DNA from: Litorivita pollutaquae
GTDB lineage: Bacteria > Pseudomonadota > Alphaproteobacteria > Rhodobacterales > Rhodobacteraceae
NCBI RefSeq assembly: GCF_003205515.1
Contig: NZ_KZ826488.1
Span: forward strand, 1-64,000
Length of the DNA: 64,000 nucleotides
Direction of reading: 5' to 3'
Made by a program: the position numbers and the translations under genes. Shown piece after piece: positions 1 to 64,000 of the stretch. A model generated the notes under the pieces. That model did no database searches. It saw nothing but the letters and a program-made list of their open reading frames with translations, and was not told the origin of the DNA. Positions within the stretch are counted from its first letter, which is position 1; each line of letters opens with the position of its first letter.

Positions 1-75
1 AAACTTCTGGAGATCGGGGCGGGCACCAGCGAAGTTCGCAAGATCATCATCGCCGAAGAACTTTTGCGCGCCTGA
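1..75 (+). CDS. Acyl-CoA dehydrogenase, C-terminal end only (partial)
   Basis: The first 75 bases are the last 24 codons of a gene that begins before the window. They read LLEIGAGTSEVRKIIIAEELL and end with TGA. The IGAGTSEVRK stretch is the FAD/adenine-binding C-terminal signature of isovaleryl-CoA-dehydrogenase-type acyl-CoA dehydrogenases, which carry their catalytic Glu in the middle of the protein rather than here. The next gene starts 14 bases later, ends with a very similar sequence (LEVGAGTQEVRK), and is probably a paralogue in the same operon. Family assignment is firm; substrate cannot be judged. Confidence 0.8.
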   Translation, partial: KLLEIGAGTSEVRKIIIAEELLRA

Positions 76-89
76 GGGAGGACCCAGCC

Positions 90-1289
90 ATGACCAAGCA
101 ATTACGCAACGATATCGACCTTCCGACACATTTCATGACGGATGAACAGCAGGCACTGGCCGATCAGGCCGGCAAGTTTTTCATGTCCGAGTTCCATCAT
201 CTGAACGCGGAAATGGACGACACCGACGATCTGCCCGCCTCGGTTTTCCCCAAGTTGGGCGAGATGGGCTACCTTGGCCTCAATGTGCCGCCGGAATTTG
301 GCGGTGCCGGTCTCGATTTTACATCGGCCTGCATCATCACCGAACAGATGTCGCGGGCGTCGGCCGCCATCGGATTGACCCATGTCGCGCATGACAACCT
401 GTGCGTCAACAACATCTACCGCAACGCCAATGACGAGTTGCGCCGCAAGTATTTGCCGGGGCTGTGCAACGGCACGCTGATCGGGGCTTTGGGCCTGACC
501 GAACCCGGTGCGGGGTCGGATGCGCTTGGCTCGATGCGCACGACGGCGAAGAAGGATGGCGACGATTACATCCTGAACGGGGCCAAGATCTATATCACCA
601 ACGGGCCGATTGCCGATGTGGTGCTGGTCTATGCCAAAACCTCGCCCGAGAAGGGCGCCAAGGGCATTTCTGCCTTTATCGTGGAAACCGATACGCCCGG
701 CTTTAAAGTGGCGCAAAAGCTCAACAAGATGGGCTTTCGCGGCTCGCCCACCGGCGAGTTGGTGTTCGAAGATTGCCGTGTGCCGGCCAAGAACATGGTT
801 GGCAAATTGGACGGCGGTGTTGCGGTCACGATGTCGGGGCTGGATCTTGAACGCGCGATCGTTTGCTTCAATGCCTTGGGTATTGCGCAACGGGCGTTGG
901 ATATTTCCATCGATTACGCCAAGACGCGCCAGCAGTTCGGCAAACCGATCGCCAGTTTCCAGATGGTGCAGGCGATGTTGGCCGATATGTATACCCGCCT
1001 TGAAGCGGCGCGCAGCCTGTCCCTGAAAACTGTTGCCATGTGCGAGGGTCTGGAAGAGGGCGAAGGCGGACGCGGCGAGATTCACAAACTGACCGCCGCC
1101 GCGATTTTCAAGGCCGCCGAGGTCACATCATTCGTGCTCGACAAGGCTGTCCAGATCCACGGCGGCTCTGGCTATATGCGCGATACCGAAGTGAACCGGC
1201 TTTACCGGACGGGCCGCGTGCTTGAGGTGGGCGCGGGTACCCAAGAGGTGCGCAAGCTGATCATCGCTGGCGAACTTTTGAAAGGCTGA
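90..1289 (+). CDS. Acyl-CoA dehydrogenase (isovaleryl-CoA dehydrogenase type)
   Basis: A 399-residue FAD enzyme introducing an alpha,beta double bond into an acyl-CoA and passing electrons to ETF. Visible motifs are LTEPGAGS (about 136-143, flavin/substrate site), the LDLER segment at 251-255 that places a Glu at 254, the position of the catalytic base in isovaleryl-CoA dehydrogenases, and a C-terminal GAGTQEVRK. The usual C-terminal YEGT glutamate is absent, as expected for that subgroup. It is preceded by an AGGGAGG-like ribosome site and lies in a plus-strand operon with a partial paralogue upstream and an SDR, crotonase and two thioesterases downstream. Short branched acyl-CoA is the likely substrate class; the exact one is not known. 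Confidence 0.88.
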   Translation: MTKQLRNDIDLPTHFMTDEQQALADQAGKFFMSEFHHLNAEMDDTDDLPASVFPKLGEMGYLGLNVPPEFGGAGLDFTSACIITEQMSRASAAIGLTHVAHDNLCVNNIYRNANDELRRKYLPGLCNGTLIGALGLTEPGAGSDALGSMRTTAKKDGDDYILNGAKIYITNGPIADVVLVYAKTSPEKGAKGISAFIVETDTPGFKVAQKLNKMGFRGSPTGELVFEDCRVPAKNMVGKLDGGVAVTMSGLDLERAIVCFNALGIAQRALDISIDYAKTRQQFGKPIASFQMVQAMLADMYTRLEAARSLSLKTVAMCEGLEEGEGGRGEIHKLTAAAIFKAAEVTSFVLDKAVQIHGGSGYMRDTEVNRLYRTGRVLEVGAGTQEVRKLIIAGELLKG

Positions 1290-1300
1290 GGGGGAAACAC

Positions 1301-2155
1301 ATGACTGAGAATAAAGCACCGCGTTACGCGCCGGATCTGATGGCCGGCCAAGTGGCTCTTGTCACCGGATCGGGTTCCGGGATGGGGCGGGCAACCGCGC
1401 TTGAGATGGCCGCTTGCGGGGCCAAATTGGCGCTGTTTGCGCGCCGTGAAGAGCCATTGGAAGAAACCGCTGAAATGATTCGCGCGGCGGGGGGCGAGGC
1501 ATTTGTCGTGCCCGGAGATACCCGCGACGAGGACAGCATCGAAGTCGCAATGGGCCGCATCAAGGACCATTACGGACGGCTTGATGTTTTGGTGAATAAC
1601 GCCGGAGGCCAATATATCGCCGCCGCGCGCGACATCACCAACAAGGGTTTCGAGGCGGTGATTCGCAACAACCTGATCGGATCATGGCAAATGACCCGCG
1701 CCGCAGCGGATCATTTCATGTATGAAAATGGTGGCTCGGTTGTGTTTGTCACCGCGATTTCCGCGCGCACGGCCCTCACCGGCTTTACCCATACGGTTGC
1801 CGCCCGCGCCGGTGTGACCGGCATGATGAAAACGCTGGCCGCTGAATGGGGCGAATATGGCATTCGTCTGAACTGCGTCGCACCGGGGACGATCAAGACC
1901 GAGGCGCTTGGCCGCTATCCGATTCCGCCTGAGCAGTGGAAAAAGCTGAACCGTTCGGTCCTGAACCGGATGGGCGCGGCCGAGGATATCGCGGGTACGA
2001 TTATTTTCCTCGCCTCGAAGTTGGGCAATTTCGTCACCGGCGAAGATATTTATATCGATGGCGGAGAAACCTTGCACATGGGTCATGATGCCCGCGATAT
2101 GATCAATCCCGAGATGTTTGACAATCGTGAACGCGGAGACGGAAAAGATGAGTAA
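1301..2155 (+). CDS. SDR oxidoreductase, 2,4-dienoyl-CoA reductase-like
   Basis: A 284-residue short-chain dehydrogenase with the NAD(P)-binding motif TGSGSGMG (22-29) and the NNAGG segment near 99-103. The region LAAEWGEYGIRLNCVAPG followed by IKTEA closely resembles eukaryotic-type 2,4-dienoyl-CoA reductases (DECR), suggesting NADPH-dependent reduction of unsaturated acyl-CoA rather than a 3-hydroxyacyl-CoA dehydrogenase step. The classical YxxxK pair is not conserved: Thr165 and Arg169 occupy those places, while Ser154 is kept. It overlaps the next crotonase gene at its stop, indicating translational coupling. Whether it is catalytically standard is uncertain. Confidence 0.78.
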   Translation: MTENKAPRYAPDLMAGQVALVTGSGSGMGRATALEMAACGAKLALFARREEPLEETAEMIRAAGGEAFVVPGDTRDEDSIEVAMGRIKDHYGRLDVLVNNAGGQYIAAARDITNKGFEAVIRNNLIGSWQMTRAAADHFMYENGGSVVFVTAISARTALTGFTHTVAARAGVTGMMKTLAAEWGEYGIRLNCVAPGTIKTEALGRYPIPPEQWKKLNRSVLNRMGAAEDIAGTIIFLASKLGNFVTGEDIYIDGGETLHMGHDARDMINPEMFDNRERGDGKDE

Positions 2156-2951
2156 GCCTTGTGTCCTTCTGGACGTCAAAGACCGCATCGCCACAGTGAC
2201 GTTGAACGATCCGGAGCGCCGCAACCCGATCACCGGCAACGATATGATCGAGGCGCTTTTGGAAACCTTTGCCAAGGTGCAGGCCGACCCCGAGGTCAGC
2301 GTCATGATCCTGACAGGGGCCGGTTCGGCATTCTGTGCCGGCGGTGACATCAAGGAAATGAACGACCCCGACAGCGTGTTCCGCAAGGAACCTCTCGCTG
2401 CGGCGCAAAGTTATGTCGACGGTGTGCAACGCCTTCCACAGGCGATCTATAATCTCGACATCCCGACCATCGCGGCCGTTAACGGCGCGGCGGTTGGCGC
2501 AGGGTGCGATTTGACGATGATGTGCGATATGCGCATTGCATCGGAAAAGGCAAAGTTCGGTGAGGTATTCTTGAACCTCGGAATTATTCCGGGCGATGCG
2601 GGCAGCTGGTTCCTATTGCGCCGTCTGGGCCATCAACTGGCCGCCGATTTGACCTTTTCGGGCCGTATGGTCGAGGCCAAAGAGGCTTTGGACATCGGCA
2701 TGGTGCTTGAGGTTGTGCCGCATGATACGTTGTTGGATCGGGCCCGCGAACGCGCGGCCGTGATCGCGGCGAAACCACCGCGTGCGGTGCGTGTAGCCAA
2801 ACGCCTGATGCGCAATGCCGAACGGATGGATCTGCCGGACTTCCTGAATTCCGCAGCGGCCTATCAGGCCCTGATGCATCAGACCGAAGACCACCACGAG
2901 GCGATCTCTGCGTTTATCGAAAAACGAAAACCCAATTTTACTGGGCGCTAA
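2148..2951 (+). CDS. Enoyl-CoA hydratase/isomerase (crotonase) family protein
   Basis: 267 residues starting at the ATG that overlaps the previous stop; an upstream in-frame TTG at 2118 is less likely because it lies deep in the preceding gene. The oxyanion-hole segments are visible: FCAGGDIKEM in the N-terminal half and NGAAVGAGCDLTMMCD in the middle. The two glutamates of classical enoyl-CoA hydratase are not both retained: Asp stands in GCDL, and Phe in the FGEVFLNLG segment. The protein may therefore be an isomerase or a specialised hydratase. The ending KRKPNFTGR is typical of the family. Confidence 0.82.
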   Translation: MSKPCVLLDVKDRIATVTLNDPERRNPITGNDMIEALLETFAKVQADPEVSVMILTGAGSAFCAGGDIKEMNDPDSVFRKEPLAAAQSYVDGVQRLPQAIYNLDIPTIAAVNGAAVGAGCDLTMMCDMRIASEKAKFGEVFLNLGIIPGDAGSWFLLRRLGHQLAADLTFSGRMVEAKEALDIGMVLEVVPHDTLLDRARERAAVIAAKPPRAVRVAKRLMRNAERMDLPDFLNSAAAYQALMHQTEDHHEAISAFIEKRKPNFTGR

Positions 2952-2962
2952 GGAAAGAACGT

Positions 2963-3445
2963 ATGGCTGAAATCAGCAAAGAGAAGATGGAGCAGATCGC
3001 GCAGATGTGGAATGCGCGTGGCAAAGGGTTGATCACCCATATGGCGCTCGAAATCGAAGAGGTCTCGAGTGACGGCGTGCGGGTTCGGATGCCATTCAAT
3101 CCGGACTTTTGTGTCGATACGGATCAAACCCTGCTGCATGGTGGCATCCTGACGGCCCTTCTGGACAGTGTTTTCGGTTTGGCAAATTTTGTGGCCATCG
3201 AGGGCGTCAGCACCATGGCGACCCTCGACCTCAGGGTTGACTACCTGCGTGCGGCCCGTTCGCGCGCGGATGTCATTGTGAACGCGCATTGCTTCCGGCA
3301 AACCCGCCATATTGCCTTCAATGCCGGCAGCATCTGGTTCGATGGCCATGAGGATGCGGAAATCGCCCGCGGCACGGCCTCGTTTGCATTGACGCGCGGG
3401 GACGTCAGCCTGTTTGAAGCGATGACAAAAGGAAAAGCCTCGTGA
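2963..3445 (+). CDS. PaaI-type hotdog thioesterase
   Basis: A 160-residue single hotdog-fold protein of the PaaI/YiiD acyl-CoA thioesterase class. The hallmark HGGILTALLDSVFG (near residues 54-67) has the HGG turn and the downstream acidic residue used for thioester hydrolysis. It probably releases CoA from stalled or toxic acyl-CoA intermediates of the neighbouring pathway. It lies 11 bases after the crotonase and overlaps the next thioesterase, with which it may form a heteromer. The substrate is unknown. Confidence 0.78.
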   Translation: MAEISKEKMEQIAQMWNARGKGLITHMALEIEEVSSDGVRVRMPFNPDFCVDTDQTLLHGGILTALLDSVFGLANFVAIEGVSTMATLDLRVDYLRAARSRADVIVNAHCFRQTRHIAFNAGSIWFDGHEDAEIARGTASFALTRGDVSLFEAMTKGKAS

Positions 3446-3846
3446 TTGATTTGGAAACTGTAAACGCCAACGCATCCCGAGTGCCGTTCTTCCGGTTTCT
3501 CAACTTCGAAGTTCAGAGCTTGGACAGCCTCCATGCCGAAGCGGAGATGACCTTTGAAGAACGTCATATCGGCAATCCGGTCATGGATCACTACCACGGC
3601 GGAATCATCGCGAGCTTTATGGAAGCAACGGCGGCTATCGCTGTCCATCCTGATTTCAGCGAAGCGCCGGCCAAGCCGATCAATCTTACGGTGGATTATT
3701 TGAGACCTGGCGTGAAGGGCCCACTCTTTGCCCGTGCAAATGTGACCCGCAAGGGTAAGCGGATCGCAAGCGTCAGCGTGATCACCTGGCAAACAGACCG
3801 GGATAAACCTGTCGCAGAGGGATTGTATCACTTCCTATTGGTGTGA
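3442..3846 (+). CDS. PaaI-type hotdog thioesterase, second copy
   Basis: 134 residues, starting with GTG inside the end of the preceding thioesterase gene (GTGA overlap), so translation is probably coupled. The motif YHGGIIASFMEATAAIA carries the HGG turn with Glu in the place of the catalytic acid of the first copy. The core NLTVDYLRPGVKGPLFARA is the usual hotdog helix-to-sheet segment. It is the last gene of the operon and is followed directly by a rho-independent terminator. Two tandem, diverged hotdog proteins suggest an obligate pair. Confidence 0.75.
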   Translation: MIDLETVNANASRVPFFRFLNFEVQSLDSLHAEAEMTFEERHIGNPVMDHYHGGIIASFMEATAAIAVHPDFSEAPAKPINLTVDYLRPGVKGPLFARANVTRKGKRIASVSVITWQTDRDKPVAEGLYHFLLV

Positions 3847-3851
3847 TTGTG

Positions 3852-3886
3852 AAAGGGGCTGCGGTTAACGCGCCCCTTTTTCTTCT
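3852..3886 (+). terminator. Rho-independent terminator of the 5' thioesterase operon
   Basis: An 8-bp stem (AAAGGGGC at 3852-3859 pairing with GCCCCTTT at 3872-3879) is followed by a run TTCTTCTT. It sits just after the second thioesterase stop and overlaps the last codons of the convergent tandem TetR gene. Confidence 0.7.
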
Positions 3887-5238
3887 TCTGAGAAGGCGAT
3901 GTTTTCCCTGTCGCAAATGCCCTCGAGAAGCAATTTGATGAGCATGCCGGAGAATTCGGACAAAGACAGATACCCATCTACGCCTGCCTTGTCCGAATCA
4001 AACCATTCCACCGTCCAATTCAACGCGCCGAGCATCACCTGCCGCAACGGGACAATTTTAATGTCCGATCTAATCGCATCATCTTCTTGTGCGTCGCGCA
4101 AGATTTTATCCCAGAGCCTGCCGTATTGATGCCGGATGCCCCTATGCCGCTCCCTGAGTTGATTGGGGAGCATGCCATAGCTTCGGATGTTCGCGGAGGT
4201 GAACTCGCTTGCCTTGAACAGAAAATGCAAATGGGTCCAGATCGCAGTCGCGATCCGGGCATGGTGATCATATGGCGGCTGGAACTCGTCGGCTGCGGCG
4301 CTGACGCCAGAAAGCAGATCGCTCAACCCGGCGTTCAGAACCTCGTCGACGATCGCTTCCTTGGATTTGAAATGGTAATAGACGCTGCCCGCTTTCATAT
4401 CGGCATCGTCTGCGATCTGACGCAACGTCGTGGCCTTGTATCCGTTGTCTCGCAGAACACGCGCCGCAGCTTTCAGGATTTCCGCACGGGTTTTTGCCGC
4501 CTTGCCCGAGGTTTCAACAGCTCTGAACATAATATCACTGGGCATCTTCCGCCCGGCGGTGTCGGCGCTTCGTTGTGAACACATTCCGTCAAGGATGAGC
4601 GTGCTCATACGTTCCGCAAGGAGGTTCACCGGATATCGGTTCACGTCATACCATTCGACCGTCCAATTCATCGCGCTGAGCACGAATTGCCGAATGGCCG
4701 AAACAGAAATATCCTTTCTCAAAAGGCCGTCACGCTTGGCCTCTTCGAGAAAATCGCTCCAGACCTGCGCGTAAGAGGCGCGCAACTCACGGTGCGGAGC
4801 ACGTGCTTCATCCGACAACATCGGGTAGTTTCGGATATTGGCCGAGGTATAGTCGCTGGTGGTCAAAAGGTAGGTCAAATGTGTTTCAATGAGCTGCGAG
4901 AAGGTTTCCCGAAACCCGATGGATTGATCTTGCGCGGAACGGACGATTTCACTGACGCTCTCGTAGAGCTCGCGAACACCGATATCGAGCACCTCACTCA
5001 GAATCTGGTCCTTCGATTCAAAATGATAATAGATGCTTCCGGCTTCAATGCCGGATTCTTGCGCGATGTCGCGCATTGTCGTCGCGTAATAGCCTTCATG
5101 CCGAAAAAGCCGAGCGGCCGCAGCAAGAATGCCCTCGCGTGTCCTTTCGGACTTGCTTAGATCGTCGACGATTTTATTAACCACATCATACTGTTCTACC
5201 ATTCTGTGTCGATACTTGTCAGCGGCAAGGCTGTCCAT
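3865..5238 (-). CDS. Tandem TetR transcriptional regulator (two fused TetR units)
   Basis: About 457 residues, twice the usual TetR length. Unit 1 has an HTH near 30-80 ending in GSIYYHFESKDQIL, then a ligand domain with SANIRNYPML, a W-x3-L helix and NWTVEWYD. A linker of about 25-30 residues leads to unit 2, which repeats everything: GSVYYHFKSKEAIV, SANIRSYGML, NWTVEWFD. Both HTHs look intact. The C-terminal half of each unit resembles the KstR2-like TetR ligand domain that senses acyl-CoA. The start used is the ATG at 5238; ATGs at 5280 and 5202 are possible, but the first would place the operator within the coding region. A perfect palindrome lies 10 bases upstream, so autoregulation is likely. 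It is divergent from a BadH-like gene. Confidence 0.9.
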   Translation of the reverse strand: MDSLAADKYRHRMVEQYDVVNKIVDDLSKSERTREGILAAAARLFRHEGYYATTMRDIAQESGIEAGSIYYHFESKDQILSEVLDIGVRELYESVSEIVRSAQDQSIGFRETFSQLIETHLTYLLTTSDYTSANIRNYPMLSDEARAPHRELRASYAQVWSDFLEEAKRDGLLRKDISVSAIRQFVLSAMNWTVEWYDVNRYPVNLLAERMSTLILDGMCSQRSADTAGRKMPSDIMFRAVETSGKAAKTRAEILKAAARVLRDNGYKATTLRQIADDADMKAGSVYYHFKSKEAIVDEVLNAGLSDLLSGVSAAADEFQPPYDHHARIATAIWTHLHFLFKASEFTSANIRSYGMLPNQLRERHRGIRHQYGRLWDKILRDAQEDDAIRSDIKIVPLRQVMLGALNWTVEWFDSDKAGVDGYLSLSEFSGMLIKLLLEGICDRENIAFSEEEKGAR

Positions 5239-5247
5239 TGCAATAAA

Positions 5248-5263
5248 TCTAACAACTGTTAGA
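5248..5263. promoter_or_regulatory. Operator palindrome, site 1 (TetR regulon)
   Basis: TCTAACAACTGTTAGA is a perfect palindrome with 7-bp arms and a 2-bp centre. It lies between the divergent tandem TetR gene and the BadH-like dehydrogenase gene. The same sequence with a variable centre recurs at five other promoters in this window, so it is most likely the binding site of the adjacent TetR-type regulator. Confidence 0.8.
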
Positions 5264-5328
5264 ATACACCAAAGAACCATCGAATCAAGTTCTTTGCTAC
5301 GATTTTAATGCAAGAGGAGGACCTTCAT

Positions 5329-6090
5329 ATGCGAGGGCTGAGTGGAAAACGGGTAATCGTGACAGGCGGCGGCAGCGGCATTGGTCGCGCGGTTTGCGAA
5401 CGGTTTGGACAAGAGGGCGCTGAAGTCGCTGTCTTCGATATGAATGAAAAAGGCGCGCAAGAAACAGCGCAGCTGATTCAGGACGCCGGTGGGAAAGCCA
5501 CGGCTTATAAGGCGGATATCACTGACCGCGCTGAAGTCGATAAAGCGGTTGCTGCCTTCGAAGCGGGCGGTCCGATCGACGTGCTGGTGAACAACGCGGG
5601 TTGGGACGTGATTAAACCGTTCCTCGATACCGATGCCGATCTTTGGAAGAAAGTCATCGACATCAACCTCTATGGCCCGCTGAACATGCATCATGCGGTG
5701 CTTCCGGGCATGGTCAAGAACGGTGGCGGCCGCGTGGTCAACATCGCGTCGGACGCTGGTCGCGTTGGATCCTCGGGCGAGGCAGTCTATTCGGCTTGCA
5801 AAGGCGGGATCATCTCCTTCACCAAAACTGTGGCGCGGGAACTGGCGCGCAAAGGCATTCAATTGAATGCTGTTGCCCCCGGCCCGACCGACACGCCGCT
5901 GTTTGCCCAAGTTGCCGAAGGCGAAGCCGGTCAAAAAATCGCGGAGGGTCTCAAGCGGGCCATCCCGATGAAACGTCTGGCGCAGCCGGCCGATTATCCC
6001 GGCGCCATTTGCTTCCTGTCGTCCGACGACGCCGGTTTTATCACCGGTCAGGTGATTTCGGTCTCTGGTGGTCTGTCGATGCACGGTTGA
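5329..6090 (+). CDS. SDR dehydrogenase, BadH-like (2-hydroxycyclohexanecarboxyl-CoA dehydrogenase type)
   Basis: 253 residues from the ATG preceded by AAGAGGAGG. Features are TGGGSGIG (NAD binding), NNAGWD, the catalytic YSACK, and an ending ITGQVISVSGGLSMHG. The stretches NNAGWDVIKPF, LNMHHAVLPGMV and VGSSGEAVYSACKGG strongly recall BadH of Rhodopseudomonas palustris, which oxidises 2-hydroxycyclohexanecarboxyl-CoA to the ketone. The reaction is therefore probably oxidation of a cyclic or branched 3-hydroxyacyl-CoA. Its promoter carries operator site 1. No BadI-like ring hydrolase is present in the window, so a cyclohexanecarboxylate pathway is not proven. Confidence 0.83.
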   Translation: MRGLSGKRVIVTGGGSGIGRAVCERFGQEGAEVAVFDMNEKGAQETAQLIQDAGGKATAYKADITDRAEVDKAVAAFEAGGPIDVLVNNAGWDVIKPFLDTDADLWKKVIDINLYGPLNMHHAVLPGMVKNGGGRVVNIASDAGRVGSSGEAVYSACKGGIISFTKTVARELARKGIQLNAVAPGPTDTPLFAQVAEGEAGQKIAEGLKRAIPMKRLAQPADYPGAICFLSSDDAGFITGQVISVSGGLSMHG

Positions 6091-6162
6091 CCGTTGGCGG
6101 CGGCCGCGTCTGTCACAGGGCACGGCCGCCAAGCCATATTCAAGAGGGTTACCTCCCAAACT

Positions 6163-6189
6163 GGCCGCGCCAACGGCGCGGCCCTTTTT
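6163..6189 (+). terminator. Strong terminator hairpin just upstream of a ligase gene
   Basis: GGCCGCGCC (6163-6171) pairs perfectly with GGCGCGGCC (6175-6183) across a 3-base loop and is followed by CTTTTTG. It terminates the BadH-like transcript, but only 20 bases separate it from the next start codon, so it also lies in the leader of the ligase gene. Confidence 0.8.
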
Positions 6190-6209
6190 GCGTTGAAGAA
6201 AGATAAAAC

Positions 6210-8147
6210 ATGTTTCAGCCAGCTTCTGACATTCAGCGTTCAAGCACACTTACAGCCTTCCTGAAGGAGTGCGGTGCGGACAGCTATGAGGACCTCGCCC
6301 GCCGGGCCAATGATGAGCCGGACTGGTTCTGGGATCGGGTTATCGACTACGCCGGCATACGGTTCTCCCGCCCCTACACCAAGCTACGAGATATGTCCGA
6401 TGGGCCAGAATCGATCAAATGGGCCGTTGGCGGCGCTTTGAACCTCACGGAAACCTGCCTTGACGCCCGTATCGAGGACGGACTTGGCGACAAAATCGCA
6501 ATCGACTGGGTCGGCGAGGACGGAAGCCGCCGCAGCTGGACCTATACCGAGCTTGCCAATGAGGCCGCGCGCGTTGCCTCGGCACTGTCCCGCCGCGGGG
6601 TAAAACCCGGTCAAGCGGTGGGCATTTACATGCCGATGATCCCCGAGATTCAAGCCGCGCTTTTGGGAATTGCCCGTTTGGGTGCCGTGGCGGTGCCGCT
6701 GTTTTCGGGGTTTGCACCGCATGCCATCATCAGCCGTCTTAACGATGCCGAAGCCGTGGCGGTCCTGACCGCAGATGCGTCGCCGCGTCGGGGCACGCCC
6801 GTCTGGATGGAGGCCAAACTGGCCGAAGCCCTCGAAGAAGTGCCCTCGACCCATACCGTCATCAGCCTGCGCCGCTTTGATGGCGCGGTGGCCGATCCGG
6901 CCCGTGATCTCGATTGGAACGAGACCGTCGGAACGGCCGATCCGGCCTATCCCGCGCATCCGGTAGAGGCGGACGCGCCGCTGCTCATTGCCTATACCTC
7001 TGGGACCACCGGACGCCCCAAGGGCGTGGTGCACACCCATCTTGGCGTGCAGGCCAAGGCCACATCCGATTTCCTGTTGGGGCTCGACATGAAGCGCGAC
7101 GACCGGCATCTGTGGATGACCGATATGGGTTGGGTCATGGGGCCGCTGACGATTTTGTCGGTGCTATTGTCGGGGGCGACCTTGGTTCTGGCCGAGGGCG
7201 CGCCATCGATGCCCGGCGATCCGTTTCGGCTTTTGCGTCTCGCGTCAGAAATGAAGGTCACACATATGGGCGTTGCGCCGACCTTGGTGCGGCAATTCAT
7301 GACGCAAAATCGCGCGCCGCTGTCAGGTTATGATCTGTCGCCGTTGCGCATCGTCGCCTCGACCGGCGAGCCTTGGACCGACGACGCATGGCTTTGGCAG
7401 CTTGACCATATCTGCCGCCGCCGTGCGGTGCCGTTGAACATTTCCGGCGGGACCGAACTTTTTGGCGCGATCCTGACGTCGACCGTGCTGCATGAGATCA
7501 AACCCGGCGGGTTTTCTGCGCAGGCGCTGGGTGTCGGGGCCAAGGTGCTGCGCGAGGACGGCAGCGAAGCCGCCCTTGGCGAGGTCGGCGAATTGGTCGT
7601 GACCCAACCGCCCATGGGGTTGACGCCGGCCATCTGGGGCGACCGCGAGCGGTATTTGGAAACCTATTGGTCCACCTTCCCGGGCATGTGGCGGCACGGC
7701 GATTGGGTGCGCTGCGACCCGGACGGCACATGGTATATTTTGGGGCGCTCCGACGACACGTTGAACATCGCCGGCAAACGCATCGGCCCGCCCGAGATCG
7801 AGGCCGCCCTGACTGAAACCGGCAAAGTGGTGGACGCCGCCGCCATCGCGGCGCCCGACGATATCAAGGGCGTGGCCGTGGTGTGCGTCTGCGTGGTGGC
7901 ACCGGGGGTGACCCCCGATGATGCCCTTGTCGAACTGCTCAAAAATCAGGTGGGCGAGATCGTCTCGAAACCCTTCCGCCCGCGCGAGATTTATTTTGTC
8001 GAGGGATTGCCCAAGACCCGCAGCATGAAAACCATGCGCCGGATCGTGCGCGCGGCCTTCCTTGATGAAGACCTCGGTGACCTGTCATCCGTCAACAATC
8101 CCGAAACCATCCCGCCCATTGCGGCGCTCAGAAAGGAAAAGCCATGA
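6210..8147 (+). CDS. Acetyl-CoA-synthetase-like acyl-CoA ligase (AMP-forming)
   Basis: 645 residues of the ANL superfamily, in the acetyl/propionyl/acetoacetyl-CoA synthetase branch. The ATP/AMP-binding motif YTSGTTGRPKG is near 261-271, with GGTELFG and a GDWVR segment downstream. The C-terminal PKTRSMKTMRR (about 600-610) retains the catalytic lysine, although the usual SGK reads SMK. It activates an organic acid to its CoA thioester; the substrate cannot be deduced. The start ATG follows GAAGAAAG and lies close behind a strong terminator, so expression may need an internal promoter or read-through. Its last codons overlap the next gene (ATGA). Confidence 0.83.
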   Translation: MFQPASDIQRSSTLTAFLKECGADSYEDLARRANDEPDWFWDRVIDYAGIRFSRPYTKLRDMSDGPESIKWAVGGALNLTETCLDARIEDGLGDKIAIDWVGEDGSRRSWTYTELANEAARVASALSRRGVKPGQAVGIYMPMIPEIQAALLGIARLGAVAVPLFSGFAPHAIISRLNDAEAVAVLTADASPRRGTPVWMEAKLAEALEEVPSTHTVISLRRFDGAVADPARDLDWNETVGTADPAYPAHPVEADAPLLIAYTSGTTGRPKGVVHTHLGVQAKATSDFLLGLDMKRDDRHLWMTDMGWVMGPLTILSVLLSGATLVLAEGAPSMPGDPFRLLRLASEMKVTHMGVAPTLVRQFMTQNRAPLSGYDLSPLRIVASTGEPWTDDAWLWQLDHICRRRAVPLNISGGTELFGAILTSTVLHEIKPGGFSAQALGVGAKVLREDGSEAALGEVGELVVTQPPMGLTPAIWGDRERYLETYWSTFPGMWRHGDWVRCDPDGTWYILGRSDDTLNIAGKRIGPPEIEAALTETGKVVDAAAIAAPDDIKGVAVVCVCVVAPGVTPDDALVELLKNQVGEIVSKPFRPREIYFVEGLPKTRSMKTMRRIVRAAFLDEDLGDLSSVNNPETIPPIAALRKEKP

Positions 8148-8998
8148 TCACAGTCTTTGGAGCCACCGGAACCACCGGCGCACCGCTTGTTGAGACCCTT
8201 CTGGCCAAGGGTGCGGACGTGCGCGCCGTGACCAGCGATCCTGCCAAGATTGGCGGGCTGAAGGCCAAAGGATGCGAGGCCGTCACCGCGAGCTTCACCG
8301 ACCTTGCCGCGCTGGAACAGGCCTGTGCCGGAGCCGAAAAGATCTATCTGGTGACGCCTGCGCATCTGGATATGCGTCAGTGGAAGGCCAATGCGATCGC
8401 GGCGGCCAAGGCCGCAGGTGTGAAACATGTGGTTCTGGCCACCGGACTTGGCGCATCGCCCAAGGCGGGGCTGACCTTTGGCAAATGGCATTCCGAAAGT
8501 CAGGAATTGCTAAAGGAAAGCGGCCTTGACTGGACCTTTGTGCAGCCGACTTATTTCATTCAAAACCTGATGTGGCAGGCCGGTAGTATTGCAAAGAATG
8601 GGGTGTATTACGACGATCTGGGCGGACCTGTGTCGTGGATCGACGCCCGTGATATCGCCGATGTCGCCGCCGAGGCGCTGACCGGCGCGGATCACGCGGG
8701 CAAGGGCTATGGCGTGACCGGCCCCGAAGCGCTGACCGGCGACGAGATCGCTGCGGTTCTGTCCGACGTGACCGGGCGGTCCATCACCTCGGCGACCCTA
8801 TCCGCCGATGAGGCCAAGGCGGCCATGGTCGCGGGCGGAATGCAGGATGAAGTCGCCTCCGCGATGGTGGAACTGGCCTCGATCGCGCCCAAGGGATACC
8901 TCGGAGGCATTGAAACCACGGTCAGTGATGTGCTCGGACGTCCGGCGCGCAGCTTCCGCGATTTTGTCACCGAGAATCGGGACGCCTTCGTTCAGTGA
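8144..8998 (+). CDS. NmrA-like NAD(P)-binding protein (atypical SDR)
   Basis: 284 residues beginning with the nucleotide-binding motif VFGATGTTGAPLV, characteristic of NmrA/azoreductase-like atypical SDRs. It has no YxxxK of classical SDRs. The family includes NADPH sensors and quinone or isoflavone-type reductases, so the role here (reductase or redox sensor) is open. The start overlaps the stop of the CoA ligase (ATGA), so the two are probably co-translated. The C-terminal half has a WIDARDIADVAAEAL helix and a divergent end. Confidence 0.75.
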   Translation: MITVFGATGTTGAPLVETLLAKGADVRAVTSDPAKIGGLKAKGCEAVTASFTDLAALEQACAGAEKIYLVTPAHLDMRQWKANAIAAAKAAGVKHVVLATGLGASPKAGLTFGKWHSESQELLKESGLDWTFVQPTYFIQNLMWQAGSIAKNGVYYDDLGGPVSWIDARDIADVAAEALTGADHAGKGYGVTGPEALTGDEIAAVLSDVTGRSITSATLSADEAKAAMVAGGMQDEVASAMVELASIAPKGYLGGIETTVSDVLGRPARSFRDFVTENRDAFVQ

Positions 8999-9548
8999 CC
9001 AGACGGCTGCGCCGCTCGATTTTGAGCTAACACGCTCCGCAGGTGTGGCGGCGCAGCTGGATCAGATTCTCCTGCGCGGCGGTGGACGCGGGCGGTGCGC
9101 CGCCATCTTTTCTGTGAGGTCCGGCAGGGCCGGTGACGGCAATTTGCCTGTGTCGCGCGCCCTACCCTGTCGCGGCCCGCGCAGTTTCCACCGCCCCTTC
9201 TGTTGCCCGGGATGGCAGCGGACGCGCAGGATGTAATCCAACACCGGCGTGCCAAGGTGGTTCGGCCGCCCAGTGCGCCGTGTTTTCAGGGGGGCCAGCT
9301 GTCTTTTGGGCTTTTGTTTCGGCTTCGCACTGCAATGATGGGCCAAGGTAGGCCGTCACGGATCAATAGGGCGAAGTGAGAGCACGCGGTGGTGCAATGT
9401 GGCCCGATAAAATGATGATGGGCACGGCCGACATGCGCGGCATGGCGTCCGGATCGGGAAGATGCGGACCTCATTCCCTTCAAGATCTGCGACGGGGCCT
9501 ATCCGCGCATTGAAAGGCCCCGTTAATTCGAGAGGTCTGAAACGCGTA
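8999..9548. other. Gene-free stretch with no recognisable gene
   Basis: About 550 bases between the NmrA-like gene and the end of the ectoine operon. Short open frames exist on both strands, but none has a convincing ribosome site, family motif or consistent coding bias. It could hold decayed coding sequence at the junction of the catabolic block and the ectoine cassette, but I cannot name a parent. Confidence 0.4.
9493..9522 (-). terminator. Hairpin after the ectoine operon
   Basis: CGGGGCCT at 9493-9500 pairs with AGGCCCCG at 9515-9522, 27 bases beyond the aspartokinase stop. There is no clear U-run on the minus side, so it could be a weak terminator or an mRNA-end stabilising hairpin. Confidence 0.4.
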
Positions 9549-10973
9549 TCAGGCCGCGCGTTTTAAGCGCGGCTCATGCTTTTCGATCAACTCCGCATGC
9601 AAGCTCTGGATCGCAGGTTTCAACGCGTCCTGGTCAAGAACAAACTGCACATCGACACTTCGTGGACCTTGGCTGGCGCCCACCACTTCGAGACCTGCCT
9701 CCTCCAGCGCCCGCAGTCCGCGCAACAACACAGATAGGGACGTCAGGTCGCGGCCAATCGCTGAGACCATGGCCAACCGGCGCGTGGTGATATCGGCCGA
9801 AGGATAATGCGTCGTGAGATCTTTTTCGATCCGGCGCATGTTTTTGAGCGAGGTGTCGAGATAATGCGTGATGGTGTTGGCGTTCGACACCTTTGACACG
9901 ATCGGGACATTGTGGCGCTTCAGGACCTCGAGGATCGTGGCGTCATAGCCTTTCACTCCGACCATGTCCTGTTCAAACACCTCAAGTGTCACGATTTCAA
10001 GACCCGTGATGATTTCGACACCCGGTTCCTCAGCGGGTTGATCGTCGATCAGCGTGCCCGGATCCTCTGGCTCGAACGCGTTGGTGACGCGCAGCGGGAC
10101 TTTGGCCTGACGCAATACTTTTGCGGCTTTGGGGTGGATTGCTTCCATCCCCATGTTCGACAGTTGGTCGGCGACGTCGTAATTTGTCCGGCCGAGCTTG
10201 CGAACCGTTCCTTCCCCAACCAACTTTGGATCGCAGGACGACAAATGGAATTCCTTGTGGATGATCGCCTCGCGGGCGCCAGTCTGCGCCGCCAGCCGCG
10301 AAAACGTCACCTCGGAATAACCCCGGTCATATTCCCCCATCAACCCTTCGGCGCATTGCGCATAGCCGGTCACGATCGGCATCTCGGTGCTTGGATCCAC
10401 GCCCTCGAAGGCCTTGGCGATTCTTTCGTTCAAGGTCACGTCGCCCTCGTCGCGCCAGCCCGACAGATCGACGAACCGCGCATTCACGCCCGCACGTTGC
10501 AGCAACAGCATGCTGACGAAAGCCGAATGCGCCTCGCCCAGCCCCGAGAGCAGTTCGCGGGTCTGGCCCATGTGCTCTGCCAGACGGAAATGGCCGTATG
10601 AGCACAGCCGCTGCAGGTCAATCAGACAGCCACGCGCGCCGTGCAGGCGTTCATCGACAAAGGCATCTGCCTGCTGAAGGTCTGCGGAATGGCTGAGAAT
10701 GCGGCCATGCGCTTTTTTCATGGCTTCGGCCACAGAGTCGAGCTGATCGTGCCAACCATGGTTGGTATCGTCATTGGCGAAATAGGCATAGACCCCCGGC
10801 GCACCGGTTTTCTTGTGCTCCAGAAGAAGATCCGTGATGCCGCCAAATGCCGACACCACAAACACGCGCCCGTACAGGTCAGCCCCTTCGCGGCCCCCGA
10901 TGAAGAGGGTATCGCGCAGTTCATCCAGACGGGACATTGATGTCCCGCCGATTTTCTCAACTGTGTGGCTCAT
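9549..10973 (-). CDS. ask: Ectoine-associated aspartate kinase (Ask_Ect)
   Basis: 474 residues from the ATG one base after the ectC stop; a longer open frame to 11096 only reads through ectC antisense to its frame. The N-terminus KIGGTSMSRLDE is the kinase start seen in ectoine-linked aspartokinases (usual KFGGTS). The C-terminal part (ALVSA-like SAIGRDLTSLSVLLRGL segment) corresponds to the ACT regulatory domains. It phosphorylates L-aspartate, feeding aspartate semialdehyde to EctB. Location directly after ectC is the classic arrangement of the feedback-insensitive paralogue in alpha- and gammaproteobacteria. Identification is firm from both sequence and context. Confidence 0.92.
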   Translation of the reverse strand: MSHTVEKIGGTSMSRLDELRDTLFIGGREGADLYGRVFVVSAFGGITDLLLEHKKTGAPGVYAYFANDDTNHGWHDQLDSVAEAMKKAHGRILSHSADLQQADAFVDERLHGARGCLIDLQRLCSYGHFRLAEHMGQTRELLSGLGEAHSAFVSMLLLQRAGVNARFVDLSGWRDEGDVTLNERIAKAFEGVDPSTEMPIVTGYAQCAEGLMGEYDRGYSEVTFSRLAAQTGAREAIIHKEFHLSSCDPKLVGEGTVRKLGRTNYDVADQLSNMGMEAIHPKAAKVLRQAKVPLRVTNAFEPEDPGTLIDDQPAEEPGVEIITGLEIVTLEVFEQDMVGVKGYDATILEVLKRHNVPIVSKVSNANTITHYLDTSLKNMRRIEKDLTTHYPSADITTRRLAMVSAIGRDLTSLSVLLRGLRALEEAGLEVVGASQGPRSVDVQFVLDQDALKPAIQSLHAELIEKHEPRLKRAA

Positions 10974-10974
10974 A

Positions 10975-11370
10975 TCAGGCCTCGTCGGCGGCTGCGTAAG
11001 ACCCGTCTTCGCGGTGCACTTCGGTGCCGGTGACGGGCGGATTAAAGCAGCAGGCCATGACCAGTTCTTCCTCTGCGCGCAGGATATGGCGGTCATGATC
11101 GTTCAGCGCATACATCACCCCCGGCACAATCTTGTGGGTTTCGCCGGTGGCGAGGTCGGTGATCGACCCCTTGCCCTGCATGCAATAGACGCTCTCAAAG
11201 TGGTTCTTGTATTCGAACGTGTGTTCGGACCCCGCATCCAGCGTCGTGATGTGAAAGGAAAATCCCATTCCGTCATCCGCCAGCAGCAACCGCACCGAGG
11301 TCCAGCTTGCATCCGAAACCACGCGATCAGGTTCGTTTTCGACAATTTTGTTAAAGTCTCTGACAATCAT
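10975..11370 (-). CDS. ectC: L-ectoine synthase
   Basis: 131 residues, the standard length for EctC. It is a cupin that cyclises N-gamma-acetyl-2,4-diaminobutyrate to ectoine with loss of water. The N-terminus [27 protein letters not shown], and the core [19 protein letters not shown] with [12 protein letters not shown] are characteristic; the E, Y and H residues in the latter two belong to the iron-binding cupin site. It starts after GGAG, five bases downstream of the ectB stop. Confidence 0.95.
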
Positions 11371-11375
11371 GTCTT

Positions 11376-12668
11376 TTACTCCGCAGCTATATTGGTCGTT
11401 TCGGTCAGCGTCTCACGCGCAGCTTCGAGCAGGATGTCAAAGCCCTGGCCAAAGGTTTCAGGTGACGTTGTCAGTGGTGCAAGCACTTTGACGACCTGAT
11501 CTTCGTTGCCAGAGGTTTCTATCACCAGTCCCTTCTCATAGGCGCGCGCGCAAATGTCGCCTGCCAACTTGCCCGAGCCGACATCGACCCCCTGCATCAG
11601 GCCGCGGCCCTTGAGTTTGGCACCGGGGATGAGCGCCGCCAGATCGGACAGCGCATCGTGGATCAGATCGGACTTTTGTGTCAGCTCGTTCTGGAACGTC
11701 TCGTCGGCCCAGAATTTTTCGATCGCGACGCGTGCGGTGACAAAGGCGTGAGTGTTGCCGCGAAACGTGCCGTTGTGCTCGGCCGGCTCAAAGACATCAT
11801 ATTCTGGCCGCACCAGCACCAAGGCCATCGGCAGGCCAAATCCCGAAAGTGATTTCGCCATGGTCACGATGTCCGGGGTCACGCCCATCTCCTCGAAGGA
11901 AAAGAACGTCCCGCAACGGCCACAGCCGGCCTGAATATCGTCGATGATCAACAGGGCCCCATGCTTTTTGGCCAGTTTGGCGATGCGCCGGACCCATTCG
12001 GGACGGGCGACGTTCAGCCCGCCTTCGCCCTGCACGGTTTCAAGGATGATTGCTGCGGGCGCGTCGAGCCCGCTGGAGCGGTCATCAAGCATGGCCTCCA
12101 GATAATCCGCCGTGTCCGACTGACCTGCGATATATCCGTCATAGGGCATGCGTGTCACGCCATTGAGCATCATGCCCGCGCCCCCCCGGTGGTAGGAATT
12201 GCCGGTCGCGGCCAAGGCCCCTGCCGTGACACCGTGAAACCCGTTGGTAAAGGCGATGATGTTGGTGCGCCCGGTGACCTTTCGTGCGATCTTCATCGCC
12301 GCTTCGACGGCGTTGGCCCCGGTGGGGCCGGTGAACATCACCCGATGGTCCATGTCACGGGGGGCCAGAATGTGCCGTTCGAAGGCGGCGAGAAAGCTTC
12401 CTTTGGCCCCGGTGTGGAGATCAAGACCATGTGCGATGCCGTCGCCCGCGATATGGTCGATCAGCGCCGCCTTCATATCCGGGTCGTTATGGCCATAGTT
12501 CAGCGATGAACATCCGGCAAGGAAATCGATCCAGCTGCGCCCGTCGGCGTCTTTCAGTTCCGAGCCGCTGGCACTTTGAAACATTGCGGGCATACCGCGG
12601 CAATAAGAGCGCACGGCGCTTTCGCGGCGATCAAAGATAGTAGAGAAGTCGATCATATCCGAAGTCAT
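11376..12668 (-). CDS. ectB: Diaminobutyrate-2-oxoglutarate aminotransferase
   Basis: 430 residues of the class III PLP-dependent aminotransferases. It converts aspartate 4-semialdehyde and glutamate to L-2,4-diaminobutyrate, the first committed ectoine step. Motifs seen are [38 protein letters not shown] and the PLP lysine in [11 protein letters not shown]. The N-terminal signature [13 protein letters not shown] is typical for EctB. The start at 12668 is preceded by TAGGAC. It lies between ectA and ectC in one minus-strand operon. Confidence 0.95.
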
Positions 12669-12704
12669 GAAACGTCCTATTTGGTTTATTACGGGGAAAA
12701 TGGT

Positions 12705-13238
12705 TCAGGCCGCGCGGGCCATCGCCTCTGGGGCGGGCAGCGTGACTGTCACCATGTGTTCGGTATCGTGGAGCCCTTCGAAATGCGCTTCACATTCGAA
12801 GTGCGGTGCATCAGTGAGTTCGCCGCCGATATCTCGGGCCAGACTGCGAAACAGCGACCATGATGCGTCGTTGTCTTTGGTGATCGTGGTCTTGAGATGC
12901 GTCGCCGCATCGCAAGCGTCGCGTTCGATCAGCTCGCGCAGCATGGCGCGGCCAAGTCCGAGGCCGCGTGCCTTGGGGCTGACCGCCACTTGCCAGACGA
13001 AAAGCTCATCGCGCGCGGGAATCATGTGTCCCGATATCCAGCCAACGATCTCGCCATCCATTTCGGCGACGACACAGGTGTCGCGGAAATGGTCGGCCTG
13101 AACCAGATTGCAGTACATCGAATTTTCGTCGAGCGGCTTGCAGGCTTTTACCAGCGCCCAGATGTCGGCTCCATCCGTCGTATCGGGTTTGCGCAGATGC
13201 GGCATCTGCGTTGCGGAGTTTTCGATATCTTTCGGCAT
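12705..13238 (-). CDS. ectA: L-2,4-diaminobutyrate acetyltransferase
   Basis: 177 residues of the GNAT family. It acetylates the gamma-amino group of diaminobutyrate with acetyl-CoA. The acetyl-CoA-binding motif AVSPKARGLGLGRAML lies near the middle, and the N-terminal LRKPDTTDGADIWALVKAC and SMYCNLV segments are EctA hallmarks. GAGAGG precedes the start codon. It is the first gene of ectABC-ask and lies 20 bases downstream of a perfect short palindrome that may be the EctR operator. Confidence 0.95.
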   Translation of the reverse strand: MPKDIENSATQMPHLRKPDTTDGADIWALVKACKPLDENSMYCNLVQADHFRDTCVVAEMDGEIVGWISGHMIPARDELFVWQVAVSPKARGLGLGRAMLRELIERDACDAATHLKTTITKDNDASWSLFRSLARDIGGELTDAPHFECEAHFEGLHDTEHMVTVTLPAPEAMARAA

Positions 13239-13640
13239 GGGTCTAACCTCTCGTTTATTAGCTAAGCTAAGTAGTGCGCGATGGTTGGAACGTCAACCCG
13301 AACCCCAAAATACCCGAATAGGCGGTGCGCCACAGTCATAATTCATGCAAAATGCCTGTGGTGAATGCTTTTTGCCTCATGGGACGAGGTGAGCCACTAC
13401 TTCGACAGTGCTAATCATTTCAATTGAATTCTTAGGCCGTAAGGGGTTCACATGCGGCGTGAGCCGCACCTGCTCTGGGCAAGTAAACACCTGCCATAGG
13501 ATCGGAAGGGGGTCGCGCAGTCGCGTCGATGGTGAAATGTCATGCGTGATCTTAGCCGCTGCGGGCAGGCTTTATTCTTGGCCTTTGCGTTCGCATGACC
13601 GGTGGCCATTTAGGGCTTTGCCATGTCTGCTTCGCCACGC
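13239..13640 (-). promoter_or_regulatory. ectABC-ask upstream region with candidate EctR operator
   Basis: About 400 gene-free bases between ectR and ectA. TTAGCTAAGCTAA at 13258-13270 is a perfect 6-1-6 palindrome, 20 bases before the ectA start, in the right place for repression by the MarR-type regulator encoded next door. The rest contains no convincing gene. Core promoter boxes are not obvious enough to mark. Confidence 0.55.
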
Positions 13641-14111
13641 CTATTGCCGCAGATCACCGGCATCCAGCACTGGCGCGGCGTCAAGCTCTTCAGCATCCAG
13701 CATCGTGGCGACGCGCTCCAGTGATGCAAGCAGCATTGCCTGTTCCCACTGCTCCATTTCCTTGAAGCGGCGCACATAGCGTTGTTGCAGCGGGTCCGGC
13801 GCATTTTCAATCGTGCGGCGGCCATGTTCGGTAATGATGATATTGGTTTGCCGGCGATCGGCTTGCGATTTTTCACGCATGACCATCCCTTGCGCCACCA
13901 GCTTGTCGACAAGGGCCGTGATTGTGGCCTGGCTCACCCGCATCCGGGTGGAGATTGCCTTGCCTGTGGTCTGACCCGTTTCGGCCACAACTTGCAGCAC
14001 GCGGAACTGGACCGCAGTCAAGCCTGCCGACTGCGCCAACTCCCGCCCGAACATCTCGGTCGTGCGCAGAATGCGGCGCAGAGCGACAAGGCTGCTGTCA
14101 ATTCGATCCAT
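13641..14111 (-). CDS. ectR: MarR-family regulator of ectoine operon (EctR-like)
   Basis: About 156 residues from the ATG at 14111, which has AAGGA eight bases upstream; the in-frame ATG at 14118 lies inside that ribosome site. The winged helix is visible: LTAVQFRVLQVVAETG, then STRMRVSQATITALVDKLV and the wing with DRRQTN. MarR proteins act as dimers on short palindromes. Its position directly upstream of ectA on the same strand matches EctR, the osmo-responsive repressor of ectoine genes. The effector is unknown. Confidence 0.82.
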   Translation of the reverse strand: MDRIDSSLVALRRILRTTEMFGRELAQSAGLTAVQFRVLQVVAETGQTTGKAISTRMRVSQATITALVDKLVAQGMVMREKSQADRRQTNIIITEHGRRTIENAPDPLQQRYVRRFKEMEQWEQAMLLASLERVATMLDAEELDAAPVLDAGDLRQ

Positions 14112-14624
14112 GGAGGCCATCCTTGTAGTGCATCAAGAATATTTGGCAGGATTATCGCCATGCATCAAGCGAATTCACCAGCATAAGTTTCGTTTTGCTA
14201 ATTACTAAATGGCTGCCCTTGGCGTAATTGACGCGCATCAAGTACTATTTTCGCGGGAATTGAGGCTTTTTGGTATTTGTAATACTTAGAGCGACAAAGC
14301 AAATGTGGGTGACGGGGTCATCAGGGTGTGTCTGTCTCGTTGTTGTCCTTTGCACGGCAGCTTTGTTTATCTGGCACGCGCAAACAGCCACCCCGTCAAT
14401 TGACGAACGGTTTTGATGTGTCGCCGATGTGGTGGAGCGGGGCAGAATTCAAACCATTTGCGAAATGCGCGCTTAGGTTTTCACGCACAGGACAGCAAAT
14501 TGGTCGTGATGGCGGCCGAAACGCGAATTGGGCGGTGTGGCGCTGCTGAATGGCGGGCGCTTGCGCCAAAAGCGCTCCGGCCGCCGCGCGCTCGGGCGGC
14601 CGGAACATGTATTGCAAAACCGGA
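14112..14624. other. Gene-free region upstream of ectR
   Basis: About 500 bases with AT-rich stretches near 14195-14290, probably the ectR promoter region. Open frames here are short and without motifs. A hairpin near 14576-14604 belongs to the end of the neighbouring flavodoxin-like gene. Confidence 0.4.
14576..14604 (-). terminator. Terminator hairpin after the flavodoxin-like gene
   Basis: TCCGGCCGCC (14576-14585) pairs perfectly with GGCGGCCGGA (14595-14604). On the minus strand it is followed by AGCGCTTTTGG, a short U-tract, and it lies 20 bases beyond the stop codon at 14625. Confidence 0.5.
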
Positions 14625-15191
14625 TCAGCGGCTGGCGACTTCGGCCAACCGTTGGCCATAGGCGCGCGCCGTATCCAGATCGCCGCCTGTCGGATACTCC
14701 TCGGGGGAGCTGTCAGAGGGGGCAATCGCCAGAAGGCCAGAATACCCGCCCGTCCAGTTCAGCTTTTCCGGGCCGTCGGCCTTGGTGTTCGCTGGCATCA
14801 AGCCAACGCCGCACCAGAGCTGACCATGTTGCTGCGACAATGTAATGAACTGCTGGATGGTCGAAAACTTGTCGCCATTGACTGTAGCCGAGGTGGTAAA
14901 GCCGCCGCCGATCTTGTCCTTCCAGTTTTGCGTAAACCAAGGCTTCGAGCTGGCATCGGCGAATTTTTTGAACTGCCATGCGGGGCCGCCCATATAGGTC
15001 GGACTGCCGTAGACGATCGCATCGGCCGCATCGAGCGCCGCCCATGCTGCCTCGTTCAGCTCTCCGTCTTCGGACAGTTTCAGCAATTCGACCTCGGTGC
15101 CCTCGACACCCTTGGCCCCTTCGGCAACGGCCTTGGCTTGCACTTCTGTGTGGCCATATCCGCTGTAATAGACAATCGCGACTTTCGTCAT
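14625..15191 (-). CDS. Flavodoxin-fold FMN protein, WrbA/NAD(P)H:quinone reductase-like
   Basis: 188 residues from the ATG that opens MTKVAIVYYSGYGHTE, the FMN phosphate-binding loop of flavodoxin-like proteins. Further flavin contacts are seen in YGSPTYMGGPAWQFKKF and the GGGFTTSATVNGDK region. WrbA-like members reduce quinones by two electrons with FMN as cofactor, protecting against redox cycling. It is a single-gene unit and is not obviously tied to either the ectoine or the catabolic genes. The long upstream extension to 15320 lacks a ribosome site. Confidence 0.82.
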   Translation of the reverse strand: MTKVAIVYYSGYGHTEVQAKAVAEGAKGVEGTEVELLKLSEDGELNEAAWAALDAADAIVYGSPTYMGGPAWQFKKFADASSKPWFTQNWKDKIGGGFTTSATVNGDKFSTIQQFITLSQQHGQLWCGVGLMPANTKADGPEKLNWTGGYSGLLAIAPSDSSPEEYPTGGDLDTARAYGQRLAEVASR

Positions 15192-15637
15192 GGTTCGGTA
15201 CACCTTTTGCTTGAATCCTAATGGCTCCGACCTAGGAAGGTTGGCTCCCGAATGAAAGCGGATTGTGTTTTCGATCCAAAGCCGCAGCCGGTTGCTCCAA
15301 CTGTAGAGGATTTCCAACATTTCACGTAAGTGATTGTAATGTTATGAAAATATAGATACGTTAGATGTTCACCCAAGGGCCTGTGAGCGCAGCCGCACAA
15401 CCATTGTGCGCCGACTGCGTCATGGGTTGCGCGGTTTTTCATCGGCGGCCAGATCCCAAACGCCTGCCGGTCGACCTTGCGAAGGGTCCATAGCGGCGAC
15501 CCGTGAAGCGGACTGAAGTGAATTCACGCGGTCGCATCTTGCAGAGATCACCGCCTGTTGCGCGGCACAAGCCACCCACCGCGCGATATGCCGGTGGGTG
15601 GCTCGGTCAGCCTCGCATCCTCTCTTGCTTTGGCAGC
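15192..15637. other. Intergenic region between flavodoxin-like and FadH-like genes
   Basis: About 445 bases. It holds the promoter area of the flavodoxin-like gene (an AT-rich section around 15315-15365) and a stable hairpin at 15570-15603 after the FadH-like gene. No open frame shows family motifs. Confidence 0.4.
15570..15603 (-). terminator. Hairpin terminator after the FadH-like gene
   Basis: AGCCACCCACCG (15570-15581) pairs perfectly with CGGTGGGTGGCT (15592-15603). It lies 35 bases past the stop of the minus-strand reductase gene. No clear U-run follows, so efficiency is uncertain. Confidence 0.5.
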
Positions 15638-17671
15638 TCAGAGGCTTTGCGCCAGCCGAACGCCTTCATCAATGGCGCGCAACGCGTCAAGTTCCGCAGC
15701 TTCCTTTGCGCCGCCAATCATGGTGACGGTAGCCCCGCGGGCTGTGAGATCCTCTGCCAAAGCGCGCTCCGGCTCCTGACCGGTGCAAAGCACGATGGTG
15801 TCTGCAGCAATGGTCTTTGGCGCGCCATCTACCATGATATGCAGGCCTGCGTCATCGATCCGGTCATAGACCACGCCGCCCAAGGCTTCGACCCCGTGTT
15901 TGCGCAGCGCGTTCCGCAAGATCCATCCCGTCGAAACGCCAAGCCCCGTGCCCGGTTTTGAGGCCTTGCGTTGAAGCATGACAACCTTGCGGCGCGATGG
16001 CTTCGGCGCCAACGGATCACCCGCAAGCGCACCCGATGTCGCAAATTTCGGGTCCACGCCCCAGGTATCACAGAACGCGTCGGTGTTATGAGCTTCGGCC
16101 GGTTCGGTCACAAGGAATTCGGCCACGTCATGGCCAATGCCCCCTGCCCCCATCACCGCGACGGTTTCGCCTGCGGCGCGGGCGCCGGAGAGGATCTCGG
16201 CGTAGGTCGCGACGCTGGGATGGTCGACGCCCAGCAGGTCGGGAATACGCGGCGTGACTCCGGTGGAAATAACCACATGGTCAAAACCGTTGAGATCGTC
16301 CAACCCGGCGCGCTGTCCAAGGCGCAGTTTGACACCGTGCTTTTGCAACTGGCCGCTATAATAGCGCAGGGTCTCGTTAAATTCATCCTTGCCCGGTGCT
16401 GCTTGCGCCAAATTCAACTGACCGCCCAGCTTGTCTTGCGCCTCGAACAGGGTAACGTCGTGGCCCAGTCTTGCGGCCTCGGAGGCCGTGGCCATGCCTG
16501 CGGCGCCGCCGCCAACAACGGCTACCGTCTTGGGTGATTCGGTTGGTGTGTCGCGAAATTCGGTTTCGCGCCCCGCGCGTGGGTTGACCAGACAGCCGAC
16601 CGGTCGGTCCGAGAAGATGAAATCCAGACAAGCCTGATTGCAGGCGATACAGGTGTTGATCTCGTCGGCGTGGCCTTCGCGCGCTTTTTTGACGAAATGC
16701 GGATCGGCCAGAAAGGGACGCGCCATCGAGATCATATCCGCCTCGCCAGAGGTCAGAATGTCTTCGGCAAGCTCGGGGGTGTTGATTCGGTTGGAGGCGA
16801 CCACCGGAATTGAGACCGCCGCTTTTACGTTTGCCGCCGCCTTGCGCCATGCGCCGCGCGGAACCGGATAGGCAATGGTCGGCACGCGTGCCTCGTGCCA
16901 CCCGATACCGGTGTTGAGGATATCCGCGCCTGCGGCCTCGATCTTGCGCGCCAAGTCGGCGATTTCATCGGCGGGCGCGCCGCCCTCGACCAGATCGGCG
17001 GCCGAAATCCGGTAAATAACAAGGAAACCGGGCCCGCAACGTTCGCGCACCGCGCGCACGATCTCGACCGGAAAGCGGTGGCGATTCTCGGCGCTGCCAC
17101 CCCATTCGTCTTCGCGTTTGTTGGTGTGGGGGACGGTGAATTCGTTAATCAGATAGCCCTCGGAGCCCATGATTTCGACGCCATCGAATCCTGCGGCCTG
17201 TGCATTGGCGGCAGATTTGGCGAAATCCTCGATGGTGCGGCGAATATCGGCATCGGTCATTTCACGCGGAACATAGCGGTTGATCGGCGCGCGAATCGGG
17301 CTGGGGGCGACGCAGCCTTCGATCTTTGCATAGCGCCCGGCATGAAGAAGCTGTGCGCAAAGCAGGCTGCCTTCGGCTTGGACCGCTTCGCAGATCGGGC
17401 GCAGGTTTTCCGCCTCCTTTGGATCGTCGATCCGCGGGCCTTCGGGGTCGAATATCCCTTCAGCATTGGGCGAAAATCCGCCCGTGACCAGAATAGCCGC
17501 CTCGCCCCGTGCCCGTTCGGCATAAAAGGCGATCTGTTTGGCAATACCATCAGGTTCGGTTTCCAACCGGGTGTGCATCGACCCCATAATAACGCGATTG
17601 CGCAACATATGTTGACCCGCACGGATCGGTGACAGCATGGTGTCGAAGTTGTCTTTCTGCGAATTTTTCAT
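15638..17671 (-). CDS. FadH/old-yellow-enzyme-type NADH:flavin oxidoreductase (dienoyl-CoA reductase-like)
   Basis: 677 residues from the ATG preceded by ACGAGGAGG. The order is an FMN TIM barrel (about 1-330), a 4Fe-4S cluster motif CIACNQACLDF with a further Cys in PVGC (about 335-360), and an FAD/NAD(P) two-dinucleotide-binding module starting VAVVGGGAAGMATA. This is the architecture of NADPH-dependent 2,4-dienoyl-CoA reductase, 2-enoate reductase and bile-acid BaiCD/BaiH enzymes. It probably reduces an activated double bond of a CoA intermediate. It is divergent from the acyl-CoA dehydrogenase operon, with a shared operator (17709), so it belongs to the TetR regulon. The specific substrate is unknown. 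Confidence 0.85.
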   Translation of the reverse strand: MKNSQKDNFDTMLSPIRAGQHMLRNRVIMGSMHTRLETEPDGIAKQIAFYAERARGEAAILVTGGFSPNAEGIFDPEGPRIDDPKEAENLRPICEAVQAEGSLLCAQLLHAGRYAKIEGCVAPSPIRAPINRYVPREMTDADIRRTIEDFAKSAANAQAAGFDGVEIMGSEGYLINEFTVPHTNKREDEWGGSAENRHRFPVEIVRAVRERCGPGFLVIYRISAADLVEGGAPADEIADLARKIEAAGADILNTGIGWHEARVPTIAYPVPRGAWRKAAANVKAAVSIPVVASNRINTPELAEDILTSGEADMISMARPFLADPHFVKKAREGHADEINTCIACNQACLDFIFSDRPVGCLVNPRAGRETEFRDTPTESPKTVAVVGGGAAGMATASEAARLGHDVTLFEAQDKLGGQLNLAQAAPGKDEFNETLRYYSGQLQKHGVKLRLGQRAGLDDLNGFDHVVISTGVTPRIPDLLGVDHPSVATYAEILSGARAAGETVAVMGAGGIGHDVAEFLVTEPAEAHNTDAFCDTWGVDPKFATSGALAGDPLAPKPSRRKVVMLQRKASKPGTGLGVSTGWILRNALRKHGVEALGGVVYDRIDDAGLHIMVDGAPKTIAADTIVLCTGQEPERALAEDLTARGATVTMIGGAKEAAELDALRAIDEGVRLAQSL

Positions 17672-17708
17672 TTTGGTCCTCCTCGTCAAAACATCTCTTG
17701 AAGTGTAT

Positions 17709-17724
17709 TCTAACATTTGTTAGA
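17709..17724. promoter_or_regulatory. Operator palindrome, site 2 (TetR regulon)
   Basis: TCTAACATTTGTTAGA is a perfect palindrome between the divergent FadH-like gene (start 17671) and the acyl-CoA dehydrogenase gene (start 17768). It is identical to site 1 except for the 2-bp centre, so one operator can control both directions. Confidence 0.8.
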
Positions 17725-17767
17725 TTTTAGGGAAGAAGATATTTTTCGGTCATGGGGAGGAGCACCG

Positions 17768-18949
17768 ATGCAATTCCAAGCAACAGAAGATCAAAAGGCG
17801 TTTCGCGAGACAGCGAAACGATTCGCAACAGAGAAGTTGGCGTCGAGCTATTTGGAGCGCGCAAGCGGCCACACATTCGATCGCGCGCTGATCAAGGAGA
17901 TGGGCGCACTGGGTCTCATCGGGGCAGATTTGCCCGAAGAGTTCGGCGGGATGGGGCAAAGCTCTGTCACCTCGGGGCTGATTGTCGAAGAGATCGCTTA
18001 TGCCGATTTCAACGCCAGCTACGTGCAGCTTTTGGGCTCGCTCATGGGCGGCATGGTCGCCAAACACGCGTCTAAAGAGATTGCAATGGAATGGGTGCCC
18101 AAGGTTGTGTCCGGCGAGGCCGTGATTGGTTTGGGCCTGACCGAACCGCGTGGCGGGTCGGATGCGGCGAACCTGATTTTGAAAGCCGAGAAATCCGGCA
18201 ACGGTTGGGTTCTGAACGGCGAGAAAACGTCCATGAGCTTTGCCAGCCAAGCCGATGCGGCGGTGGTTTTTGCCCGCACCGGCGATCCGGACGGCGGCGC
18301 ACGCGGCGTGAGCGCCTTTTTTGTCGACCTGAACCAAGAGGGCATCAAGCGCACCCATTTCGACGACATCGGCACCAAGCCTGTCGGACGCGGGTCTGTG
18401 TTCTTTGACGATGTCTTCGTGCCGGCTGAAAATATGATGGCCGAACAGGACCGCGCCTTTGGCACGATCATGGCGGGCTTCGATTATTCCCGCGCGTTGA
18501 TCGGGCTGGAATGCTTGGGCGCGGCGCAAGCGTCGGTAGATGAAACTTGGGCCTATGTTCAGGAACGCGAGGCGTTCGGCGCCCCCATCGTGCAATACCA
18601 AGGCGTCAGCTTCCCGCTGGCCGAGGCGGAAACGCAACTGACCATGATGCGTCAGCTTTGCTATTACACGCTGGATCTGCGTGATCGCGGCATGCCGCAC
18701 ACGTCACAAGCGGCGATGTGCAAATGGTATTTGCCCAAAACCGCCTGCGAGATCCTGCACCAATGCCTGATCCTGCACGGGCACTATGGCTATACCACTG
18801 ATTTGCCGCATCATCAGCGTTACAACGACGTTCTTGGCCTGCAAATCGGCGACGGCACCGCACAGATCCAGAAACTTGTGATCGCGCGTGAAAAAGTCGG
18901 CCGGATGGCGCTGCAATACGACAAAAAGGCGAAGGGAGCATCGAAATGA
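17768..18949 (+). CDS. Acyl-CoA dehydrogenase (alicyclic/branched type)
   Basis: 393 residues from the ATG following GGGGAGGAG. GLTEPRGGSD lies near 123-132. The C-terminal signature reads LQIGDGTAQIQKLVIARE, with Asp where short- and medium-chain enzymes carry the catalytic Glu of YEGT. This IGDGT form is shared with several alicyclic acyl-CoA dehydrogenases (cyclohexane- and cyclohexenecarboxyl-CoA), so a cyclic or branched substrate is plausible. It is the first gene of a long plus-strand operon under operator site 2. The next crotonase overlaps its stop (ATGA). Confidence 0.85.
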   Translation: MQFQATEDQKAFRETAKRFATEKLASSYLERASGHTFDRALIKEMGALGLIGADLPEEFGGMGQSSVTSGLIVEEIAYADFNASYVQLLGSLMGGMVAKHASKEIAMEWVPKVVSGEAVIGLGLTEPRGGSDAANLILKAEKSGNGWVLNGEKTSMSFASQADAAVVFARTGDPDGGARGVSAFFVDLNQEGIKRTHFDDIGTKPVGRGSVFFDDVFVPAENMMAEQDRAFGTIMAGFDYSRALIGLECLGAAQASVDETWAYVQEREAFGAPIVQYQGVSFPLAEAETQLTMMRQLCYYTLDLRDRGMPHTSQAAMCKWYLPKTACEILHQCLILHGHYGYTTDLPHHQRYNDVLGLQIGDGTAQIQKLVIAREKVGRMALQYDKKAKGASK

Positions 18950-19725
18950 GCGACCCCGTAGTCGCCAGCATCGAAGGTGCCACCGGCATCATTGATCTGG
19001 CCCGCCCTGAGAAATTCAATTGCCTGTCACTTGACGTGCATGAACGCATCACTGCCGCGCGTGCGGAATTCGAGGCAAACCCGGACATCCGGGCGATCCT
19101 CATCCGTGCGCAGGGCAAGCATTTTTGCACCGGTGCCGATTTGACGGAAGTGAAAGGTAAATTGAACGATCCCGCCGCGCTGGATCATTTCATTGCTTTT
19201 GGCATGGAAAACCTGCGTGCGCTCGAAACCTCCTCCCTCCCTGTCGTCGTGGCCGTGCAGGGTTTGTGTCTGGCCGGTGGGATCGAACTTATGTTGGCAT
19301 GCGATGTGTGCTTTGCTGCCGAAAGCGCCCAGTTTGGCGATCAACACGCGCAATTCGGTTTGATCCCCGGTTGGGGCGGATCGCAGCGGCTCACCCGGTT
19401 GATGGGTCAGCGCCGCGCGCTTGATCTGATGTTCTCGGCGCGCTGGCTCGAGGCCGGAGAGGCCAAAGAGGCCGGTCTGGTCAATTATATCGTGCCGGAT
19501 GCGGACTTGCATGAGGCCGCGCTGGAATATTGCCAGAAAATCGCGACCCGCTCGCGTCCCGGTATCGCCGAGATGAAGCGTTTGGCGCGCGAAGGTGCCG
19601 ATCTTGGCATCGATCAGCAAATGCGGCTCGAGCGCGACGCAGCTGTGCGCGCTTTGCCGAGTGATGACGTCGCCGAAGGCCTTAATGCTTTCGAGAATCG
19701 GCGCAAACCTGAATTCAAGGGCTAA
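18946..19725 (+). CDS. Enoyl-CoA hydratase (crotonase) family protein
   Basis: 259 residues. The oxyanion-hole segment is FCTGADLTEV, and the central motif is LCLAGGIELMLACD, which keeps the first catalytic Glu (IEL). The second acidic position is not Glu: the segment reads FGDQHAQFGLIPGWGG, with His there. The same FGDxHxxFG form appears in the crotonase at 39678, so this is a distinct subgroup and not the standard hydratase. It follows the acyl-CoA dehydrogenase with a 4-base overlap, suggesting action on that enzyme's enoyl-CoA product. In a carboxylation pathway it could hydrate a glutaconyl-type CoA. Confidence 0.82.
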   Translation: MSDPVVASIEGATGIIDLARPEKFNCLSLDVHERITAARAEFEANPDIRAILIRAQGKHFCTGADLTEVKGKLNDPAALDHFIAFGMENLRALETSSLPVVVAVQGLCLAGGIELMLACDVCFAAESAQFGDQHAQFGLIPGWGGSQRLTRLMGQRRALDLMFSARWLEAGEAKEAGLVNYIVPDADLHEAALEYCQKIATRSRPGIAEMKRLAREGADLGIDQQMRLERDAAVRALPSDDVAEGLNAFENRRKPEFKG

Positions 19726-19734
19726 GGAAGAACC

Positions 19735-20895
19735 ATGGATTTTACTCTGAACGACGAACAACGTCAGATCTACGAATACGGCGGCCAGCTGGCCCAGCAA
19801 TACGACAACACCTATTGGCTCGAGCACGCCCGCAAGCATGAATTCCCGCACGACATGTTCAAACAGATTGCCGATGACGGCTTTCTGGGGATCATGGTGC
19901 CGGAAGAATACGGCGGCGCCGGCCTTGGCATGACCGAAATGGCGTTGTTCATGGAAGGCACCGCCAACCATGGTATTCCGCTTTTGATGATGGTGGTCGG
20001 ACCGACCATGTCGCTGGCCCACCTGGCCAGCCACGGCACCGAATTCCACAAGAAAGAGCTGCTGCCGGCGGCCTGCCGCGGTGACATCCAGTTCTGTTTC
20101 GCGATCACCGAACCCGGTGCCGGATCCAACACCATGAAGGCCACGACACTGGCCAAGCGCAATGGCAACCGGTTCACCCTGTCGGGCGAAAAAACCTTTA
20201 TCACCGGTGCCGAAGTGGCGGATTACTGCCTCGTCGTGGCGCGGACCAAACCCCACAATGAAGTGGACCGTAAGACCGACGGCTTTACCCTCTTTGCGGT
20301 CGACCTGAAGAAAAAAGGCGTCGACAAGCAGCGGGTTAAGATCTCGATCCCGCTGCCCGAGGAACAGTGGACATTGTTCTTTGATGACGTGGATCTAGGC
20401 CCCGAAGATGTGGTCGGCGAAGTGGACGAAGGCTTCTCGATCCTGTTCGACAGCCTTAACCCCGAGCGCATCATCCTCTCCGCACTGTGCTGCGGCATTG
20501 GCCGGTTCGCGCTGAACAAAGGCGTGGCTTATGCCTCCGAGCGCAACGTATTCGGTCAACCGATCGGCGCGCACCAAGGCGTGCAACACCCGATGGCCAA
20601 AGCGCACACAGCGGTCGAAATGGCCAGCCTGATGACCCGTCGCGCGGCATGGGAGTTTGACAACAAACTGCCTGCTGGTGCGTCGTCGAACATGGCAAAA
20701 TATGCCGCCGCCGAAGCCGGGATCGAGGCCGTAGATGCCGCGCTACAGGCGCATGGCGGATCGGGCTTTACCGAGGATACAGGGCTTTACGAGATGTACC
20801 CGCTGGTGCGTTTGCTGCGCACGGCGCCGGTCAACCGCGAACTGTGCCTCAGCTTCATTGGTGAAAAGGTCATGGGTCTGCCGCGATCTTATTGA
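19735..20895 (+). CDS. Acyl-CoA dehydrogenase
   Basis: 386 residues. AITEPGAGSNTMKAT is the flavin/substrate motif, and LNPERI places a Glu at 244, the isovaleryl-CoA dehydrogenase position of the catalytic base. The C-terminus ends GEKVMGLPRSY in place of the YEGTxEIQ signature; the same ending style occurs in the dehydrogenase at 28622, marking a shared subfamily. It follows the crotonase after a GGAAG ribosome site. Two or three acyl-CoA dehydrogenases in one operon imply several dehydrogenation steps. Confidence 0.85.
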   Translation: MDFTLNDEQRQIYEYGGQLAQQYDNTYWLEHARKHEFPHDMFKQIADDGFLGIMVPEEYGGAGLGMTEMALFMEGTANHGIPLLMMVVGPTMSLAHLASHGTEFHKKELLPAACRGDIQFCFAITEPGAGSNTMKATTLAKRNGNRFTLSGEKTFITGAEVADYCLVVARTKPHNEVDRKTDGFTLFAVDLKKKGVDKQRVKISIPLPEEQWTLFFDDVDLGPEDVVGEVDEGFSILFDSLNPERIILSALCCGIGRFALNKGVAYASERNVFGQPIGAHQGVQHPMAKAHTAVEMASLMTRRAAWEFDNKLPAGASSNMAKYAAAEAGIEAVDAALQAHGGSGFTEDTGLYEMYPLVRLLRTAPVNRELCLSFIGEKVMGLPRSY

Positions 20896-20921
20896 TCGCG
20901 CAGCCCGGAACGGAGGACGAT

Positions 20922-22313
20922 ATGCAATTTGGAATGCGCTTCCGGCGGCAGGACGCCGCCGACAAGGTAAATGATCGTTTCTGGCACGAGATCGAGGGCA
21001 TGCCTCTCGATAAAGTGCGCCAGATTCAGGAAGAGCGGCTTCGCGATCAAATGGCCTATCTCAAGGCGAACTCGACCTTCTATCAGGAAAAGTTCGCCGA
21101 AGCTGGCGTGGATTTTGATGATATTCGCACCATCGAAGATCTGCAAAAGCTGCCCTTCACCTACAAAACCGAAATCCGCGAAAGCCTTGCGGCGGAGCCG
21201 CCCTTTGGCAAACACCGGGCCGCACCGATGGCGGACATCGTCCAGATGCAAGCCTCGTCCGGAACGACCGGTAGCCCGTCTTACGTGGCGATGACCGAGT
21301 CCGACACCGAGATGTGGCATGAGATGACCGCACGTTGTTTCTTTGCCAATGGTGTGCGCCCCGGCGATATGGTGCTGCATGCCTTTGCACTGGCCAAAGG
21401 TTTTGTTGGCGGCATTCCGGTGATGCAAGGTTTGCAATACATGGGTGCAGTCGATGTGCCGGTGGGCGCCGATGGCGGGGCCGAACGGCTCTTGCGCGCC
21501 TGTGCCGACACGCGCCCGCGCTGCATTGTCGGCGCGCCGAATTTCGTTCTGCATCTGGCCGAAAAAGCGCCTGAGGTGCTTGGCTGCAAGGCCAGCGAAT
21601 TGGGCGTCGAACATGTGATCGTCGGCGGCGAACCCGGCGGCGGCATTCCTGCCATCCGTGCCAAGATTGAAGAGGCTTGGGGCGCGAAATGCTGTGAAAT
21701 GCTGGGCGGCACCGATCTCGGCGTGACCTATTGGGCCGAATGCGACGCCCAATCGGGCATGCATATGGTCAACATGGACTATATCATCACTGAATTGCTT
21801 GACCCTGAAAGCGGCAAAATCATTCCGTGGGAAAAGGGCGCCGAAGGCGAAATGATCTATACCGCGCTTGGCCGTCAGGCCAGTCCTGTGGTGCGGTTCC
21901 GGTCCGGCGATTATATCGAAGTGATCGACACCGAATGCACCTGCGGGCGCACCGGACCCAAGATCCGCTGCACCGGCCGGACCGACGACATGCTGATTGT
22001 GCGCGGGGCCAATGTGTTCCCTTCGGCGGTCAACAGCGTGGTCACCGAAATGGTGCCGGACACCAATGGCGTCATGCGCATCGTGGCCGATTTCACCGGC
22101 CACACCACGCAGGGCGCGCTGACGGTGATTGTTGAACGCGGGCCCGACCGTGACCCCGCAGATGACGCGGCCCTCAAGAAAAAGATCGAACAGCGCCTGC
22201 GCGACGCTCTTGTCTTCAAGGCCGATGTTCATCTGGTGGCCCCTGACACCTTTGAAAAACCCGGCGCCGCCAAGGTCGCCTTTGTTCTGAGAGAATATCC
22301 AGATCTGCCATGA
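20922..22313 (+). CDS. Phenylacetate-CoA ligase family acyl-CoA ligase (PaaK-like)
   Basis: 463 residues from the ATG after CGGAGGAC; an upstream TTG at 20892 overlaps the preceding gene. The ATP-binding loop SSGTTGSPS lies near 113-121. It is followed by EMLGGTDLG, VVRFRSGDYIEV, a CTCGRTGPK segment and GRTDDMLIVRGANVFPSAV, all hallmarks of PaaK-type ligases. It activates a carboxylic acid (aromatic, alicyclic or branched) to acyl-CoA using ATP. Its stop overlaps the start of the carboxylase beta gene (ATGA), so it likely makes the substrate that is later carboxylated. Confidence 0.86.
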   Translation: MQFGMRFRRQDAADKVNDRFWHEIEGMPLDKVRQIQEERLRDQMAYLKANSTFYQEKFAEAGVDFDDIRTIEDLQKLPFTYKTEIRESLAAEPPFGKHRAAPMADIVQMQASSGTTGSPSYVAMTESDTEMWHEMTARCFFANGVRPGDMVLHAFALAKGFVGGIPVMQGLQYMGAVDVPVGADGGAERLLRACADTRPRCIVGAPNFVLHLAEKAPEVLGCKASELGVEHVIVGGEPGGGIPAIRAKIEEAWGAKCCEMLGGTDLGVTYWAECDAQSGMHMVNMDYIITELLDPESGKIIPWEKGAEGEMIYTALGRQASPVVRFRSGDYIEVIDTECTCGRTGPKIRCTGRTDDMLIVRGANVFPSAVNSVVTEMVPDTNGVMRIVADFTGHTTQGALTVIVERGPDRDPADDAALKKKIEQRLRDALVFKADVHLVAPDTFEKPGAAKVAFVLREYPDLP

Positions 22314-23917
22314 CAAAAATGAAATCCCTCCTCGACACCGGGTCTGATGACTTCCGGGAAAACGATGCGCAGTATCGCGCCAAAGTTGACGATCTGCATG
22401 CGCTTCGGCGGACGCAGCGCGTCGGCGGCCCTGAAAAGGCACGCGAACGGCACGAATCCAAAGGCAAGATCCTGCCGCGCGAGCGCGTTGAGCGCTTGAT
22501 CGATCCGGGCACGCCGTTTTTGGAACTCGGCGAACTGGCCGGGTTGAATATGCACAAGGGCGTTCCGCCCGGCGCCGGCATCATCACCGGCATTGGTGTG
22601 ATCGAAGGCCGTCAGTGCATGATCATCGCCAATGATGCCACCGTAAAGGGCGGCACTTATTTCGGGATCACCTGCCGCAAACACGTGCGCGCGCAGAAAG
22701 TCGCGTGGAAAAACCGCCTGCCTGTCATCACGCTGGTGGATTCCGGCGGTGCTTTCCTGCCTGACCAAGCCAATCTGTTCCCCGATGAAGGTCAATTCGG
22801 TTCGATCTTCCACCAACAGATCGGCATGTCCGGCGACGGCATTCCGCAGATCGCCGTAGTGATGGGTCCCTGCACCGCAGGCGGCGCCTATATTCCCGCG
22901 CTCTGCGACGAAGTCGTGATCGTGCGCGGTCAGGGCTTTATGTATCTGGGCGGGCCGGAATTGACCTTTGCCGCAACCGGCGAAAAGGTCGAAGCCGAAG
23001 AGTTGGGCGGCGGCAAAATGCACTCCTCCGTCTCCGGTGTGACCGACCATTTGGCCGAGGATGATGCGCACGCATTGGCCATCACCCGCGATATTGTGCG
23101 TCACTTGGGCGAGAAGCCCGTGCCCCGCAAAACACCCGCCGAACCGCGTCCGCCGGCCTACCCGACCGAGGAAATTTACGGCCTTATCAGCCGCGATCCC
23201 AAGGTGCCGACCGACAACCGCGAGATCATCGCGCGTCTGGTCGACGACAGTGATTTCCACGAGTTTAAACCGCTCTATGGTGACACCATCATGACCGGAT
23301 GGGGCCGTATCCATGGCCACGAAGTCGGCATTATCGCCAACACCGGTGTGCTCTTTGTCGAGGCCGCGTTGAAGGCCACGCATTTCATCAATCTTTGCGT
23401 CCAGCGCGATATCCCGCTGCTGTTCCTGGCCGATGTGAACGGCTTTATGGTGGGCCGCGAGGTCGAACAGATGGGCATCGCCAAAGCAGGTGCCAAGATG
23501 ATCACCGCCATGTCTTCCGCGCGGGTTCCGAAGTTCACCATCATCACCGGCGGCTCCTACGGGGCTGGTTATCTGGCGATGCTGGGCCGTCCGTTCCAAC
23601 CGGACGCGATGTTCGCGTGGCCCACGGGCCGCTCTGCGATCATGGGCCCCGAGCAAGCGGCCAGCGTTCTGGCGCAGGTGCGCGCCCAAATCAACGAACG
23701 CGAAGGCAAAACCTGGACCCCAGAGGAAGAGGAAGCCTTTAAGGCCCCGATCCGCAAGGAATACGAAGAATTTCAAGGGGCCTACAATTTCGCATCGAAC
23801 CTATGGATCGATAGCGTGATTGAACCGTGTGAAACCCGCAACGTCATGGCGCTTATGCTGGATGTGACGTCGCGCAGAGCCAAGGTCGAAACCAATTTCG
23901 GCGTGTTTAGGATGTGA
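22310..23917 (+). CDS. Biotin-dependent acyl-CoA carboxylase, carboxyltransferase (beta) subunit
   Basis: 535 residues, the size of methylcrotonyl-CoA (LiuB) and geranyl-CoA (AtuC) carboxylase beta subunits. Two crotonase-like halves are seen. The N-half has TLVDSGGAFLPDQ-like and MGPCTAGGAYIPALCDE segments and AEELGGGKMHSSVSG; the C-half has GGSYGAGYLAMLGRPF, FAWPTGRSAIMGPEQAA and an end RAKVETNFGVFRM. It transfers CO2 from carboxybiotin to the gamma carbon of a 3-methyl-2-enoyl-CoA in related systems. The alpha subunit follows 10 bases later. The exact acyl group is unknown. Confidence 0.88.
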   Translation: MTKMKSLLDTGSDDFRENDAQYRAKVDDLHALRRTQRVGGPEKARERHESKGKILPRERVERLIDPGTPFLELGELAGLNMHKGVPPGAGIITGIGVIEGRQCMIIANDATVKGGTYFGITCRKHVRAQKVAWKNRLPVITLVDSGGAFLPDQANLFPDEGQFGSIFHQQIGMSGDGIPQIAVVMGPCTAGGAYIPALCDEVVIVRGQGFMYLGGPELTFAATGEKVEAEELGGGKMHSSVSGVTDHLAEDDAHALAITRDIVRHLGEKPVPRKTPAEPRPPAYPTEEIYGLISRDPKVPTDNREIIARLVDDSDFHEFKPLYGDTIMTGWGRIHGHEVGIIANTGVLFVEAALKATHFINLCVQRDIPLLFLADVNGFMVGREVEQMGIAKAGAKMITAMSSARVPKFTIITGGSYGAGYLAMLGRPFQPDAMFAWPTGRSAIMGPEQAASVLAQVRAQINEREGKTWTPEEEEAFKAPIRKEYEEFQGAYNFASNLWIDSVIEPCETRNVMALMLDVTSRRAKVETNFGVFRM

Positions 23918-23927
23918 GGAGCGATCC

Positions 23928-25934
23928 ATGAAAATCAAAACGCTTCTAATCGCCAATCGCGGCGAAATTGCCTGCCGGATCGCGCGCACCGCGCGGGCCA
24001 GCGGTATCACCCCTGTTGGCGTGCATTCCGATGCCGATGCCAATGCCCTTCATGTCCGCGAAATCGGGCATTCCGTCTGCATCGGGGCCGGACCGGCCTC
24101 CGAAAGCTATCTGAAGATCGACGCTGTGATTGCCGCCGCGAAATCGGTCGGCGCGGATGCAATCCATCCCGGGTATGGCTTTTTGGCCGAGAACTCCGAT
24201 TTTGCCCGTGCAGTCGAAGCCGCCGGTATGGTCTTTATGGGGCCAACGCCGGACACACTTGAACGGTTCGGCGATAAGGCCAGCGCCAAAGAGGCCGCCG
24301 TGGCCGCCAGCGTTCCGGTTATTTCGGGCGCCGAAGGTGCGCGGTCTGATCCACAAGAGATCGCCGAAGAGGTGCGCGCGATGGGCTTGCCCGTCTTGCT
24401 CAAGGCCGTCGGTGGCGGTGGTGGACGCGGTCAGCGTCTGGTGACCGACGAAACCACCCTGGTGGAAGACATCGAAGGCGCGCTGCGCGAGGCAAAGTCG
24501 ACCTTCGGCTCCGAAGGGCTTTTGCTTGAACGGTTCCTGCCCGAAGCGCGCCATGTCGAAGTGCAAATCGCGGGCGATGGTAAGGGGCATGTGGTGCACC
24601 TGTTTGAACGCGATTGCACGCTGCAGCGCCGTCACCAAAAGGTCATCGAGGAAGCGCCGGCTTGGGGCCTGCCCCGCACGCTTTTGGACAAGATCGCGCA
24701 GGACGCGGTCCGTCTGGGCGAAACGCTTGACTATCGCGGCCTTGGCACGGTGGAATTTCTGGTCGCGGGGGAAGAATATTTCTTCCTCGAAGTGAACCCC
24801 CGTATTCAGGTGGAACACCCCGTGACCGAAGCGATCACCGGCTTGGATCTGGTTGCGCTGCACCTGCGGATTGCCGAAGGCGCGGGCCTTGGCTTGGTAC
24901 AGGATGATTTGAAAATCAACGGCCACGCGGTCGAGGCACGGCTTTATGCCGAAGATCCGGCGATGCAATTCGCCCCCTCGACAGGCACATTGACCACGCT
25001 GAGCCTGCCGGAAGGTTTGCGCATCGACAGCGGCGTTGAAGAAGGCGACGCAGTGACGCCGTTTTACGATCCGATGATCGCCAAACTGGTGGTGCATGCC
25101 GCCGACCGCGAAACCGCATTGGCGCGGCTGGCGACGGCTTTGGACCATGTCGCGGTCGAAGGGGTGCAAACCAACCGGGCTTTCTTGACAGCTCTGGCGC
25201 GCAATCCCGAATTTGAACAGATGCAGGTGCACACGCGCTGGATCGACGGCAGGCTCGATGAGCTCACGCAGGCGCATACCCTGTCCCGTCCTGCGCTTTG
25301 GAAAGCCGCCGCGGCCATTCTTTTCGTGGCCGCATCGCGGAGCGACGCAAGCACCAATCCATGGACCAACCGCGATACCTTTACCGGATGGCGGCTTGGC
25401 CTTGGCGGTGATGCGATGGAAGCAGGGCAGCATGTCACGCTAACCGATGCTGCCGACACCTCCGAGGAATTCCGCGTCGGGCCGATCAAAGCTGTGGATA
25501 CTTACACCGTCATGTCGGAAAACGGCGATGCTTTGACCTTGGCCATGCGTGAAATCACCCCGGGCCGGTGGCGCATCAGCGACGGCGATGACGTCTTCTT
25601 GATTGATGCGCGCTTGCATGCGGGCGTGATTGAAATGGACACGCCTGAGGGACGGCTTGTCTTCCGTCCTGCCGCGCCTTTGGACTTCGCCGGTGGCGAT
25701 GCAGCCGGTGATCGCGCTGTGGCCTCGCCGCTCACCGGTATGATCGTCGAAATCAAGGTGGCCGATGGTCAAGACGTGACCGAAGGCGACGTGATCGCGG
25801 TGATGGAATCCATGAAACTTGAAATCTCGATCCGCGCGACCGCTGCGGGGATCGCCAGCAACATATCCGTCTCGAATGGGGACATGGTCGATCGCGGCCA
25901 AGTCATCGCCGAGATACTACCATCCGAGGAGTGA
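23928..25934 (+). CDS. Biotin-dependent acyl-CoA carboxylase, biotin carboxylase/carrier (alpha) subunit
   Basis: 668 residues. The ATP-grasp biotin carboxylase (about 1-445) begins KTLLIANRGEIACRI and contains the GGGGRGQRL glycine loop and EVNPRIQVEHPVTE. A variable middle domain (BT-like) follows, then a C-terminal biotinyl domain with MESMK, placing the biotinylated lysine at 630. The overall plan equals LiuD/AtuF-type alpha subunits, which pair with a separate beta subunit. The AEEM-like first segment and the end HGQVIAEILPSEE-type region (DRGQVIAEIL) match. It is encoded between the beta subunit and the HMG-CoA-lyase homologue. Confidence 0.88.
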   Translation: MKIKTLLIANRGEIACRIARTARASGITPVGVHSDADANALHVREIGHSVCIGAGPASESYLKIDAVIAAAKSVGADAIHPGYGFLAENSDFARAVEAAGMVFMGPTPDTLERFGDKASAKEAAVAASVPVISGAEGARSDPQEIAEEVRAMGLPVLLKAVGGGGGRGQRLVTDETTLVEDIEGALREAKSTFGSEGLLLERFLPEARHVEVQIAGDGKGHVVHLFERDCTLQRRHQKVIEEAPAWGLPRTLLDKIAQDAVRLGETLDYRGLGTVEFLVAGEEYFFLEVNPRIQVEHPVTEAITGLDLVALHLRIAEGAGLGLVQDDLKINGHAVEARLYAEDPAMQFAPSTGTLTTLSLPEGLRIDSGVEEGDAVTPFYDPMIAKLVVHAADRETALARLATALDHVAVEGVQTNRAFLTALARNPEFEQMQVHTRWIDGRLDELTQAHTLSRPALWKAAAAILFVAASRSDASTNPWTNRDTFTGWRLGLGGDAMEAGQHVTLTDAADTSEEFRVGPIKAVDTYTVMSENGDALTLAMREITPGRWRISDGDDVFLIDARLHAGVIEMDTPEGRLVFRPAAPLDFAGGDAAGDRAVASPLTGMIVEIKVADGQDVTEGDVIAVMESMKLEISIRATAAGIASNISVSNGDMVDRGQVIAEILPSEE

Positions 25935-25938
25935 TAAA

Positions 25939-26898
25939 ATGAGCGATTTTCCAAAATTCGTCGAGTTCAGAGAAGAAGGCCCGCGTGAAGGCTTTCAAAT
26001 CGAAAAAAAGATCTACCCGATCGAAGAGCGGATCGAACTGATCGACATGCTCAGCGAAACCGGATTGAAGCGCATTCAGGTCGGCAGCTTTGTCAGCCCG
26101 AAATATGTGCCGCAAATGGCAGATACCGGCGAGTTGTTCCAACGCATCAAACGCAAACCCGGCGTGAACTACACCTCGCTTTGGTTGAACGACAAAGGCT
26201 TCCGCAAGGCCCTGACCGCGCATGAGGTCGATATCGACCCGCGCCTGTTGTTCTACCCCTCCGAAGCCTTTGCGCAATCGAACAACAATTGTTCTTCGGC
26301 AGAGATGCGCGAAAAACAACGCGATTGGGTTCGGCTTTACAAAGAAGAAGGCTACACCGTTGATGCGGCCTATGTGATGACGGCCTTTGGGTGCAACTTC
26401 GAAGGCGCCATCCCGCAAGAACGCATTCTGGACGATTTCCGCTTTATCATTGAGCTTTGCAAAGACGAGCAAATTCCCCTGCCCATCCTTGTGATCGCCG
26501 ATACGATGGGTTGGGGCAATCCCGAAGCCGTCAAACGGATGATCGGCGCGCTGCGCGACATGGCACCGGAGGCCCGCATCGGGATGCACATCCACGATAC
26601 GCGCGGCCTTGGTATTGCCAATCTTCATGCGGCCCTGTCGATGGGTGTGGACATGTTCGAAAGCTCTGTCGCCGGTCTTGGCGGCTGTCCTTTCGCTGGC
26701 CACGGCCATGCGCGTGCTGCGGGCAACGTCTGCACCGAAGATGCGGTTTTCCTGTGCCACGAGTTGGGCATTGAAACCGGCATCGATTTGGACAAACTGA
26801 TCGCCGCCGCCGTCAAGGCGGAAGAGATCATTGCCGCGCCGCTTATGGGCCGCGTCATGCACACTGGCGGTCTCGACAAATACCGCAAAGCAAGCTGA
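25939..26898 (+). CDS. HMG-CoA lyase homologue (divergent)
   Basis: 319 residues, TIM barrel of the DRE-metallolyase family. The N-terminal motif reads REEGPREGFQ (11-20) where HMG-CoA lyases have a VGPRDG form. The metal histidines are visible in MHIHD (His217, His219), and the catalytic cysteine loop as GLGGCPFAG (Cys250) followed by an unusual GHGHARAAGN insertion before NVCTED. It should cleave a 3-hydroxy-3-substituted glutaryl-CoA into acetyl-CoA or acetate and a ketone, but the altered first motif and Cys-loop suggest a different substrate. It directly follows the carboxylase genes. Confidence 0.8.
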   Translation: MSDFPKFVEFREEGPREGFQIEKKIYPIEERIELIDMLSETGLKRIQVGSFVSPKYVPQMADTGELFQRIKRKPGVNYTSLWLNDKGFRKALTAHEVDIDPRLLFYPSEAFAQSNNNCSSAEMREKQRDWVRLYKEEGYTVDAAYVMTAFGCNFEGAIPQERILDDFRFIIELCKDEQIPLPILVIADTMGWGNPEAVKRMIGALRDMAPEARIGMHIHDTRGLGIANLHAALSMGVDMFESSVAGLGGCPFAGHGHARAAGNVCTEDAVFLCHELGIETGIDLDKLIAAAVKAEEIIAAPLMGRVMHTGGLDKYRKAS

Positions 26899-26909
26899 GG
26901 GAGACGAAG

Positions 26910-27824
26910 ATGACAAAGGCACTTGATGGAAAAGTAGTTCTGGTCACCGGAGCAGGTGGCGGAATCGGACGTGACATCGCCCTGATGGCAGCCTCCGAAG
27001 GCGCCGCTGTGGTGGTCAACGATTTGGGCGCGTCGCTGAAAGGCACCGGCCAGACCGAAAGCGCAGCGCAAAAAGTGGTTGAGGAAATCAAGGCCGCAGG
27101 CGGCGATGCGATTGCCGATGGCGGCAACGTCACCGATCCCGACGCCGCGCGCGCCATGATCGAAGCCGGTGTGAAGGAATTCGGCCGCATCGACGCAGTG
27201 GTGAACAACGCCGGCATCCTGCGCGACGGGTTCTTCCACAAAATGACCTATGAAGATTTCGACGCAGTGGTGAAGGTCCATCTTTATGGCTCCTTCAACA
27301 CCAGCCGTGCCGCCGCAGATTATTTCCGCGAGCAAGAGGGCGGCTCCTTGGTGCATATGACCTCGACCTCGGGGTTGATTGGTAACTTGGCGCAGGCGAA
27401 CTATTCCGCTGCGAAACTGGGCATCGCCGCCTTCTCGAAATCTGTGGCGCTGGACCTTCAGCGTTGGAACGTGCGTTCGAACTGCATCGCGCCCTTCGCG
27501 TGGAGCCGGATGATTTCGTCGATCAAAACCGACACGGACGAGCAAAAAGCGCGGGTTGCAAAGATCAAAGAAATGACACCGGCCAAGGTGGCACCCATGG
27601 CCTGTTTCCTGATGAGCGACCGCGCAGCGGACGTGACGGGACAAATCTTTGCTGTGCGCAAGAACGAAATCTTCTTGTTCAACCAACCCCGCCCCGTGCG
27701 CTCTGTGCATTCCGGTGACGGTTGGACCGCAGATGAAATCGCCGACCGCGCTATTCCTGCGCTCAAATCGCAATTCACACCGCTCGAAGTGTCGGCGGAT
27801 GTCTTTTCGTGGGATCCGGTCTAA
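26910..27824 (+). CDS. SDR dehydrogenase, MFE-2/17-beta-HSD4-like
   Basis: 304 residues, longer than classical SDRs. It has TGAGGGIGRDIAL (NAD binding), NDLGASLKGTG and NNAGILRD, and the active-site YSAAK. The NDLG segment after the second strand and the extended C-terminus are the style of the D-3-hydroxyacyl-CoA dehydrogenase unit of peroxisomal multifunctional enzyme 2. It likely oxidises a (3R)-hydroxyacyl-CoA to 3-oxoacyl-CoA, with branched chains tolerated in the known family. The stop TAA shares one base with the next ATG (TAATG). Confidence 0.84.
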   Translation: MTKALDGKVVLVTGAGGGIGRDIALMAASEGAAVVVNDLGASLKGTGQTESAAQKVVEEIKAAGGDAIADGGNVTDPDAARAMIEAGVKEFGRIDAVVNNAGILRDGFFHKMTYEDFDAVVKVHLYGSFNTSRAAADYFREQEGGSLVHMTSTSGLIGNLAQANYSAAKLGIAAFSKSVALDLQRWNVRSNCIAPFAWSRMISSIKTDTDEQKARVAKIKEMTPAKVAPMACFLMSDRAADVTGQIFAVRKNEIFLFNQPRPVRSVHSGDGWTADEIADRAIPALKSQFTPLEVSADVFSWDPV

Positions 27825-28618
27825 TGGGTAAGCGTAAGGAAAAAATCAGCTCCGATATCGCATGGAGCACCGCCGACAAGATCAGCGTGCGCGGGCTCGA
27901 CCTGCCAAACGAAATCCTGGGTCACATGAACCTTGGTGATCTGGCCTTTTTGCAACTGACGGGCCGCAAGGCCACGCCAGAGGAAAGCCGCGTCTTCAAC
28001 GCCATCGTGATCACCTTGGTCGAGCACGGCATCACGCCGTCGGCCATGGCCGCGCGCATGACCTATATGGGCGCGCCGGAATCGCTTCAGGCGGCTGTCG
28101 CGGCTGGCCTATGTGGTTTGGGCACGGTGTTTGTCGGCTCCATGGAAGGCGCATCGAAGATGCTCTATGAGGCGCTGCCACCAGAAAAACTGGGCACTGG
28201 CGCTGATTTGGATGCGATTGCCTTGGAAACGGTCGAGAAATTCCGCGCCAAAAAGACCATCGTGCCGGGGCTTGGCCATCCGGTGCACAAACCGGTCGAT
28301 CCGCGCACTCCGCGTCTGTTCCAAATTGCGGCCGAGAACGGCAAGTCTGGTGAATACATCGAATTGATCCAGAAAATTCAGGCCGTGGCCGAAGAAAAGT
28401 CGGGCAAAATGCTGCCGATCAACGCCACCGGCGCGATTGGTGCGATTTGCTGTGAATTCGGCTTCCCTTGGAAAATCGTGCGCGGTTTCGGTGTCATGGC
28501 GCGGTCTATCGGACTGGTCGGGCATATCCTTGAGGAAAGCGAGAACCCGATTTCCTATGAGCTGTGGCAGCGTGCCGAGCAGGAAATCCTCGAAACCTCC
28601 GGCCCCGGAGCAACGTAA
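27824..28618 (+). CDS. Citryl-CoA lyase-like protein (short citrate-synthase family)
   Basis: 264 residues, much shorter than citrate synthase (about 430) but matching the stand-alone citryl-CoA lyase group of that superfamily. Motifs include GHMNLGDLAFLQLTGR, a GLGHPVHK loop with His152 and His155, and GFGVMARSIGLVGHI with an E-x-(S/N)-PISYELW end. Known members cleave citryl-CoA to acetyl-CoA and oxaloacetate. In this operon it may cleave a citryl-CoA-like tertiary hydroxyacyl-CoA arising from the carboxylated intermediate. The start codon overlaps the preceding stop by one base. Confidence 0.75.
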   Translation: MGKRKEKISSDIAWSTADKISVRGLDLPNEILGHMNLGDLAFLQLTGRKATPEESRVFNAIVITLVEHGITPSAMAARMTYMGAPESLQAAVAAGLCGLGTVFVGSMEGASKMLYEALPPEKLGTGADLDAIALETVEKFRAKKTIVPGLGHPVHKPVDPRTPRLFQIAAENGKSGEYIELIQKIQAVAEEKSGKMLPINATGAIGAICCEFGFPWKIVRGFGVMARSIGLVGHILEESENPISYELWQRAEQEILETSGPGAT

Positions 28619-28621
28619 ATC

Positions 28622-29785
28622 ATGCAAACCTCTGCCCCAGAAAACCATACTGATCTGCGTGACGCGCTGCGTGCGCTTTGCGCGCAGTTTCCGCCGGAAT
28701 ACCACCGTAAATTCGGCGAGGATGAAACCTATCCCGAGGAGTTCGTCGATGCCTTGACCCGCGAGGGTTGGTTGGCCGCGATGATCCCCGAGGAATACGG
28801 CGGGTCGGGCCTTGGTCTGACCGAAGCATCGATCATCATGGAAGAGGTAAACCGTTGCGGTGGCAACGCCGGCCACTGCCACGGGCAGATGTACAACATG
28901 GGCACGCTTCTGCGGCACGGCTCGGACGCGCAAAAGCAGCAATACCTGCCCGGCATTGCCAGCGGTGAACTGCGCCTGCAATCCATGGCCGTGACCGAAC
29001 CCACCACCGGGACCGACACCACCAAGCTCAAGACCACAGCCGTCAAAAAAGGCGACCGCTATGTGATCAACGGCCAAAAGGTGTGGATCAGCCGTATCCA
29101 GCATTCGGATCTGATGATCCTGCTGGCGCGCACCACCCCGTTGAAGGATGTCAAAAAGAAATCTCAGGGTCTGTCGATCTTCATGGTCGATCTAAAGGAT
29201 GCCATCGGCAACGGGATGGAGGTTCGCCCCATCGCCAACATGCCCGGCCACGAGACCAACGAAGTGTTTTTCGACAATCTCGAAATTCCCGCCGAGAACC
29301 TGATCGGGACCGAAGGGCGCGGTTTCTATCATATCCTTGACGGTTTGAACGCCGAACGGACATTGATCGCGGCGGAATGTATCGGCGACGGCTATTGGTT
29401 CGTGGACAAGGCCCGCGCCTATGCGGGCGAACGCATCGTTTTTGACCGTCCCATCGGGCAAAATCAGGGCGTTCAATTTCCCATCGCCAAGGCATTCGTG
29501 AATGTCGAGGCCGCCAACCTGATGCGGTTTGAAGCCTGTAAACGCTTCGATGCGGGTCAGGATTGCGGGGCGCAGGCGAACATGGCCAAACTGCTGGCCT
29601 CCGAGGCCAGTTGGGAAGCTGCCAATGCCTGTATTCAAACCCACGGTGGGTTCGGGTTTGCGCGCGAATATGATATCGAACGCAAATTCCGCGAGGCCCG
29701 TTTGTATCAGGTGGCACCAATTTCGACCAACCTGATCCTGTCCTATGTTGGCGAACATATTCTTGGGATGCCCCGCTCCTTCTAA
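28622..29785 (+). CDS. Acyl-CoA dehydrogenase
   Basis: 387 residues, starting three bases after the lyase stop. VTEPTTGTDTTKL replaces the usual TEPGAGSD, an altered flavin-contact loop. LNAERT supplies a Glu at 245, the isovaleryl-CoA dehydrogenase position for the catalytic base. The protein ends GEHILGMPRSF, like the dehydrogenase at 19735. It probably desaturates another branched intermediate of the same pathway. A long perfect hairpin follows downstream, before the last SDR gene. Confidence 0.84.
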   Translation: MQTSAPENHTDLRDALRALCAQFPPEYHRKFGEDETYPEEFVDALTREGWLAAMIPEEYGGSGLGLTEASIIMEEVNRCGGNAGHCHGQMYNMGTLLRHGSDAQKQQYLPGIASGELRLQSMAVTEPTTGTDTTKLKTTAVKKGDRYVINGQKVWISRIQHSDLMILLARTTPLKDVKKKSQGLSIFMVDLKDAIGNGMEVRPIANMPGHETNEVFFDNLEIPAENLIGTEGRGFYHILDGLNAERTLIAAECIGDGYWFVDKARAYAGERIVFDRPIGQNQGVQFPIAKAFVNVEAANLMRFEACKRFDAGQDCGAQANMAKLLASEASWEAANACIQTHGGFGFAREYDIERKFREARLYQVAPISTNLILSYVGEHILGMPRSF

Positions 29786-29834
29786 GATATTCATGCGCGG
29801 GAATTGATCTCCATCATATGAAGAACTAATCGAA

Positions 29835-29868
29835 TCCTCCACAATTGCTCCAAAGCAATTGTGGAGGA
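29835..29868 (+). promoter_or_regulatory. 15-bp hairpin that buries a ribosome-binding site
   Basis: TCCTCCACAATTGCT (29835-29849) pairs perfectly with AGCAATTGTGGAGGA (29854-29868) across a 4-base CCAA loop. The right arm contains GGAGGA, the ribosome site for the SDR gene starting at 29877. In RNA this would occlude translation, unless melted or bound. No U-run follows on either strand, so it is not a typical terminator. As DNA it could also be an operator, ACAATTGCT-N4-AGCAATTGT. Confidence 0.75.
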
Positions 29869-29876
29869 AGATCGAT

Positions 29877-30629
29877 ATGAAACGACTTCAAGGAAAGATC
29901 GCACTCATCAGCGGTGCAGCCAAAGGCATGGGGGCGGCCGAGGCGCGGCTCTTTGCCAAAGAAGGCGCACAGGTCATTGTCGCCGATGTCGATGACGCGG
30001 GCGCAAGTGCCGTGGTCAAGGACATCGAGAACGCGGGTGGTCGCGCGATAGCGGTTCATTTGGATGTCTCTGACGCCGCAAGCTGGCAAACGGCCATCGC
30101 AGAAGGAAACAAGGCCTTCGGCAACATCAACGTGTTGGTCAACAACGCCGGCATCTTGCTCATGAAGCCCGTTCAGGACACCACCGAAGACGACTGGGAT
30201 AAGATTTTCTCGATCAATACCAAGGGCGTGTTTTTGGGCACCAAAGCGGTTTTGGAGAACATGAAGGCCGCAGGCGGCGGATCGATCGTCAATATCTCGT
30301 CGATCTACGGCTTGGTCGGCGCGCCCTCGGCGGCGGCGTACCAAGCGACCAAAGGTGCGGTGCGATTGTTCACCAAATCGACGGCGGTGGATTACGCCGA
30401 GTTCAACATCCGGGCGAACTCGATCCATCCGGGCGTGATACGCACCCCAATGACCGAAGGCCTTCTGGGCGATCCGGGTGTCGAGAAGGCAATGCTTGGG
30501 ACAACGATCTTGCAGCGCCCGGCCGAGCCGGAAGAAGTGGCGCGGGCGGTGTTGTTCCTGGCGTCCGATGATGCCTCCTTCATGACCGGATCGGAAATGG
30601 TGGTTGATGGTGGCTATACCGCGCAATAG
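29877..30629 (+). CDS. SDR dehydrogenase
   Basis: 250 residues from the ATG after GGAGGAAG. It has SGAAKGMGAAEA-type cofactor loop (GAAKGMG), NNAGI, the active-site YQATK and an end MTGSEMVVDGGYTAQ. It belongs to the 3-oxoacyl-reductase/3-alpha-hydroxysteroid-dehydrogenase-like group of classical SDRs and would oxidise or reduce a secondary alcohol of an intermediate. Its ribosome site is inside a strong hairpin, implying separate post-transcriptional control from the preceding operon. Substrate unknown. Confidence 0.84.
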   Translation: MKRLQGKIALISGAAKGMGAAEARLFAKEGAQVIVADVDDAGASAVVKDIENAGGRAIAVHLDVSDAASWQTAIAEGNKAFGNINVLVNNAGILLMKPVQDTTEDDWDKIFSINTKGVFLGTKAVLENMKAAGGGSIVNISSIYGLVGAPSAAAYQATKGAVRLFTKSTAVDYAEFNIRANSIHPGVIRTPMTEGLLGDPGVEKAMLGTTILQRPAEPEEVARAVLFLASDDASFMTGSEMVVDGGYTAQ

Positions 30630-31398
30630 CGTCGGCACCCTCGGCAGGGCTGGTAGAACTATATGGCCAAAACAGTGCGGCGGGCGCAATCGCCGTCGAT
30701 CCCGTCGTCGTTTGGATCGCTGTCTTAATCCGCCCTGGCAGACCAAGAGAGGTCAGCCGTTTTTGATGGCCTGCGCGCGTGACCAGCCTCTTGCGATGGA
30801 CAGGAATGCAGATTCCAAAAACGGCTGCGATGGTCCGAGTGTGACGCACGCATACTCAACCAGCGACGCGCTTTGCAGTCCGGGACGTCAGTCGGCAGTC
30901 TTTCGCGGTATCAAGGCGCCCTCACCGGCGCCGCACCGACCCGCCGCGCCAGAGGAGATGACACTCCAAACCAGTCCTGTCCCTCGGCCCTCGGTCGTTG
31001 TTCGGTACCGCGCGGCCATTCAATGCATACCGCCTTCACTACGACCACGCGCGGCGTCTTACACCAAATCCTAGTCCGTGCTTGTCGCCCATGGCCCGGT
31101 GCAAATGCACACGGCCCTCAATCGCACCGCAAAACCTGTGTGAACGCGCACGGACAATTTGCTTCCGCAGCCTCACGTCTCAGCTACGGCCTCTCAAGCG
31201 ATGATACAGATACGGCTTGGCACCGGAATGAGGGCGACTTCTTCTCTTTTGACGCTTATTAATCAGTAATTTACATCATTTTGGAGCTGCGATAAGTCAA
31301 CTGTTGATTTGCCTTTCTAACGTATGTTAGGTTTATCTCGTGAGTGCTTGGCATAGTTGCCGAGTGAACCTCTGAACAAAGAGGTGGGAGGAGAAATA
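30630..31398. other. Long gene-free region upstream of the ABC importer operon
   Basis: About 770 bases without a supportable gene. It contains an inverted repeat (AGCCGTTTTTG at 30755-30765 and CAAAAACGGCT at 30816-30826) and the AT-rich promoter area with operator site 3 at 31316. One minus frame (30660-30724) encodes DSDPNDDGIDGDC, recalling a calcium-binding repeat, but a stop codon precedes it. The lower coding character suggests decayed sequence. Confidence 0.45.
31316..31331. promoter_or_regulatory. Operator palindrome, site 3 (TetR regulon)
   Basis: TCTAACGTATGTTAGG matches the TCTAACA-NN-TGTTAGA consensus at all but two outer/inner positions. It lies in an AT-rich stretch about 70 bases before the first ribosome site of the importer operon. 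Confidence 0.7.
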
Positions 31399-31491
31399 AT
31401 GGGAATGATCCCTTGCACCCGCGCTTGCGCGGAAGATGCCGCTATGTCTGTACGTACAATATGTCGCGGGAAAACCGAGGTCACGTCATGA
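31399..31491 (+). CDS. Small leader ORF coupled to the ABC importer operon (30 aa)
   Basis: ATG at 31399 is preceded by the strong ribosome site GGGAGGAG with 5-6 bases spacing. The 30-codon frame starts MGMIPCTRACAEDAA and ends with TGA at 31489-31491, overlapping the ATG of the ATPase gene as ATGA. The ATPase gene itself has only a weak ribosome site (CGAGG), so translation of the leader probably delivers ribosomes to it. I know no family for the peptide; it may be a leader peptide or a small functional protein. Confidence 0.6.
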   Translation: MGMIPCTRACAEDAAMSVRTICRGKTEVTS

Positions 31492-32249
31492 CGGCGGCGC
31501 CGCTCGCGGTTCGCAACGCAACATTGAAATTCGGCGGTGTGACGGCGCTTGACGATGTCAGCATCACCGTAAACGATGACGAATTGCTTGCCATCATTGG
31601 CCCGAACGGGGCCGGAAAAACATCTCTTTTGAACGTCACGGCCGGGTTCTACCGTCCACAAAAGGGCAGTGTCGAGCTTTCTGGCAAAGACGTCACCGGT
31701 CAGCGTGTCGATCAAATCGCCCGGCACGGTTTGGCCCGCACCTTTCAAGGCACCCATCTTTTCGCCGGGCAGACCGTGGTGGAAAACATCATGATCGGCC
31801 GGCACATGCTGATGAAGTCAAATGTGGTTCAGGCCTTTTTCCAATATGGCACGGTGATGCGCGAAGAATCGGAGCATCGCGAAGCGGCCGAGGAAATCAT
31901 CGATTTTCTGGAAATCGAAGCGATCCGGAACAGGCCAGTGGGCACATTGGGTTACGGGCTGCGCAAGCGGGTCGATCTGGGCCGTGCGCTAGCGCAAGAA
32001 CCGTCGATCCTACTGATGGACGAACCGATGGCCGGCATGAATTCGGAAGAGAAGGAAGACCTGGCGCGCTTCATTCTCGACGTGCGCGAGGCGCGCAAAA
32101 TTCCGGTGGTTTTGGTGGAACATGACATGGGCGTGGTGATGGATCTTGCCGACCGGATTGTGGTGCTGGATTTCGGGCGTGTGATCGCCGAAGGCACCCC
32201 CGAGGAGATCCAGAAAGATCCAGCCGTGATCAAAGCATATCTGGGGTAG
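31488..32249 (+). CDS. LIV-type ABC transporter ATPase (LivG-type)
   Basis: 253 residues from the ATG that overlaps the leader ORF stop. Walker A GPNGAGKTS lies near 39-47, and Walker B as ILLMDEPMAGM. The ABC signature is degenerate (LGYGLRKR), as common in LivG proteins. The VEHDMGVVMDLADRIVVLDFGR switch region follows. It would power import with the LivF-type ATPase encoded at 37537. An acyl-CoA synthetase gene follows directly, so the imported compound is likely an organic acid and not an amino acid. Confidence 0.87.
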   Translation: MTAAPLAVRNATLKFGGVTALDDVSITVNDDELLAIIGPNGAGKTSLLNVTAGFYRPQKGSVELSGKDVTGQRVDQIARHGLARTFQGTHLFAGQTVVENIMIGRHMLMKSNVVQAFFQYGTVMREESEHREAAEEIIDFLEIEAIRNRPVGTLGYGLRKRVDLGRALAQEPSILLMDEPMAGMNSEEKEDLARFILDVREARKIPVVLVEHDMGVVMDLADRIVVLDFGRVIAEGTPEEIQKDPAVIKAYLG

Positions 32250-32253
32250 CGGA

Positions 32254-34251
32254 ATGGTCAAACAACGAACAGCAATGGTCTACACAGACCCCGCCGTCAC
32301 GCAGAGCGAAACCCTGCCGCAAGTCCTGTTGGCCCGCGCAAAATCCGCGCCCGACGCGCTTGCCGAACGCCACAAACGCCTTGGTATCTGGCGCGAGTTC
32401 ACCTGGAGTGACGTGCTTGAAAAGGTCCGTGCGCTGGCGCTCGGACTGGAGGCAAAAGGCCTGAAAGCCGGCGATTCTGTCATGCTAATTGGCGAGAACG
32501 AGCCCGAACATTTTTGGGCGGAATACGCGGTGCAGTCTTTAGGCGGGAAAATCCTGTCTGTTTATCCCGATCAAACGGCCGATGAAATTCTCTATCTGGC
32601 AGAAGATTCCGAGACCCGCGTGTTTCTGGCACAGGATCAGGAGCAGGTCGATAAATGCATCGAAGTGGCCGACAAATATAACGGCGCCATTGCGATTGTG
32701 TTTTGGGATGGATCGGGGCTTTGGAACTACGAGCATCCGCTGTTGAATTCCTTCGACAGCATAAGCGATGCCGGTCGTCAGGTCCACGCCACAGAGCCGT
32801 CGCGCTTTGAAGAACATGTCAAACGCGGCCGCGCCGAAGATATTGCCATGCTGTCCTACACCTCGGGGACCACGGGAAAGCCCAAGGGCGTTATCATCAG
32901 CCATCGCTACCTGTTCGACAACAGCTCGCGGGTGATGGGGGCCATCGACATCGCACCGGGCACCGAATACCTGACTTATATTTCACCCGCTTGGGTGACC
33001 GAACAGATTTTTGGCCTGTCCATCGGTTTGATCGCGCCCATGGTCGTGAACTTCCCCGAAGGGCCGGAAGAAGTGCTCGACAACATCCGCGAACTGGCGG
33101 TGGACGCATTGGTGTTCAGCCCGCGGCAGTGGGAAAATCTCGCCTCCATCGTGCAGGCGCGGATGCTCGGCGCCGGCAAGTTCCGCACCGCAATGTACAA
33201 TTGGGGAATGAAGGTCGGCCGTGACGTGCATGTCGAACGGTTGGAAGGGCGCAGCCCGCGCCTTGCCGCACGCCTGCAACTGCCCTTTGCCGAGGCGCTG
33301 GTCTTGCACCATCTGCGCGACAACCTTGGTCTCGGTAAGGCCAAGAACGCAATGAGCGGCGGCGCATTGATGGCGCCGGACGTTTTCCGGATGTTCCACG
33401 CGATGGGCGTCAAATTGCGCAACGTCTATGGCGCGACCGAGATCGGGCTTTTGACGGCGCATATGGGCAAGAGCTATCAGCTTGAGACAAGCGGCAGCTG
33501 GATGCAAACCAATACCGCCTACGGCGATTTGCTGGAATACCGGGTGTCGCCGGAAGGCGAACTTCATGTGCGCGGCGGATCGGGGTTCGGCGGATATCAC
33601 GGAAAACCCGACAAGACCGCCGAGGCGCTGACCGAAGACGGTTGGTATGAAACCGGCGACGCCGTGTCGATGACTGACGATGGAGAGCTGTTGTTCTTTG
33701 ATCGGGTCAAGGACATGCGCCGTCTGGCGAATGGGCACAGCTACCCGCCGCAGTTCATCGAAACGCGGCTGCGCTACAGCCCTTTCATCAAGGATCTGAT
33801 GACCTTGGGCGACGAGGCCCGGGGTTTCGTCAGCGCTTTGATCAATATCGACATGGAAGTACTCGGCCGTTGGGCGGAAGAGAACAAGATCAGCTTCTCG
33901 ACCTATACCGACCTGTCGCAAAAGCCCGAGATTTTGGAGCTTATTAAAGGCGAAGTGGCACGCATCAATGCGCTGTTGCCCGAAGGCTCCCGCGTGGCGC
34001 GGTTTGCGAATTTCCCGAAAGAGCTCGACCCCGACGAAGGCGAGCTGACCCGCAGCCGGAAACTGCGGCGGACCTTTTTGGAAGAACGCTATGCCAAACT
34101 CGTCGACGCGATTTATGGCGGTGATGACATGACCGATCTGGAAATCGCCGTGACCTATCAAGATGGCCGTCAGGGCGTTCTCAAAGCCACGGTTCGGGTA
34201 TCGGATGTCGAAAATGCATCAAAGGCTGCCACGCGGCAGTCGCAAACTTAA
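32254..34251 (+). CDS. Long-chain acyl-CoA synthetase-type AMP-binding ligase
   Basis: 665 residues of the long-chain fatty acyl-CoA synthetase branch of the ANL superfamily. The motif YTSGTTGKPKG lies near 203-213, with VYGATEIGLLT, a WYETGDA segment, and a C-terminal RSRKLRRTFLEERY where the motif lysine is expected. A large middle insertion is typical of the FAA1-like group. It activates the imported acid on entry (vectorial activation is conceivable). It is encoded between two subunits of one ABC importer, four bases after the ATPase gene and 15 before the permease gene, an arrangement found with fatty-acid-like or aromatic substrates. Confidence 0.86.
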   Translation: MVKQRTAMVYTDPAVTQSETLPQVLLARAKSAPDALAERHKRLGIWREFTWSDVLEKVRALALGLEAKGLKAGDSVMLIGENEPEHFWAEYAVQSLGGKILSVYPDQTADEILYLAEDSETRVFLAQDQEQVDKCIEVADKYNGAIAIVFWDGSGLWNYEHPLLNSFDSISDAGRQVHATEPSRFEEHVKRGRAEDIAMLSYTSGTTGKPKGVIISHRYLFDNSSRVMGAIDIAPGTEYLTYISPAWVTEQIFGLSIGLIAPMVVNFPEGPEEVLDNIRELAVDALVFSPRQWENLASIVQARMLGAGKFRTAMYNWGMKVGRDVHVERLEGRSPRLAARLQLPFAEALVLHHLRDNLGLGKAKNAMSGGALMAPDVFRMFHAMGVKLRNVYGATEIGLLTAHMGKSYQLETSGSWMQTNTAYGDLLEYRVSPEGELHVRGGSGFGGYHGKPDKTAEALTEDGWYETGDAVSMTDDGELLFFDRVKDMRRLANGHSYPPQFIETRLRYSPFIKDLMTLGDEARGFVSALINIDMEVLGRWAEENKISFSTYTDLSQKPEILELIKGEVARINALLPEGSRVARFANFPKELDPDEGELTRSRKLRRTFLEERYAKLVDAIYGGDDMTDLEIAVTYQDGRQGVLKATVRVSDVENASKAATRQSQT

Positions 34252-34266
34252 GGGAGGTCGGGGAAA

Positions 34267-35151
34267 TTGGTTTATTTCATCAATGACATCATCACCGGGG
34301 CTTTGATCGGCCTGCTTTACGCATTGGTCGCGATGGGGTTCGTCGTAATCTACCGCGCCAGTAAGGTGTTTAATTTCGCGCAGGGCGAACTTGTCATCAT
34401 CGGCGGTTTCATCGTTTGGTTCACAACCATGCAGCTGGGCCTTAGCCTTTGGCTTTCGATCCCGCTCTCGCTGGTTCTGGCCGGTTTGGTCGGCTACGCG
34501 ATTGAACGGATTTTCCTGACGAAGCTCATCGGTGAATCGGTGTTCTCGATGGTCATGGTTACAGTCGGTTTGCTGATTTTGTTGCGCGGTCTTGTGCTGT
34601 TGCTCTTTGGCCCTGCTGTGCGGCCCTTCCCGATCATCTTTCCGCTCAAGCCATTGTTCCTTGGGGATATGTTGATCCCGATGAATCTGTTGGCGGGTGG
34701 GATAATAACCATTGTCGCCGCGGTTGGCCTCTCGTGGTTCTTTAACCGGACACGCTCCGGCCTTCGGATGACCGCCGTCGCAGAAGATCACGTTGTGGCC
34801 TCCTCGATGGGTATTTCCGTAAAGGGTTCGATTGCCTTCGCTTGGGTTCTCGGTGCGATCTTGTCCACCATCGGCGCGATGATCTTTCTCAGCGGCAAGT
34901 CGCTGACCTTTCTGGCCTCCGATATCGGGTTTGCGGCGCTGCCTGTGGCGCTTTTTGCCGGATTGGAATCAATCGGCGGGCTCATTTTGGCGGGGGTGAT
35001 CATCGGCGTCGTGCAAAGTCTGACCACCAACTACCTTGATCCGATGATCGGTGGCTCACTGGGCAGTGTTGTGCCCTATATTATCATGCTTGCCATTTTG
35101 CTGATCCGGCCCACCGGCCTGTTCGGATGGCGCACAATCGAGCGGGTGTAA
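34267..35151 (+). CDS. LIV-type ABC transporter permease (LivH-type)
   Basis: 294 residues, an integral membrane protein with about eight hydrophobic helices. It starts at TTG (34267), nine bases after AGGGAGGT; no ATG fits. The early ITGALIGLLYALVAMGFVVI helix and the end IRPTGLFGWRTIERV are LivH hallmarks. It forms the translocation path with the LivM-type permease encoded next. A near-identical ending occurs in the partial permease at the right edge of the window. Confidence 0.88.
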   Translation: MVYFINDIITGALIGLLYALVAMGFVVIYRASKVFNFAQGELVIIGGFIVWFTTMQLGLSLWLSIPLSLVLAGLVGYAIERIFLTKLIGESVFSMVMVTVGLLILLRGLVLLLFGPAVRPFPIIFPLKPLFLGDMLIPMNLLAGGIITIVAAVGLSWFFNRTRSGLRMTAVAEDHVVASSMGISVKGSIAFAWVLGAILSTIGAMIFLSGKSLTFLASDIGFAALPVALFAGLESIGGLILAGVIIGVVQSLTTNYLDPMIGGSLGSVVPYIIMLAILLIRPTGLFGWRTIERV

Positions 35152-35154
35152 GCC

Positions 35155-36207
35155 ATGGATCCTTCTGGAATTTTCCCCACAAGCTATCGCACCGACCGGC
35201 GCGTTGTGCGCACACGCTGGCAGGCCATCGCCCTTGCTGTGTTCATGGGTCTCCTGCTGGCGGCACCCTATCTTGCCAGCGGGCGTATCATCGCCGTACT
35301 GAACATGATGTTGATCAGCGCCGTCATCGCGGTCGGGCTGCAAATCTGCACCGGCTACGCCGGTCAGATCAACCTCGGTCAAGCGGCATTCATGGGGGTT
35401 GGGGCTTATACCGCCTCGATATTGGCCTCGAAAACCGGCATGTCGTTTCTGTTGACGATCCCCTTGGCGGGGTTTGCGGCGGCGCTGTTCGGATTTCTGT
35501 TTGGCCTGACAGCGGCACGGATCAAGGGGTTTTACCTCGCGCTCACCACCATTGCCGCGCAGTTCCTGTTCCACTTTGCGGTTTTGAACCTGCCATCGTC
35601 ATGGATGGGCGGATCAAACGGCATCACCGTGCCGCCTGCTGAACTTTTCGGGTTTCGCATTGTTGGCGAAACCTCACAGTTCTACATGAACCTTGCGGTT
35701 GCTACGATCATGATCGCGGGTGCATTTGGCATCATCCGGTCCCGCTTTGGCCGCGCCTTTGTGGCGGTCAGGGACGATGACGTTGCCGCCGGTATCATGG
35801 GCATCAACGTCGCGGCGACCAAGGCAAATGCCTTTTTGATCGGTGCCTTCTACGCCGGGGTTGGCGGGGCGCTTTGGGCCTATTTGATCCGTTTTGTCGG
35901 GGTCGATCAGTTCACCTTGTTCAACTCGATCTTCTTTATCGCGATGATCATCGTCGGCGGCATGGGGTCCATTGTCGGCGCTTTGGTCGGTGTGTTCGTC
36001 ATCCGTGTCATTCAGGAAGTCATCGCCACCGTCGGACCCAACATCGCCGACTCTGTGTCGTTCTTGGGTGGTGACATCGTCTTCGCCGGCATGAATGTCA
36101 TTTTGGGCGGCGTGATCGCAGGGTCCATGATCCTTGAGCCCAAGGGGCTGATGCATCGCTGGAATATCCTGAAATCGTCTTTTCGCATCTGGCCGTTCCC
36201 CTATTGA
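35155..36207 (+). CDS. LIV-type ABC transporter permease (LivM-type)
   Basis: 350 residues with multiple hydrophobic segments. The motif TGYAGQINLGQAAFMGVGAY is the signature of LivM permeases, and the coupling segment is RSRFGRAFVAVRDDDVAAGIMGI. The start ATG follows the LivH-type stop by three bases. Together with the LivH-type protein it forms the heterodimeric channel. The binding protein gene is next. Confidence 0.88.
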   Translation: MDPSGIFPTSYRTDRRVVRTRWQAIALAVFMGLLLAAPYLASGRIIAVLNMMLISAVIAVGLQICTGYAGQINLGQAAFMGVGAYTASILASKTGMSFLLTIPLAGFAAALFGFLFGLTAARIKGFYLALTTIAAQFLFHFAVLNLPSSWMGGSNGITVPPAELFGFRIVGETSQFYMNLAVATIMIAGAFGIIRSRFGRAFVAVRDDDVAAGIMGINVAATKANAFLIGAFYAGVGGALWAYLIRFVGVDQFTLFNSIFFIAMIIVGGMGSIVGALVGVFVIRVIQEVIATVGPNIADSVSFLGGDIVFAGMNVILGGVIAGSMILEPKGLMHRWNILKSSFRIWPFPY

Positions 36208-36241
36208 TAGGAAAACGGTTTTCAACCTGGGAGGAAAACTA

Positions 36242-37480
36242 ATGATCTGCAAAATGAAACCGGGGTTTCGTGGCCTGCTGGCAGCCGGTGCCGTTGCCCT
36301 GACGGCAACGATGCCGATGAAAGCACAAGCCGAAGAAACCTATAACCTTGCTCTGCTCTCGGACTTTTCCGGACCCTATGCCGATATCATGCCTGTTTTG
36401 GCTGGTGGACGCGAGGCCGTGTTCAAATGGTGGAATGCGACCCAAGGCAAGGAACTTGGCGTTACGCTGAACTATAAAAACTACGAAACCCGCTATGACG
36501 CGGCCCAAGTGGCCAGCCTTTGGCCGGGCATCAAATCGGAGCTCAACCCGATTGCCGTTGTCGGCCTTGGCGGACCCGATGTTGCCGCGCTTTCCGAGCG
36601 CCTGCCGGAAGACAAAATCCCGATGTTCATGGCCACGGCGGCCTATGGTTTCGCCTGGAAGGAAGACGCTTGGATCTTTAACCCGCGTCCAACCTATTCG
36701 CATGAAAGCGCGGGCTTCTTGGCATGGATGAAAGAGCAGCGCGGCGGCGATGAGCCGCTCAAGGTTGCGATCATGGCCTCCGAGGCCTCGCCTGCCTATG
36801 TCGATATGGCGAAGGGTCTGGAGCTTTATGCCGAGGAAAACCCTGATGCACTTGAAGTTGTCGAAGTCATCTATACCGAAGTGCAGCCGACCGATTTGAC
36901 GACGCAAATGCGCCGCGTTGCACGGGCCGGTGCGGAAGCACTGATCGTTCAGACCAACACCTCGATCGTGGTTGCGGCGAAACGCGGGTTGCAGGCCAAT
37001 GGCGCTGACATCCCGATCATGATGAGCTCGCACAACGGTTTACCTGCTTCTGGTGGCGCGCTCGGCGGGCTTGACCAACTTGAGGGCGATTTTGAGGCCT
37101 ACGGCATGGCCGTTGCCGCCGAAGAGGACACACCCGCGCGGCAGTTCTACCAGACACTGGTTGCGGAGTATGACCTCGATGCGCCTTGGAACGTTGTAAC
37201 CGCCATGGGTGTTTCTCAAGGCCTTTATACCGTGACTGTGATCCAGCATGCGATCGAAGAGAACGGTGCCGAGGGTCTGACCGGCGAGATGGTGCGCGAA
37301 GCGCTCTTTGCCAAACCGATCACCACCGAAGAAACCCACGGCTTCCTGCCGACCTTGACCTTCACCCCCGAAGCGCCCTTCCCGTTGAAAGGCCTTAAAG
37401 TAAACGTGGGCACCGTCAAGGATGGCAAAATCACCATCGAAGCCACCGGCGTGGACGTTCCTGACGTTCACAAGTGGTAA
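36242..37480 (+). CDS. ABC transporter periplasmic substrate-binding protein (LivK-type)
   Basis: 412 residues starting after GGGAGGAAA. An N-terminal signal peptide (about 1-29) has a hydrophobic core and a likely cleavage after AQA. The mature part is a periplasmic-binding type I fold (LALLSDFSGPYADIMP opening, TQMRRVARAGAEALIVQTN in the second lobe). It should capture the substrate of the importer encoded around it. It differs clearly from the two binding proteins at 59433 and 60778, suggesting a different ligand. Confidence 0.87.
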   Translation: MICKMKPGFRGLLAAGAVALTATMPMKAQAEETYNLALLSDFSGPYADIMPVLAGGREAVFKWWNATQGKELGVTLNYKNYETRYDAAQVASLWPGIKSELNPIAVVGLGGPDVAALSERLPEDKIPMFMATAAYGFAWKEDAWIFNPRPTYSHESAGFLAWMKEQRGGDEPLKVAIMASEASPAYVDMAKGLELYAEENPDALEVVEVIYTEVQPTDLTTQMRRVARAGAEALIVQTNTSIVVAAKRGLQANGADIPIMMSSHNGLPASGGALGGLDQLEGDFEAYGMAVAAEEDTPARQFYQTLVAEYDLDAPWNVVTAMGVSQGLYTVTVIQHAIEENGAEGLTGEMVREALFAKPITTEETHGFLPTLTFTPEAPFPLKGLKVNVGTVKDGKITIEATGVDVPDVHKW

Positions 37481-37536
37481 GTTAAACTTGGGCGCCGCAG
37501 TCGCGGCGCCCGTCCTGATCCTTAGCACCGGGCACA

Positions 37537-38334
37537 ATGACCATGCTGGAACTCAACAACGTAGAAGTGACCTATTCCGACGTCATCCTCGCGCTCAAGG
37601 GCGTATCGATGAACGTCAAGGAAGGTCAATGTGTTGCCCTGTTGGGCGGCAACGGCGCGGGAAAAAGCACAACGCTAAAGGCTATTTCCGGAACGCTGAA
37701 ATCCGAAGACGGCACCGTTTCGGCGGGCTCCATCATTCTGGACGGCACGCCTGTTCAAAACATGGAAGCCTCGAATGTGGTGAAAAACGGTTTGGTTCAT
37801 GTGATGGAAGGGCGGCGCGTGTTGCGTCACCTCACCTCAGAGCAGAACCTGATCGTCGGCGGGCATATGGTGCCGAACGCCGCCGAGTTGAAAAAGCGGC
37901 TGGATCACGTTTACACGCTGATGCCGCGCCTTGCGGATCTGCGCAACCGCACATCGGGCTTCATGTCCGGCGGTGAACAGCAATTGCTGTTGATCGGCCG
38001 GGCCATGATGGCGAAACCGAAAATCATCGCGATTGACGAGCCGTCTTTGGGGTTGGCACCGATGATGATCCGCGACGTGTATGAGGTGCTCAAGCAACTC
38101 AAATCCGAAGGCACGACGTTCTTCTTGGTCGAGCAAAACAGCGCTGCGGCGCTGTCGATCGCCGACTATGCCTATGTCATGGAGAACGGGCGGATCGTGA
38201 TGGACGGACCGGCGGACAAGCTCGCCAATAACGAAGACATCAAAGAATTTTATCTCGGGGTCACCGCCTCTGGTGAACGCAAAAGCTACCGCGAGATCAA
38301 ACACTATCGGCGCCGCAAAAGGTGGCTTGGATAA
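37537..38334 (+). CDS. LIV-type ABC transporter ATPase (LivF-type)
   Basis: 265 residues. It has Walker A GGNGAGKST near 38-46, the signature MSGGEQQLLLIGRAM, Walker B KIIAIDEPSLGLAP, and VEQNSAAALSIADYAYVMENG, all typical for LivF. The C-terminus carries a basic tail ending HYRRRKRWLG; the second LivF-type protein (62051) ends almost identically, so the tail is specific to this group of importers. It completes a full five-subunit importer within one operon. Confidence 0.88.
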   Translation: MTMLELNNVEVTYSDVILALKGVSMNVKEGQCVALLGGNGAGKSTTLKAISGTLKSEDGTVSAGSIILDGTPVQNMEASNVVKNGLVHVMEGRRVLRHLTSEQNLIVGGHMVPNAAELKKRLDHVYTLMPRLADLRNRTSGFMSGGEQQLLLIGRAMMAKPKIIAIDEPSLGLAPMMIRDVYEVLKQLKSEGTTFFLVEQNSAAALSIADYAYVMENGRIVMDGPADKLANNEDIKEFYLGVTASGERKSYREIKHYRRRKRWLG

Positions 38335-38346
38335 AGGGTAAATATC

Positions 38347-39135
38347 ATGAGTGAACTGCTCGACATAAAAGGGCGCACCGCATTTGTCACCGGTGCGGGC
38401 CAAGGCGTGGGCCGTCAGGTCGCGCTCTATCTGGCTCAACATGGCGCAGGGGCCGTTGTCATCAACGACTTCCACGCTGATCGCGCCGAAAGCGTTGCCG
38501 CAGAAGTCGAAGCGGCGGGCGCAAAGGCATTGCCGCTGGCGTTTGACGTGTCCGACTATGAAGCTGTCGGCGCGGCCTTTGCCACGGCTAAAGACACCTT
38601 TGGCAGCGTGGATATTCTGGTCAATAATGCTGGCAACGCCGGTCCAACCTCGCGGCTGGATGATCTTGTGCCGTTTTGGGAATCCGATCCCGACGAATGG
38701 CGCCGCTGGATGGCCACCAATTTCGATGGCGTGCTAAACTGCACTCGGCATGCCATGCCGTTGATGGTTAAAGGCGGCTACGGGCGCATTGTCACCGTCA
38801 TCTCCGACGCAGGCCGCGTGGGCGAGCCGCATCTGGCGGTTTATTCCGGTGCCAAGGCCGGTGCCGCAGGCTTCATGCGCGCCATTGCAAAGGCCAGTGG
38901 CCGGTTCGGGATCACCGCGAATTGCGTTGCTTTGGGCGGTACGAGAACGCCCGCTGTTGCCGATTTGATCCCTGATGCAGAGACTGAAAAGCGGGCGCTT
39001 TCGCAATATGTGATCCGCCGTCTTGGTGAGCCGGAAGATCCTGCGAGCATGATCTTGTTCCTGTGCTCGGACGCCGCAAGCTGGATCACCGGACAAACAT
39101 ATCCGGTGAACGGCGGGTATTCCTTTGCCTGCTAA
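38347..39135 (+). CDS. SDR dehydrogenase, second BadH-like copy
   Basis: 262 residues. It has TGAGQGVGRQVAL (cofactor), NNAGN, the active-site YSGAK and a final ITGQTYPVNGGYSFAC. The segment SDAGRVGEPHLAVYSGAKAG parallels SDAGRVGSSGEAVYSACKGG of the gene at 5329, so both belong to a related branch. It is probably a 3-hydroxyacyl-CoA dehydrogenase for a cyclic or branched intermediate. It follows the LivF-type gene by 12 bases, linking transport and catabolism in one transcript. Confidence 0.83.
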   Translation: MSELLDIKGRTAFVTGAGQGVGRQVALYLAQHGAGAVVINDFHADRAESVAAEVEAAGAKALPLAFDVSDYEAVGAAFATAKDTFGSVDILVNNAGNAGPTSRLDDLVPFWESDPDEWRRWMATNFDGVLNCTRHAMPLMVKGGYGRIVTVISDAGRVGEPHLAVYSGAKAGAAGFMRAIAKASGRFGITANCVALGGTRTPAVADLIPDAETEKRALSQYVIRRLGEPEDPASMILFLCSDAASWITGQTYPVNGGYSFAC

Positions 39136-39157
39136 GGCCCATTTTGGGCGGTCTCCG

Positions 39158-39553
39158 TTAGTCGGAGCCGCCCATAACGACGCTTTCATTATCCGCCCTG
39201 ATCTCAGGCGGCACACCAGAGATCAGGGATTCAAAACCCGCGCACTTCAACGGTTGCACCAAGAAGGTTTCGGCCTTGCCGCCATCATGCGCGAAGGACC
39301 GGGTCATCAACTCGCCACCCTTACAGGTGAAGACACCGTAAGCCGGTTCGGCGATGAACTTGCCCAATGCGGTGCCGTTCGCCGCCGGAATCAAAAATGC
39401 CGTGCGCATCGACACCGCCCCATTGGACATGGAGACATCGACGCAACGCCCCTGCCCCGTGCGTTGGCCCGACAGGATCGCGATGGCCGCGAACAGCGCC
39501 GCGCCAACATCGGCCAAAGGCAAGACCGGCATCTGTCCCGGCTGTCCGGCGGT
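39158..39553 (-). pseudogene. Remnant of a CaiB/BaiF-family CoA-transferase or racemase
   Basis: In the minus frame the translation contains LADVGAALFAAIAIL followed by SGQRTGQGRCVDVSMSNGAV and AEPAYGVFTCKGGELM, the central core of CaiB/BaiF proteins including the catalytic Asp region (LADVG). The roughly 130 preceding residues expected for the family are missing, and after the core the sequence loses similarity. It is antisense to the operon and lies between the SDR and crotonase genes. It is most likely a decayed gene. Confidence 0.75.
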
Positions 39554-39677
39554 GCAGTGCTCATATCGATCTCCAACTGTCATTTCTTCCGCGTCCGAGT
39601 CCACCTCATAGCAGCGCAACCCGACGTGGAAAGTAACCAAAAATTCAAAATAAACCACTATATTTCAGGAGCTTAAC

Positions 39678-40466
39678 ATGACTGAAACACCGAAAACCCT
39701 ATCCGTGGAACGCATCGGGCGAACCGAATGGATCACCTTCCTGCGCACCGAGCAGTTGAACGCGATGTCGACACAGATGTTGCGCGAAATGACCGCAGCG
39801 TTAGAGGCCACAATTGCCGACGACGGCGTGCGCGCCATTGTCCTGACCGGATCGGGACGGGCGTTCTGCGCCGGTGCCGACCTCAAAGAAGTCGCCGGTG
39901 CCAAACATGAACCCGGCGAGCCGGATCTGCTTGATCTTGTCGATCATACCTTTGGTCTGATGCGTCATGGCCCCAAGCCAGTGATCGCCGCCGTGAACGG
40001 GTTGGCGATGGCGGGCGGTCTGGAAATGGTGATGGCCTGCGATTTGGTCTTTGCCGCCGAAAGCGCGCAAATGGGTGATGCGCATTCCAATTTCGGCGTC
40101 TTCCCCGGCGCAGGTGGGGCGGCAATCCTGCCACGCCGGATCGGGTTGAACCGTGCCAAATACCTTCTGTTCTCGGGCGAAAACATTTCGGCCCGTGAGA
40201 TGATGGATTGGGGATTGGTCAACAAGGTCGTGCCGGACGCAGAATTGCGCGACGCCGTGCAAGCCTTCACCGACCGGATCGCGGACAAAAGCCCCGCCGT
40301 GTTGCGCCGCATGAAGACGGTCGCAAACCGATCCTTGAATGTCGACGAAGCCGCCGCCCTGTCCGAAGAAATGCTGAACCTGCGCGCACACATGCGCTCC
40401 TGGGACATGCTCGAAGGACTGACAGCATTCAATGAAAAACGCAAACCGCAGTTTCGCGGTTACTAA
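39678..40466 (+). CDS. Enoyl-CoA hydratase (crotonase) family protein
   Basis: 262 residues from the ATG after AGGAGC. FCAGADLKEVAGA and LAMAGGLEMVMACD form the oxyanion hole, with the first catalytic Glu kept (LEM). The second acidic position is His in MGDAHSNFGVFPG, the same unusual form as the crotonase at 18946, so the two are likely paralogues or isofunctional for different intermediates. It is followed by a thiolase and an acyl-CoA dehydrogenase in the same transcript, completing a beta-oxidation set. Confidence 0.83.
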   Translation: MTETPKTLSVERIGRTEWITFLRTEQLNAMSTQMLREMTAALEATIADDGVRAIVLTGSGRAFCAGADLKEVAGAKHEPGEPDLLDLVDHTFGLMRHGPKPVIAAVNGLAMAGGLEMVMACDLVFAAESAQMGDAHSNFGVFPGAGGAAILPRRIGLNRAKYLLFSGENISAREMMDWGLVNKVVPDAELRDAVQAFTDRIADKSPAVLRRMKTVANRSLNVDEAAALSEEMLNLRAHMRSWDMLEGLTAFNEKRKPQFRGY

Positions 40467-40481
40467 ATAGGAGACTGCAAA

Positions 40482-41720
40482 ATGCAGGATATTTACGTTG
40501 TAGGCGTCGGGATGACGCCGTTCGGGAAATTTCGGGACAAGACCATCAAGGATATGACGGGCGAGGCTGTCGCCGCAGCTTTGGCTGACTCTGGCGTGGC
40601 GGCAGATCGCATTGATGGCGCGTTTTTCTCGAACGCGGTACAGGGCCATATGGAAGGTCAGCACATGATCCGCGGCGAAATCGCGCTGCGCGAAATGGGC
40701 ATTCAGGGCATTCCGGTGGTGAATGTCGAAAACGCCTGCGCCAGCGCCTCGACCGGCTTCAAGCTGGCGGTGGATTTCCTTAAGGCGGGCAATGGCGATT
40801 GCTGTTTGGCTGTCGGTGCCGAGAAGATGTATTCCGACGACCGCGCGTTGATGTTTTCCGCCTTTGACAGCGGTTGGGACGTCAGCAACGGCGAAGAAGT
40901 CGCACAGCGGCTTGCCGATCTGGGCGCTGGTATCGAGGAACCCGAAGGATCGAAATCGCCGAAACCCTATAGCGTGTTCATGGACGTCTATGCCGGTTTT
41001 GCACGGCTGCACATGAAGACCTTCGGCACCACGCAGGAACAGTTTGCCGCCGTTTCTGCCAAGAACCACGCGCATTCTGCGCATAACCCGTTGGCGCAAT
41101 ATCGCGATGCGATGACCATCGAACAGGTTCTGAACGCGCCGCCGATCACCTACCCGCTGACCCTGCCGATGTGCGCGCCAATCTCGGACGGTGCGGCAGC
41201 GGCAATTTTGTGCACCGGCGAAGGGCTCAAACGGATGGGTCTTGATCCCGCCCGCGCGATCAAGGTCAAGGCCGCGATCCTGCGCTCGGGCACCGACCGT
41301 CCGCCCGAGGACTACAAAAACCACCTGACCCGCCTTGCCGCGCTTCAAGCCTATGAACAGGCGGGACTTGGCCCGGAAGACATGTCGGTCGCCGAGGTGC
41401 ATGACGCCACAGCCGTGGGCGAGGTCATCCAGATCGAGAACCTCGGCTTTGTCGAGTTTGGCGACGGCGGACCGGCCAGCCTGCGCGGCGAAACCAGCAT
41501 CGGCGGGCGCATTCCCGTGAACCCCTCGGGCGGGCTCGAATCCAAAGGGCACCCTGTCGGTGCCACCGGAATCGGACAGGTGTTTGAGCTGGTCACACAG
41601 CTGCGCGGCGAAGCCGGCGCACGTCAGGTCGAAGGCGCACAAAACGCCATTGCCGAAAACGGTGGTGGTCTGCACGGTGTCGAAGAAGCCGCCGCCTGCG
41701 TCACCATTCTAGGTCGCTGA
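40482..41720 (+). CDS. Thiolase (SCP-x/acetyl-CoA acetyltransferase type)
   Basis: 412 residues. The nucleophile is visible in VENACASASTG (Cys86), and the C-terminal SKGHPVGATGIGQ supplies the catalytic His (near 355). The overall form matches SCP2/SCP-x-type thiolases that handle branched or sterol-like 3-oxoacyl-CoAs. It should cleave 3-oxoacyl-CoA with CoA to acetyl- or propionyl-CoA and a shortened chain. It contrasts with the Cys-less thiolase-like protein at 50670. It lies in the importer operon between crotonase and dehydrogenase genes. Confidence 0.86.
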   Translation: MQDIYVVGVGMTPFGKFRDKTIKDMTGEAVAAALADSGVAADRIDGAFFSNAVQGHMEGQHMIRGEIALREMGIQGIPVVNVENACASASTGFKLAVDFLKAGNGDCCLAVGAEKMYSDDRALMFSAFDSGWDVSNGEEVAQRLADLGAGIEEPEGSKSPKPYSVFMDVYAGFARLHMKTFGTTQEQFAAVSAKNHAHSAHNPLAQYRDAMTIEQVLNAPPITYPLTLPMCAPISDGAAAAILCTGEGLKRMGLDPARAIKVKAAILRSGTDRPPEDYKNHLTRLAALQAYEQAGLGPEDMSVAEVHDATAVGEVIQIENLGFVEFGDGGPASLRGETSIGGRIPVNPSGGLESKGHPVGATGIGQVFELVTQLRGEAGARQVEGAQNAIAENGGGLHGVEEAAACVTILGR

Positions 41721-41736
41721 AACAAGGAAAAGAAAA

Positions 41737-42903
41737 ATGGAAAATGTGATCGCTGCCGCTCAGGCAATTTACACAGACGAGCAACGCATGTTGCTGGAAA
41801 ACTTTCGCAAAATGGCCGAGGCGGAGTTCGCTCCGCTGGCCGAGAAATATGAAAAACTCGGTCACCCGCCCGATGCAGACACCCTGAAATCCTTGTTTGC
41901 CAAGGTCGAGGAATTCGGGTTGATCAGCGGCCTGATCCCCGAAGAAGCCGGCGGTGCGGGCATCGACCGGATGACCTACGGCATCCTTTACGAAGAACTG
42001 GCCCGTATCTGGGCGGATCTGGCGATTGCGGTTCTGATCCAAGGCCACGCCGTGTTTGCGGTCAACCTTCTGGGCGATGCCGCGCAAAAAGAGGCCTACC
42101 TCAAGCCGCTGTTGCGCAGTGAACGCATCTGCGCCACCTGCATTTCCGAACCGGAGGTCGGCTCCAACGTGCGCGAGGTCAAGACCCGTGCGGAACGTGT
42201 GGGCGACAAGATTTTTGTCACCGGACAGAAGCTTTGGATTTCCAACGGCGCGCAATCGGATTTTGCCATCGTGGTTTGCAATCTCGATGACGGGATTTCC
42301 ATGGTCATCGTCGATCGCGACAAGGGCGGCTATGAAAGCCGCGAGCTGCGCAAGATGGGCCTTGTGGGCGCATCGACCTGCGAATTGTTCTTCGACAAGG
42401 CCGAAACCACTGCCGATCATGTTCTCGGCAACTCCGGTGGCGGTCTGTTCCAGACCTTGAAGCTGTTCGAAAGTGCGCGCGTTTTCGTCGGGTTGACCAG
42501 CATCGGGATTGGTCAGGCGGCGCTCGAATGTGCGGTGAAATATGCCCAAGAACGCGAGCAGCACGGCAAGCCCATCGGCGGGCACCAGTTGATCCAAGGC
42601 TATCTTGCCGACATGGCGACCCAACTCGACGCTGCGCGGCTGTTGTGCCAGCGTGGGTTGCAACTTTTGGATCTCGGCGTGCGCTGTGACACCCAAACCT
42701 CGATGGCGAAATGGTATGCGACGGAAATGGCCGTCGAAATCGCCGGCAAAGCGGTTCAAATCCACGGCGGCAACGGCATCACCAAAGAGTTCCCCGTTGA
42801 GCGGCACTTCCGCAATGCCAAGGTCATGCCGATCCCGGATGGCACCACCGAGATCCAAAAATTGGTTATCGGGCGAAACCTGACGGGTTTGAGCGCGTTC
42901 TAA
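41737..42903 (+). CDS. Acyl-CoA dehydrogenase
   Basis: 388 residues. CISEPEVGSNVREV is the flavin/substrate loop. The C-terminus has IPDGTTEIQKLVIGRNL, again with Asp in the place of the catalytic Glu of YEGT, and QIHGGNGITKEFPVER upstream. It is thus similar to the dehydrogenase at 17768 in this respect. It is the last gene of the importer operon and is followed by a strong bidirectional terminator. Electrons would go to the ETF encoded at 56049-57733. Confidence 0.85.
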   Translation: MENVIAAAQAIYTDEQRMLLENFRKMAEAEFAPLAEKYEKLGHPPDADTLKSLFAKVEEFGLISGLIPEEAGGAGIDRMTYGILYEELARIWADLAIAVLIQGHAVFAVNLLGDAAQKEAYLKPLLRSERICATCISEPEVGSNVREVKTRAERVGDKIFVTGQKLWISNGAQSDFAIVVCNLDDGISMVIVDRDKGGYESRELRKMGLVGASTCELFFDKAETTADHVLGNSGGGLFQTLKLFESARVFVGLTSIGIGQAALECAVKYAQEREQHGKPIGGHQLIQGYLADMATQLDAARLLCQRGLQLLDLGVRCDTQTSMAKWYATEMAVEIAGKAVQIHGGNGITKEFPVERHFRNAKVMPIPDGTTEIQKLVIGRNLTGLSAF

Positions 42904-43011
42904 AAAGGGCCGGTTTCCTGCGGCATTGGTCACCTATCATGGCGACCAGTGCCGTATGGTTTTCACCCGCGAAATCATATCGCACAGGATACGCGGCGCG
43001 GTATTAAACGA

Positions 43012-43043
43012 AAACGGGCGGCAGGTTTCCCTGCCGCCCGTTT
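43012..43043. terminator. Bidirectional terminator between convergent operons
   Basis: AAACGGGCGGCAGG (43012-43025) pairs with CCTGCCGCCCGTTT (43030-43043) across a 4-base loop. The A/T-rich stem ends and the position between two convergent operons (ending 42903 and 43085) suit termination from both sides. Confidence 0.75.
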
Positions 43044-43084
43044 CTATTCCAACTTCTGAACGCCCATATATTTCGGGAACGGTC

Positions 43085-44281
43085 TCAGTTGTCTTTTTGA
43101 TTGATGATCAAATCTGCATTTTCCGGCAGCTCGGCGACGACAGCCACCTCATCGGCGCGAATTCTTGCATGCAATTTGAAAGCCTCTGCGGCGGAGGTTT
43201 CCGCATCAGACGCCGATGCGCCCTCTTCAAGGACCAGCGAAATGCGGATCATATCGCGGTCGTTCTCGCGCGTCACCACGGCCTGCGCCGCCTTGGCACC
43301 CGGTGTGGCGATGACAACTTCCTCGACCACGCGCGGATAGACGAATATCTCGCGCACTTTAACCGCCGCGCCGACGCGCCCTTGCAACGCGGAAACGCGT
43401 TTGACGCTGCCATCTTCGTTGCTTTCCAGCGCAAAGGCACTGTCGCCGGTGCCAAACCGGATCATCGGCCATGTCGCATCACAGGCGGTGACAACAACCT
43501 CGCCCGGCTCGCCTTGGTCCACCGGAGCGCCGCTGACCGGATCGCAGATTTGCACCACGCGGTCGGGATGCACCACATAACCTTCGCCGCCGTCCTCATA
43601 GGCCACAAGACCCAGATCGGCGGTGGCATAGGCCGCCCAGGTCGACACGCCATAGTCCGCCTCAATCCGGCGGCGTTTGGCCATCCAGTCGCCCATTTCG
43701 CCGCCAAGGAAGGCGGTTTTGACCTTCCATGCGTCGCGGCCATAGATTTCGATCACCTTATCCGCGAGTGTCAGGAAAAACGCCGTCGAGGCACAAATCG
43801 CGGTCACGCCGGTTTCGACGATGATCTGCGCCTGAAGCTCGGTATTGCCAACACCGCCGGGAATGACCGTGGCGCCTGCGGCCTGCGCGGCTTCATCAAA
43901 CAACAGCCCCGCCGGTACGAGGTGATACATCCATGTGTTCAGGATAACGTCGCCTGCGCCGACGCCTGCGGCTTTGAACAGCAGATCAAGCCCATGCCCA
44001 CCGATGCCGGAAAGCGAGGGTTCAAAAATAGGGCCGGGGGACACATAAATCCGCCCGATGTCCTTCAGGTCCGCGCCGAGAAACCCGCCAAAGGGGGGCT
44101 TTTCACGCTGAATCTTCAGGAGTTCTTCTTTTTTCATCACCGGCAGACTCGATAGATCCGCCAGCGATTCAACGGCTGCCGGATCGAATCCGGCAGCCGC
44201 AAACCGGGTCTTTAGACCCGGTGCCTTTTCGGCCGCTGCGGCATAGGTTTGCGCGATGTCTTTGTAGATGTTTACGGACAT
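43085..44281 (-). CDS. PaaK-like protein with degenerate ATP-binding motif
   Basis: 398 residues, shorter than PaaK-type ligases (about 430-460). The fold is recognisable: an N-terminal ADLSSLPVMKKEELL, the DWMAKRRRIEADYG region, GEPGEVVVTACDATWPMIRFGTG, and a C-terminal GRVGAAVKVREIFVYP. The ATP-loop SSGTTG is replaced by YVSPGPIFEP, and the RTDD of the C-terminal hinge is also missing. It may be a specialised ligase, a CoA-transfer or binding protein, or an inactive paralogue. It starts after AAGGAGG, downstream of the crotonase in the operon led by operator site 4. Confidence 0.75.
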   Translation of the reverse strand: MSVNIYKDIAQTYAAAAEKAPGLKTRFAAAGFDPAAVESLADLSSLPVMKKEELLKIQREKPPFGGFLGADLKDIGRIYVSPGPIFEPSLSGIGGHGLDLLFKAAGVGAGDVILNTWMYHLVPAGLLFDEAAQAAGATVIPGGVGNTELQAQIIVETGVTAICASTAFFLTLADKVIEIYGRDAWKVKTAFLGGEMGDWMAKRRRIEADYGVSTWAAYATADLGLVAYEDGGEGYVVHPDRVVQICDPVSGAPVDQGEPGEVVVTACDATWPMIRFGTGDSAFALESNEDGSVKRVSALQGRVGAAVKVREIFVYPRVVEEVVIATPGAKAAQAVVTRENDRDMIRISLVLEEGASASDAETSAAEAFKLHARIRADEVAVVAELPENADLIINQKDN

Positions 44282-44308
44282 ATCTATGCCTCCTTGACCT
44301 TGTGTTGC

Positions 44309-45118
44309 TTAGAGCGGGCAGTCTTTGCGGAAGTTCGGTGCGCGTTTCTCGCGGTGCGACAACACGCCTTCCTTCACGTCTTCGCCCATGAAGCCGAGCA
44401 TTTCCAACGCGGTCGAAGCGTCGAAAATCGGGCCTGCCTGGCGCAGCCAGTTGTTCAGCGAATACTTGGTCCAACGGATGGCGCTTTGCGATCCATTGGC
44501 CAGCTCAACAGCTGTATCCAAAGCGGTTTGCTGCAGCTCTTCGTCTTCGACGCACATCGAAACGAGACCGATGCGCTCTGCTTCTTCGCCAGACACCGGC
44601 TTGCAGGTCATCAGGTAGTATTTCGCTTTGGCCATCGAGGTCAGCAGCGGCCAGATGATCGCAGCAACGTCACCGGCGGCAACACCCAAGCGCGGGTGAC
44701 CATCGACGATTTTGGCACGTTTGCCGGCAATCGAGATGTCCGCGAGAATAGCGACAACAAGACCCGCGCCCGCAGCCGGGCCGTTGATGGCCGAAATGAT
44801 CGGCTTGTTGCAGTTGATGATGTTGTAGACGAGGTCTTTGGCCTCTTTCCACGTTTTCATGATCTCATGCGAGTTGCCGATCATGTTTTCGATCAGGCTG
44901 AAATCGCCGCCTGCGGAGAAGGCTTTGCCCGCACCGGTTACGATCACCGCGTTGATATCGGGGTCGCGGTCGATGTCGATCCACATATCGGTCATCTGGG
45001 TGTGGGTTTCCGCGTCAACGGAATTGAACGACTCTGGCCGGTCGAACGTGATGCGCAAAACGCGATCCGCCGGGTAGTCGAACTTCATCTTGTGGTACTT
45101 TGCATAGCGATCAGACAT
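44309..45118 (-). CDS. Enoyl-CoA hydratase/isomerase (crotonase) family protein
   Basis: 269 residues. AFSAGGDFSLIENM and GPAAGAGLVVAILADIS are the oxyanion-hole segments. Neither classical hydratase glutamate is in place: Val stands in GAGLVVA, and the second region reads DGHPRLGVAAGD. Such forms occur in crotonases of steroid and aromatic catabolism, where they may be hydrolases, lyases or isomerases. It is encoded between the heteromeric acyl-CoA dehydrogenase pair and the PaaK-like gene. I cannot assign the reaction. Confidence 0.8.
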   Translation of the reverse strand: MSDRYAKYHKMKFDYPADRVLRITFDRPESFNSVDAETHTQMTDMWIDIDRDPDINAVIVTGAGKAFSAGGDFSLIENMIGNSHEIMKTWKEAKDLVYNIINCNKPIISAINGPAAGAGLVVAILADISIAGKRAKIVDGHPRLGVAAGDVAAIIWPLLTSMAKAKYYLMTCKPVSGEEAERIGLVSMCVEDEELQQTALDTAVELANGSQSAIRWTKYSLNNWLRQAGPIFDASTALEMLGFMGEDVKEGVLSHREKRAPNFRKDCPL

Positions 45119-45151
45119 ATCTTACTTCCTCTATCAGATGTCAGTGCGGGT

Positions 45152-46303
45152 TTAACCAGGCAATCCGAGGACGGCCTTGGAAAGGATGTTGCGCTGGATC
45201 TCGTTGGATCCACCGTAGATCGTTGTTGGGCGGGCCTTGTAAAAGCTCGCCAAGACATCAACGTTGACATTACCGACCTGAAGCGGGCCGATGGTGCCGC
45301 CATCAGGGCCAGCCGCCTCGATCATCAATTCGGTGATGCGTTGGAAACACTCGGTCACCCAAATCTTGAGCATCGAGACATCCGCGCCGAGGGTTTCGCC
45401 CCGTTTGAGTTGGTCCGCAAAACGGCCATAGAGCGCAGCGTGATCCTCAACGTCGAGAGCGGCCTGCGCAAAACGGTCGCGGAATACCGGATCGTCAAAG
45501 GCACCGCGGCCACGGGCAAAGCTTTCAAGCTGCCCAAGCGCGTTCTGCGCCAAGCTGGGCGAACCGATGAAGATACGCTCAAAGCTCAACAGCGCCTTGG
45601 CCATGGTCCAGCCTTTGTTCAGCTCGCCAACAAGGTTGGCTTTCGGCGTGCGGGCGTTGTCAAAGAACACCTCGCAGAATTCCGTTTCGCCCGACAATGT
45701 AGTGATCGTGCGCACTTCGACGCCCGGTTGATCCATCGGTGCCAGCAAGAAGCTGATCCCTTGCTGTTTCTTCGGGGCATCCGGATCGGTGCGCACCAAC
45801 ATGAAGATATGCGTGGCGTCATGCGCCATCGTGGTCCAGATTTTCTGACCGTTGATGACAAACTCGTCGCCCTCAATGTCTGCGCGGGTGCGCAGATTGG
45901 CCAGATCAGAGCCGGCACCGGGTTCGGAATAGCCTTGGCACCAGATGTCTTCGCAGCTCAGGATACGCGGAAGCCAATAATCTTTTTGCTCTTGGGTGCC
46001 GAATTTGATGATCAGCGGGCCAACCATTTGAATGCCCATGTCGCGGCCACGGTTCACGCCCCAACGCTGCTGTTCTTCGTAGAAAATCAACAACTTAGCG
46101 GCGTTCAGGCCCATGCCACCAAATTCCGCAGGCCACGCAGGCGCGACCCAGCCTTTGGCGTGCAGCTTGACATGCCAATGCTCGATCTCGGCAAATTTCG
46201 GACGGTGCGGCAGATGGCGCAACTCTTCGGGATATTCCGCTTCGAAGAACCCACGCACTTCCTTGCGGAACTCCGCGTCGCTCATTGCGTTCCAATCAGT
46301 CAT
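45152..46303 (-). CDS. Acyl-CoA dehydrogenase, heteromeric pair subunit 1
   Basis: 383 residues. YSEPGAGSDLANLRT and IYGGSNEIQRNILSKAVLG are complete flavin-binding motifs. In the latter Gly replaces the YEGT glutamate, while LSFERIFIG supplies a Glu in the mid-protein position. The ATG overlaps the stop of the adjacent dehydrogenase gene (ATGA). Paired adjacent acyl-CoA dehydrogenases of unlike sequence form alpha2-beta2 enzymes in steroid side-chain degradation (ChsE/FadE types); this subunit would be the one with the base and adenine-binding loop. Confidence 0.85.
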   Translation of the reverse strand: MTDWNAMSDAEFRKEVRGFFEAEYPEELRHLPHRPKFAEIEHWHVKLHAKGWVAPAWPAEFGGMGLNAAKLLIFYEEQQRWGVNRGRDMGIQMVGPLIIKFGTQEQKDYWLPRILSCEDIWCQGYSEPGAGSDLANLRTRADIEGDEFVINGQKIWTTMAHDATHIFMLVRTDPDAPKKQQGISFLLAPMDQPGVEVRTITTLSGETEFCEVFFDNARTPKANLVGELNKGWTMAKALLSFERIFIGSPSLAQNALGQLESFARGRGAFDDPVFRDRFAQAALDVEDHAALYGRFADQLKRGETLGADVSMLKIWVTECFQRITELMIEAAGPDGGTIGPLQVGNVNVDVLASFYKARPTTIYGGSNEIQRNILSKAVLGLPG

Positions 46304-47424
46304 TGTGCTGCCCCTTCTTCTTCGCGCGCATCAAACCACATCCGCCGGTGATAGGCGTCATCGCCCAACCAAGCCGACAGCACCAGCGCCCGGTTCAGGT
46401 AAAGTCCGATATCGAACTCGTCGGTATAGCCGACCGCCCCGTGCAACTGGATGGAATCGCGGGTGATTTTTTTCGCGGCCCTCACGGCACGCGCCTTGGC
46501 ACGGCTGGCGAGACGCGCGCGGATCTTTGGATCGGCTTCGCTGTCCATTTGCGCCAGGGCTTCGCGAACGCCCGCTTGGGCGACTTCGCGCATCACATGC
46601 AAGTCCACCGCACGGTGTTGGATAACCTGAAACGACCCGATCGGTTTGTCGAATTGTTCGCGGGTCTTGATGTAATCCAAGGTGATTTCAAAGGCGCGAT
46701 CGCTGAGCCCGACGAGCTCGGCGGCGGCAAGAGCCGTGGCATCGCTGACCGCATCGGCAAGGGCGTCCTGCACCGCGGCACCATCGGCAAGCTGCTCTGC
46801 TGGCGTGCCCGAGAACGAAAGCTCGCCCATCGCGCTGCCATCGGCCTGCGGGCTTTTTTCCAAGGACAATCCGCTTGCTTTGGCCTCTGCCAGAACCAGA
46901 ACCGGCCCGGCGTCGCTGTCGGCCACGACCAGAAAACCATCGGCCCCAACTGCGCCAACCACCCAAGCCTTGCTGCCGGTCAGTTTTCCGTCAGCGTAGC
47001 GGCAGGTCGCCTCGGCGGGACCGCCATTCGGCCCGCGTTCTTGCCATGCAACGGCCAGAACGGTGGTCCCGCCGACAAGTTGTTCCATCTTGGCATGATC
47101 GGGGCAAAGCCGGCGCAGAAGGCCAAGGCTCAACCCGACGGTCACCACCACCGGCTCCGGCGCGATCACACGGCCGACTTCTTCGGCGATAACGCCACCG
47201 GCCGCCAGACCCATGCCAAGCCCGCCATTGTCTTCGGGAACGGTCACGCCGAAAACGCCGGCCTCGGCCAGTTCACGGATCATATCCGCGTCCCATCCGC
47301 CATCGGCATCGCGTAATTTTCTGGATCTTCCGCTGCCGCCGGCGCGCTCAAACAGGGTGCGCGCGCTCTCACGCAGCATGCGAAGGTCTTCTTGGTCGCT
47401 GGAAAGCATATCAGTCTGTGTCAT
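46300..47424 (-). CDS. Acyl-CoA dehydrogenase, heteromeric pair subunit 2 (degenerate C-terminus)
   Basis: 374 residues, divergent. The opening DQEDLRMLRESARTLFERAG and the ITLDYIKTREQFDKPIGSFQ helix place it in the family. The C-terminus ends LVLSAWLGDDAYHRRMWFD and lacks the YxGTNEIQR adenine-binding loop. This LGD-AYHRR ending is typical for the second subunit of heteromeric steroid-type acyl-CoA dehydrogenases. It overlaps both neighbours (ATGA at each end), supporting a fixed complex with the 45152 product. Confidence 0.83.
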   Translation of the reverse strand: MTQTDMLSSDQEDLRMLRESARTLFERAGGSGRSRKLRDADGGWDADMIRELAEAGVFGVTVPEDNGGLGMGLAAGGVIAEEVGRVIAPEPVVVTVGLSLGLLRRLCPDHAKMEQLVGGTTVLAVAWQERGPNGGPAEATCRYADGKLTGSKAWVVGAVGADGFLVVADSDAGPVLVLAEAKASGLSLEKSPQADGSAMGELSFSGTPAEQLADGAAVQDALADAVSDATALAAAELVGLSDRAFEITLDYIKTREQFDKPIGSFQVIQHRAVDLHVMREVAQAGVREALAQMDSEADPKIRARLASRAKARAVRAAKKITRDSIQLHGAVGYTDEFDIGLYLNRALVLSAWLGDDAYHRRMWFDAREEEGAAQ

Positions 47425-47861
47425 GTTTGTTTTCGCTGGATCATAACGGGCGTGTCGGTTGTAAAAACGACCTCGCCCTTGGGGTTTTTGGCGCTCAGCG
47501 TATAGTGCAAAACGCCGCGGTCAGGCTTGCTTTTTGACGGTGTCACCGAATTGATTTTCATTTCGACTTCAAGAGGTTCATCCGGCCGAACCGGCCGCAG
47601 CCAGCGCAGATTGTCGAAGCCCATGCCGCCAATATTGGCAACATCGATCATAAATTCCGTCATGATGGGCTTGAAAACCTCAAGCATGGTCTGAAAACCC
47701 GAAGCGATCAAACTGCCATGAATGGTGGCGGCGTAATCTTCATCGGTGTGCAGCCGTTGCGGGTCCCACTCATGGGCGAAGGCTTTGATCGCCTCTGCGC
47801 TCATCGGGGCGCTGGTAAAGTGAAAAACCTGACCTGCGGAAAAGTCATCAAGATACTTCAA
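47421..47861 (-). CDS. MaoC-like hotdog dehydratase (short)
   Basis: 146 residues starting at TTG, which overlaps the stop of the upstream gene (TTGA) and follows AGGAGG. The hydratase-2 motif is EWDPQRLHTDEDYAATIHGS, with Asp33 and His38 as the catalytic pair; the later LIASG has Ser where LIAHG is usual. It should hydrate a trans-2-enoyl-CoA to the (3R)-hydroxy form, likely the product of the acyl-CoA dehydrogenase pair encoded next. Confidence 0.83.
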   Translation of the reverse strand: MKYLDDFSAGQVFHFTSAPMSAEAIKAFAHEWDPQRLHTDEDYAATIHGSLIASGFQTMLEVFKPIMTEFMIDVANIGGMGFDNLRWLRPVRPDEPLEVEMKINSVTPSKSKPDRGVLHYTLSAKNPKGEVVFTTDTPVMIQRKQT

Positions 47862-48577
47862 GATGTCCCCTCCTTCGAGAAACCGGCATCATAGCCGCTG
47901 GAATCCTTGGCGATGCGCACGCGGTTGAACTCTTCCAGTTTCGGGTAGGTTTCTTTGAAGGCGATCAGGAACTCTTCCATCGGCGCATCGAAATACAGGC
48001 CCCGATCATTCACATATTCCATGTGACGGTGGTCCTGTTCGTCGAACTCGTGGAACAAGGCATCATGATACCCGTCAAAGACCAATGGCTTGACCCCGAA
48101 CCGTTCACAAAGCTCCATGTTGAAGGCAGGCGTGACCTTGTAGGTTTCGTCACCCAACCACAATTGAACGTAGCCGTGATAAATAAACAGATCGGTTTCC
48201 ATCAGCTCTTGCAGCTTGGGCGTGTTCAGGTGGTTACGCACATCCGCAAACCCCAAAGCGGCGGGAATACCGACCGCCCGCAAACAGGCGGCAAGGAGAA
48301 TGGCCTTGGGCACGCAGAACGCGGCTTCGGCTCCGGCAATGCGGCTGGCGCGATAAGAATCCTCATCCAGCGCAAAACAATAGGGGTCATAACGGATATC
48401 GTCGCGCACCGCCTCAAACAGACGAATCGCCTTGTCTCGATCGGAGGCATCCGCAGCAAGCTCGCGCAATGCGGACGACACGAAACCTTGCACTTCAAGG
48501 CTGTCGCTCTCGACGTAATGCGACGGCATGACATAGCGTTCCGCTTCTGCCGGCAGGTCATCTTTCGACTGCACCAT
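47858..48577 (-). CDS. Transglutaminase-like (cysteine-peptidase fold) protein
   Basis: 239 residues, first gene of the operon behind operator site 4. The transglutaminase-like core is seen in FCVPKAILLAACLRAVGIPA (Cys88) and IYHGYVQLWLGDETYKVTP (His134). The third catalytic position, normally Asp in a VDP turn, is Thr149. Proteins of this fold can be peptidases, amidases or cyclases. A role within CoA-thioester catabolism is unusual; it might act on an amide-conjugated substrate or a thioester. No signal peptide is visible, so it is cytoplasmic. Confidence 0.75.
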   Translation of the reverse strand: MVQSKDDLPAEAERYVMPSHYVESDSLEVQGFVSSALRELAADASDRDKAIRLFEAVRDDIRYDPYCFALDEDSYRASRIAGAEAAFCVPKAILLAACLRAVGIPAALGFADVRNHLNTPKLQELMETDLFIYHGYVQLWLGDETYKVTPAFNMELCERFGVKPLVFDGYHDALFHEFDEQDHRHMEYVNDRGLYFDAPMEEFLIAFKETYPKLEEFNRVRIAKDSSGYDAGFSKEGTS

Positions 48578-48594
48578 TATTTCCTCCCTCGTTT

Positions 48595-48610
48595 TCTAAC
48601 AAGTGTTAGA
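48595..48610. promoter_or_regulatory. Operator palindrome, site 4 (TetR regulon)
   Basis: TCTAACAAGTGTTAGA is a perfect palindrome 18 bases upstream of the transglutaminase-like gene start, in front of the six-gene operon ending at 43085. Only the central two bases differ from sites 1, 2 and 5. Confidence 0.8.
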
Positions 48611-48642
48611 TTAATGACTGAAAACCTGCCCGTCAACGAGAT

Positions 48643-49779
48643 TCATTCTCTGTCGCGCAAATCCGCGCCAAAGCGGACATTGTCCTCTCCCAAAGTGGCC
48701 GCGCGACCGGCAGAACCTGCGGGCGAACGGAATTCCGGCGCGATGGGCAAAGGAAGGGCTGGCACCTCCTGACCGGCAATGTTCAACGTCCGGTCGAACA
48801 CGCCGCGCGCGGTGAAATGCGGATCCCGCGCCGCTTCGGCAGGGGTTTTCACCACAGAACAACAACAATCAGCAGCAATCAGCAATGGCTCCCAATGCGT
48901 GGACGGCTGACTTCCCAGGCGGCGCGCAACCTCTGCCGCACATGCGTCCGGGTCGCTCCAATCATCGCGCAGCGCTTCCGGTTGGCCGATAACATCGCAA
49001 AAAGCTTGCCAAAATTTCTCTTCCACCGCGCCGACGGCAATCTGCCGACCATCGGACGCCGAATAAAGCCGGTAACGCGCAAGCCCACCGGTCAAACGGG
49101 CGGATGCACTGCCAATGTCCTGTCCGGCAATCACGCCTTGCGCATGCGCCCAATAGGCAAAGGCAAACGCGCCCTCGGACATCGCAATATCGAGGTGAAC
49201 CCCTTCGTTGGTCTGTTGCCGCGCCATCAAAGCAAGCAAGATATTGACGACCGCAGGATAGGTGCCGCCGCCGACATCCGCGACCAACCCGAAGGGCGCG
49301 GTGGGCTGATCCACCGGCCCACGGCTCAGCGACAAGACGCCCGCATCGCCGACGTAATTCATGTCGTGACCCGCCGATTTGGCCTTTGGTCCGGTCTGAC
49401 CATATCCGGTGATCGAACAATAGATGATTCGCGGATTGATCGCGCGCACCGCCTCATATCCGAACCCGAGCCGATCCATCACGCCGGGGCGGAATTGCTC
49501 AACCACAACGTCTGCCTTCTCAAGCAAGGGACGCAGAATCGCGCGCGCGTCCTCGGACTTCAGATCGATGGCCACCGATTTTTTGCCGTGGTTCAAAACG
49601 GCAAAACCAATGCTTTCGCCGTCGATCTTCGGAGAGGTGTGTCGCGCGTCCTCGCCTGTCACGGGACGCTCGACCTTGATCACCTCCGCCCCGGCCTCGG
49701 CGAGCATAAGCGTCGCCATCGGGCCGGGGAGAAGGGTGCTGAAATCCAGCACGAGGATGTCCTTAAGAGGCTGTGACAT
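48643..49779 (-). CDS. Alpha-methylacyl-CoA racemase (CaiB/BaiF family)
   Basis: 378 residues. The racemase pair is present: His138 in SAGHDMNYVG and Asp168 in LVADVGGG, with the same 30-residue spacing as the His/Asp of mycobacterial MCR. The CoA-transferases of this family lack the GHDxNY motif. The N-terminus has LDFSTLLPGPMATLMLAEAG and VERPVTGED. It epimerises (2R)/(2S)-methylacyl-CoA so that acyl-CoA dehydrogenase can act, pointing to a 2-methyl-branched (isoprenoid- or sterol-like) chain. It is the last gene of the operon DUF35, thiolase-like, MaoC, racemase. Confidence 0.84.
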   Translation of the reverse strand: MSQPLKDILVLDFSTLLPGPMATLMLAEAGAEVIKVERPVTGEDARHTSPKIDGESIGFAVLNHGKKSVAIDLKSEDARAILRPLLEKADVVVEQFRPGVMDRLGFGYEAVRAINPRIIYCSITGYGQTGPKAKSAGHDMNYVGDAGVLSLSRGPVDQPTAPFGLVADVGGGTYPAVVNILLALMARQQTNEGVHLDIAMSEGAFAFAYWAHAQGVIAGQDIGSASARLTGGLARYRLYSASDGRQIAVGAVEEKFWQAFCDVIGQPEALRDDWSDPDACAAEVARRLGSQPSTHWEPLLIAADCCCSVVKTPAEAARDPHFTARGVFDRTLNIAGQEVPALPLPIAPEFRSPAGSAGRAATLGEDNVRFGADLRDRE

Positions 49780-49788
49780 CCCCTTGTC

Positions 49789-50646
49789 TTACGCGAATCG
49801 CGCGGCGCCGTTGTTCAACACCAAGACTTCGCGTTCCGGGATCGACGCACGGAACCGTGCCTCGCCATCCTCTTCCCAAATCTCGAACCGCACGGTTTCG
49901 CCCGGATAGACCGGTGCCGAGAACCGCACGTCCAGACCGACAAGCCGGGACGCATCATAATCAAGCGAGGACTTCAAAATCGCACGTGCCGCAAGGCCAT
50001 AAGTCGCCAGACCATGCAGGATCGGGCGATCAAACCCGACCGAACGGGCAACATCGGGATCCGCGTGCAGCGGGTTATAGTCACCGCTCAAACGGTAGAT
50101 AAGTGCCTGACGCGGCAGGGTTTCGATATCACAAACATGATCAGGCGCACGATCCGGCAATGCCGCAGGTGCAGGGCCAGCCTTGTTCTCGCCGCCAAAC
50201 CCGCCATCGCCGCGACAAAACGCCGACATCGCCACGCGCGCCAGCTTGTCGCCGGTGTCCGCATCAATGATATCGCGGCTTTGGTAGATGACCGCGCCTT
50301 TGCCTTCGCCCTTATCGGAGATGAAGTCGATCTTGGTCCGGCCGATAATCCGGCCCTTTGTTGGCAGCGGCTTATAGATGTCCAGCCACTGCTCGCCATG
50401 CAGCACTTTTTGCCAGTTCACACCGGTTTTGGGATCGCGCAGCCAAAAGCCGGGATATCCCATCGTTACCGCCATCGACGGAACCGCCTTCAGGCCGTCC
50501 TCATAGACGTAGGCCAGTTCCTTTTTGTCGGTTGGGTCTTCACCGAACCCCAACCCGAGCGCGTATAGGATGGTATCGCGCTCTGTCAGCGTCTGATCGA
50601 TCTCTGCAAAGTCCCAATTCGACAGTTCTTCGAAATCCAATGGCAT
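49789..50646 (-). CDS. Double-hotdog MaoC enoyl-CoA hydratase 2 (MFE-2-like)
   Basis: 285 residues with two hotdog units. The C-terminal unit carries the hydratase-2 motif YRLSGDYNPLHADPDVARSV, with Asp189 and His194 as catalytic residues, and ILHGLATYG. The N-terminal unit is a non-catalytic hotdog shaping the long-chain pocket. This is the plan of the hydratase part of peroxisomal multifunctional enzyme 2 and of bacterial steroid side-chain hydratases. It hydrates (2E)-enoyl-CoA to (3R)-hydroxyacyl-CoA. It follows the thiolase-like gene after a GGGAGGAA ribosome site. Confidence 0.88.
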   Translation of the reverse strand: MPLDFEELSNWDFAEIDQTLTERDTILYALGLGFGEDPTDKKELAYVYEDGLKAVPSMAVTMGYPGFWLRDPKTGVNWQKVLHGEQWLDIYKPLPTKGRIIGRTKIDFISDKGEGKGAVIYQSRDIIDADTGDKLARVAMSAFCRGDGGFGGENKAGPAPAALPDRAPDHVCDIETLPRQALIYRLSGDYNPLHADPDVARSVGFDRPILHGLATYGLAARAILKSSLDYDASRLVGLDVRFSAPVYPGETVRFEIWEEDGEARFRASIPEREVLVLNNGAARFA

Positions 50647-50669
50647 AATCTTTCCTCCCTTGATTACAT

Positions 50670-51821
50670 TCAGAGTGTATTTTGTGACCCCAGAATGGCC
50701 GTGACCTGGCTCGACAACACGCCGCCGTTACCATGAGCCAATGCCAGATCGACGTCCTTCAACTGCATACCGGGCGCATCGCCGCGAATTTGGCGCGCGG
50801 CCTCGATCACGGTGAAAATGCCGTACATGCCCGGATGCACACAAGACAGCCCGCCGCCATTTGTGTTCACCGGCAAAACCCCGCCCGGCGCAATGCGTCC
50901 GCCTTCGACAAAGGCGCCGCCCTCGCCCTTGGCGCAGAAGCCGAGATCTTCGAGGAACAAAATCGTGTTGATGGTGAAGGCGTCGTAGAGTTCCACCGCC
51001 TGAATGTCGCTGCGCGATACGCCCGCCGCCTCAAAGGCACGCTGACCCGACTCGCGCGCGGCCGTCACGGTGAAATCTTTCATTTGCGAAATCTGCCGGT
51101 GCGAACTTTCCGCCGCGCTGCCCAACACATAAACCGGCGCCTTGGGGAAATCCTTGGCGCGGTCGGACCGCACCATGACGATCGCACCGCCGCCATCGGT
51201 CACCAGACAGCAATCGCGCACCGTCAACGGATCCCCGACCATACGCGCGCCCAACACGTCTTCGCGGGTCAACGGACCGCGCTCGAACGCTTCGGGATTG
51301 TGCTGTGCCCAGGCCCGCGCCGAGACGGCCACATCGGCCAATTGTTCGCGGGTGGTGCCATATTCATGCATGTGCCGTGCCGCCGCCATCGCATAGGCGG
51401 AAATCGGATAGCGCGGATTATACGGCGCCTCATAGGCCGGCGGGCGCGAGGCCGTCACCAGTTTCCCCGACGCCGTGCGTTGGTTCGACCCGTACACGAT
51501 CAGCGCGACATCACACAAACCGGCCTCAAGTGCCATGCTCGCAGATGTCAGGTAGTTCACGAAAGACGACCCGCCCAGCATGGTGCCGTCGATAAAGCGC
51601 GGCTGAATACCCAGATATTCCGCCGCCATAAGGGCCGGCATGCTGTCTTCCATCATGGTGCAGAACAGCCCGTCAACGTCGGACAGCTTCAGCCCGGCAT
51701 CGCCAAGCGCCGCAAGCGCCGATTGCGCCATGACATCATAGGCCGTCAGACCATGTGCCTCGCCAAACCCGGCGTGTCCGGTGCCCACAATGGCAGTTTT
51801 TCCTCGAAGATCATTGGTCAT
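50670..51821 (-). CDS. Thiolase-fold protein without nucleophilic Cys (Ltp2-like, probable retro-aldolase)
   Basis: 383 residues of the thiolase superfamily (lipid-transfer-protein type). At the nucleophile site the sequence reads GTMLGGSSFVNY (79-90), with no cysteine. The C-terminal loop is CVHPGMYG (327-334) in place of GHPxGATG, with a Tyr at 333. Steroid-degrading Ltp2 aldolases share exactly such features, having replaced thiolysis by Tyr-dependent retro-aldol cleavage, and need a DUF35 partner, which is encoded directly upstream here. Cleavage of a beta-hydroxyacyl-CoA side chain is therefore inferred. Confidence 0.82.
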   Translation of the reverse strand: MTNDLRGKTAIVGTGHAGFGEAHGLTAYDVMAQSALAALGDAGLKLSDVDGLFCTMMEDSMPALMAAEYLGIQPRFIDGTMLGGSSFVNYLTSASMALEAGLCDVALIVYGSNQRTASGKLVTASRPPAYEAPYNPRYPISAYAMAAARHMHEYGTTREQLADVAVSARAWAQHNPEAFERGPLTREDVLGARMVGDPLTVRDCCLVTDGGGAIVMVRSDRAKDFPKAPVYVLGSAAESSHRQISQMKDFTVTAARESGQRAFEAAGVSRSDIQAVELYDAFTINTILFLEDLGFCAKGEGGAFVEGGRIAPGGVLPVNTNGGGLSCVHPGMYGIFTVIEAARQIRGDAPGMQLKDVDLALAHGNGGVLSSQVTAILGSQNTL

Positions 51822-51824
51822 GGG

Positions 51825-52202
51825 TTATTCCTCCACCGGCTTGAAAAGTACGACCGGCGCTCCGTCGGCCTCGCCCACAAAGGCGGTCACGTCCATGTCG
51901 ATCGCAACGTCGCCGGGGGCGATCCCCTCGACCCGGCTCATCATGCGAACACCTTCCTCCAGCTCGACCATACATATGTTATAGTCGCCACCGCGTTCGG
52001 GCTTGCGACGCACCACAGTGGTGGTATGAACCCGGCCTTTGCCGCTGGCGGGGGTCCACGAAATCGCGCTGCTATGGCAATGCGGGCACATAACCCGTGG
52101 AAAGAAGTGAAACGCGCCGCAGTCATCACACTTGGGCAACAGAATTTCGTTATTGGCGAGGGCACGCTGAAAAACGTGGTCTGGTCCTGTGGTGTTCTGC
52201 AC
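51825..52202 (-). CDS. DUF35 OB-fold/zinc-ribbon protein, partner of the thiolase-like protein
   Basis: 125 residues starting at GTG, eight bases after AAGGAG. A zinc ribbon CDDC...CPHC uses Cys25, Cys28, Cys39 and Cys42. An OB-fold follows, with VVRRKPERGGDYNICMVELEEG and a VDMDVTAFVGEADG strand. Such proteins bind and stabilise thiolase-superfamily partners, as ChsH2-DUF35 does with Ltp2 aldolase. The stop is three bases before the thiolase-like start. Operator site 5 lies upstream, shared with a divergent CoA-transferase gene. Confidence 0.87.
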   Translation of the reverse strand: MQNTTGPDHVFQRALANNEILLPKCDDCGAFHFFPRVMCPHCHSSAISWTPASGKGRVHTTTVVRRKPERGGDYNICMVELEEGVRMMSRVEGIAPGDVAIDMDVTAFVGEADGAPVVLFKPVEE

Positions 52203-52254
52203 CTGCGGTCTCCTTCAAATGATCCGGTAGCTGGCTAACCGTGTTGATAAAATT

Positions 52255-52270
52255 TCTAACAGATGTTAGA
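52255..52270. promoter_or_regulatory. Operator palindrome, site 5 (TetR regulon)
   Basis: TCTAACAGATGTTAGA is a perfect palindrome in the divergent promoter region between the DUF35 operon (start 52202) and the CoA-transferase gene (start 52307), so it can control both. Confidence 0.8.
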
Positions 52271-52306
52271 ATTAGTCAAGCCCTTAGGATCAATTGCGAG
52301 AAACTC

Positions 52307-53452
52307 ATGTCAGGTTCACATTCATCTGCCCTTGCGGGCAAACTCGTTGTCGCGCTCGAACAGGCGGTCGCCGCCCCCTTCTGCTCGTCTCGTTTGGCCG
52401 ATGCCGGTGCGCGGGTCATCAAGGTCGAGCGCAAGGGCGCCGGTGATTTTGCCCGCGCCTATGACACCGCAGTGAACGGCGAAAGCGCCTATTTCACATG
52501 GCTGAACCGGGGCAAGGAATCGATTGCCTTGGACATCAAGGACGCCGAAGACCGCGAAATCTTGTTGAAGATGTTGGAACATGCCGATGTCTTCATTCAA
52601 AATCTGCTGCCGGGTGCTCTGGCAAAGATCGGGCTCGATTCGGCCACCTTACGGGAAAAATTTCCGCGACTCGTCACCTGTGATATCACCGGATACGGCG
52701 AAGATGGCCCGATGAAAAACGCCAAAGCCTATGACCTGTTGGTGCAGTGTGAAAGCGGATTGGCCTCGGTAACCGGCACACCGGACGGGCCCGGACGGGT
52801 TGGCGTTTCGGTCTGCGATATTGCCACCGGTATGACAGCCCACGCAGGCATCTGCGAAGCTTTGGTCGGCCGTGACCAGACCGGCAAAGGCAGCGGTGTT
52901 TCAGTGGCAATGTTCGACGTGATGGCCGACTGGATGGCGGTGCCCCTGCTCTATCACGACTATCTTGGCAAGGAGACACCGCGTGTTGGATTGAACCACA
53001 CGGTGATCTGCCCCTATGGCGCCTATGAATGCGGCGACGGTGAGCAAGTCGTCGTTGCCGTGCAGCATTCCGGCGAATGGGATCGGTTCTGCACGCATAT
53101 CCTCGGCGACGCGGACCTTGCGACCGACCCGCGGTTCCATGACAACACCTCGCGCCTGAACAATAAGATCGCGCTCGAAAAAATCATCAAGGCCGAGTTC
53201 GCGTCACATGACCGCGCCGCAATGCTCGAACGGCTGAACGCCGCAGGGATCGCATCCGGAGCCGTGAACGATGTGGCCTCCCTATCGGGCCACCCGCAGC
53301 TCGACAGGTCCACGATTGGCACGCCCTCCGGCGAAATCAATGTCCCGACGCCGCCGATCCGGCGCAACAGCGGCGCACCCATATTGGGCCCCTCGCCGGC
53401 CTTCGACGCCGACGGTACGGCAATTCGTGCCGAATTCGGACCCCGGTCATAA
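52307..53452 (+). CDS. CaiB/BaiF-family CoA-transferase
   Basis: 381 residues from the ATG at 52307; the longer frame from 52241 would run over the operator. It has LEQAVAAPFCSSRLADAGA and VERKGAGDFARAYD. The mid-region reads AYDLLVQCESG, as in transferases, in place of the racemase GHDxNY. The presumed nucleophilic Asp is Asp171 in VCDIATGM. It would transfer CoA between acids without ATP, for example from a pathway end product to a new substrate molecule. A second CaiB gene follows 28 bases later. Confidence 0.83.
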   Translation: MSGSHSSALAGKLVVALEQAVAAPFCSSRLADAGARVIKVERKGAGDFARAYDTAVNGESAYFTWLNRGKESIALDIKDAEDREILLKMLEHADVFIQNLLPGALAKIGLDSATLREKFPRLVTCDITGYGEDGPMKNAKAYDLLVQCESGLASVTGTPDGPGRVGVSVCDIATGMTAHAGICEALVGRDQTGKGSGVSVAMFDVMADWMAVPLLYHDYLGKETPRVGLNHTVICPYGAYECGDGEQVVVAVQHSGEWDRFCTHILGDADLATDPRFHDNTSRLNNKIALEKIIKAEFASHDRAAMLERLNAAGIASGAVNDVASLSGHPQLDRSTIGTPSGEINVPTPPIRRNSGAPILGPSPAFDADGTAIRAEFGPRS

Positions 53453-53480
53453 CCGAGCATAATACAGGACACGCGCACAT

Positions 53481-54647
53481 ATGACATCCGCACAGAAACC
53501 TGCGATCCTTGATGGCGTCAGGGTCATCGATCTAACGTCAGTGGTATTCGGCCCGTTGGCCACGCAAATGCTCGGTGATCTCGGTGCCGATGTCATCAAA
53601 GTCGAAGGCCCGGACGGCGATCTTTTGCGCCAAGTCCAACCCTCCCGCAACAAATTGATGGGAGCGGCCTTTCTCGGCGCCAACCGCAATAAGCGCAGTG
53701 TCGTGCTCGATCTGAAAACCCAAGCCGATCGCGACCGGCTACAAAAGCTTCTGGCCGAAGCCGATGTGATGATTTCAAGCATCCGGCCCGCAGCGCTTGC
53801 GCGGCTGTCGCTCGACCCTGACAGCTTGCGACGCGCCAATCCGAACCTGATCACGGTCTCCGCGACCGGCTACGGTCAAGATGGACCCTATGCCGCCAAG
53901 CCCGCCTTTGACGACATCGTTCAATCGGTTTCGGGTTTGGCGAGCCTCGCAACCCTACGCGACCCCGAGGCGGCGCCCGAATACGCCCCGACGATCCTCG
54001 CCGATAAGCTTGGCGGGGTGACCGCCGCCTACGCCATTATGGCCGCGCTATTTCACCGCGAACGCACGGGCGAAGCCCAGCATGTCGAGGTGCCGATGTT
54101 TGAAACGCTGGCATCCTTCCTGCTGGCTGAACATATGGATGCGGCGACATTCGAAGAAAAGCCGCAAGATTTCGGCTATGCGCGTATGCTGGTGCCGCAC
54201 CGCCGTCCGGTGCAGACCGCAGATGGCTATATTACGCTTCTCCCCTACACCAACATGCAATGGGCGCGTTTTTTCAAAGCCGTCGGACGCGATGACATGC
54301 TCGACCACCCTTGGGTCACAGATATGGATGTCCGCAGCCGCAACATTGGCGCAGTCTATGATATGGTGGCGCAGCTTGCGCTGACACGGACAACCGATGA
54401 CTGGCTCGCGATGATGGAGGACGCCGATATTCCCGCCATGCCAGTGCGCAATCTGGCGGATCTGCCGAGCGACCCGCATCTTGCAGCCACCGGCTTCTTT
54501 CAGCAAGTTGATCACCCGACCGAAGGGGGGATCTGGACAACGCAGCCGCCGGTGCGTTTCTCGGCAACCCCGGCGCGTCATGATTATCGCCCCGCCCCCC
54601 GCCTTGGAGAGCACAGCGATGAGATTTTGGGACCGGATAAGGCCTAA
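53481..54647 (+). CDS. CaiB/BaiF-family CoA-transferase, second of a pair
   Basis: 388 residues. It has IDLTSVVFGPLATQMLGDLGA and VEGPDGD. AFDDIVQSVSG replaces the racemase His motif, and the presumed nucleophilic Asp is Asp175 in LADKLGG, so it is a transferase and not a racemase. The two adjacent CaiB-type genes differ strongly, so they are not a recent duplication; some family members work as heterodimers. It ends 21 bases from the convergent acyl-CoA dehydrogenase gene, with no clear terminator between them. Confidence 0.83.
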   Translation: MTSAQKPAILDGVRVIDLTSVVFGPLATQMLGDLGADVIKVEGPDGDLLRQVQPSRNKLMGAAFLGANRNKRSVVLDLKTQADRDRLQKLLAEADVMISSIRPAALARLSLDPDSLRRANPNLITVSATGYGQDGPYAAKPAFDDIVQSVSGLASLATLRDPEAAPEYAPTILADKLGGVTAAYAIMAALFHRERTGEAQHVEVPMFETLASFLLAEHMDAATFEEKPQDFGYARMLVPHRRPVQTADGYITLLPYTNMQWARFFKAVGRDDMLDHPWVTDMDVRSRNIGAVYDMVAQLALTRTTDDWLAMMEDADIPAMPVRNLADLPSDPHLAATGFFQQVDHPTEGGIWTTQPPVRFSATPARHDYRPAPRLGEHSDEILGPDKA

Positions 54648-54668
54648 CCCCACCCGGTCCCGAACCGA

Positions 54669-55826
54669 TCAGATATCCATCGACCGGGCGATCAATTCTT
54701 TCATGATCTCGTTCGTGCCGCCATAGATCATCTGCACCCGGCTGTCGGCATAAAGACGCGCGATCGGGTATTCCATCATGAAACCGTAACCGCCGTGCAG
54801 TTGCAGGCATTCATGCATGACCTCGTTTTGGGTCTGACTGCCCCACCATTTCGCCATGGACGCTGTGGCCGCATCCAATTCGCCGGCCTCAAGCCGCGCA
54901 ATGCCATCATTGACAAAGCTACGCAGCAATTCGGCCTTGGTCTTGCATTCGGCCAATTTGAACCGGGTGTTTTGGAAATCCATGATCCGGCTGCCGAAGG
55001 CTTTGCGGTCCTGAACGTATTTCACGGTTTCGTCGATGGCGAAGTCAATAAAGCCAAGCGCCGTGATGCCGATCATCAGCCGCTCCCATGGCAGTTGCTT
55101 CATCAACTGATAAAACCCCTGCCCTTCTTCGGCGCCAAGCAGGTTTGAGGTCGGCACGCGCACATCTTCAAAGAACAGCTCTGCCGTGTCCGAACCCTTC
55201 ATGCCCAATTTCTTGAGGTTGCGCCCACGGCGGAACCCTTCCGCGCCTTCGGTTTCCAGAACGATCAGCGAAACACCCTTGGCACCGGCGCCGCGATCGG
55301 TTTTGGCCACGACCACGATGATATCTGCGGTATGACCGTTGGTGATGAAGATCTTCGAGCCGTTGATCTTGTAGTGATTGCCGTCTTTTTCCGCGTGGGT
55401 TTGGACGTTTTGAAGATCGGATCCCGTTCCCGGTTCGGTCATGGCGATGGCCGCGACGTTCTCGCCGCTGATCAACTTCGGCAACCATTTTTTCTTCTGC
55501 TCTTCGCTGCCATAGGCGTTGATGTAATGGATCACGATGGTCTGAATGCCATAGCCCCAACCGGTGTCACCGGTGCGGCCCTGTTCATAGACGGTGATCG
55601 CATCGAACCCGATGCCGCCACCAAACCCGCCGTACTCTTCGTCAATGGATCCGCCCATGACGCCCTGTTCGCCAACGGTCGTCCAGAAGTCACGATCGAC
55701 GATGCCTTGCTCTGCCCATTTATCAATGTTCGGAGCCATTTCAGCATCAAAAAGCTTGCGGGTGCTGTCCGCGAACATCTTGTGTTCACCGGTCGCCCAA
55801 TTTGGGGAGTTCTTAATCAAAGACAT
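54669..55826 (-). CDS. Acyl-CoA dehydrogenase (single-gene unit)
   Basis: 385 residues. MTEPGTGSDLQNVQT, LPWERLMIGI (mid-protein Glu) and IYGGTNEIMKELIARSMDI are the key motifs; Gly replaces the YEGT glutamate, so the base is at the mid-protein position, as in long-chain and citronellyl-CoA-type enzymes. The start follows TAGGAAAA. It is transcribed alone behind the degenerate operator site 6. It probably catalyses a first dehydrogenation of a long or branched acyl-CoA. Confidence 0.86.
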   Translation of the reverse strand: MSLIKNSPNWATGEHKMFADSTRKLFDAEMAPNIDKWAEQGIVDRDFWTTVGEQGVMGGSIDEEYGGFGGGIGFDAITVYEQGRTGDTGWGYGIQTIVIHYINAYGSEEQKKKWLPKLISGENVAAIAMTEPGTGSDLQNVQTHAEKDGNHYKINGSKIFITNGHTADIIVVVAKTDRGAGAKGVSLIVLETEGAEGFRRGRNLKKLGMKGSDTAELFFEDVRVPTSNLLGAEEGQGFYQLMKQLPWERLMIGITALGFIDFAIDETVKYVQDRKAFGSRIMDFQNTRFKLAECKTKAELLRSFVNDGIARLEAGELDAATASMAKWWGSQTQNEVMHECLQLHGGYGFMMEYPIARLYADSRVQMIYGGTNEIMKELIARSMDI

Positions 55827-55864
55827 GTTGTTTTCCTACCGAACATTACGAGAATTATAGAAAA

Positions 55865-55880
55865 TCTAACAACTGTTTTG
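55865..55880. promoter_or_regulatory. Degenerate operator, site 6 (TetR regulon)
   Basis: TCTAACAACTGTTTTG keeps the left arm and centre of site 1 exactly, but has three mismatches in the right arm. It lies 39 bases upstream of the acyl-CoA dehydrogenase start. Binding is expected to be weaker than at the perfect sites. Confidence 0.55.
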
Positions 55881-55982
55881 TTTTTTGACAACGATGCATA
55901 CTTGCTCTGACGGAGCGTCATATTGCGCAAAACCGGCCCCCGGCGCCGCGCGGTTGGCCCCAGGGCGAAAACGCTCCAACCA

Positions 55983-56012
55983 TAAAAAAGGCCCGCCAGT
56001 TTGGCGGGCCTT
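55983..56012 (-). terminator. Terminator of the etfBA operon
   Basis: On the minus strand AAGGCCCGCCA (56012-56002) pairs with TGGCGGGCCTT (55998-55988) and is followed by TTTTTTATG. It lies about 40 bases after the etfA stop and has the full form of an intrinsic terminator. Confidence 0.85.
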
Positions 56013-56048
56013 CGATCTGTTGTTGCGGGCCCATTTGCCCACCGCGAT

Positions 56049-56975
56049 TTAGAGTTTTTCGGTCAGTTCCGGCACGGCCTCGAAGAGGTCTGCGACCAAT
56101 CCGAAATCGGCAACCTGAAAGATCGGGGCTTCTTCGTCTTTGTTGATCGCGACGATGATTTTCGAATCTTTCATACCGGCCAAGTGCTGGATCGCACCCG
56201 AAATACCGGCCGCGATGTACAAAGCCGGCGCAACGACTTTGCCGGTCTGTCCCACTTGCCAATCGTTCGGGGCATAGCCGGAATCGACCGCCGCACGGGA
56301 TGCACCCACTGCCGCGCCCAGCTTGTCGGCCAAGGCTTCGATGATTTTGAAATCCTCTTCGGAGCCGACGCCACGGCCGCCCGACACAACGATACCGGCG
56401 GAGGTGAGCTCGGGGCGGTCGCTTTCGGCGACTTTGTCCTCAACCCATTCCGAAAGGCCCGGGTTCTCTGCGGCGCCAATGGTTTCAACCGAAGCCGAAC
56501 CGCCCGTGGGTGCCGCATCAAAGGTCGACGTGCGGAAGGTGATGACTTTCTTTGCATCCGACGATTTCACGGTCTGCACCGCGTTGCCCGCGTAGACCGG
56601 GCGTTCAAAGGTCGTGCCATCGACAACACCGGACACATCCGACAATACCATCACATCCAACAGCGCAGCGACGCGCGGCATGACGTTTTTCGCGTCCGTG
56701 GTGGCCGGTGCAACGATGTGCTCGTAATCGCCTGCAAGGCTTACGATCAACGCCGCAGTCGGCTCCGCCAAACGGTGGCCGAGACTTTCGTCTTCGGCGA
56801 CCAACACTTTCGACACGCCATCGATGGTGGCCGCCGCATCGCCCGCAGCGGCAGCAGACGCGCCGGCGCACAAAACGGTTACATCACCGATCGCCTTGGC
56901 GGCGGTCACGGCCTTGGCGGTGGCATCCATCGCCAGTTCGCCATTGGTCACTTCGGCAAGGAGAAGAACAGCCAT
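56049..56975 (-). CDS. etfA: Electron transfer flavoprotein alpha subunit
   Basis: 308 residues, the normal ETF-alpha length. The FAD-binding signature is intact: [12 protein letters not shown], then [19 protein letters not shown] and [20 protein letters not shown]. With EtfB it carries electrons from the many acyl-CoA dehydrogenases of this region to ETF-ubiquinone oxidoreductase at the inner membrane. The ATG shares one base with the etfB stop (TAATG). This may be the main ETF of the cell or a copy dedicated to the pathway; a second copy cannot be excluded from this window. Confidence 0.95.
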
Positions 56976-57733
56976 TACACAGCCCCCGCTTCTTTAAGTT
57001 TCGTAATCAGTTCATCGACCGATTCCACCATGATACCGGCCGAGCGTTCGGCGGGCTCTGCGGTCTTGATGACTTCGAGACGCGGCGAAACATCGACACC
57101 GTAATCGGCGGCGGTTTTCTCGTCCAACGGCTTTTTCTTGGCCTTCATGATGTTGGGCAAGGAGGCATAGCGCGGTTCGTTCAAGCGCAGATCGACGGTC
57201 ACGATGGTGGGCATCTTGACCGAAATCGTTTGCAAGCCGCCGTCAACCTCACGGGTCACCTTGGCATTGTCGCCATCGATGTCCACTTCGGAGGCGAAGG
57301 TCGCCTGCGACCAGCCCAGAAGCGCCGACAGCATTTGGCCGGTGGCGTTCATGTCGTTGTCGATCGCCTGTTTGCCGCACAGTACAAGGCCCGGCTGCTC
57401 TTCGTCGACAATGGCTTTGAGGATCTTGGCAACGGCCAGAGGTTCGATATCCTGATGGACGTCATCGGCGGCCACGACCAAAATCGCGCGATCCGCACCC
57501 ATGGCCAAAGCTGTGCGCAGGGTTTCCTGCGCTTGCTTCACACCGATCGAGACGGCAACCACCTCATCGGCCTTGCCGGCTTCTTTCAGGCTGATCGCCT
57601 CTTCGACGGCAATCTCGTCAAAAGGGTTCATCGACATTTTTACATTGGCAAGATCGACACCCGATCCGTCCGCTTTGACGCGAACTTTCACGTTATAATC
57701 GATCACGCGTTTGACAGGCACAAGCACCTTCAT
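56975..57733 (-). CDS. etfB: Electron transfer flavoprotein beta subunit
   Basis: 252 residues, starting [19 protein letters not shown], the standard EtfB opening. Further family segments are [18 protein letters not shown], the [11 protein letters not shown] motif with QMLSALLGW, and [21 protein letters not shown], the recognition loop that docks on acyl-CoA dehydrogenases. It binds AMP and pairs with EtfA. It is the first gene of the two-gene operon. Confidence 0.95.
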
Positions 57734-57773
57734 TTGCGGTCTCCTTAAAGTTCTTGATATGGTTGCGACCGGT

Positions 57774-58556
57774 TTATTGGTCGTTGAATTCAGGCTTTCG
57801 TTTTTCCGAGAACGCTTTCATGGCCTCGGGAAAATCATGGGCGCAGAGTAGAACGCTTTGCACGTCGCGCTCAATGTCGAGCGCTTCGATATAGTTGCAC
57901 TCTGCAGTGCTGCGCATCACCCGCTTGGCGCTTTGAACACCAAACATCGGATGCTGGGCAATCTCGCGGGCGATTTCAAGCGCACGCGCTTCGACTTGAT
58001 CTGCAGGCACGCATTCTTCTACAACTCGCAGGTCCTTTGCGGTGATCCCGTCGATCTCGCGACCTGTGAGAACAAGCATCCGCGCCACACCGGCGCCGAC
58101 GCGTTGTTGCAAAAGCCAGCTCGACCCGGTGTCGGGACATCCGCCAACGCGGGCGAAGACTTCGCACAGTCGCGCATCTTCGGCAGCCACAACGATATCT
58201 GCCGACAAGGCCAAGCTCAGGCCCGCGCCAAAAGCGACGCCGCATACAGCAGAAATCAAAGGCTTTTTGAACAAATAGGCCGCGCGGCCGCCATCATGCA
58301 CCCGATCGACCATTTCGGACGTGGCGCGTGCTCCCTTGGCGATCTCGGCTTGGAACCCGACCAGGTCGCCGCCACTGCTGAAATGATCGCCGCCGGTCAT
58401 GACCACGGCACGGATCGTATCGTCGCGCTCGGCATCGCGCAGATGCGCCACCAGTTCTTCAACAAAAGCCATGCTGTACGGATTGCGTTTCTTGGCCTCA
58501 AGAAAGCGCAGGATGCCAATCGGCCCGTCCCGCTCCAGACGAATAAGTTCGCTCAT
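57774..58556 (-). CDS. Enoyl-CoA hydratase/isomerase (crotonase) family protein
   Basis: 260 residues from the ATG after GAGGAGG; the longer frame to 58844 reads through the neighbouring gene. [12 protein letters not shown] and [18 protein letters not shown] are the oxyanion-hole segments. The hydratase glutamates are replaced: Ser stands in GLSLA, and Phe in LCEVFARVG. It resembles the crotonase at 2148 in CEVF/GEVF and the following PDTGSS/PGDAGS, so these two form a subgroup of probable isomerases or special hydratases. Confidence 0.82.
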
Positions 58557-58566
58557 TTCAGCCTCC

Positions 58567-59343
58567 TCAGGTGCCGGTCCAAACCGGCGCGCGTTTCTCT
58601 GCAAAGGCTTTGGGGCCTTCGACGCCATCATTGCTGGCATACACCACCTCATGCAGGCGCTTGCCCTCTTCCAAACCGCCGGCGCAGCCCAGATCCATGG
58701 TCGCGCGCACACTGCCTTTGGCCGCAACGACGGACAACGGCGCCGCAGAGGCAATTCGTTTGGCAAGATCATACGCCCGCGCACGCACTTCGTCCGGGGT
58801 GTCTTCGATATAATTGGTAAAGCCGTAATCATGCAGCCGCTCAATCGGCATCAGGTCACCGGTCAGGACGATTTCCATAAGGATCGGTTGCGGCAGCATC
58901 GACAGCGCCGGAGCCGCCCACGGAGAACCGCGGCCGATCTTAACTTCGGTAATCCCGACCTTGGTGCCCTTCAGACCCACGCGCAGATCACAATTCAGCG
59001 TCAGCATCATGCCGCCCGCCATCAGGGATCCGGTCATGGCGGCGATAATCGGCTTTTTGCAATCGCGCATCTTTTCGTGAAACGGATCGCGCATCTTGCT
59101 GAGGATATCGACACCCTCATCACGGGCGATCTGCGTTGCTTCCTTCAAATCGAGCCCGGCGCTAAATACACCGCAGTCGGTTGAGGTCAAAATGGCCACG
59201 CGAACATTGTCGTCGGCTTCGATCATTTCCCAAGCATCGGTCAGCCCGTTTGTTGCTGCCACGGACAAAGCATTCTTGCGCTCGGGCCGGTTGATACAAA
59301 CTGTTGCAATGCCGTCTTCAATCGTCACGTCGATGGGGTTCAT
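58567..59343 (-). CDS. Enoyl-CoA hydratase (crotonase) family protein
   Basis: 258 residues. FSAGLDLKEATQIA and TGSLMAGGMMLTLNCDLRV form the oxyanion hole. The second catalytic position is kept as Glu in VGITEVKIG, while the first is Met. One conserved acid is typical for several CoA hydratases and lyases of this superfamily. It is encoded 10 bases upstream of the next crotonase in a two-gene minus-strand unit. Substrate unknown. Confidence 0.82.
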   Translation of the reverse strand: MNPIDVTIEDGIATVCINRPERKNALSVAATNGLTDAWEMIEADDNVRVAILTSTDCGVFSAGLDLKEATQIARDEGVDILSKMRDPFHEKMRDCKKPIIAAMTGSLMAGGMMLTLNCDLRVGLKGTKVGITEVKIGRGSPWAAPALSMLPQPILMEIVLTGDLMPIERLHDYGFTNYIEDTPDEVRARAYDLAKRIASAAPLSVVAAKGSVRATMDLGCAGGLEEGKRLHEVVYASNDGVEGPKAFAEKRAPVWTGT

Positions 59344-59396
59344 GAGCTACGCCTCTTCTCGTCGTAAAATTTTCGGCTGTTAAGCCAGCAGGAAGT

Positions 59397-59434
59397 CCCC
59401 CGCAGCTGGAATGCTGCGGGGGGTAGGTTTTTTT
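59397..59434 (+). terminator. GC-rich hairpin with U-run next to a binding-protein gene
   Basis: CCCCCGCAGC (59397-59406) pairs with GCTGCGGGGG (59413-59422), and TTTTTTT follows on the plus side at 59428-59434. On the minus strand it lies just past the stop of the binding-protein gene ending at 59433, where it could stabilise the mRNA end. The U-run only suits termination of plus-strand transcripts. Confidence 0.5.
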
Positions 59435-60683
59435 AGTCTACGTGGAACTTCTCGGAGCTTTCCTTGATCACTTCCCACACAACGTCGAGATACTCGGCGC
59501 TCCAGTCGGTCAGCGGAACCCATTGTTCACCGTCCCACTGCTCAACGCGGGTTTTACCACCGCCACCGTGATCTTCGCCGGTCACAGTCAACGGAGCCAT
59601 CAGACCATTGGCATCGTAACCTTCAAGCTTCTCGTAACCCGCTTTCATGGTCTCGGGGGTCAGCGGCCAGCCATTTTCTTTGATGGCGATACGGGCGGCT
59701 TCGAACGCGGCGGAGTACATGCTCATGCCGGTGTTGTAATACACGTCACGGACTTTTTCTTCCGGGCCGCTGCCTTTGCCGTTGGCGTAGTAAGTGTCGA
59801 GCATCGTTTTGATGATTGGCACTTCTTGACCACCGGCAACGTTGGTCCCGCGAAGAACGCCTTTGGCGTCTGCTTCACCGATGTTGCTGATGTCGACTTC
59901 GTTCATCCAGTTCACCGACAGGTAGCGGTCAATCGGGAAACCGTTACGGCGCATTTCCTTGGATGCGACAACGTGGCCACCGGCGAGAAGCCAGCTGATC
60001 ACATAGTCAGGCTTGTCACGACGGATTTTACTCCACGCACCGGACTGGTCCGATCCCGGCAGTGGCACCGGATAGAGATCAAGTTCAAAACCTTCTTTTT
60101 CGGCAAGTGTCTTCAGGATCTCGATCGGTTCCTGACCGAACGGATAATCAAGATAGATGAAGCCGATTTTCGCATCGCTCAGATTGCCGTCCAACTGTTG
60201 CTTGATAAAGGCAACGTCGTTGGCGGCTTGCTGCCAATAGGTCGGGCCGATTGGGAAGACCCATTCGAAGACTTCACCATCGACCGCGTCACCACGACCA
60301 ACCGCAGATTGCATCAAGATGTTCTCGTCTTTCATGATACGCGGCAAAGCAGCGTTCGAGACGGGCGTGGACAGGAAGTTAAAAATAAACACCCCGTCAC
60401 GCTTGAGCTGCTCGTAGCATTCAACGCCACGCTGCGGTTCGTTACCGTGGTCACGCACGACCATTTCAACCGGATGGCCTTCGATGCCGCCATTGTCGTT
60501 GGCATACATCGCGAGATCCTGCGCGGCTTGAGCCACCTGGGGCGAAATGAATGTGTACGACTTGCTAAGGTCGAAGCACAGACCGAAACGGATCGGTTCC
60601 TCGGCTTGGGCGGAGCCCACCGCTGCGCCAGTTGCCAAAGCAGCGGTAAGAGCCGCCACCTTGATGTGTTGAGTGATTTTCAT
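59433..60683 (-). CDS. ABC transporter substrate-binding protein (LivK-type), copy A
   Basis: 416 residues with an N-terminal signal peptide (about 1-27, hydrophobic AALTAALATGAAVGSAQA, cleavage after AQA). The mature protein is a type I periplasmic-binding fold: PIRFGLCFDLSKSYTF, VVRDHGNEPQRGVECYEQL, DYPFGQEPIEILKTLAEKEG and PVPLPGSDQSGAWSKIRRDK. The next gene encodes a close paralogue with the same segments. It belongs to the second importer, whose ATPase and permeases are encoded just upstream on the same strand. The start follows GGGAGAG. Confidence 0.88.
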   Translation of the reverse strand: MKITQHIKVAALTAALATGAAVGSAQAEEPIRFGLCFDLSKSYTFISPQVAQAAQDLAMYANDNGGIEGHPVEMVVRDHGNEPQRGVECYEQLKRDGVFIFNFLSTPVSNAALPRIMKDENILMQSAVGRGDAVDGEVFEWVFPIGPTYWQQAANDVAFIKQQLDGNLSDAKIGFIYLDYPFGQEPIEILKTLAEKEGFELDLYPVPLPGSDQSGAWSKIRRDKPDYVISWLLAGGHVVASKEMRRNGFPIDRYLSVNWMNEVDISNIGEADAKGVLRGTNVAGGQEVPIIKTMLDTYYANGKGSGPEEKVRDVYYNTGMSMYSAAFEAARIAIKENGWPLTPETMKAGYEKLEGYDANGLMAPLTVTGEDHGGGGKTRVEQWDGEQWVPLTDWSAEYLDVVWEVIKESSEKFHVD

Positions 60684-60708
60684 CTTTACTCTCTCCCTTT
60701 GAGTGAAT

Positions 60709-60747
60709 GCAGGGCGTTCGTTCTTCTATGACGACGGAGCGCCCTGC
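60709..60747 (-). other. Hairpin between the two binding-protein genes
   Basis: GCAGGGCG (60709-60716) pairs with CGCCCTGC (60740-60747) with a 23-base loop. It may be an mRNA-stabilising or attenuating element that lets the binding proteins be made at different levels. No U-run follows. Confidence 0.35.
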
Positions 60748-60777
60748 CAGATAGTTTACAATCAGTTAATCAAACTG

Positions 60778-62016
60778 TCATTGTCCGTATTTCTCGGAGC
60801 TTTCCTTGACCACGTCCCACACAACGTCAGAATATGCGGAGATCCAGTCAGTTTGCGGAACCCAGGTTTCGCCGTCCCACATTTCGATGCGGGTCTTGCC
60901 ACCGCCGCCGTGATCTTCTCCGGTCACGGTAATCGGCGCCATCAGACCGTTTGCATCAAAATCCTTCAGAGTTTCGAGGCCAGCCTTGTAAGACTCCGGC
61001 GTGATCGGCAGCCCTTCGAGTTCAACAGCCTTGCGCGCGGCTTCGAACACGATCGAATACATCGCAAGCCCGGTGTTGTAGAAAACGTCTTCTGTTTTCT
61101 CCAGCGGGCCAGAGCCTTCACCCTTTTCATAAAGCTCGGCAAGGATCTCTTGGCGCAGGGGCACGTCAAGACCGCCCACCACATTGGTGCCGCGCTTCAA
61201 ACCAATGGCGGCCTCGTTGCCGATATTGGCGATATCAACTTCGTTCAACCAGTTGACCGAAATGTACTTGTCCATGGGGATGCGGTTACGCTGCATCTCT
61301 TTCGACGCGACAACATGTGCCCCGCCCAACATCCAGACGATGACATGATCGGGCTTGTCGCGGCGCACCTTGGACCACACGCTGGCCTGATCGCTGCCGG
61401 GAAGCGGAACCGGATAGAGTTCGAGGTCGAAACCCTCTTTCTCGGACAGGGTTTCGAGAATCTCGATCGGCTCTTGGCCAAACGGATAATCGAAGTAAAC
61501 AAATCCGACTTTTACATCCGACAGATCGCCATCATGCAATTGCTTGAGATAGGCAACATCGTTGGCCGCCTGTCCCCAATAGGTCGGTCCGACCGGATAT
61601 ACCCAATCGAAGACCGTGCCGTCCACCGCGTCACCACGTCCGACGAGTGATTGCATCAAGACGCGCCCGTCTTCCATGGCCCGCGGCAGGATCGCCAAAG
61701 ACACCGGGGTGGACAACGTATCGAAGACAAAAACGCCCTCGCGGCTAAGTTTGGAGTAGCATTCAATCCCGCGCTGTGGCTCGTTGCCGTGGTCACGCAC
61801 GATGACTTCCACCGGCTCCCCACCGATGCCGCCCTTCAGGTTGACCAGCTTTGCCAGATCCATGGCGGCTTGCGAAACCTGCGGCGAAGCAAATGTATAT
61901 GCTTTGCTGAGGTCGTAACAAACGCCCACTTTGAACGGCTCGGCCAGAGCCTGCGACCCTGTAATCAGGCCGCCCATCATCGAAAATACGGCTAATGCCT
62001 TGGTAAGTTGTCTCAT
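60778..62016 (-). CDS. ABC transporter substrate-binding protein (LivK-type), copy B
   Basis: 412 residues with a signal peptide (about 1-25, ending SQALA before EPFKVGVCYD). It shares with copy A the stretches VRDHGNEPQRG, YPFGQEPIEIL, PVPLPGSDQ and GEDHGGGGKTR. Sequence similarity runs over the full length, so it is a tandem paralogue. Two related binding proteins for one importer imply two related ligands, or differing affinities. It starts after GGGAGGAC, and the ATPase gene is upstream in the same direction. Confidence 0.88.
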   Translation of the reverse strand: MRQLTKALAVFSMMGGLITGSQALAEPFKVGVCYDLSKAYTFASPQVSQAAMDLAKLVNLKGGIGGEPVEVIVRDHGNEPQRGIECYSKLSREGVFVFDTLSTPVSLAILPRAMEDGRVLMQSLVGRGDAVDGTVFDWVYPVGPTYWGQAANDVAYLKQLHDGDLSDVKVGFVYFDYPFGQEPIEILETLSEKEGFDLELYPVPLPGSDQASVWSKVRRDKPDHVIVWMLGGAHVVASKEMQRNRIPMDKYISVNWLNEVDIANIGNEAAIGLKRGTNVVGGLDVPLRQEILAELYEKGEGSGPLEKTEDVFYNTGLAMYSIVFEAARKAVELEGLPITPESYKAGLETLKDFDANGLMAPITVTGEDHGGGGKTRIEMWDGETWVPQTDWISAYSDVVWDVVKESSEKYGQ

Positions 62017-62050
62017 GTTGTCCTCCCTGGATGTTGTCTTTTTTAGTACC

Positions 62051-62863
62051 TCAGCTCAACCAACGCTTACGCCGGCTGTAATGCTTCACATTGTGGAAGT
62101 CGGTGCCTTCACCGCCACCAAGATAGAATTCTTGGATATCGGAGTTGGACTTGAGAGCTTCCGCAGTGCCGTTCATGACGACACGACCGTTTTCAATCAG
62201 ATATCCTTCCGAAACGATCTCCAAAGCGGCCAGAGCATTCTGTTCCACAAGGAGAACCGACATGCCTTCTTCTTTGTTGATCTTCTGAAGGATGCCGAAG
62301 ATCTCGGCCACCAAGAACGGCGCAAGGCCGAGGCTCGGTTCGTCCAGCATCAACAGCTTCGGTTGCGTCACCAACGCCCTGCCGATGGCGAGCATTTGCT
62401 GCTCGCCTCCGGACAGATACCCGGCTTGCGAATTGCGGCGTTCGGCGAGACGGGGGAAGTAAGCGTAGATCTTTTCCTTCTCCGCATTCAGCGTCGACCG
62501 GGACATCCCCGTCGGCGCAGCAGCGGTCAGGTTCTCGTCCGGAGACAGATGTTCAAAGACACGGCGCCCTTCGATGACGTGACAGATACCTTTCTGCACG
62601 CGATTTTGAGCCAGTGCGTCGGTAATATCTTCTCCTTCGAACTTGATCTCCCCGCGGCTGATACGTCCACGTTCAGCTTTCAAAAGACCGCTGATCGCTT
62701 TCAGGGTTGTGCTTTTTCCCGCCCCGTTCGAGCCCAAAAGCGCGATCATCTCGCCTTTTGGAACTTGAACAGAGACACCTTTGATTGCCAGCATCACGTT
62801 GTCGTACAGCACCTCGACACTGTTCATCGACAGAATGGGCTGGGCTTCTGCTTTATCTTGCAT
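62051..62863 (-). CDS. LIV-type ABC transporter ATPase (LivF-type), second importer
   Basis: 270 residues. It has Walker A GSNGAGKST, the signature LSGGEQQMLAIGRAL, Walker B LLMLDEPSLGLAP, and VEQNALAALEIVSEGYLIENG. The C-terminus HYSRRKRWLS matches the basic tail of the LivF-type protein at 37537. It is encoded between the LivM-type permease and the two binding proteins. The LivG-type partner of this importer is not in the window and is presumably further right. Confidence 0.88.
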   Translation of the reverse strand: MQDKAEAQPILSMNSVEVLYDNVMLAIKGVSVQVPKGEMIALLGSNGAGKSTTLKAISGLLKAERGRISRGEIKFEGEDITDALAQNRVQKGICHVIEGRRVFEHLSPDENLTAAAPTGMSRSTLNAEKEKIYAYFPRLAERRNSQAGYLSGGEQQMLAIGRALVTQPKLLMLDEPSLGLAPFLVAEIFGILQKINKEEGMSVLLVEQNALAALEIVSEGYLIENGRVVMNGTAEALKSNSDIQEFYLGGGEGTDFHNVKHYSRRKRWLS

Positions 62864-62875
62864 CGGGATCTCTCT

Positions 62876-63949
62876 TTATTTTCTGAGCTGATCGAAGGGC
62901 CAGACCATCAAATATTCTCTGATGTTGCCGTAGAGCTTACCAAGCCCCAGCGGTTCGATCAAAAGAATGACGACAATCAGCGCACCATAGACCGCGTTCG
63001 GGATATGAGCGAGCGTTTCAACGTTGATCTGCATTCCAATCGCCTCGCTGCCTGCGGCAACCAGACCATTCACCAGACCCGGAACAAGCAGGATCAAAGC
63101 AACCCCGAAGTAGGATCCGATGATGCTACCAAGACCGCCAACGATCACCATCGCAAGCACCTGGATTGAAACGTTCACCGAGAACTGCTCAGGCGCAGCC
63201 AAGAAGAAGAAGGTTGCGACAAGCAATGCACCGCTAACGCCCGCGATAAAGGACGACGTCGCAAAGGCCAGGATCTTGTAGTAGAAACTGTTCACACCCA
63301 AGATCGCGGCTGCGAAGTCTTTTTCCCGCACGGCGACCAGAGCACGACCAAGGCCGGTGCGCTTCAGGTTCAGCATGAAAATCGTCACCAACACACACCA
63401 TCCGAAGGCGACATAGTAGTAGCCGGCGTCAGAGGTGATGTCCTGCCCAAGCAAGGCCAGAGTAGGAGATTGCAACGACGCGTGCGAGCCGCCCGAGATT
63501 GCTGGCGAGTGGGTCAACACCCAATCCATTACGAACTGCATCGCAAGGGTGGTAAGCGCCAGATACAAACCTTTGACCCGCAGAGCGGCGAAGGCGAAGA
63601 GGCTACCAATCACCGAAGAGGCCAGGCCCCCGATGATCAGAGCGAACTCCCAAGGCACGCCAAACTTTGCGGCGTGGATCGCGGAGTAAGCCCCAACAGC
63701 CATAACCGCAGCATAGCCCAAGTGAAGCTGACCGGCCCAACCCGTCACCAGGTTCAGCCCAAGTGCGGCCGCAGTCCAGATGAGCCAAGGCAGCATGTAG
63801 CTGTTCAGGTAAAGCGACGGGATAATGAACGGTGCCGCCACCCCGATGATTAGGAAAAAGACCGCCAGATTTCGGTCCGCAGGGACCTTGAACATACGAC
63901 TGTCTGAAATGTAATCGGCGTGATGGACACCGGAAAGTCGGTAAAACAT
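62876..63949 (-). CDS. LIV-type ABC transporter permease (LivM-type), second importer
   Basis: 357 residues with about ten hydrophobic segments. VTGWAGQLHLGYAAVMAVGAY is the LivM signature (usual GQ-x-SLG), and KRTGLGRALVAVREKDFAAAILGVN the ATPase-coupling loop. The gene starts three bases after the stop of the LivH-type permease gene at the window edge. It forms the channel of the importer that uses the tandem binding proteins. Confidence 0.88.
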   Translation of the reverse strand: MFYRLSGVHHADYISDSRMFKVPADRNLAVFFLIIGVAAPFIIPSLYLNSYMLPWLIWTAAALGLNLVTGWAGQLHLGYAAVMAVGAYSAIHAAKFGVPWEFALIIGGLASSVIGSLFAFAALRVKGLYLALTTLAMQFVMDWVLTHSPAISGGSHASLQSPTLALLGQDITSDAGYYYVAFGWCVLVTIFMLNLKRTGLGRALVAVREKDFAAAILGVNSFYYKILAFATSSFIAGVSGALLVATFFFLAAPEQFSVNVSIQVLAMVIVGGLGSIIGSYFGVALILLVPGLVNGLVAAGSEAIGMQINVETLAHIPNAVYGALIVVILLIEPLGLGKLYGNIREYLMVWPFDQLRK

Positions 63950-63952
63950 CTT

Positions 63953-64000
63953 TTATACCCTTTCGATGTCGTGACGGCCGAACAATCCATGTGGACGGAT
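63953..64000 (-). CDS. LIV-type ABC transporter permease (LivH-type), C-terminal end only (partial)
   Basis: The last 15 codons and TAA of a gene that begins beyond the window. They read IRPHGLFGRHDIERV, matching the ending IRPTGLFGWRTIERV of the LivH-type permease at 34267. This fixes the gene order livH-livM-livF-binding proteins for the second importer. Confidence 0.8.
   Translation of the reverse strand: MRPHGLFGRHDIERV

Follow-up and report, generated by a model that had tools for sequence, protein, structure and literature searches.

A natural double TetR regulator of roseobacters and its recurrent palindromic candidate operator

Main

We found that an uninterrupted minus-strand open reading frame (3865-5238) in the window, by which we mean the whole 64,000-nucleotide stretch of DNA analysed here, encodes a 457-aa chain made of two TetR units. 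The gene is intact, belongs to a conserved family with a history of duplication, and carries at its promoter a 16-bp palindrome that is conserved across loci and co-occurs with the gene across genomes. The best explanation, and one that we consider probable, is a single-chain repressor that would occupy one palindrome per chain and be released by an acyl-CoA; we infer the DNA binding, repression and ligand of the fused TetR. The result is a natural single-chain TetR family of ordinary domains in an unusual arrangement, for which Mce3R is the precedent and in which the operator symmetry and the lineage are new.

Two complete TetR units in one reading frame

The N- and C-halves of the chain are 38% identical over 213 aligned residues (E 6e-53). 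Pfam placed TetR_N twice and TetR_C_24 twice in the chain, and each half searched singly matched both domains above the Pfam cut-offs, bearing out the first-pass annotation of the gene as two complete TetR proteins in one chain. The motifs that it quoted from the two halves (GSIYYHF/GSVYYHF, SANIRNY/SANIRSY and NWTVEWYD/NWTVEWFD) are all present, and the recognition segments are nearly alike (I-E-A-G-S-I-Y-Y-H-F in the N-half HTH, M-K-A-G-S-V-Y-Y-H-F in the C-half HTH). It had named an HTH unable to bind DNA as an argument against its own reading; judged by sequence, both HTHs are conserved. The ScbR family model NCBIfam NF041196, whose cut-off of 150 bits is meant for one TetR unit, was rejected, the whole chain reaching 154.5 bits only through two summed domains (halves 85 and 74).

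The open frame had been proposed to begin at 5238, and here the frame held but the start did not. The gene probably starts at M13 (window position 5202), 12 codons further in, because the 5238-equivalent codon is ATA in 3 homologues, in-frame stops lie between it and M13 in 4 homologues, the RefSeq start of a Sulfitobacter orthologue is the M13 equivalent, and the chain is predicted to be disordered before M13 (AlphaFold pLDDT <50 for residues 1-22 of the 457-aa chain). Starts at 5238 or 5280 were dropped on the homologue codons, the stops and the RefSeq orthologue. The resulting features are as follows.

3865..5202, minus strand: gene of the double TetR repressor in its probable extent, starting at M13 (445 aa and a stop codon)
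4537..5202, minus strand: N-terminal TetR unit, TetR_N and TetR_C_24 (Pfam; clade support 99/96)
3868..4536, minus strand: short linker and C-terminal TetR unit, TetR_N and TetR_C_24 (Pfam; clade support 97/94)

Distribution and origin of the fused gene

A GTDB genome scan returned 226 relatives, of which the best 80 loci were analysed. All 80 match both halves (one is cut by a contig end), and they span about 43 genera, with 66 in Rhodobacterales, 10 in Hyphomicrobiales, 1 each in Hyphomonadales, Acetobacterales and Pseudomonadales, and 1 unplaced. Fused homologues of full length are present at 79 or more loci besides that of the window. In a survey of 298 family genomes, the window's own among them, a group A gene (76-100% identity) is present in 8, own genome counted, and a group B gene (54-55% identity) in 2, one genome having both groups. 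The fused gene also lies on 39 plasmid records and is annotated as TetR family or plain transcriptional regulator in the records listed. It is vanishingly improbable that a frameshift, a sequencing error or a pseudogene has merely united two neighbouring genes, the first two being objections that the first-pass annotation had raised against itself: we found no evidence favouring such an artefact, and rejected it because the fused frame persists across 80 loci in many genomes and on the plasmid records as well.

Large plasmids of Sulfitobacter, Pseudosulfitobacter and others (including L136, NZ_CP025809.1), some of them predicted to be conjugative, carry the catabolic cluster together with the fused regulator. 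The window's genome holds a second double TetR ORF of 438 aa (L020:3220-4536, minus strand; contig C3 near 307220-308536), in which TetR_N matches twice within a single open frame of 443 aa and whose sequence is not close to that of the window protein. Double TetRs make up 2 of the about 18 TetR ORFs of this genome.

We built a maximum-likelihood tree from 20 N-halves, 20 C-halves and 14 single-unit relatives, the search for which had been suggested in the first-pass annotation; Mce3R was left out, as were distant outgroups, which had given extreme long branches in a first tree. The N-halves form one clade (99/96) and the C-halves another (97/94). Together these split from the 14 singles, which stand apart from both halves, at 99/99, a step made less certain by a tool warning that long branches meet at the fused-versus-singles split. 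Given that the N and C clades are separate, and sister to each other relative to the singles, the simplest reading of the sequences is one old internal duplication that preceded the spread of the family.

A palindromic candidate operator at the fused gene and at acyl-CoA catabolic genes

The first-pass annotation had pointed to a 16-bp palindrome, and we located it at 5248-5263. Its symmetric candidate consensus is TCTAACA-NN-TGTTAGA, and it recurs beside the following genes of the window.

5248..5263, no strand assigned: putative operator TCTAACAACTGTTAGA, with tetR and the badH-like gene diverging from it; recurs in the genome and is conserved in homologue loci
5308..6090, plus strand: divergent SDR resembling BadH (2-hydroxycyclohexanecarboxyl-CoA dehydrogenase) and probably a target (371 bits for TIGR03206, short of its cut-off of 431)
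17709..17724, no strand assigned: exact copy of the operator, flanked by a gene of OYE/2,4-dienoyl-CoA reductase type (minus) and an AliB-like operon (plus)
17717..18949, plus strand: AliB-like ORF of cyclohexanecarboxyl-CoA dehydrogenase type, whose true start lies downstream of the operator (524 bits for TIGR03207, short of its cut-off of 575)
31316..31331, no strand assigned: degenerate operator-like site (2 mismatches) preceding an operon for a branched-chain-type ABC transporter and an acyl-CoA ligase
48595..48610, no strand assigned: exact operator copy upstream of a transglutaminase-like ORF (minus)
52255..52270, no strand assigned: exact copy of the operator preceding a CoA-transferase III gene (plus)

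Including a fifth copy at C8:70952, the 3.42-Mb genome has 5 exact palindromes and none beyond these, where base composition predicts 0.004, and all 5 share one contig; within the window, 8 sites match with 3 mismatches or fewer, where 0.45 are expected. The own-promoter site is retained with 0-2 mismatches in 78 of the 80 loci (0 in 45, 1 in 27 and 2 in 6). On the plus strand the badH-like gene has a promoter-like TTGCAA-16-TAGAAT, and the operator sits between its two hexamers; on the minus strand tetR has a promoter-like TTGATT-17-TATTCT (read by eye), and there the operator overlaps TATTCT. Because it overlaps both promoter-like sequences, binding could block transcription in both directions. 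The exact sites at 48595 and 52255 form a pair that recurs in all 8 group A genomes at a spacing of 3660-3663 bp, either through conserved gene order or as a looping pair.

The neighbourhood comprises BadH-like, AliB-like, beta-oxidation and CoA-transferase genes. Operator copies other than those above the BadH- and AliB-like genes precede CoA-transferase III and SDR genes, and the 17709 site also adjoins the OYE-type reductase, which is annotated as 2,4-dienoyl-CoA reductase in Sulfitobacter. The pathway substrate is uncertain, since the BadH-like and AliB-like proteins score below the equivalog cut-offs and no BadI was identified. BadH and AliB enzymes act in the breakdown of cyclohexane carboxylate, which in Gram-negative bacteria is regulated by BadR, a MarR-type protein that responds to cyclic acyl-CoAs (PMC9795900). 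Like BadR of Rhodopseudomonas palustris and Aromatoleum sp. CIB, the fused TetR would have badH/aliB-type targets and, we assume, respond to cyclic acyl-CoAs, but BadR belongs to the MarR family and uses the operator CAATnnATTG, whereas the fused protein has TetR domains only (PMC9795900). A TetR-like gene has been noted in Gram-positive bad-ali clusters (PMC9795900), and the cluster of Rhodococcus BCP1 contains TetR-like genes (PMC5906575).

Co-occurrence of palindrome and gene, and the single-unit paralogue

Across the 298 family genomes, all 8 group A genomes have 4-5 exact palindromes each, whereas 5 of the other 290 have 1 and 285 have none (Fisher p 9e-13, ignoring kinship among genomes). 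In at least 4 of the 5 genomes that have the palindrome without the fused gene, its neighbours are genes of RND-efflux type and a different TetR-like gene; loci L131-L134, from genomes lacking the fused gene, have TCTAACATATGTTAGA near such a TetR-like gene adjoining RND-efflux-type genes.

The closest relative of the fused protein in its genome is a single TetR of 209 aa (C8:122684-123313; L019:3684-4313, minus strand), preceded at C8:123337 by CCTAACACCTGTTAGC, a degenerate palindrome (GCTAACA-GG-TGTTAGG). The paralogue (L019, L040-L046) occurs in the same 8 genomes as the fused gene, so co-occurrence alone cannot tell the two regulators apart. The palindromes might then be mainly sites of the paralogue, with the fused protein regulating mostly itself or other targets, a reading to which both the shared distribution and the related upstream site lend something. 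We regard it as improbable: the paralogue's own site is 2-4 bases off the exact palindrome in all its orthologues, whereas in nearly all loci the exact palindrome stands 9 bp from the old (5238) start of the fused gene, a position at the promoter that speaks for the fused protein as reader.

Predicted fold and pairing of the two halves

Structure prediction, another check that the first-pass annotation had proposed, gave AlphaFold2 models with pLDDT 80.5 and 85.0 and pTM 0.79 and 0.83 from alignments of 10 and 34 window and locus proteins, each for one chain only, a setup that favours an intramolecular arrangement. For both models the best Foldseek match in the PDB was a double TetR, Mce3R (9b7y), over 425 and 423 columns (query TM 0.64 and 0.63, target TM 0.74 and 0.72), and Mce3R was the only whole-chain match among the 50 PDB matches listed; the full-length rmsd of 5.8 and 6.7 A counts against the reading that we favour. 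Mce3R (Rv1963c) of Mycobacterium tuberculosis is a solved double TetR and thus a precedent for the fused architecture, in which one chain adopts the omega-shaped fold of a TetR dimer and contains a four-helix bundle of its own (PMC11667970). On these models we infer that one chain of the roseobacter protein folds compactly as an N-C pseudo-dimer, like the Mce3R monomer. In sequence scores the single TetRs 4mo7, 2ibd, 3vpr and KstR2 outrank Mce3R, a hint that the two fusions may have arisen separately.

Two chains could instead pair N-N and C-C, giving a two-headed dimer on two operators, with looping, or on a long composite site. The pair of exact operators about 3660 bp apart in all eight genomes would suit looping, and Mce3R is itself a homodimer bound to two duplexes (PMC11667970), but that spacing may reflect conserved gene order only, the fused-gene loci have one short palindrome per promoter, and the model of one chain follows the fold of the Mce3R monomer along its whole length. 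We therefore hold this arrangement to be rather unlikely. An obligate intramolecular dimer on one palindrome, one of the options of the first-pass annotation, is the best-supported reading, to which the Mce3R-like predicted fold, the single conserved palindrome per promoter and the similar core site of the singles all point.

The single-unit relatives, which probably act as homodimers, have CTAAC-NNNN-GTTAG-like sites upstream. Because they share the CTAAC core and both fused HTHs keep nearly the same recognition segment, the simplest reading of the sequences is that the fused pair would bind the ancestral symmetric site. In outlying groups the TCTAACA arm of the own-promoter site is intact and the right arm is changed at position 3 (TCAAACA in 8, TCGAACA in 6), a pattern to be taken as a lead only, these loci being mutually related. 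If the pair is obligate, the halves are free to track their own arms, and we tentatively suggest, as a minority possibility, that each half does so and that the symmetric homodimer-type operator may be evolving towards an asymmetric, Mce3R-like state. A second conserved site that has one arm changed, TCAAACA-TA-TGTTAGA, recurs in L102, L105, L106, L108, L111-L114 and L116, some 6.3-6.4 kb downstream from where the fused gene starts.

Ligand domains and effector

The first-pass annotation had further suggested that the halves have diverged in a way that allows two different acyl-CoA effectors; such a chain would integrate two signals. The halves are, as stated, only 38% identical, and obligate pairing would leave the pockets free to diverge. 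Among 34 homologues, however, the two halves conserve the same residue at 53 paired positions, against 5 fixed and mostly conservative differences (S/A, L/F, D/E, P/G and Y/F), which argues for pockets that are equivalent or shared, and Mce3R has been described with a single composite ligand-binding domain (PMC11667970). The paired positions thus lend two effectors no support, and we judge such dual sensing improbable. By analogy, the effector of the fused repressor may be a cyclic or branched acyl-CoA.

Discussion

In the mechanism that we propose, an ancient internal duplication would have fused the two subunits of the usual TetR homodimer, and one chain would act as a pseudo-symmetric dimer whose two HTHs read the two arms of TCTAACA-NN-TGTTAGA. 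Lying over the divergent tetR/badH-like promoters, the operator would mediate both autorepression and repression of the catabolic operon, while its further copies may bring other acyl-CoA catabolic operons on the same contig under the same control. The repressor would then be released by an acyl-CoA that arises as an intermediate in a bad/ali-like pathway for alicyclic (or related branched) acids.

Single-unit TetRs of acyl-CoA metabolism (FadR, KstR2, AibR and PfmR type) share the fold, the acyl-CoA neighbourhood and a short palindromic operator, but are homodimers of about 200 aa rather than a fused double chain. In engineered single-chain TetR dimers, two linker-joined TetR units act on one operator; these were made by design, whereas the roseobacter fusion is natural and old. 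In a literature search on natural double, tandem or single-chain TetRs, Mce3R was the only relevant case found. The two proteins are alike in having two TetR units per ORF, a full-length fold match (with a predicted model here), autoregulation (presumed for the roseobacter protein) and a regulon of lipid or acyl-CoA catabolism, and differ in that Mce3R uses 25-bp non-palindromic sites (PMC11667970) and the fused roseobacter gene has a near-perfect palindrome.

The family comprises many natural single-chain TetRs that have diverged from one another and whose operator is clear and can be counted, and it allows testing of how fusion of a homodimer alters operator symmetry and ligand sensing. It would also provide a ready, putative regulator/operator pair for alicyclic acyl-CoA catabolism in roseobacters.
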